DNA from: Coriobacteriia bacterium
GTDB lineage: Bacteria > Actinomycetota > Coriobacteriia > Anaerosomatales > Anaerosomataceae
Assembly: GCA_016938395.1 (NCBI GenBank)
Contig: JAFGUS010000043.1
Span: 1 to 25,598, forward strand
DNA: 25,598 nt
Direction: 5' to 3'
The notes beneath the pieces were generated by a model. It did not search any database. It was not told the origin of the DNA and saw only the letters and a list, made by a program, of their open reading frames with translations. Position numbers and translations under genes: made by a program. Every line of letters begins with the position of its first letter. Within the stretch, counting starts at the first letter, position 1. Of the stretch, positions 1 through 25,598 are shown piece after piece.

Positions 1-1222
1 CGGTCAGCCCGGCTGCAGTAGACAGGCGTTCCGCCTGGACCCGCTCCGTCGTCATGCCGAGCAGCCGGGCCGCCTCGCCGGGGTGCGGCGTCACGAGCGT
101 GGGAGCGTGACGCTTCAGGAGCGGACCGACGTCACCCGCAAACACGTTGAGCGCATCGGCGTCGAGCAGCAGTGGGGTACCCGTCTCACTCACGAGAGCG
201 CGCACAGCTGCAGCGGCGCCCGCTCCGGTGGTGAGCCCGGGGCCGGCGACGACCGCGTCGGCATCGGAGACGGCGGCAAGAACCGGCCCCGCCTCGGCGA
301 TGGAGCCGTCGGCCGCCGAGGGCACCGGGCGAACGATCACGTTGGGAAGCTGAGCGCGGACGACATCGGCGATGCTGTCGGGGACGACGACGTAGACGTA
401 GCCCGCTCCCATTCGAAGCGCGCCGCTCGCGGTCAGCACCGCGGCACCAGCGTATGAGAGCGAGCCGGCCACCACCGCCACTCTGCCGCGCGAGCCCTTG
501 TGGTCGTCGGGACGCGTCGGTGGCAGCAGCGCACGCAGGTCCGCAGGCTCCGGGATCTCAATCGCACCGGAGCGCGCGAGCAGGTCGTGCGCGATACCGA
601 GATCAGCGATGATGACCTCTCCGGCGTGCGCGGCTCCGGGATAGATAAGCAGCCCCGGCTTGAGGGCGCTGAAGGTCACGGTCACGTCTGCGTGGACCGC
701 AGGACCCGTGACGCCTCCGGTGTCCGAGTCGACACCCGAGGGCACATCGGCCGCGATGACCGTCGCGCCCGAGTGTCCGATCGCTGTGATGAGCGACGCG
801 TACGGATCGCGCGCCGGGCCCGTGAAGCCGAACCCGAAGACGGCGTCGACCACGACCGCGGCTTCAGACAGCGCCGTGTGCGTCGCATCAGCGTCTGTCA
901 GCGGTCTCCACGGCACGCCTGCGTCGAGCGCGGCACGGGCCGCGGCGGAGGCCTCCGTGCTGTGGATGCCTGAGGGGTCGGCAGCGAGCACCCGCACGTG
1001 CCGGTCCCGCTCGCGCAGGAGCCGGGCCGCCACCCATCCGTCGCCGCCGTTGTTCCCGGGCCCGCACGCGATCACGACTTCGCCGGACGGAACGCGCCGC
1101 ATCACGTCATCGGCCAGCGCTGCGCCCGCACGCTCCATGAGCGTGGCGATCGTGATGGTGCCGTCTGCGACGGCCTCGTCCTCGGCAGCACGCATCACGT
1201 CGGCAGCAAGCGCGTAGCGCAT
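1..1222 (-). CDS. nnr: Bifunctional NAD(P)H-hydrate epimerase / ADP-dependent dehydratase (partial, C-terminus off window)
   Basis: Repairs damaged NADHX and NADPHX: the N-terminal epimerase (NnrE) interconverts the R and S hydrates and the C-terminal dehydratase (NnrD) uses ADP to restore NAD(P)H. I translated it by hand from ATG at 1222; the frame stays open for 407 codons to the left edge. The epimerase half shows GPGNNGGDGW at residues 54-63, then DAVFGFGFTG and DVPSGVDSDTG. A linker with PDDHKGSRG leads to the dehydratase half, with GRVAVVAGS, VVAGPGL, LLLDADALN (D354, D356, the catalytic region) and TLVTPHPGEA. Two-domain Nnr proteins run to about 500 residues, so roughly 90-100 are missing, a window-edge effect rather than a broken gene. 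It lies 41 bases after acpS and is probably in the glmS transcript. Confidence 0.93.
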   Translation of the reverse strand, partial: MRYALAADVMRAAEDEAVADGTITIATLMERAGAALADDVMRRVPSGEVVIACGPGNNGGDGWVAARLLRERDRHVRVLAADPSGIHSTEASAAARAALDAGVPWRPLTDADATHTALSEAAVVVDAVFGFGFTGPARDPYASLITAIGHSGATVIAADVPSGVDSDTGGVTGPAVHADVTVTFSALKPGLLIYPGAAHAGEVIIADLGIAHDLLARSGAIEIPEPADLRALLPPTRPDDHKGSRGRVAVVAGSLSYAGAAVLTASGALRMGAGYVYVVVPDSIADVVRAQLPNVIVRPVPSAADGSIAEAGPVLAAVSDADAVVAGPGLTTGAGAAAAVRALVSETGTPLLLDADALNVFAGDVGPLLKRHAPTLVTPHPGEAARLLGMTTERVQAERLSTAAGLT

Positions 1223-1263
1223 CGGTCTCCCCTCACCGTGACCGGCTGATCGGCGCAGCCTCG

Positions 1264-1773
1264 TCAGCTGTCGCCCTCGTCCTCTTCGTTCCCCACCTCG
1301 TCAAGGAACGCACGCGCGCTCTTGAAGGCGGCTGCCAGTTGCTCCCCGGGCGTTTCGGGCTCCGGCTCGCGCTGAGGACGCATGCCGGCCGTGACCGCGA
1401 CTGCGGAGGCGACAGCGTTGGTATGCGTGAAGGAAAGCGACAGGTGCAGCTCCACCACACCCGCGGCCTCGGCAACCTCGGCGGCACGTCCCGAGAGCCG
1501 CGGGATCGGGCGGCCGCGCTCGTCGCGTGTCACTTCGACGTCCCGGAAGCGCATGCCGGAGAATCCGGTCCCGAGCGCCTTCAGGACCGCCTCTTTGGCT
1601 GCGAAGCGCATCGCGTAGTGTATCTCGGGTTTGTTGCGCGCGTCACAGTACGCACGCTCCTCCTCGGAGAAGAGACGCTCCCTGAGGCGGGGCCGGCGTT
1701 CGAGCGCGGCGCGCATGCGGTCGATCTCGACGATGTCGACGCCGAGGCCGGCGACCTGGTGCTCGGAGGCCAT
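1264..1773 (-). CDS. acpS: Holo-[acyl-carrier-protein] synthase AcpS with C-terminal extension
   Basis: Transfers 4'-phosphopantetheine from coenzyme A to a serine of apo acyl carrier protein, activating it for fatty acid synthesis. The family motifs are present: GLGVDIVEI (residues 9-17, Mg-binding D13) and RFAAKEAVLKAL (56-67, with E61 and K65). The third conserved stretch, usually a Ser-His motif, reads HLSLSFTHTNA (110-120): Phe115 stands where His is common and His117 lies two residues on. At 169 residues it is longer than the usual 120-130; residues from about 130 form a tail ending in an acidic run (NEEDEGDS). It starts three bases after the glmS stop, so it is almost certainly co-transcribed with glmS. 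The tail has no function I can assign. Confidence 0.93.
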   Translation of the reverse strand: MASEHQVAGLGVDIVEIDRMRAALERRPRLRERLFSEEERAYCDARNKPEIHYAMRFAAKEAVLKALGTGFSGMRFRDVEVTRDERGRPIPRLSGRAAEVAEAAGVVELHLSLSFTHTNAVASAVAVTAGMRPQREPEPETPGEQLAAAFKSARAFLDEVGNEEDEGDS

Positions 1774-1776
1774 CGG

Positions 1777-3603
1777 TCACTCCACCGTCACTGACTTGGC
1801 GAGGTTGCGGGGCTGGTCGACGTTGCACCCGCGTATCGACGCGATATGGTATGCAAGCAGCTGGAGCGGCACGGTCGCCACGATGGCCGACAGGCTCTCG
1901 GCCGTGGCCGGCACGTAGAGCACGTGCTCGGCATGCTTGCGGATGTCGTCATCCCCGTGCGTTGCCACCGCGATGACACGCGCACCGCGGGCGCGCACCT
2001 CCTGGATGTTGCTCACGACCTTCTCGTACGTGTGGCCTTGTGTCGCCACCACCACAACCGGCACCTCGGGCGTGATGAGCGCGATCGGGCCGTGCTTCAT
2101 CTCGCCGGCCGGATACGCCTCGGCGTGGATGTAGCTGATCTCCTTCAGTTTGAGTGCGCCCTCCATCGCCACCGGCACACCCATGCCGCGGCCGAGGAAG
2201 AGCGACGAGGCAACGCCCGTGTACTCGCGGGCGCACGCTTCGATGTCGTCGTTGCTGCCGAGAATCGCCGAGACGAGTTCGGGAAGGCGCGTGATCTCCT
2301 CCCACAACCGCTCGACCCGCGACTGCTCGAGCGTGCCCTTCGCTTGCGCGAGCTTCAGGGCCAGCACGGTGAGTGCCGCGATCTGGGCCGTGAACGTCTT
2401 GGTGGCGGCCACGCCGATCTCGGGCCCGGCATGGGTGTAGATCACGCCATCGCTCTCCCGGGTGACGCGGCTGCCGACGACGTTGGTCACCGCGAACGCG
2501 CGCGCACCGCGACTCCGTGCCTCGCGAACGCCCGCGAGCGTGTCCGCCGTCTCCCCCGACTGCGTAATGGCCACCACAAGCGTCTCGCAGTCGACTATCG
2601 GGTCCCGGTAGCGGAACTCGCTCGAAACGTCGACCTCCACCGGTATCCGGGCCCACTGCTCGATGAGCGTCTTGGCGACGATCGCCGCATGGTAGCTCGT
2701 GCCACACGCCACGATGAACACGCGCTCGATCGCAGCGATCTCGGCTTCAGTCATCTGGAGCTCCGAGAGTTGGATCGTGCCGTCGGCGCCCATGCGGCCG
2801 CGCAGTGTTTCACGGATAGCCGTGGGCTGCTCGTGGATCTCCTTGAGCATGAAGGTCTCGTAGCCGCCTTTCTCGGCGGCGTCGAGGTCCCACTCCACGT
2901 TCAGGTGCTCCGGCTCGCGAACCACCCCGTCAGCACCGCGCACCTCGGCGCCACCCGACGTCACCCGGGCGACGTCGCCATCCTCGAGCACGAGCACATC
3001 GCGTGTGTACTCAAGGACCGCCGGGATGTCGCTCGCAACGATCAGCTCGCCCTCGCCCACGCCGATGATGAGCGGCGAGTCCTTGCGCGCAGCGACCACC
3101 GCTGCGGGCTCGTCACGGTGCATGACCGCGAGCGCGTAGCTCCCGTCGAGACGCTTGACCGCGCGGGCTACCGCCGCGGCAAGATCGCCCTCGTAGTAGC
3201 TCTCGACGAGGTGCGCCACCGTCTCGGTATCCGTCTCCGAACGCAGCACGTGACCGGTGGCCGCAAGTTCCTCTCTGAGCTCCAGGTAGTTCTCGATGAT
3301 GCCGTTGTGCACCACCACCACAGCACCCGTGCAGTCGGTGTGCGGGTGCGCGTTCTCCTCGTTCGGGCGGCCGTGGGTGGCCCATCGCGTGTGGCCGATG
3401 CCCACGGTGCCGCGGAGCGGCGCCTCGGCCACCGCCTCTGCGAGGTTCACGAGCTTGCCGACGCGGCGCGTGACGGCGATGCCGTCCCCTCCGGCCACAG
3501 CTATGCCGGCCGAGTCGTAACCGCGATACTCCAGACGTGCAAGACCGCCGAGCAGGACGTCGCTCGCCTGCCGGGGGCCACAGTATCCGACGATTCCACA
3601 CAT
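1777..3603 (-). CDS. glmS: Glutamine--fructose-6-phosphate aminotransferase (isomerizing)
   Basis: Makes glucosamine-6-phosphate from fructose-6-phosphate and glutamine, the committed step to UDP-GlcNAc for peptidoglycan; cytosolic. The protein has 608 residues, the standard length. An N-terminal glutamine amidohydrolase domain begins at Cys2 (MCGIVGY), the nucleophile exposed after Met removal, with HTRWATHG (71-78) and HNGIIENY (99-106). Two SIS sugar-isomerase domains follow: ACGTSYHAA (299-307), TQSGETADT (347-355), and KEISYIHAEAYPAGEMKHGP (487-506). The C-terminus ends LAKSVTVE, with K603 in the place of the catalytic lysine. The start has a strong ribosome site (AGGGAGGA, 3612-3619) eight bases upstream. 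The leader carries a glmS ribozyme, so feedback by glucosamine-6-phosphate is expected. Confidence 0.98.
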   Translation of the reverse strand: MCGIVGYCGPRQASDVLLGGLARLEYRGYDSAGIAVAGGDGIAVTRRVGKLVNLAEAVAEAPLRGTVGIGHTRWATHGRPNEENAHPHTDCTGAVVVVHNGIIENYLELREELAATGHVLRSETDTETVAHLVESYYEGDLAAAVARAVKRLDGSYALAVMHRDEPAAVVAARKDSPLIIGVGEGELIVASDIPAVLEYTRDVLVLEDGDVARVTSGGAEVRGADGVVREPEHLNVEWDLDAAEKGGYETFMLKEIHEQPTAIRETLRGRMGADGTIQLSELQMTEAEIAAIERVFIVACGTSYHAAIVAKTLIEQWARIPVEVDVSSEFRYRDPIVDCETLVVAITQSGETADTLAGVREARSRGARAFAVTNVVGSRVTRESDGVIYTHAGPEIGVAATKTFTAQIAALTVLALKLAQAKGTLEQSRVERLWEEITRLPELVSAILGSNDDIEACAREYTGVASSLFLGRGMGVPVAMEGALKLKEISYIHAEAYPAGEMKHGPIALITPEVPVVVVATQGHTYEKVVSNIQEVRARGARVIAVATHGDDDIRKHAEHVLYVPATAESLSAIVATVPLQLLAYHIASIRGCNVDQPRNLAKSVTVE

Positions 3604-3696
3604 AGGTAGGGTCCTCCCTGGGAATGGGATGGGGTCAGGTGTCAGCGGCGGTGTGCCGCAGGGGCGCCGTGCGCCCTCGTGATCGTACTCCCGGTG
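3604..3696 (-). other. glmS leader between ribozyme and start codon
   Basis: This stretch separates the ribozyme from the glmS start. It can form small hairpins (GGGCG-CACGG-CGCCC and GCGG-CACA-CCGC) and ends in the glmS ribosome site. I see no gene in it. After ribozyme cleavage it would lie in the 3' product that carries a 5'-hydroxyl and the glmS open reading frame. Confidence 0.5.
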
Positions 3697-3840
3697 CGAT
3701 GACGCTTTGTCCGCCGCGGTCGCCCGCGGGCTTTGTCATCATCGTATCGACCCCGGGACTAAGGGCCGGGGGGCCATCCGCCGAGTCTTTCGATAAGCCC
3801 TCACCTCGTCACCTGACATCGTGCGTCAGGCCTGGCGCTT
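3697..3840 (-). ncRNA. glmS ribozyme-riboswitch (glucosamine-6-phosphate-activated self-cleaving RNA) in the glmS leader
   Basis: Read on the minus strand, the element opens with AAGCGCC at 3840-3834; cleavage is expected between A3839 and G3838. A P1 hairpin follows (CCTGAC 3830-3825 with GTCAGG 3817-3812). Next come the class core strings GACGAGG (3810-3804), TTATCGA (3796-3790) and TCGGCGGATG (3784-3775), with a P2-like GGGC/GCCC pairing around them. P3 is CCGG/CCGG based (near 3770-3766 and 3756-3752). The P4 domain has an outer stem GATGAC/GTCATC (3740-3735 with 3703-3698), the ACAAAG-type internal segment and an inner stem CCGCGG closed by a GCGA tetraloop (3729-3714). These match the glmS class as I recall it from Bacillus. 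It ends about 93 bases before the glmS ATG, in the correct orientation. Confidence 0.92.
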
Positions 3841-3891
3841 GCGTTCAGTCGGGCGGGCGCCCTCCTCTGCCATGGGTTGCGATCTGAGCGG

Positions 3892-3900
3892 ATTCTACCA
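3892..3900 (-). promoter_or_regulatory. Possible extended -10 promoter for glmS
   Basis: TGGTAGAAT on the minus strand fits an extended -10 element (TG-N-TAGAAT, -10 hexamer 3897-3892). A transcript starting near 3885 would carry about 45 bases before the ribozyme cleavage site. The -35 region is poor: GGTCAC or CGGTCA at about 17-18 bases spacing matches TTGACA in only a few places. Read-through from glmM is an alternative source of transcript. Confidence 0.38.
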
Positions 3901-3950
3901 GAGCGAGCACGCGCGTGACCGGCCGTGGCGACCGCTTCGTGAGCGCACCG

Positions 3951-5285
3951 TTACCCGAGTTCGGCGCTGACGACGGCCACCAGCCTGTCGGCGACCGCAC
4001 GTGCGAGCCCTTCTTCGGCAGCCTCCACCATCACCCGCACCAGCGGTTCGGTGCCCGATGGGCGCACGAGCACGCGTCCGTTGTCCCCGAGCTCGCGCTC
4101 GGCGTCGCGTACCGCATCGGCGATGGCCGCGCTCCCGGACAGTAGACCCCGGTCGGCGACCGGCACGTTGACGAGGACCTGCGGGTAGTGGCTCATGACC
4201 TGCGCGAGCTCCGAGAGCCGCCGGCCCGACCGCTTCACCACCGACGCGAGTTGCAGCGCGGTCACCAGGCCGTCGCCGGTGGTCGCGTGCTCGAGGAAGA
4301 TCACGTGGCCTGACTGCTCGCCGCCAAACGTTGCTCCGGATGCGCGCATCTGATCGAGCACGTAACGGTCACCCACCCGCGTCTTGACGACCGTGATGCC
4401 GCGCTCCTTGAGCGCACGCTCGAAGCCGAGGTTGCTCATCACGGTCGCAACCACGGCCGAGCCGGGCAGCGCACCACGCTCGGCGAGGTCGACCGCACAG
4501 ACGGCCATGATGCGGTCGCCATCGACCTCAGCGCCCGCCTCATCCACGGCCAGCACGCGGTCGGCGTCCCCGTCGTGCGCGATGCCGAGGTCGAACACTC
4601 CGCCGCGCACGAGTCCGGCAACCACGTCGAGATGCGTCGAGCCGCACGCTGCGTTGATGTCCATGCCGTCCCAGTCACAGTTGATCGCCGTCACCTCGGC
4701 GCCGAGCGCCTCAAAGGCGGCCGGTGTCGTGTGCGTGGCGGCGCCATGACCGCAGTCGATCGCGATCTTGAGACCCGCGAGACCGCCGGGGACGGTCGAG
4801 ACAGCGTGCGCCACATAGCGCTCGACCGCGTCGGCGACGACCTCCGCGCGCCCCACAGAAGCCCCGGTGGGGCGGGGATCGGCGTCTTCCGAGACGAGGT
4901 ACTCCTCGATCTCATCCTCGATCTCGTCGGGCAGCTTGAATCCGCCGCGGTCGAAGAACTTGATGCCGTTGTACTCGGCGGGGTTGTGCGAGGCGGAGAT
5001 GACGATGCCGCCATCGGCACCCAGATCGCGCGCGAGGAATGCGACCGCAGGCGTGGGCACCACTCCGGCCCGCAGAGCATCAGCTCCGGCGCTGCAGACA
5101 CCTGCGACTACGGCGGCTTCGAGCATGTCGCCGCTGCGCCGCGTGTCCATGCCGATAACGATGCTGCCGCGGCCCTTGTCGGCAAGGAAGTGCCCCGCTG
5201 CCCGCCCGAGCCGGAACGCGAGCTCGGGCGTCAGGTCGTGGTTGGCCACGCCGCGCACGCCGTCGGTACCGAACAGCCTGGGCAT
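3951..5285 (-). CDS. glmM: Phosphoglucosamine mutase
   Basis: Converts glucosamine-6-phosphate to glucosamine-1-phosphate, the step after GlmS on the way to UDP-GlcNAc. The 444-residue protein is the usual length. It shows the start MPRLFGTDGVRG, the phosphoserine loop ISASHNP (96-102, catalytic S99), the metal loop DGDADR (238-243) and the substrate phosphate loop RPSGTEP (408-414). I chose ATG 5285 because GAGGAGG lies eight bases upstream and family members begin MxRLFGTDGVRG; an in-frame ATG at 5312 would add nine residues but falls in the downstream arm of a hairpin. It follows rpsI by 78 bases with that hairpin between, and precedes the glmS ribozyme, so it is not exposed to ribozyme cleavage. 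Confidence 0.97.
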   Translation of the reverse strand: MPRLFGTDGVRGVANHDLTPELAFRLGRAAGHFLADKGRGSIVIGMDTRRSGDMLEAAVVAGVCSAGADALRAGVVPTPAVAFLARDLGADGGIVISASHNPAEYNGIKFFDRGGFKLPDEIEDEIEEYLVSEDADPRPTGASVGRAEVVADAVERYVAHAVSTVPGGLAGLKIAIDCGHGAATHTTPAAFEALGAEVTAINCDWDGMDINAACGSTHLDVVAGLVRGGVFDLGIAHDGDADRVLAVDEAGAEVDGDRIMAVCAVDLAERGALPGSAVVATVMSNLGFERALKERGITVVKTRVGDRYVLDQMRASGATFGGEQSGHVIFLEHATTGDGLVTALQLASVVKRSGRRLSELAQVMSHYPQVLVNVPVADRGLLSGSAAIADAVRDAERELGDNGRVLVRPSGTEPLVRVMVEAAEEGLARAVADRLVAVVSAELG

Positions 5286-5310
5286 CAGACACGCCTCCTC
5301 GAGATGATGC

Positions 5311-5336
5311 AAGGCCCGCCTGTGAGGGCGGGCCTT
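5311..5336 (-). terminator. Hairpin after rpsI, likely terminator or attenuator before glmM
   Basis: AAGGCCCGCC and GGCGGGCCTT form a perfect 10-bp inverted repeat with a six-base loop, lying 27 bases past the rpsI stop. No T-run follows on the minus strand (it reads CTTGCATC), so classic intrinsic termination is uncertain; termination without a U-tract has been proposed for GC-rich Gram-positives. The same repeat sits 25 bases upstream of the glmM ATG. Confidence 0.6.
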
Positions 5337-5363
5337 GGGTTCCGATCCGGTGCCTCGCAGCTC

Positions 5364-5762
5364 CTAGCGCTTGGAGAACTGCGGGCGCTTGCGCGCCTTC
5401 TTGAGACCGTACTTCTTGCGCTCGACCATACGCGGGTCACGGCGCAACAGGCCGGCACGCTTGAGTTCGCTACGATAGTCGTCCCCGGCCTCAAGCAGGG
5501 CACGGGCGATGGCGTGGCGCATCGCGCCCGCCTGACCCGACATGCCGCCGCCCTTTATGTTGGCGAAGACGTCGAAGTGACCCGAGGTCTCAGTCACCTT
5601 GAACGGCTGCTCGACGAAGCCCTTGAACACCTCGCGGCCGAAGTAGTCATCGAACGCGCGACCGTTGACCACCATCTGTCCCGATCCGGGGATCAGGCGC
5701 ACGCGGGCGACCGACGTCTTGCGGCGACCGGTGCCCCAGTAGACTGCCTTGTTCTCAGCCAT
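5364..5762 (-). CDS. rpsI: 30S ribosomal protein S9
   Basis: Small-subunit protein whose C-terminal tail reaches the P-site tRNA. The 132-residue product has the canonical body ([16 protein letters not shown] near the N-terminus, [19 protein letters not shown] in the middle) and ends in the basic tail [11 protein letters not shown] with the invariant terminal SKR. It begins three bases after rplM, the usual L13-S9 pair, and shares the rplM promoter. A strong hairpin follows it. Confidence 0.98.
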
Positions 5763-5765
5763 GCG

Positions 5766-6200
5766 CTAGACCTCCAGGGTGATCTGACGGGGGTTCTGGG
5801 CCTGGTGCGGGTGCTCGGCGCCGCCGTACACCTTGAGCTTCTTACCCATGGCCCGCCCGAGGGTGTTCTTCGGGAGCATGCCCTTGACCGCCATCTCTAT
5901 GACCCGCTCGGGCCGCTTGGCCAGGATCTCGGAGATGGGGGTCTCCTTGAGGCCACCCGGGTATCCCGAGTGGCGGTACTTCATCTTGGTGGCGAGCTTG
6001 TTGCCGGTGAGCTTCACCTTCGACGCGTTGACCACGATGACGAAGTCACCGGTGTCGACGTTCGGGGTGTACTGCGGCTTGCGCTTCCCCTTGAGAATGG
6101 AAGCGACCTCGCTCGCCAGACGGCCGAGAGGGATGTCGGTGGCGTCGACGACGAGCCACTCGCGCTCCACCTCGCCGGGCTTGGCGTAGTAGGTCTTCAA
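5766..6200 (-). CDS. rplM: 50S ribosomal protein L13
   Basis: Early-assembling 23S rRNA-binding protein. From TTG 6200 the product is 144 residues and begins [15 protein letters not shown], matching the usual family start; it contains [14 protein letters not shown] and ends [13 protein letters not shown] 6200 has GGAGG five bases upstream. Two alternatives in frame are GTG 6245, which has GGAG six bases upstream and lies 17 bases past the predicted transcript start (adding [15 protein letters not shown]), and TTG 6257. I prefer 6200 for family length, but the GTG start cannot be excluded from sequence alone. The downstream gene is rpsI. Confidence 0.93.
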
Positions 6201-6269
6201 CGGTTCCTCCATACGGTGCTGGACGTAGTCGTTTATCGAGTTCACGGGGCTCTCCAAACGAACCCTTAC

Positions 6270-6298
6270 ACTTTAGCCGCGGGGGTATGGGGTGTCAA
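6270..6298 (-). promoter_or_regulatory. Sigma-70-type promoter for rplM-rpsI
   Basis: TTGACA (6298-6293) and TAAAGT (6275-6270) are separated by exactly 17 bases on the minus strand: a perfect -35 and a 4-of-6 match to the TATAAT -10. Transcription would start near 6263. It lies in the only sizeable gap between truA and rplM, correctly oriented, so rplM-rpsI can be expressed independently of the upstream cluster. Confidence 0.8.
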
Positions 6299-6347
6299 CC
6301 AACGGTCCCGGGCGTATCCACCCGCCCGTGCATATCGCGACAGGCCC

Positions 6348-7121
6348 CTACAGCCAGCACTCATCCGGGTACGACACGTGCCACAGCACGAGTCCGTGCG
6401 CGGGTGCCGTGGGGCCCGCGGCCGACCGGTCGCACGCCGCCAGTGCTTCGGCCATCCACTCGGCGGAACGCCGGCCCTTACCCACCTCGACGAGACTCCC
6501 GACGATCACCCGCACCATCGAGTGGAGAAACGCGTTGCCGCTCACGCGCACCACGATCGAATGCTCGCCGAGCACGGTCTCCGGACCGATCTCGACCAGA
6601 TCGAGGCGCCGCATCGTCGGCTTGCCTTCGGCAGACGCGCTCACGCAAAACGACTTGAAGTCGTGCTCGCCCACGAGATGACGCGCCGCCGCCCGCATCG
6701 ACGCCAGATCGAGTGACGCGCCCACCCACCAGGCGTACGGCCCGAGGAACACCGGGGGCACAGGTCCGGGCACGAGGCGGTAGCGGTACTCGCGCCCGAT
6801 CGCCGAATGACGCGCGCTGAAGGCCGCATCCGCCTGCCGAACGCCGGTCACGACAATGCCGGGGCCGGCGAGGCCGTTAAGCGAGCGCAACAGCACGGAG
6901 GAGTCTGGCTCCGAGCCCTCGGCGGCGAAGCTCACCGTCTGGCCAAGCGCATGCACTCCGGCGTCGGTACGCCCCGCCCCGGTGGTCTCCACATCGCGCC
7001 GCAGGATCGTCGAGAGCGCATCCTCCAGGCGGCCCTGCACGGTAGGAAGCCCGGGCTGTCGGGCGAAGCCGGCGAAGCCGCTGCCGTCGTATGAGACCGT
7101 CAGAACGATGGCGCCGGTCAC
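6348..7121 (-). CDS. truA: tRNA pseudouridine(38-40) synthase TruA
   Basis: Isomerises uridines 38-40 in the tRNA anticodon arm to pseudouridine. The 257-residue protein carries the family motif AGRTDAGVHALGQ (49-61) with the catalytic Asp53, the N-terminal YDGSGFAGF and a C-terminal half with FLHSMVRVIVGSL. The start is GTG 7121 with GGAG five bases upstream, nine bases after the ecfT stop, so it is coupled to the ECF genes. The order ecfA1-ecfA2-ecfT-truA-rplM-rpsI is well known in Bacillota. Confidence 0.97.
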   Translation of the reverse strand: MTGAIVLTVSYDGSGFAGFARQPGLPTVQGRLEDALSTILRRDVETTGAGRTDAGVHALGQTVSFAAEGSEPDSSVLLRSLNGLAGPGIVVTGVRQADAAFSARHSAIGREYRYRLVPGPVPPVFLGPYAWWVGASLDLASMRAAARHLVGEHDFKSFCVSASAEGKPTMRRLDLVEIGPETVLGEHSIVVRVSGNAFLHSMVRVIVGSLVEVGKGRRSAEWMAEALAACDRSAAGPTAPAHGLVLWHVSYPDECWL

Positions 7122-7130
7122 GTCGACTCC

Positions 7131-7928
7131 CTACAGCACGATGCCGATGACGATGACGAGTGCGCCTCCCAGCACGAGGGTGGCCCAGTCGGACGGACGC
7201 ATGACCGCGATGTTGAGTCGCGTACGCCCTGCACCCCCACGATAGCACCGCGACTCCATAGCCACGGCAAGCTCCTCGGCACGCCTGAACAGATTCACGA
7301 ACAGCGGCACGAGGACGGGCACGAACGCCTTCGCACGCCTGAGGGGTCCGCCCTCGTCGAAGCGCGCGCCCCGGGCAGCCTGCGCGGTCATGATCTTCTC
7401 GGCCTCTTGCGCCGTGGTGGGGATGAAGCGGAGTGCGATCGTGAGCATCATCGCGACCTCGCCCGCCGGAAAGCGGACGACGCGAAGCGGGCGCATCACG
7501 TACTCCAGCCCGTCGGTGAGCTGGACCGGCGTCGTCGTAAGCGTGAGCAGCGAGGTCCCCACCACGAGGAGCATGATCCGCGTCGCGAAGAACACGCCCT
7601 CGAGGAGTCCGGGACCGTCCACGCCAAGCGGGCCGATACGCACGAGCGTCACCGTCGCAGGGTTCCAGCGAAGGGCGTGCGCGAGGAGCGTGAACGCCAG
7701 GATGACGGTGAGCGCCTTGATGCCCCGGAGCGCGATGCGCCAGGGGACGCGCGACACCCGGACCGCCGCGCCGACAGCCAGGGCCATGACGACGAGGCCC
7801 ACGTAGTCGTCCACCAGGAAGATGCCCGCAGTGAAGAGCGCAACCAGGCCCATCTTCGCTCGAGCGTCCATGAAGTGCACCGGAGACGACACCGGCACGT
7901 ACTGGCCGAACCCGCCCGTCAGTCTCAT
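7131..7928 (-). CDS. ecfT: ECF transporter transmembrane (T) component
   Basis: Membrane coupler of a group II energy-coupling-factor transporter: it joins the two ATPases to exchangeable vitamin-binding S components. The 265-residue protein has hydrophobic segments near 27-57, 71-85, 111-130, 201-214 and 248-265. It carries the two cytoplasmic coupling motifs, QAARG (183-187) and SRCYRG (226-231), each with the x-Arg-x core that seats in the ATPase grooves. ATG 7928 overlaps the ecfA2 stop by four bases (ATGA), so translation is coupled. No S component is in the window, which fits the shared-module type whose S genes are scattered. Confidence 0.95.
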   Translation of the reverse strand: MRLTGGFGQYVPVSSPVHFMDARAKMGLVALFTAGIFLVDDYVGLVVMALAVGAAVRVSRVPWRIALRGIKALTVILAFTLLAHALRWNPATVTLVRIGPLGVDGPGLLEGVFFATRIMLLVVGTSLLTLTTTPVQLTDGLEYVMRPLRVVRFPAGEVAMMLTIALRFIPTTAQEAEKIMTAQAARGARFDEGGPLRRAKAFVPVLVPLFVNLFRRAEELAVAMESRCYRGGAGRTRLNIAVMRPSDWATLVLGGALVIVIGIVL

Positions 7929-8758
7929 CGGCTCACCTCCCGTGCCGAGCGCACGAGCGCGTCAGCGGCAGCGGCGGGGTCGAACTCCATGCGGGGAAGA
8001 TCGGCGCCACGTTCGCGCGCGAGCAGCTGCGTCCGCACGAGCTCCGGCAGCCGCACTCCTGCAGCCAGATACTCGTCCGCCCGCTCGTAGACCGACGCAA
8101 GCGGGCCTGCGAACATGGCCGTCCCACCCGCAAGCACGAGTACGCTATCGGCGTGTGCGAGGAACTCCTCGGGGTCGTGCGTCACCACGACGCATCCGGC
8201 TCGCTCCCGTTCGCGGACGATGGCGGCGACCACATCCCGCCGCCCCGCGGCATCCAGTCCCGCGGTGGGCTCGTCGAGGAGCAGGTACGGCGCGCGCATG
8301 GCGAGCGCACCCGCGATCGCAACTCGTCGGGCCTCTCCGCCCGAGAGCGTGAACGGCGATCGGTCCCCGAACGCCTGGGGATCGAGACCCACCGCCGCCA
8401 GGGCCTTCGCGGCCTCCGAATCCGGATCGTCCGCGCCGAGGTTACGAGGCCCGAAGGCGACATCGGCGAGCACCGTCTCGGCGAAGAACTGGGACTCGGG
8501 GTTCTGGAAGACGATCGACACCGCACCGCGCGCTTCGCGTGCCGATGGCGCCACGCCGTCAACGCTCACCGAGCCCGCGCCCGGTTCGAGAAGCCCCGCA
8601 AGCAGCCGGAGCAGCGTGGACTTGCCCGAGCCCGTGGTTCCGGCGACCAGCACGAGCATCCCCGGAGCGACCTCGAGATCGATGTCCCGCACGGCCTCGA
8701 CCGCGAACCCCGTGTTGCGCCCGTACGTGTACCCGAGGCGATGCGCTATCAGCGCCAT
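7925..8758 (-). CDS. ecfA2: ECF transporter ATPase component EcfA2
   Basis: One of the two ABC ATPases of the ECF vitamin transporter, 277 residues. It shows Walker A GTTGSGKST (40-48), Q-loop FQNPESQFF (84-92), signature LSGGEARRVAIAGAL (138-152), Walker B YLLLDEP (158-164) and the switch His194 (VVTHD). The EARR after the signature resembles the QMRR of EcfA2 proteins, while its upstream neighbour has the QKQR of EcfA1. The signature is LSGGE rather than LSGGQ. ATG 8758 lies inside the end of ecfA1, giving a 10-base overlap. A longer in-frame extension to 9343 runs through the coding region of ecfA1 and is not real. Confidence 0.96.
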   Translation of the reverse strand: MALIAHRLGYTYGRNTGFAVEAVRDIDLEVAPGMLVLVAGTTGSGKSTLLRLLAGLLEPGAGSVSVDGVAPSAREARGAVSIVFQNPESQFFAETVLADVAFGPRNLGADDPDSEAAKALAAVGLDPQAFGDRSPFTLSGGEARRVAIAGALAMRAPYLLLDEPTAGLDAAGRRDVVAAIVRERERAGCVVVTHDPEEFLAHADSVLVLAGGTAMFAGPLASVYERADEYLAAGVRLPELVRTQLLARERGADLPRMEFDPAAAADALVRSAREVSR

Positions 8759-9561
8759 AACGCATCCACCACCGTCTCGGCATCGAGCGCTCCTGGCGGG
8801 ATGTCGATGCCGGCGTCTCGCAACGCCGTTGCGAGCATCGTCATCGGAGGGAGATCGAGACCGAGTGCGGCTGCGCGCCCCGGCGCGGCGAGCAACTCGT
8901 CCGGTGTGCCGTCGAACGCGACGCGACCGCAATCGAGGACCACCATGCGATCGGCATCGGACACGTCCTCGAGACGGTGCGTGATGTGGAGCACGCCGAC
9001 ACCCGTCGCTCTCAAGCCACGGAGCACTGCAAGCACCTCGGCACGGCCGACTCCGTCGAGCATCGCCGTGGGCTCGTCGAGCACGAGATACGCGGGCTCG
9101 AGCGCAAGCGCTCCGGCGATGGCGAGACGCTGCTTCTGGCCCTCGGACAGCAAGTGTGGCTCGCGCCGCTGGAGTCCGTCGAGACCCACGGCCGCGAGCG
9201 CGGCGTCGACCCTTGTGCGCAGCTCCTCGCGCGCTACGCCGAGGTTCTCCGGCCCGAAGGCCACGTCCTCCTCGACAACGGTGCCGACGATCTGGTTCTC
9301 GGGATTCTGCTGCACGAACCCCACACGGCTGCGGATACGCCACATGGCGTCGTGGTCACGCGTGTCCATGCCGTCGACCATCACGGTACCGATCTCCGGC
9401 ACGAGCAGGGCGTTGCACATGCGCGCCAGCGTCGATTTCCCCGAACCGTTGCTGCCGAGCAGCGCGACGCACTCGCCCGGTGCTACGGTGATCGACACGC
9501 CATCAAGAGCCGGGCGCTCAGCGCCCGGATAGACGAACGTCACCTGGCCGATCTCGATCAT
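8749..9561 (-). CDS. ecfA1: ECF transporter ATPase component EcfA1
   Basis: Partner ATPase of the ECF transporter, 270 residues. Visible motifs are Walker A GSNGSGKST (36-44), Q-loop VQQNPENQ (83-90), signature LSEGQKQRLAIAGAL (138-152), Walker B YLVLDEP (158-164) and His195. The signature's second Gly is Glu (LSEGQ), a mild departure. ATG 9561 was chosen because GGAGG lies four bases upstream and MIEIGQVTFVYPG is a natural ABC start; the open frame upstream to 9675 only crosses the gap and the end of rplQ. It follows rplQ after 76 bases that hold a strong hairpin. Confidence 0.96.
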   Translation of the reverse strand: MIEIGQVTFVYPGAERPALDGVSITVAPGECVALLGSNGSGKSTLARMCNALLVPEIGTVMVDGMDTRDHDAMWRIRSRVGFVQQNPENQIVGTVVEEDVAFGPENLGVAREELRTRVDAALAAVGLDGLQRREPHLLSEGQKQRLAIAGALALEPAYLVLDEPTAMLDGVGRAEVLAVLRGLRATGVGVLHITHRLEDVSDADRMVVLDCGRVAFDGTPDELLAAPGRAAALGLDLPPMTMLATALRDAGIDIPPGALDAETVVDALWR

Positions 9562-9574
9562 GCGACCTCCGAAG

Positions 9575-9615
9575 CGCACGGAGGGCCCCGCATCGAGCGA
9601 GGCCCTCTCCGTGCG
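9575..9615 (-). terminator. Hairpin after rplQ, likely terminator of the alpha block
   Basis: Two arms of 13 and 15 bases (9575-9587 and 9601-9615) pair along their length with a two-base bulge and a 13-base loop. The hairpin starts 22 bases past the rplQ stop and ends 13 bases before the ecfA1 start, next to its ribosome site. No T-run follows, so partial termination or attenuation before the ECF genes is as likely as full termination. Confidence 0.65.
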
Positions 9616-9637
9616 CCACGACCCTCGCGGGCCGATA

Positions 9638-9991
9638 CTAGTCCACGAGCTCCATGATGACCATCGGCGCGGCATCTCCCTTGCGGGGGCCGAGCTTCAG
9701 GATCCGCGTGTATCCGCCATCGCGGTCAGCGAAACGCGGTGCGATGTCATCGAAGACCTTCTTGACCAGTGCCTGGTCGCCCAGCTCGGCCAGCGCGAGG
9801 CGGCGGGCGTGAACATCTCCGCGCTTGCCCCAGCCGATGATGCGGTCGACGAGCGCGCGGACTTCCTTCGCCCGCGTCTCCGTCGTCTTGATGCGCTCGT
9901 TGGCGAGCAGCGCGGCAGCGAGGCTGCGGAGCATAGCCCGCGTGTGGCTCGCGTCGGTGCCGAGCTTGCGCCCCTTCTTCGCGTGTCTCAT
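9638..9991 (-). CDS. rplQ: 50S ribosomal protein L17
   Basis: Large-subunit protein near the exit tunnel and the last ribosomal gene of the alpha block. The 117-residue product starts [11 protein letters not shown] and contains [14 protein letters not shown] and [17 protein letters not shown], all typical. ATG 9991 was chosen on this canonical start; the frame upstream overlaps the rpoA end and is not used. It begins 14 bases after rpoA and is followed by a strong hairpin. Confidence 0.98.
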
Positions 9992-10005
9992 GTCCTCAAG
10001 TTCTC

Positions 10006-10944
10006 CTAGCCTGCGAGTCCCAGGCCCATGGCCTGAAGCTTGTCCTTGACTTCCTCGATCGACTTCGCGCCGAAGTTGCGGATGTTGAGCAGGTCGGCCT
10101 CGCTGCACTCGGTGAGCTGGCCGATGCTGTTGACACCCTGACGCTTCAGGCAGTTGTACGACCTCACCGAGAGGTCGAGGTCCTCGATCGGGCGCTCGAG
10201 CACGCTGTTCTTCTCATCGGCCGCGGCCTGGAAGATGCCGTCCTCGGGAAGCTCGCTCTCGGCCTGGTCGAGGAAGAGCATCATGTGCTCGTTCACGATC
10301 CGGGCAGCACGCGCGACCGCGTCAGCGGGGCTGACGGCGCCGTTGGTCTCGACCTCGAGTACGACCTTGTCGTAGTCGGTGCGCTGGCCCACGCGCGTGT
10401 TCTCCACGACGTACGTGCACCGCGTCACCGGGCTGAACAGCGAGTCGACCGTGATGACGCCGAGCGGGTCCTCGGGACGCTTGTTGCGGTCGGCGGAGAC
10501 GTAGCCGCGCGACACGCCGATGCGGATGCTCATCTCGAGATGCGCGCCCTTCTCGAGCGTGGCGATGACGTGGTCGGGGTTGATGAGCTCGAACTCGGCG
10601 GGGACCCTGAGGTCCTTGCCGGTAACGGCACCCGGACCCTTGACGTCAAGCGTCGCGACGCCGTCGCCCTCACCGATACCGGTCTCGCTGAAGACGAGAC
10701 CCTTCACGTTGAGCACGACATCGGTGACATCCTCACGGATGCCTTCGATGGTTGAGAACTCGTGGCGCACGCCCTCGATGCGGATCGAGGTAGCAGCGGC
10801 GCCTTCGAGCGACGACAGCAGCACCCGGCGCATCGAGTTGCCCAGGGTGTAGCCATAGCCGCGCTCGAGCGGCTCCACGATGTACCGCGCGGTACGCGAG
10901 TCGATCTCCTCGACGGTGACCTGCGGCCTCATAAACTCGGTCAT
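10006..10944 (-). CDS. rpoA: DNA-directed RNA polymerase subunit alpha
   Basis: Alpha subunit: the N-terminal domain dimerises and scaffolds beta and beta', and the C-terminal domain contacts UP elements and activators. The 312-residue product has the dimerisation region [20 protein letters not shown], a linker near residues 230-250, and a C-terminal helix-hairpin-helix domain with [14 protein letters not shown] and [19 protein letters not shown] 10944 ([13 protein letters not shown]) has AAGGAGG eight bases upstream; an in-frame upstream extension to 11022 reads through the rpsD end and was rejected. It follows rpsD by 31 bases. Confidence 0.98.
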
Positions 10945-10975
10945 GCGGTTTGCCTCCTTGGCTGGCAAGGCGTGG

Positions 10976-11602
10976 TTACTTGGAGTAGAGCTCGACGATG
11001 AGCTGCTCGCGCAACGGAGCATCGATTTGCTCGCGCGCCGGCAGTGATAGCACTTTGCCCTGCAGCTTCTCGACGTCCACCTCGAGCCAGCCCGGAATCT
11101 CGATCTTGGACGACGAGATCAGGGCCGCTTTGATGGTGGTGAGGTCCTTGGCCTTCTCGCCCACCGCGATGAGCGTGCCGGGGCGCACGCGGAACGACGG
11201 GATGTCGACCCGACGGCCGTCCACCGTGAAGTGGCCGTGCCGAACGAGCTGACGGGCCTCGTCACGCGATGCCGCGAAACCGAGGCGGTACACGACGTTG
11301 TCGAGCCGGCTCTCGAGCAGGCGCAGCAGGTTCTCGCCGGTGATGCCGGGCTGACGCGTCGCGATCTGGTAGTACGTGCGGAACTGCTTCTCCAGAAGGC
11401 CGTAGATGCGCTTGGCCTTCTGCTTCTCGCGCAGCTGCACGCGGTACTCCGAGTCCCGCGGGCGCTTCTTGCCCGCCTGACCCGGGGGATACGGGCGCTT
11501 CTCGATGCCACACTTGTCGGTGTAGCAGCGATCGCCCTTCAGAAAGAGCTTCTCACCTTCACGGCGGCACTGTCTGCAGTCCGCCCCTGTGTAACGTGCC
11601 AT
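10976..11602 (-). CDS. rpsD: 30S ribosomal protein S4, zinc-binding form
   Basis: Primary 16S rRNA-binding protein that nucleates the 30S body and often represses its own operon. At 208 residues it is the standard length. The N-terminus has Cys9, Cys12, Cys26 and Cys31 (C-x2-C-x13-C-x4-C), the zinc-knuckle form seen in Thermus rather than the cysteine-free form. The S4 RNA-binding domain is in the second half ([20 protein letters not shown], then the [13 protein letters not shown] region). ATG 11602 gives the canonical MARYTGA start. It lies 23 bases after rpsK, in the order rpsM-rpsK-rpsD-rpoA. Confidence 0.98.
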
Positions 11603-11625
11603 AGAGGTCGTTCCTCCTACGAGAG

Positions 11626-12027
11626 CTACACGCGGCGGCGCTTGCGCTGCCGACAGCCGTTGTGCGGGACGGGGGTCCGGTCCTGGATGCTCGCGATTTC
11701 GAGACCCGCCGCCTGAAGCGAACGGATCGCGGTCTCGCGGCCGGAGCCGGGACCCTTGACGAACACCGACACCTTGCGCACGCCGTGCTCCTGAGCGAGC
11801 TTCGCGCAGGACTCGGCGGCAAGCTGCGCCGCGAACGGCGTCGACTTGCGCGAGCCCTTGAAGCCCACCTGGCCGGCGGACTTCCACGCGATCACGTTGC
11901 CCGACGGGTCGGTGATGGAGATGATCGTGTTGTTGAACGTGCTCTTGATGTAGGCCTGGCCGACCGCGATGTTCTTGCGTTCGCTGCGGCGGACCCGGCT
12001 CTTGACGTTCTTCTTCTTGGCGGCCAT
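11626..12027 (-). CDS. rpsK: 30S ribosomal protein S11
   Basis: Platform protein that contacts the mRNA near the E site. The 133-residue product carries the family core ([20 protein letters not shown], then [15 protein letters not shown]) and the basic C-terminus [10 protein letters not shown]. It starts three bases after the rpsM stop. Length and motifs are ordinary. Confidence 0.98.
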
Positions 12028-12030
12028 GTG

Positions 12031-12405
12031 CTACTTGCCCTTCTTCTTCGCGCCGATCTGGCGGCGGGGGCCCTTGCGGGTACGCGCGTTGGTGTGCGTA
12101 CGCTGCCCGCGAACCGGCAGACCCTTGCGGTGCCGAAGCCCTCGGTAGCAGCCGATCTCCATCAGCCGCTTGATGTTCTGGCTGACCTCACGGCGCAGAT
12201 CACCCTCGACCTTGAGATTGCGGTCGATGAACTCGCGCAGCCGGACGACCTCTTCTTCAGTGAGGTTCCGGACGCGCGTGTCGGGATTGATGCCCGTCTC
12301 GCGCAGAATCTGCTGCGCGGTGGTGAGGCCGATGCCGAAGATGTAGGTCAAGCCGATCTCAACGCGCTTCTCGCGCGGGAGGTCGACGCCTGCGATGCGT
12401 GCCAA
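12031..12405 (-). CDS. rpsM: 30S ribosomal protein S13
   Basis: Head protein that bridges to the 50S and touches P-site tRNA. The 124-residue product starts [17 protein letters not shown] and ends in a Lys-rich tail ([13 protein letters not shown]). The start codon is TTG at 12405, supported by AGGAGGG eight bases upstream and by the exact family N-terminus; there is no ATG at that position. It follows rpmJ by 19 bases. Confidence 0.98.
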
Positions 12406-12424
12406 AGCCCGCTCCCTCCTGGTC

Positions 12425-12538
12425 CTAGCCCTGCCGCTGCTTGTGACGCGGGTTCTCGCAGATCACGAGCACCCGGCCGTGGCGGCGGATGACCTTGCAC
12501 TTCTCACACATCTTCTTCACAGAAGGTCTGACTTTCAT
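12425..12538 (-). CDS. rpmJ: 50S ribosomal protein L36, zinc-ribbon form
   Basis: Smallest large-subunit protein, 37 residues. Reading from ATG 12538 gives [19 protein letters not shown] and on to HKQRQG before a TAG. The zinc ligands C11, C14, C27 and H32 (C-x2-C-x12-C-x4-H) are all present. It has GAGGA about six bases before the start and sits between infA and rpsM, its usual place. Confidence 0.97.
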
Positions 12539-12664
12539 TCGTGGTCCTCTTCCGGATCACCGTTCTGTGTATCTATCTCATCGCCCAGCCGCAGGCGTGG
12601 TCTTTCACGTTCGAGTTACTAACACGGCACCGGGTGTCTCCATACCCCTCGGCGAAGAGGAGGC
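12539..12664 (-). other. infA-rpmJ intergenic region
   Basis: 126 bases with no open frame I can support. It holds a small hairpin near the infA end (CCTC-TTCGCC-GAGG) and the rpmJ ribosome site. No good promoter is visible. Confidence 0.4.
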
Positions 12665-12895
12665 TCACTTGAAGCGGTACGTGATCCGTCCCCGGCTCAG
12701 GTCATATGGCGACAGCTCGACCACGACCTTGTCGCCCGGCAGGATGCGGATGTAGTGCATGCGCATCTTGCCTGAGATATGTGCGAGCATCTTGTGCCCG
12801 TTGTCCAACTCCACCCGGAACATGGCGTTTGGAAGGGCCTCCATCACGGTGCCCTCCATCTCTATAGCATCATCGCGCTTCGCCAACGAGGCCAT
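12665..12895 (-). CDS. infA: Translation initiation factor IF-1
   Basis: Binds the 30S A site and helps IF-2 and IF-3 during initiation. The 76-residue OB-fold protein has the family sequence [38 protein letters not shown] and the end [13 protein letters not shown] 12895 ([12 protein letters not shown]) is preceded only by a weak AAGG; the in-frame ATG at 12946 lies upstream of the predicted transcription start and is unlikely. It is the first gene of the alpha block and has its own promoter. Confidence 0.97.
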
Positions 12896-12930
12896 GTCCC
12901 TTCGTAGGAGCCGTGAAGTCGCAAAACGGC

Positions 12931-12959
12931 AGTATATCCAATACACGCGGCAGCGTCCA
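12931..12959 (-). promoter_or_regulatory. Sigma-70-type promoter for infA and the alpha block
   Basis: TGGACG (12959-12954) and TATACT (12936-12931) are spaced by 17 bases on the minus strand, 4 of 6 and 5 of 6 matches to consensus. The transcript would begin near 12924, leaving a leader of about 29 bases. The -10 lies in an AT-richer patch that stands out in this GC-rich window. Confidence 0.65.
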
Positions 12960-12988
12960 CCCCTTCGGGCAGAACCATCACCTGCACC

Positions 12989-13735
12989 TCATTCGATGGT
13001 GAGTACGCGCGGGCCCGCATCGGTCACGGCGATCGTGTGTTCGAAGTGAGCCGAGAGGCTGCCATCGTCGGTCACCACGGTCCATCCGTCGGGTAGCGCA
13101 TGCACTGCCGCCGCTCCGGCGTTCACCATCGGTTCGACGGCGAGGACCATGCCCGGCGTCAGCACGGGTCCGCTGCCGGCACGTCCGTAGTTCGGTACCT
13201 GAGGGTCCTCGTGCATTGAACGTCCGATGCCGTGACCCACGTACTCACGGACGACCGAGAAGCCCGCACCCTCGGCAACCGCCTGAACCGCCGCCGAGAT
13301 ATCGTAGAGCCGGTTTCCCGGCACACAGCGCTCGATGCCCGCCGCAAGTGCTGCCCGGGTGGCGTCCATCAGCCGCTGGGCCTCCGCGGAAACGGCTCCC
13401 ACGGCGAACGTCATCGCCGAGTCGCCATAGTAGCCGTCAACGATCGCACCGCAGTCGACGGAGAGGATCTGCCCCTCGAAGAGCCGACGCGGACCGGGGA
13501 TACCGTGGACGACCTCACCATCGATCGACGTGCAGAGCGTTGCCGGAAAACCATGGTAACCTTTGAAGGCCGGCCGCGCGCCCGCGCCGCGGATCGCCGC
13601 CTCGGCGATCGCATCAAGCTCTCCGGTGGTTATGCCCGGGGCCACGGCCTCACCGACCACGCGCAGTGCCAGGGCGGTGATACGACCGGCCTCACGCATA
13701 ATCTCGAGTTCGTCGGTGGACTTGGTGATGATCAC
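12989..13735 (-). CDS. map: Methionine aminopeptidase, type I
   Basis: Removes the initiator methionine from nascent proteins. The 248-residue enzyme is the short type Ia form without an N-terminal extension. The five metal ligands are in register: D94 (LSVDCG), D105 (YGDSA), H168 (VGHGIG), E201 (AVEPM) and E232 (HFEHT), and His78 (VVHGIP) is also present. The start is GTG 13735, six bases after the adk stop, so it is probably translated by coupling. The order secY-adk-map-infA is standard. Confidence 0.98.
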   Translation of the reverse strand: MIITKSTDELEIMREAGRITALALRVVGEAVAPGITTGELDAIAEAAIRGAGARPAFKGYHGFPATLCTSIDGEVVHGIPGPRRLFEGQILSVDCGAIVDGYYGDSAMTFAVGAVSAEAQRLMDATRAALAAGIERCVPGNRLYDISAAVQAVAEGAGFSVVREYVGHGIGRSMHEDPQVPNYGRAGSGPVLTPGMVLAVEPMVNAGAAAVHALPDGWTVVTDDGSLSAHFEHTIAVTDAGPRVLTIE

Positions 13736-13741
13736 GTGCCG

Positions 13742-14386
13742 TCAGACCCCGATCGCCCGGCTGACCGCGCCGAACACGACATCGACCGGCGCGTTGCCGT
13801 CAACCTCACGCAGCAGACCCGCCGCACGGTAATGATCGATGAGTGGCTTGGTCGAGCGCTCGTAGACGTCCAGCCGGTTGGTGACGGTCGCCACCGTGTC
13901 GTCGTCACGCTGGTAGAGTTCGCCCCCGCACGACGGACACGTGCCGCTGGCGGCCTCTGGCTGCGAGACCACGTTGAAGATCCCGCCGCACTCCTTACAT
14001 GTCCTGCGAGCCGTGAGTCGCGTGACGAGCGCCGACTTGTCGACCTCGACCGACACGACAGCGTCGAGCCGCATGCCGAGTTCGTCGAGCACACCATCCA
14101 GGGCCGTCGCCTGCGCAACAGTCCGCGGAAATCCATCGAGGATGAAGCCCTTGGCGGCGTCGGGCTGGCGGAGCCGTTCCTTCACCAAACCAATCACCAC
14201 CGCGTCGGGCACGAGCTCGCCCTTGTCCATGAACCCCTTGGCAGCCAGGCCGAGCGGCGTCTTGTTGGCGACCGCTTGACGCAGGATGTCACCGGTCGAA
14301 ATGTGCGCCAGACCATACCGTTCGATCAGTTTTGCTGCCTGAGTTCCCTTGCCGGCGCCGGGTGCGCCGAGGAGCATGATGTTCAT
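13742..14386 (-). CDS. adk: Adenylate kinase with zinc-binding LID
   Basis: Interconverts ATP + AMP and 2 ADP. The 214-residue protein has the P-loop GAPGAGKGTQ (7-16), the AMP-binding STGD (30-33) and GFPRTV (85-90), and a long LID with four cysteines, C130, C133, C150 and C153, which bind structural zinc in many Gram-positive enzymes. ATG 14386 has GGGAGGG four bases upstream; the frame upstream to 14551 reads through the end of secY and was rejected. It follows secY by 91 bases that contain a hairpin. Confidence 0.98.
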   Translation of the reverse strand: MNIMLLGAPGAGKGTQAAKLIERYGLAHISTGDILRQAVANKTPLGLAAKGFMDKGELVPDAVVIGLVKERLRQPDAAKGFILDGFPRTVAQATALDGVLDELGMRLDAVVSVEVDKSALVTRLTARRTCKECGGIFNVVSQPEAASGTCPSCGGELYQRDDDTVATVTNRLDVYERSTKPLIDHYRAAGLLREVDGNAPVDVVFGAVSRAIGV

Positions 14387-14454
14387 CGCGCCCTCCCGTC
14401 CCGCCCGGGTCCTCGGCGTCTGTGCGCCGGGGACTCCCAAGGCCTCGCATCTCA

Positions 14455-14470
14455 CGGGCCGCTCGGCCCG
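14455..14470 (-). other. Intergenic hairpin just after secY
   Basis: CGGGCC and GGCCCG form a perfect 6-bp stem around a GAGC tetraloop, seven bases past the secY stop. There is no T-run after it. It could slow polymerase, protect the upstream mRNA end or be chance in GC-rich DNA. Confidence 0.45.
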
Positions 14471-14477
14471 ATTCGTC

Positions 14478-15740
14478 CTACTTGAAGAAACCGTCGTAGT
14501 GGCGCATCTGCAACTGGCTTTCGAGCTGCCGCATCGTCTCGAGCGCGACACCTACCATGATGAGGATAGACGTCCCGCCGAATGCCTGAACGAGCGGATC
14601 ACCTGTCTGCTGGAACAGAATCTGCGGCATGACCGCGATTGCCGCGAGGAACAGCGCACCGGGTAGCGTAATGCGGTTCAGCACGTTCTCGATGTAACTG
14701 CTCGTGGCCTTGCCGGGCCGCACACCGGGGATGAAGCCGCCGTTCTTGCGCAGGTTGTCCGCGGTGTCGATGGGGTTGAAGACGAGCGCGGTGTAGAAGT
14801 AGGTGAAGAACACGATGAACACCGCATAGAGCGTGATGTGCAGCCAGCCGCTCGAGAGAGCCGCCGAGACCTCCTGAAGCCACGCGACGTTGGTGAAGAA
14901 CCGGGCGATGGTGGTCGGGAACAGCAGGATCGACGACGCGAAGATGATCGGGATGACGTTGGCACCGTTCACCTTGAGCGGGATGTACGTCCCCACGCCG
15001 CCGTAGACACGGCGGCCGACCACGCGCTTGGCGTACTGCACGGGGATACGGCGCTGCCCGCGCTCCATGAACACGACCGCGGCGACGACGCCGAGAGAGA
15101 TCATCAGCATCAGCACCATCAAGAGCGTGTTCACCTGGAACGACGCGACGATGGTCTGCGGGAATCGGGACACGATGCTCGCAAAGATGATGAGCGACAT
15201 GCCGTTACCGATACCCCGCTGTGTGATGAGCTCGCCCATCCACATGATCGCTGCGGTGCCGGCGATCAGGCTGATGACGATGACGACTTCTGTCAGGAGG
15301 TTGAAGTCGATGCCCAGACCACCGCTCGCAGCCGGGGCCTGGAACACGGTCAGTAGACCCAAAGACTCGAGGAACGCGATACCGAGGGTCATGTACCGGG
15401 CGGTCTGCGTGATCTTGCGCTGCCCGGCCTCACCCTCCTTCGACCACCGCTCGACCACGGGAATGACCGCCTGCAGCAGCTGCATGATGATGGTCGCCGT
15501 GATGTACGGCATGATGCCGAGCGCGAAGATCGCGAAGTTCTCGAGCGCTCCACCCGCGAACAGGTTGAGCAGTCCGAGCGCGCTGCCCGCGCCCTGCACG
15601 AGTCCCTTGACGTCAGCGGGGTTCACACCCGGAACGGGGATGTGAGCGCCGACACGATACATAGCGACGATCGCGAGCGTGAAGATGATCTTCTTGCGCA
15701 GGTCGGGAATGCGCAGAGCGTTGCGGATGGCCTCGATCAC
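14478..15740 (-). CDS. secY: Preprotein translocase subunit SecY
   Basis: Central pore of the Sec translocon in the cytoplasmic membrane. The 420-residue protein has the N-terminal amphipathic start IRNALRIPDLRKKIIFTLAI, then about ten hydrophobic segments, with the cytoplasmic loop region ERGQRRIPVQYAKRVVGRRV that binds SecA or the ribosome and the later GFIPGVRPGKATSSYIENVL loop. The start is GTG 15740, overlapping the rplO stop by four bases (GTGA), so its translation is tied to L15. Length is near the family norm. Confidence 0.98.
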   Translation of the reverse strand: MIEAIRNALRIPDLRKKIIFTLAIVAMYRVGAHIPVPGVNPADVKGLVQGAGSALGLLNLFAGGALENFAIFALGIMPYITATIIMQLLQAVIPVVERWSKEGEAGQRKITQTARYMTLGIAFLESLGLLTVFQAPAASGGLGIDFNLLTEVVIVISLIAGTAAIMWMGELITQRGIGNGMSLIIFASIVSRFPQTIVASFQVNTLLMVLMLMISLGVVAAVVFMERGQRRIPVQYAKRVVGRRVYGGVGTYIPLKVNGANVIPIIFASSILLFPTTIARFFTNVAWLQEVSAALSSGWLHITLYAVFIVFFTYFYTALVFNPIDTADNLRKNGGFIPGVRPGKATSSYIENVLNRITLPGALFLAAIAVMPQILFQQTGDPLVQAFGGTSILIMVGVALETMRQLESQLQMRHYDGFFK

Positions 15741-16183
15741 GTGAGATCGACCGTCCCTCCCACTGCTTCGATCTTCGCCCGCGCGGGAGCGGAGATCTTG
15801 TCGACATGGACGGTGAGCGCCTTGGTGAGATCGCCGTCGCCGAGGACCTTGACCGGGGTCGCCTTGCCCTTGATGACGCCCTTGGCGAACAGGCTGTCGA
15901 CATCGACGGTCTCACCGGCCCCGTAGAGCTCCTCGAGACGTCCCACGTTGACCACCGCGAACTCGACACGGTTCCTGTTCTTGAACCCACCGAGCTTCGG
16001 CATGCGCATGTGGAGCGGATTCTGGCCACCCTCGAAACCGGGGCCCTTGCCGCCACCGGCACGCGAGTTCTGGCCCTTGTCACCACGGCCACTGCGGCCG
16101 CCGTAACCGCTGCCGTGCCCGCGGCCTACCCGCTTGCGGTCCTTGCGGGACCCCGGTGCGGGGAAGAGGTCGTTCAACTGCAT
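15737..16183 (-). CDS. rplO: 50S ribosomal protein L15
   Basis: Large-subunit assembly protein. The 148-residue product has the typical N-terminus MQLNDLFPAPGSRKDRKRVG followed by the glycine and arginine-rich stretch (GRGHGSGYGGRSGRGDKG) and the FEGGQNPLHMRMPKLGGF motif. Its stop overlaps the secY start. The 92 bases upstream contain several hairpins. Confidence 0.98.
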   Translation of the reverse strand: MQLNDLFPAPGSRKDRKRVGRGHGSGYGGRSGRGDKGQNSRAGGGKGPGFEGGQNPLHMRMPKLGGFKNRNRVEFAVVNVGRLEELYGAGETVDVDSLFAKGVIKGKATPVKVLGDGDLTKALTVHVDKISAPARAKIEAVGGTVDLT

Positions 16184-16257
16184 GATGACTCCTTATCGCT
16201 TCTCCGGAAGCATGTCTCCCGGGGTGCCGGCCGCTCGCCGCCGGCTGACTGACGGTG

Positions 16258-16274
16258 CGGGGCGCACAGCCCCG
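16258..16274 (-). other. Intergenic hairpin immediately after rpmD
   Basis: CGGGGC and GCCCCG pair with a five-base loop one base past the rpmD stop. A second stem (GCCGGC arms) and a small CTTC-CGGA-GAAG hairpin lie farther along the same 92-base gap before rplO. No T-run follows. Function unknown. Confidence 0.45.
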
Positions 16275-16275
16275 T

Positions 16276-16467
16276 CTAGACCTCTTCCACGTGGACGAGG
16301 TGCTTGACCTTGAATACCATTCCGCGGACGGTCGGCGTGTCGGCCTGCTCCACGGTGTCGTTCATACGCTTCAGGCCCAGGGCGCGCACGGTGGCCTTCT
16401 GGTCCTTCGGAAGGCCGATCGCGCTCCTGACCTGGGTTATCTTGAGCTTCTTATCTGCAGTGGCCAT
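16276..16467 (-). CDS. rpmD: 50S ribosomal protein L30
   Basis: Small large-subunit protein. From ATG 16467 it is 63 residues: [20 protein letters not shown], then the [18 protein letters not shown] motif. A GTG three bases upstream (16470) is also in frame; AAGGGG lies nine bases before the ATG and six before the GTG, so either is possible and they differ by one residue. It follows rpsE by six bases. Confidence 0.96.
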
Positions 16468-16473
16468 CACTGA

Positions 16474-16986
16474 CTACCCCTTCTTGCCGTAGATCTCGCC
16501 CACCGACTTGCCGCGCGCACGCGCGACATCGGCCGGACTCTTGAGCTGCTGCAGGCCCTCGGCCGCCGCCTTCACGATGTTGAGGGCGTTGCTCGTTCCG
16601 AGCGACTTGGAGAGCACGTCGGCCACACCCCCGAGCTCGAGCAGAGCACGCACCGGACCGCCGGCGATGACACCGGTACCGGGCGCCGCCGGCTTGAGGA
16701 GCACCTTGCCGGCCCCGAAATGGCCGGTGACCGCGTGCGGGATGGTAGTCCCGGCGAGCGGGAAGGTGAACATGTTCTTCTTCGCGTCCTCGATGCCCTT
16801 CTTGATGGCCACCGGGACCTCTGCCGCCTTGCCCATGCCGACGCCGACTCGACCGTTGCCGTCACCCACGACGACCAGCGCGGTCAGCGAGAAGCGACGA
16901 CCGCCCTTGACGACCTTGGCGACACGGTTGATGTAGACGACGCGCTCCTGGATCTCAGAGACCGGAGCACCGCTTTCATACGCCAT
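16474..16986 (-). CDS. rpsE: 30S ribosomal protein S5
   Basis: Small-subunit protein important for decoding accuracy. The 170-residue product has the N-terminal double-stranded RNA-binding-like domain ([27 protein letters not shown]) and the second domain with [26 protein letters not shown]. Length is normal. It lies 18 bases after rplR. Confidence 0.98.
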
Positions 16987-17004
16987 AGTGGATCCTCCTG
17001 TCCC

Positions 17005-17373
17005 TTAGAACTTCAGGCCCGCTTCGCGGGCTCCTTCGGCGAGCGCTGCCACGCGACCGTGGTACAGCCGGCCACCCCGATCGAAGACGACTTCAGTGAT
17101 ACCGGCCTCGGTGGCGCGGCGGCCGATCGCCTCACCCACCGCGCGGGCGGCGTCGATGTTGGCGCCCGACTTGAGCGCCGAGCGCAGATCGGGGTCGATC
17201 GACGACGCGGTTGCCAGCGTGCGGCCCGACACGTCATCGATGAGCTGCGCGTAGATGTGCAGGTTGGTGCGGCTCACGCGCAGCCGGGGCCGCTCGGCGG
17301 TACCGCTCACCTTCCCGCGGACACGGCGCTGGCGGCGGGCGAGACCTGCTGCCTTCGCTTTCGTCTTATCCAT
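17005..17373 (-). CDS. rplR: 50S ribosomal protein L18
   Basis: Binds 5S rRNA in the central protuberance. The 122-residue product has a basic N-terminus ([20 protein letters not shown]), the [20 protein letters not shown] core and ends [31 protein letters not shown] (read in parts: [14 protein letters not shown], then AREAGLKF). It starts at ATG 17373, after a 54-base gap with a perfect hairpin. Confidence 0.98.
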
Positions 17374-17396
17374 GTTCCGTCCTAACTCCTTCGCCT

Positions 17397-17416
17397 CGCA
17401 CCCGCACTCGGGTGCG
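17397..17416 (-). other. Intergenic hairpin after rplF
   Basis: CGCACCCG and CGGGTGCG form a perfect 8-bp stem around an AGTG loop, 11 bases past the rplF stop and 23 bases before rplR. No T-run follows. It is among the strongest of a set of similar hairpins in this cluster. Confidence 0.55.
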
Positions 17417-17427
17417 CCTCTCGATCA

Positions 17428-17964
17428 CTACTTGGCAGCCTTACCGACCTTGCGGCGGACGTGCTCGCCCGCATAGCGGATGCCCTTGCCCTTGTAGGGC
17501 TCCGGCGGCCGGATCTTGCGGATCTCAGCGGCCACCTGCCCGACGCGCTGCTTGTCGATGCCCGAGACCGAGATGCGGTTGGGCGCCGGCACCTCGAACG
17601 TGATGCCCTCCTCGGCGGTGACCACCATCGGGTGGCTCAGGCCGAGCGACAGGTCGAGGTCGTTGCCCTTAAGGACGGCGCGGTACCCCACGCCCACGAT
17701 CTCGAGGTCCTTCCGGAACCCCTCAGACACACCGGTGACCATGTTGGCTACGAGCGTGCGGGTCAGCCCGTGAAGGCTGCGATTGCGACGCTCATCGTTG
17801 GGCCTACGCACGCTGATGACGCCATCTTCGAGTGTGATCTGCATGGCCGGATCGAACGACTGCGACAGGGTCCCCTTGGGACCCGCGACGGTCACGGTCG
17901 AGCCATCGATGGTTACGTTCACCCCGGACGGGACCGGGATGGGCTGCTTGCCGATACGAGACAC
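17428..17964 (-). CDS. rplF: 50S ribosomal protein L6
   Basis: Binds 23S rRNA near the sarcin-ricin loop and factor-binding site. The 178-residue product has the family start [15 protein letters not shown], two repeated L6 folds, and the C-terminal signature [20 protein letters not shown]. The start codon is GTG 17964 with AAGGAG nine bases upstream. It follows rpsH by 29 bases. Confidence 0.98.
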
Positions 17965-17993
17965 GGCTTCTCGCTCCTTTCGCTCCGGTCCGG

Positions 17994-18392
17994 TTACCAG
18001 ATGTAGGCGATGACCTCGCCGCCGACACCGGCGGCGCGGGCCTGCTTCTCGGTCATGACACCCTGCGAGGTCGAGATGACGGCGATGCCAAGACCGCCGA
18101 GCACGCGGGGCAGTTCGTCCTTCTTCGCGTAGACGCGGAGCCCCGGCTTGCTGATGCGGCGGATACCGGTGATCGTGCGCTCCCGCTTCGGGCCGTACTT
18201 GAGGGTGATCGACAAGGTCGACTGGGGCTCGCCCGGCACGACCTCGTAGTCGGTGATGTAGCCCTCGTCCTTCATGATCTTGGCGATGGCGACGATCTTC
18301 TTCGAAGACGGCATCGTCGTGCTCGCCTGGAATGCCGAGTTCGCGTTACGCACGCGGGTCAGCATGTCTGCGATGGGGTCTGTCATGCTCAT
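17994..18392 (-). CDS. rpsH: 30S ribosomal protein S8
   Basis: Binds the central domain of 16S rRNA and is the classical repressor of spc operons in other bacteria. The 132-residue product starts [18 protein letters not shown] and ends with the S8 signature [28 protein letters not shown] 18392 has GGAGGA eight bases upstream; the longer frame to 18458 has no such site. A second ATG at 18386 would remove two residues. Confidence 0.97.
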
Positions 18393-18449
18393 GTTCGTAC
18401 TCCTCCTATGATCCGGATCCGTCCGGTCCGTCGGTTCGTCCCGGCCCGT

Positions 18450-18474
18450 GGCCGACACGCCTTACGGATCGGCC
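18450..18474 (-). other. Intergenic inverted repeat between rpsN and rpsH
   Basis: GGCCGA and TCGGCC arms with a 13-base loop, 21 bases past the rpsN stop in a 103-base gap. A weak structure on its own; listed as a member of the set of intergenic hairpins. Confidence 0.3.
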
Positions 18475-18495
18475 GCCCGCACGTTCGCGTAGCGA

Positions 18496-18681
18496 CTACC
18501 AGCTCGCCTTGCGCACGCCGGGCAGCTCGCCGCGGCTCGCCAGTTCGCGCACACACACGCGACACAGACCGAACTGGCGGTAGAACGCGCGTGGCCGACC
18601 GCAACGGTTGCAGCGGTTGACGGCGCGAACACCGAACTTCGGCTTACGCTTTGCCTTGGCGATCATCGACTTCTTTGCCAC
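18496..18681 (-). CDS. rpsN: 30S ribosomal protein S14, type Z (zinc-binding)
   Basis: Late-assembling head protein of the 30S. At 61 residues it is the short type Z form, with Cys24, Cys27, Cys40 and Cys43 (C-x2-C-x12-C-x2-C) forming the zinc site, and the end [16 protein letters not shown]. The position between rplE and rpsH is usual. Some bacteria also carry a zinc-free long copy elsewhere; none is in this window. Confidence 0.98.
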
Positions 18682-18736
18682 GTGCTTGACCTCCTTGAAG
18701 AGGGCGGACCGTCGTACGGACGCGCCCGCGTCTTCT

Positions 18737-19279
18737 CTATCGCTGGAACGGGAACCCGAACGCCTCCAGAAGCGCCCGGCACTCCTCGTCTGTTTTCGCG
18801 CTGGTGACGAAGGTGATGTCCATACCGCGGATCTTGTCCACCTTGTCGTAGTCGATCTCCGGGAAGATCAGCTGCTCGTTGACACCGAGCGAGTAGTTGC
18901 CGCGTCCGTCGAAGGACGTGGCGCTCACGCCCCGGAAGTCACGGATGCGCGGGAGCGCGGTCGACAGCAGCCTGTCTGCGAACTCCCACATACGATCGCC
19001 GCGCAGCGTGACCTTGGCGCCCACGGCCATGCCCTGGCGCAGTTTGAAGCCTGCGATCGACTTCTTCGCACGGGTGATGGCCGGCTTCTGTCCCGAGATG
19101 ATCGTCAGGTCGGAGACTGCGTTCTCGAGCAGCTTGGCGTCCTGCGTGGCGCCACCCACGCCCATGTTGAGCACGATCTTCTCCAGGCGGGGAACCTGGT
19201 GCACGTTGGCGTACGCGAAGCGCTCCATGAGCGCTGGCACGACCTCGGTGCGATAGCGTTCTTTGAACCGTGGTGTCAC
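18737..19279 (-). CDS. rplE: 50S ribosomal protein L5
   Basis: 5S rRNA-binding protein that contacts P-site tRNA. From GTG 19279 it has 180 residues, the family length, starting [21 protein letters not shown], with [15 protein letters not shown] and the C-terminal [23 protein letters not shown] 19279 is favoured because GGAGG lies eight bases upstream; that same GGAGG is part of an in-frame ATG (19294), which itself lacks an upstream site. Using the ATG would add five residues (MEVRR). Confidence 0.96.
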
Positions 19280-19343
19280 TCGTCTTACCTCCATGATCCG
19301 TGCCCGACGGATTGCCGACCCGGCGGGACTTCTGGGGCGGCCT

Positions 19344-19359
19344 GCCGCGCGGCCGCGGC
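19344..19359 (-). other. Intergenic hairpin after rplX
   Basis: GCCGCG and CGCGGC form a perfect 6-bp stem with a GCCG loop, two bases past the rplX stop in an 82-base gap before rplE. No T-run. Confidence 0.4.
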
Positions 19360-19361
19360 GC

Positions 19362-19685
19362 CTACTTGTCGATGTCCTTGCCGCACTTCTTGCAGGTGCG
19401 GATACGCACGCCCTCCTCGCGGCGCCGGCCGACACGCGTCGGCTGGCTGCAGCTCGGGCAGACGAGCATGACGTTGGACACGTGGATCGTGCCCTCCATC
19501 TCGATGATGCCGCCCTGCGGGTTCTTCTGGCTCGGGCGGGTGTGCTTCTTGATCATGTGCACGTTCTCGACGACGATGCGCTGCTTCTCGGGTGCCGAGC
19601 GCAGGACCTTGCCTTCCTTGCCTGCGTCCTTGCCCGAGATGACCTTGACGCGGTCGCCTTTGCGGATGGTCAGAGACTTGGACAT
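19362..19685 (-). CDS. rplX: 50S ribosomal protein L24 with C-terminal zinc ribbon
   Basis: Assembly initiator at the exit of the polypeptide tunnel. The 107-residue product has the KOW motif ([20 protein letters not shown], 8-27) and the [15 protein letters not shown] region. The C-terminal part has two Cys pairs, C76/C79 and C98/C101 (CPSC and CKKC), a zinc-ribbon arrangement found in some but not all L24. It follows rplN by 16 bases. Confidence 0.97.
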
Positions 19686-19701
19686 GCTGTTCTCATGCCT
19701 C

Positions 19702-20070
19702 CTAGAGCACTTCAGGGGCGAGCGACACGATCTTCATGTACCTGCGGTCGCGCAGTTCGCGCGCGACCGGGCCGAAGATGCGCGTGCCGCGCGGGTTGCC
19801 CTGGTTGTCGATGATGACGGCTGCGTTCTCGTCGAACTTGATGTAGCTTCCGTCCGGACGCCGCACTTCCTTGGCGGTGCGAACAACGACCGCTCTCACG
19901 ACGTCGCCCTTCTTCACCGTCCCGTTAGGGATGGCCTCCTTCACGGAACACACGATGGTATCCCCGACATGCGCGTAGCGCCGCCGGGTGCCACCGAGCA
20001 CCTTGATGCAGGCCACCTTGCGGGCCCCGGAGTTGTCGGCCACCTTCAGCCGGGTCTCCTGCTGGATCAT
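19702..20070 (-). CDS. rplN: 50S ribosomal protein L14
   Basis: Interface protein of the 50S that contacts h14 of the 30S. The 122-residue product starts [21 protein letters not shown] and ends [14 protein letters not shown], both canonical. ATG 20070 follows GGAGGAAGT. It opens the spc block after a 79-base gap with two hairpins; I see no clear promoter there, so read-through from rpsQ is likely. Confidence 0.98.
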
Positions 20071-20118
20071 TACTTCCTCCGTCGCTCCTGCGGTCGTCGG
20101 CCGGACTCATCGTCGCCG

Positions 20119-20149
20119 AGAGGACCGTCCTCGCACCGTCTGAGGGTGC
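20119..20149 (-). other. Tandem hairpins in the rpsQ-rplN gap
   Basis: GCACC/GGTGC (20133-20149, seven-base loop) begins directly at the rpsQ stop. A second, GAGGA/TCCTC (20120-20132), follows at once. Function unknown; the arrangement resembles that after rpsJ. Confidence 0.35.
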
Positions 20150-20410
20150 CTACTTCGCCTTCTCGACGATCTCGACCAGACGCCATCTCTTGAGCTTCGA
20201 GATCGGTCGGGTCTCCATGATGCGGACCACGTCACCCACGCCGCACTCGTTGTTCTCATCGTGCGCGTGGAACTTGGTGGACCGGGTGATCATCTTGCCG
20301 TAGAGCGGGTGGCGCTTGCGGGCCTGGACCTTGACGACGCAGGTCTTGTCGCCAGCGGCCGAGACGACCACGCCCTGACGCTCCTTGCGGCTGTTACGCT
20401 CGATACTCAT
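20150..20410 (-). CDS. rpsQ: 30S ribosomal protein S17
   Basis: Primary 16S rRNA-binding OB-fold protein. The 86-residue product has [39 protein letters not shown] and the S17 signature [20 protein letters not shown]. It follows rpmC by 16 bases and closes the S10 block. Confidence 0.98.
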
Positions 20411-20426
20411 CTACGGATCCTCCTAC

Positions 20427-20636
20427 TCACGCCTGTGGCCGGGTGGCCGCGATCTCGCGGGCACGCAGCTCGGTGTGCAGGCGTGCGATGTCCTTCTTCA
20501 CGACGCTGATGCGGTGCGGGTTGTCGAGCTGGCCGGTTGCGAGCTGGAACCGCAGGTTGAAGAGTTCAGTCCTGCGCTCCTTGAGCTTCTCGGCGATCTC
20601 GGTTTCCGCGAGTCCTCTGATGTCTGCAGCTTTCAT
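20427..20636 (-). CDS. rpmC: 50S ribosomal protein L29
   Basis: Tunnel-exit protein that helps dock trigger factor and SRP. The 69-residue product is helical, with [20 protein letters not shown] and the motif [17 protein letters not shown]. Its ATG directly follows the rplP stop (TAAATG), so translation is coupled. Confidence 0.98.
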
Positions 20637-21062
20637 TTATCCTTCACCGCCACTGTCGGCACGGGTCACGAACTTGCACTTGATCGGCAGCTTCTGTGCC
20701 GCGAGTCGCATGGCCTCCTTGGCCACGTCCTCGCTCACACCGGCCACCTCGAACATCACACGTCCGGGCTTGACCACGGCCACCCACTTCTCGGGGTTGC
20801 CCTTGCCCGAACCCATACGAGTTTCGGCAGGCTTCTGCGTCACCGGCTTGTCCGGGAAGATGTTGATCCAGACCTTGCCACCACGCTTCATGTGCCGGGT
20901 CATGGCGACACGGGCCGCCTCGATCTGCCGGTTGGTGATCCACGCCGGCTCCATCGCCTTGAGACCGTAATCGCCGAACGCGATCTCGGTGCCGCCCTTG
21001 GCGATGCCCTTGCGGGAACCGCGCATCACCTTACGATGCTTCACACGCTTGGGAAGCAGCAT
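20637..21062 (-). CDS. rplP: 50S ribosomal protein L16
   Basis: Sits near the peptidyl transferase centre and A-site tRNA elbow. The 141-residue product begins [19 protein letters not shown] and has [20 protein letters not shown] and [19 protein letters not shown]. Its ATG directly follows the rpsC TAG and its stop abuts rpmC, a tightly packed trio. Confidence 0.98.
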
Positions 21063-21800
21063 CTAGCCCCTCCTTCCGGCCCCGGCCCCGGCGCCGCGGC
21101 GACCGCGCGGGCGGTCACGATCGGGGCGGGGACGCTCGACGAGCGCGGCCTCTTCGGCGGCGGTCATCGTCTGGCCCGGCAGCTTGTCGCCGCGGTAGAC
21201 CCAGACCTTCACTCCCACCACGCCGAACGTGGTGACGGCGTCGGTGGTGCCGTAGTCGATCTTCGCGCGCAGCGTATGGAGCGGCACGCGACCCTCGCGG
21301 TACCACTCGCGACGACCCATCTCGGCGCCGCCCAGACGGCCGGAACACTGGATGCGGATGCCGAGCGCGCCGCTCTTCATCGCGCTCGTGACGGCCTTCT
21401 TCATCGCACGGCGGAACGACACGCGGGCCACGAGCTGCTCGGCCACACTCTGCGCCACGAGGGTGGCGTCGAGTTCGGGGCGCTTGATCTCGACGATGTT
21501 CACCGCGACGGCGTGCCCGGCGAGCTGCTCGAGCTCCTTGCGCAGGGTGTCGACCTCGGCGCCCTTCTTGCCGATCACGATACCCGGACGAGCCGTCCAT
21601 ACCTCTACGAAGACCTTGTCGCCCTTGCGCTCGATGTCGATGCGCGACACCGCGGCCCGCTTGAGCTTGGCCTGCAGGTACTTGCGGATGGCCAGGTCCT
21701 CGGCGAGCGTCTGGCTGTAGCCCTTGTCCTGATACCAGCGGCTCCGCCACTCCTCGGTGATACCGAGGCGGAAACCTATCGGCTGGACTTTCTGACCCAT
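21063..21800 (-). CDS. rpsC: 30S ribosomal protein S3
   Basis: Forms part of the mRNA entry tunnel and helicase. The 245-residue product has [14 protein letters not shown], the KH-domain loop [11 protein letters not shown], and the C-terminal domain with [20 protein letters not shown]. The last 30 residues are an Arg/Gly/Ala-rich tail ([16 protein letters not shown]), as in some high-GC Gram-positives. It lies four bases after rplV. Confidence 0.98.
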
Positions 21801-21804
21801 CGCC

Positions 21805-22146
21805 TTACGCCTCCTCTCGCTGCTTCACGACCACCGTGATGTGGCTCGTGCGCTTGTTGATGCGGAACGCACGACCCATGGCGCGCGGGCGGATGCGCTT
21901 GATCGTGGGACCTTCGTTCACGTACGCCTCCGAGACATAGAGCGTCTCGGGCTTGATACGCAGGTTCTTCTCGGCGTTGGCGGCGGCACTGTGCACGACC
22001 TTGCCGACGACCTCCGCGGCGCCGCGCGGGGTGAACTTCAGAATCGCCTCGGCGTCGGGAACGGACTTGCCCCGAACCAGGTCGACGACCTCGCGCGCCT
22101 TGCGCGGGCTCACCCTCACGAACTTCGCGGTAGCTCTTGCTTCCAT
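21805..22146 (-). CDS. rplV: 50S ribosomal protein L22
   Basis: Lines the exit tunnel at its constriction through a long beta hairpin, where macrolide-resistance changes arise in other species. The 113-residue product has [20 protein letters not shown] and the hairpin region with [20 protein letters not shown]. It follows rpsS after a 70-base gap. Confidence 0.98.
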
Positions 22147-22216
22147 CTACGTACGACCTCCGACCGTTGTATAGGAGCGCACCGGCACGTCCCCCGTGGG
22201 GAACACGGACAGCGTC

Positions 22217-22495
22217 CTAGCGCTTACCCTTCTTGCGATCGTCCGCATGTCCGCGGAACGTGCGCGTCGGTGAGAACTCACCGAACTTATGACCCACCAT
22301 CGACTCGGTGACGTACACCGGTACGTGCTTGCGCCCGTCGTGCACGGCGACCGTGTGGCCGACCATCTCGGGGAAGATGGTGGACGCACGCGACCAGGTC
22401 TTGATGACCCTCTTCTCGCCGGCCTCGTTCATGTCCTGAATGCGCTTCAGGAGCCGCGGCTCGACGTAGGGTCCCTTCTTCAGGCTTCTGCTCAT
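22217..22495 (-). CDS. rpsS: 30S ribosomal protein S19
   Basis: Head protein, partner of S13. The 92-residue product starts [19 protein letters not shown] and has the family stretch [20 protein letters not shown] and the end [19 protein letters not shown]. It follows rplB by 18 bases. Confidence 0.98.
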
Positions 22496-22513
22496 CGACT
22501 GCTCCCTCTCCCG

Positions 22514-23344
22514 CTACTTCTTGCGGCGGCGAATGATCATCCGGTCGGACGCCTTGTGCTTGGCACGCGTGCGGTGACCCTTGGTGGGAACACCCCACGG
22601 GGTGACCGGGTGACGACCGGCGGTCTTGTTCTTGCCCTCGCCGCCACCGTGCGGGTGGTCGACCGGGTTCATCGCGGTACCACGAACGGTCGGCCGCTTG
22701 CCGAGGTGGCGGTTGCGACCGGCCTTGCCGATCGAGATGTTGGCGTGGTCGGCGTTACCGACCTCGCCCACGGTCGCGCGGCACGTCAGCGGCACCATAC
22801 GCATCTCCGAGGACGGCATGCGCAGGATCGCGTTGGGGCCGTCCTTGCCGATCAGCTGCGCCGAGGCGCCAGCCGAACGTGCGATCGCCGCGCCCTTGCC
22901 GGGCTGGAGCTCGATCGCGTGCACGACCGTACCGGTCGGGATGTTCTCGAGCGGCAGCGCATTGCCCGGCTTGATGTCCGCGTCCACGCCGGAGAGGACC
23001 ATGTCGCCCACGCCGAGCTTCTCAGGCGCGAGGATGTAGCGCTTCTCGCCGTCGGCGTAGTGCAGCAGCGCGATACGGGCCGACCGGTTGGGGTCGTACT
23101 CGATCGTCGCGACCTTCGCGGGAACGCCGTCCTTGTTGCGCTTGAAGTCGATCTTGCGGTACCGCCGCTTGTGACCGCCGCCCTGATGCCGCGTTGTGAT
23201 GCGGCCGTTGTTGTTGCGCCCACCGTTCTTGGGCAGCGGCTCGAGCAGCGACTTCTCGGGAGTCGTCGTCGTGATCTCCGCGAAATCCGCGACCGTCTGG
23301 AAGCGACGACCCGGTGAGGTCGGCTTGTATCTCTTGAGTCCCAT
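22514..23344 (-). CDS. rplB: 50S ribosomal protein L2
   Basis: Essential for subunit joining and peptidyl transfer. From ATG 23344 the product is the usual 276 residues, [15 protein letters not shown] at the start and the C-terminal [20 protein letters not shown] with its conserved His. An ATG just upstream (23347) is also in frame; AGGAG is better spaced for 23344. The 147-base gap before it, after rplW, contains only a small GTCCG-GCGT-CGGAC hairpin and no promoter I can defend. Confidence 0.97.
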
Positions 23345-23491
23345 CATCTCTCCTTCCGTCCGATTGCCGGGCCGCTGGGACGTGCGAAGCACCTGCTCCC
23401 TCGCGCGGTCCGACGCCGGACTTCGTTCCTACCACGGTGCCGGGTGGCTCCATCTCCCCTCATACGCAGACGCGCATGCGGGTGATTCGGA

Positions 23492-23776
23492 TTACCGTCC
23501 GGCGAACAAGTCGATCGTGTCCCCCGCCTTCAGGGTGACGATCGCCTTCTTCCACGAGCGCGACAGCCCCTTATTGTAGCGAAGTCGCCGCGGTTTACCA
23601 GAGACATTCATCGTGTTGACCTTCTCGACCCTCACGCCGAAGATCTCCTCGATCGCACTCGCGATCTGCTCCTTGCGCGCGTCACGGTGCACTTCGAACG
23701 TGTACCGGTTCTGCGCCATCAGATCGTAGCTCTTCTCCGACACGATCGGCCGGATGATGACGTCGTGTGCATTCAT
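23492..23776 (-). CDS. rplW: 50S ribosomal protein L23
   Basis: Tunnel-exit docking site for trigger factor and SRP. The 94-residue product begins [20 protein letters not shown] and has [25 protein letters not shown] 23776 overlaps the rplD stop by one base (TGATG), so it is translationally coupled. A longer frame upstream lies inside rplD in a different frame and is not used. Confidence 0.97.
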
Positions 23777-24399
23777 CAGCTCAGCACCCCCTCGAGCCAC
23801 TCGAGCGCCGGCCGGGTGAACAGCAGCGACACGTTGTCGACGAGGTCGTAGGTGTTCGCCTCGGAAGCGGTGATCACGCGGACCCGGGGCAGGTTCCTGA
23901 GCGACTTGATCGCGTCGAAGTCGTCGTTGTCCACGACGACGGTCACGCGACGGTCGATGCCGAGAGCCTCGAGAACGGCCGCCGCCGTCTTGGTCGACGG
24001 ACCCTCGAGACCGAAGCCCTCGATGACGTGCAGCTGACCCTCGGCGTGCTTCGCCGAAAGGACACTCCGCATCGCCAGCTTGACGACCTTGTTGGGTACC
24101 TTGAACGCGTAGCTGCGGGGGGTGGGGCCGAAGATGACGCCGCCGCCCTTCCACTGCCCGGCGCGGATCGAGCCCTGGCGTGCGCGGCCGGTGCCCTTCT
24201 GGCGCCACGGCTTGGCACCGCCGCCGGATACCTCGCTGCGACCCTTGGTGCTCTGCGTGCCCTGGCGGCGTGCGGCCATCTGGCTGCGCACCACCTGGTG
24301 GACGGCGAAGGTGTTCGGCTCGATCGCGAACACGGCGTCCGCGACTTCGGCCTGACCCACCTTCGTGCCCTTGATGTCTTTGACTTCGACAGTTGCCAT
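23776..24399 (-). CDS. rplD: 50S ribosomal protein L4
   Basis: Binds 23S rRNA and extends a loop into the exit tunnel; in gamma-proteobacteria it also represses the S10 operon. From ATG 24399 it has 207 residues: [11 protein letters not shown], the tunnel loop with [20 protein letters not shown] and [15 protein letters not shown], then the C-terminal half. ATG 24399 is chosen because AAGGAG lies eight bases upstream; ATG 24405 leaves only two bases. Confidence 0.97.
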
Positions 24400-24439
24400 C
24401 GTCATTGCTCCTTATAGCGCGAACCGGCGCGGTCTCGTT

Positions 24440-25063
24440 CTACCGCGCCAGGCGGATCGTCAGCAGGCCGTTCTTGCCGCCGGGGACGGCGCCCTTGACG
24501 AGCATGAGGTGCTGCTCGCCATCGATGCGCACGATCTCGACGTTGCGCACCGTCACGGTGTCGCCGCCCATGCGTCCCGGAAGCCTGACACCTTTGAACA
24601 CGCGAGAGGGCGTGGACGCCTGGCCGACCGAGCCGGGCTCGCGGTGCGCGTGCGATCCGTGACCGCCGGGGCCACCCTTGAAGTTGTGGCGCTTCATGAC
24701 GCCGGCGAAGCCCTTACCCTTGCTTGTGCCGGTGATGTGGACCTCCTGGCCCGCCTCGAAGCCGTCGACCGTGACCTCCTGGCCGGGCTTGAAGCTCTCG
24801 CCCTCACCGATGGGCACCTCGGCGACGAACCGCCGGGGGGTGACGCCCGCCTTGGCGAAGTGACCGGCATCGGGCTTGTTGACGCGCGACTCCTTCACCT
24901 CACCGAACGCGAGCTGAACGGCTTCATAGCCGTCGCGCTCGATCGTGCGGACCTGGGAGACCACGCAGGGTCCGGCCTCGATGACCGTGACCGGGATGAG
25001 CCGGTCGTCATCGGACCAGACCTGGGTCATGCCCAGCTTCCTTCCGAGTATCGCAGTTGCCAT
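24440..25063 (-). CDS. rplC: 50S ribosomal protein L3
   Basis: Primary 23S-binding protein reaching towards the peptidyl transferase centre. The 207-residue product begins MATAILGRKLGMTQVW and has ITGTSKGKGFAGVMKRHNFK and the HGSHAHREPGSVGQASTPSR motif, including the Gln that is methylated in some species. ATG 25063. A 109-base gap with hairpins separates it from rpsJ. Confidence 0.98.
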   Translation of the reverse strand: MATAILGRKLGMTQVWSDDDRLIPVTVIEAGPCVVSQVRTIERDGYEAVQLAFGEVKESRVNKPDAGHFAKAGVTPRRFVAEVPIGEGESFKPGQEVTVDGFEAGQEVHITGTSKGKGFAGVMKRHNFKGGPGGHGSHAHREPGSVGQASTPSRVFKGVRLPGRMGGDTVTVRNVEIVRIDGEQHLMLVKGAVPGGKNGLLTIRLAR

Positions 25064-25127
25064 CGTGGTGCCTCTCTTCCGTGCGGTCTGTGGAGCCTTG
25101 TCCGCCGTCCGGATGACGACGCCTTCC

Positions 25128-25165
25128 AGAGGACCGCCTCTTCGTACCGGCGCCAGTGCGCCGGT
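25128..25165 (-). other. Tandem hairpins in the rpsJ-rplC gap
   Basis: ACCGGCGC and GCGCCGGT form a perfect 8-bp stem with a tetraloop (25146-25165), seven bases past the rpsJ stop. A smaller AGAGG/CCTCT hairpin (25128-25141) follows. No T-run; could be an attenuator or mRNA-processing element. Confidence 0.5.
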
Positions 25166-25172
25166 GAGTTCC

Positions 25173-25481
25173 CTAGAGCTTGATCTCGATGTCGACGCCG
25201 GCCGGCAGGTCGAGACGCATGAGCGAGTCGACCGTCTTGGGCGTGGGCTCGAGGATATCGATGAGGCGCTTATGCGTCCGCATCTCGAAATGCTCGCGGC
25301 TGTCCTTGTTGACGTGCGGCGAGCGGATGACGCAGTAGAGGTTGCGCTCGGTGGGCAGCGGGATCGGGCCTGCCACCTTCGCGCCCGTCTTCTGCGCGGT
25401 CTCCACGATCAGCTTCGTGGACTTGTCCACGATCTCGTGATCGTACGCCTTGAGCCGGATGCGGATCTTCTGGTTCGCCAA
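25173..25481 (-). CDS. rpsJ: 30S ribosomal protein S10
   Basis: Head protein, also the NusE antitermination partner of NusB. The 102-residue product starts [21 protein letters not shown] and has the signature [20 protein letters not shown]. The start codon is TTG 25481, supported by GGAGG eight bases upstream and by the canonical N-terminus. It follows tuf after only 33 bases in which no promoter is visible, so it is probably transcribed through tuf. Confidence 0.98.
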
Positions 25482-25514
25482 CTTGCTTACCTCCGTTAGT
25501 TACGGACTAGAAGC

Positions 25515-25598
<84 letters not shown>

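Follow-up and report, generated by a model that had tools for sequence, protein, structure and literature searches.

A complete glmS ribozyme in the leader of glmS in a DNA stretch assigned to Actinomycetota, and the wider occurrence of this ribozyme class in the phylum

The stretch of DNA analysed here (25,598 nucleotides, referred to below as the window; GC content 66.6%) carries on its minus strand the glmS gene (1777..3603), the 608 aa product of which is a glutamine--fructose-6-phosphate transaminase (isomerizing) matched by the profiles NF001484 and TIGR01135 at 859 and 845 bits, respectively. The start of glmS is preceded by a Shine-Dalgarno-like sequence AGGGAGGA (3612..3619), and the gene is followed after 3 nt by acpS (holo-ACP synthase, 1264..1773) and then by nnr (NAD(P)H-hydrate epimerase/dehydratase, 2..1222, extending off the window), both on the same strand. 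On the other side of the intergenic gap lies glmM (phosphoglucosamine mutase, 3951..5312, minus strand; TIGR01455, 567 bits), upstream of which rpsI, rplM, truA, ECF transporter genes, and rpoA are found, and beyond rpoA secY, adk, a gene for an M24 peptidase that is probably map, and more ribosomal protein genes.

When the whole window was scanned by cmscan, the only Rfam match at gathering level was RF00234, the glmS ribozyme, at 3850-3687 of the minus strand, covering model positions 1-167 of 167 with 89.1 bits (gathering score 37) and E 1.3e-19. The model built for the order of related genome G323 (the G323 order) scored the same sequence at 137.4 bits, this model including the window sequence itself. 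The minus-strand segment 3687..3850 in the glmM-glmS gap is confirmed as a complete glmS ribozyme, and since the glmS start codon lies 83 nt past the end of the match, the ribozyme is placed in the 5' leader of glmS. The initial annotation had claimed such a ribozyme upstream of glmS and proposed a covariance-model check of the minus strand; that check has now been run, and its full-length match together with the glmS profile matches confirms the claim, the interval given there (3697-3840) being the RF00234 match minus its unpaired flanks.

According to the accessible portion of PMC11602151, the glmS ribozyme is cleaved between A-1 and G1, which by the computed coordinates puts the predicted self-cleavage site at A3839 (A-1) / G3838 (G1) (3838..3839, minus strand), exactly where the cut had been predicted before. 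It is followed on the same strand by helix P1 (3811..3831; 3831-3824 with 3818-3811), the conserved core strand GACGAGG (3804..3810), helix P2 (3769..3802; 3802-3798 with 3773-3769), which encloses TTATCGA and TCGGCGGATG, helix P3 (3748..3768; 3768-3763 with 3753-3748), and helix P4 (3697..3744; 3744-3738 with 3703-3697), within which an inner stem (3730-3724 with 3719-3712) is capped by a GCGA loop; the helices are given by the Rfam match or the structure mapped from it and by covariation. The four strings read earlier from the sequence (AGCGCC, GACGAGG, TTATCGA, and TCGGCGGATG) are all present in that order, and the P1 pairing CCTGAC/GTCAGG and the GCGA-capped inner stem match the Rfam alignment. 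The P4 stem also exists, but the register proposed for it, GATGAC/GTCATC, is three bases off that of Rfam; the repeat GATGATGAC permits both registers.

The fold was compared in an alignment of 40 rows (A1) consisting of the window and 39 relatives from the G323 order, onto which the Rfam structure was transferred via the window sequence; 49 ribozymes were listed for the order (48 and that of G605), of which 40 loci were taken and 39 aligned with the window, L185 being omitted because of its very long P1. In A1 95.3% of 1447 pairing cells are paired, and both-sided changes occur in 21 of 37 pairs versus a shuffle mean of 13.4 (0 of 500 shuffles reached as high) and 3-9 pairs when the structure was slid along the alignment. 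By this comparison of sequences, helices P1, P2, P3, and P4 are judged to be supported by covariation. The strings AGCGCC and GACGAGG are invariant in 40/40 rows, as are many more core columns, and the inner helix adjoining the core (columns 84-87 with 93-96) shows no variation. The strands of pseudoknot P2.2, which we take to be the strand after the cleavage site paired with the core GGCG, are complementary (CGCC and GGCG), but both are invariant, so covariation is uninformative on this element. The window itself shows zero deviations in the 53 columns invariant across the other 39 rows, while its second P2 pair is non-standard, A3801-C3770, where the other 39 rows have A-U (34), G-C (3), or G-U (2). 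Single-sequence folding, with pseudoknots outside the model, gave z -0.40 versus shuffles and did not recover the ribozyme fold; as the fold stability is no better than that of shuffles, the support comes from the covariance model and comparison and not from free energy. A chance match is ruled out by the E value of the RF00234 match and by covariation.

Ahead of the ribozyme an extended -10 element, TGGTAGAAT (3892..3900, minus strand), is situated 52 nt before the cleavage motif, and from it we infer promoter activity and a transcription start near 3885. The same pattern, TGNTANNNT, occurs 48-83 nt ahead of AGCGCC in 39/41 loci of the G323 order (the window and 38 of 40 relatives, with L183 and L185 as the exceptions), compared with 50 of 4100 base-shuffled control stretches having an extended -10 in this zone. 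At ribozyme loci of the class of genome G001 (the G001 class) the element was present in the 48-83 nt zone in 1/30 and anywhere within 160 nt in 5/30. A canonical sigma-70 promoter was dropped as a candidate, as a consensus scan of 3560-4100 returned none; with no -35 box evident, it is the conservation of the extended -10 that carries the case for a promoter. No terminator-like site was found on the minus strand of the same interval.

The placement of the window was approached through its RpoA, compared with 346 genomes from the phylum that includes ‘Actinobacteria bacterium ATB1’ (locus L051, itself carrying a glmS ribozyme), which NCBI taxonomy assigns to Actinomycetota. A match was obtained in 338 of them, and among the matches listed the window RpoA is 79%, 79%, and 78% identical to those of G323, G372, and G353, respectively, and the next tier follows at 60-66%. 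On these RpoA identities the window belongs to Actinomycetota, in agreement with the actinobacterial assignment of the initial annotation. Coriobacteriia, order Anaerosomatales, may be guessed at from the GC content of the window and the 1.2-2.9 Mb of the related genomes, as two cultured Anaerosomatales have 66.6-67.7% GC and 1.8-2.1 Mb (PMC9686372). Its closest GlmS relatives in the G323 order are 90% identical and come from two ribozyme-bearing genomes (G561 and G549), while the best 80 loci listed from named genome contigs are at most 57% identical. In those 80 named loci, all of which were scanned, the ribozyme occurs in 18, that is, in 17 of 19 Bacillota (classed by title) and in L051; no ribozyme was found in the other 60, of which three are titled Actinobacteria or Solincola, and in some of the ribozyme-less loci there is little DNA ahead of glmS (182 nt in L070, 280 in L015, 289 in L060, and 330 in L057).

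The glmS ribozyme is chiefly familiar from Bacillota, Bacillus among them. In the sampled Actinomycetota RF00234 was found in 67 of 346 genomes, so that the earlier suggestion of a taxonomically unusual example is not upheld. Within the phylum it was present in 87 of 198 genomes of the G001 class (86 over the gathering score), 55 of 296 genomes of the G323 class (54 over the gathering score), and 14 of 27 genomes of the G323 family; stricter filters were used in searches of more than 40 genomes, and therefore the absence counts are upper bounds. Five genomes of the G323 class that are larger, at 2.9-4.2 Mb (G678, G724, G772, G773, and G776), carry the ribozyme with lower scores of 62.8-79.9 bits and are perhaps a further lineage with diverged copies.

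Wherever ribozyme and gene share a contig, the ribozyme is directly upstream of glmS, namely in 48/48 cases in the G323 order, with a gap of 69-132 nt, and in 85/85 in the G001 class. In the latter, 106 genomes have GlmS among the rows taken (a few of them partial, with a 52% piece in G098 omitted), and 86 of these have the ribozyme, in 85 cases on the same contig and strand at 31-205 nt and in one on different contigs; GlmS only was recorded in 20 genomes and the ribozyme only in one (G059). The G323 order comprises 61 genomes, 55 with native GlmS or pieces of it, and 48 of these 55 bear the ribozyme, the rest being G323, G353, G372, G534, G550, G552, and G583 (its glmS split over two contigs). 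In a further three (G522, G544, and G545) GlmS is only 50% identical and the ribozyme is absent, and in G587, G599, and G613 GlmS was not found. In the G323 family of 27 there are 14 genomes with the ribozyme, seven with a distant GlmS or a piece of it and no ribozyme, four with native GlmS (77-78% identical) and no ribozyme (G323, G353, G372, and G575), and two in which GlmS was not found (G601 and G631).

Two kinds of loss seem to be represented in these relatives. At four native loci, L241 (G372), L243 (G575), L244 (G323), and L245 (G353), the ribozyme is gone while the extended -10 and glmS remain, the former sitting in a short leader as would be expected of a trimmed one, as if the leader had been deleted from the promoter up to the gene; the extended -10 is kept ahead of glmS in all seven ribozyme-less native loci read (L241, L244, L245, L228, L247, L243, and L246). 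In seven family genomes, G579 (L249), G625 (L250), G563 (L251, the copy being split over two frames), G635 (L252), G522, G544, and G545, a distant GlmS of about 50% identity, or a piece of one, is encoded (49-55%), the ribozyme is absent in all seven, and the native GlmS appears to have been replaced; in the 103-row tree described below, the three distant copies included (G579, G625, and G563) fall with ribozyme-free rows.

A degenerate remnant in the ribozyme-less relatives was considered and rejected: Rfam at E up to 10 found no glmS match in 10/10 loci (L241, L243, L244, L245, L228, L246, L247, L249, L250, and L251). The order's own model, with matches accepted to E 1, was blank for the seven of these that are native (L241, L243-L247, and L228) and gave only 5-12 bits at E 0.07 or worse in L249, L250, L251, and L255 (G583). 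The 16.5-bit match of that model in L283 (G522; E 0.094) is taken as chance. In G610 a partial RF00234 match of 26.4 bits over positions 49-88 (L282:427-556), scored by the order's model at 15 bits with E 0.2, could be a remnant or chance. A separate observation concerns those genomes of the G001 class without canonical GlmS among the ones listed, many of which contain a long open frame (about 1030-1600 aa) whose product is 30-36% identical to residues 33-600 of GlmS. The frame of G127 (L281:895-4287, 1130 aa) opens with MCGI, followed by a long insertion; residues 254-812 then match NF001484 at 285 bits (below the cut-off of 381), Pfam recognizes SIS only, and the C-terminus is greatly extended. 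The first 12 long-frame genomes listed (G127, G174, G182, G028, G036, G088, G124, G150, G084, G040, G044, and G045) are absent from the ribozyme list, and the frame is possibly a divergent GlmS under other control.

The ancestry of the gene was studied in a 103-row GlmS tree made up of the window, 51 of the 80 named loci, 17 of the 30 G001-class GlmS loci, 19 of the 35 native GlmS of full length and 3 distant ones of the G323 order, and 12 of 15 ribozyme loci with partial GlmS taken from the phylum search. Here the Bacillota rows stand together (100) and are separated from the actinobacterial ones (98), among which the long-branched Chloroflexi row L064 is also found. In a 38-row subset omitting the long or odd rows L031, L036, L047, and L064 support is 100/99 for the Bacillota and 94/88 for the actinobacterial rows, which thereby narrowly miss a star, and the constraint joining the G323 order with Bacillota was rejected with p-AU 0.0123, the group for this AU test having been picked after inspection of the 103-row tree. 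In the tree of 62 ribozymes the G323 order, the G001 class, and other actinobacterial rows mostly cluster by lineage, but 5 of 17 Bacillota rows stand among the first two on long branches at forks without a star (L014 and L023 with the G323 order, 66/98; L008, L017, and L078 with the G001 class, 85/92); the tree tool warned of long branches meeting. Because of these mixed forks and long branches the ribozyme tree is no help for age, and it speaks neither for nor against a transfer of the RNA by itself.

Transfer was one of the origins suggested initially; a recent transfer of the glmS gene from Bacillota is rejected by the AU test and not favoured given the separate GlmS lineages. The other suggested origin, deep ancestry, fits best of the readings but is unproven, the trees being unrooted. 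From the GlmS separation and the rejected Bacillota grouping an old presence in Actinomycetota with losses is favoured over recent transfer, and with unrooted trees an origin before the Actinomycetota-Bacillota split is possible. In its fullest form, that the ribozyme stood in front of glmS, within its leader, as early as the last common ancestor of Actinomycetota (perhaps one shared with Bacillota) and was inherited with its gene and repeatedly lost upon glmS replacement or trimming of the leader back to the promoter, the proposal may be held evenly balanced between right and wrong, and the wide actinobacterial spread makes it testable.

In B. subtilis, as stated in the accessible portion of PMC3328962, the ligand stimulates self-cleavage and the 5'-hydroxyl end is attacked by RNase J1, and those of PMC11477304 and PMC2258182 describe a ligand that doubles as cofactor and a binding pocket that is preformed. 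By analogy with this class, from which ligand, cleavage, and decay route are taken, RNA polymerase would initiate between glmM and glmS, from a dedicated promoter (3900-3892, start near 3885), the 5' leader of the transcript would fold into the ribozyme, abundant glucosamine-6-phosphate would bind the preformed pocket and serve as catalytic cofactor, and self-cleavage would follow at A3839/G3838. The part of the mRNA downstream of the cut, carrying a 5'-hydroxyl end, would then be degraded, most likely by RNase J, leading to less GlmS synthesis and, if acpS and nnr are cotranscribed with glmS, to a drop of their output as well. The RNase J profile TIGR00649 scores above its cut-off in 26 of 27 G323-family genomes, which are relatives and not the window's own genome, and the accessible portion of PMC13273304 indicates no covarying overlap of the glmS aptamer with a following expression platform. 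The class mechanism, RNase J in relatives, and the lack of a terminator-like site or platform overlap make feedback by cleavage and decay the most likely route.

It is very highly probable, in our estimation, that glmS is under product feedback through a functional glmS ribozyme. For this reading count the RF00234 score, the covariation, the glmS adjacency, the extended -10, RNase J, and the absence of the ribozyme where GlmS is distant; against it count the P2 A-C mismatch, the z of -0.40, and the ribozyme-less close relatives. The mismatch, breaking a pair kept in 39/39 other rows, and the relatives that lost the ribozyme with the promoter element kept would suit a decaying copy, mostly folded but weakened in activity by P2 and giving weak regulation; this is quite improbable, since no invariant column deviates, both model scores are high (89.1 and 137.4 bits), and one A-C pair inside a five-pair helix is expected, though only as an expectation, to be tolerable. 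Slightly less credit still is given to recent acquisition of the ribozyme, with or without glmS, from Bacillota, to which the best-known range of the class and the five intermixed Bacillota rows would point: the GlmS of the G323 order stands outside the Bacillota clade (100/99) and their joint grouping is rejected, the ribozyme occurs in several separate actinobacterial groups, and the mixed forks are unstarred and carry the long-branch warning. The least credible reading is that the sequence retains the fold but not self-cleavage, acting as a binding-only riboswitch or as some other leader element; it draws on the literature search, in which no assay of cleavage by a copy from Actinomycetota came up, but cleavage-site and core nucleotides are invariant in 40/40 rows and a terminator-like site is lacking from the minus strand of 3560-4100.

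With regard to novelty, a literature search of titles and abstract starts found no report of glmS ribozymes in Actinomycetota, nor are they reported in the accessible portions of PMC2258182, PMC3766115, PMC11602151, PMC10668854, PMC11477304, PMC6154101, and PMC13273304; the class is known and was found little described in Actinomycetota, and the present occurrence is not claimed as unreported. The mechanism itself would be a known one, and the significance of the data lies in showing that a metabolite-sensing ribozyme whose usual descriptions concern Bacillota extends broadly across Actinomycetota, where losses with the promoter element kept and gene replacements provide natural replicates for studying what the ribozyme is worth to its host. 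McCown et al. in 2011 are said to have described extra stems in Deinococcus-Thermus copies; Deinococcota glmS ribozymes belong to the same family in another non-Bacillota phylum, and that of Deinobacterium chartae was over cut-off in a control search. In comparison with the B. subtilis glmS ribozyme (RF00234), the window copy shares the full-length model match, the cleavage motif, the core strands, helices P1-P4, and the position in the glmS leader, but differs in its 65% GC, in one P2 mismatch, and in its location in Actinomycetota, whose GlmS is a separate lineage.
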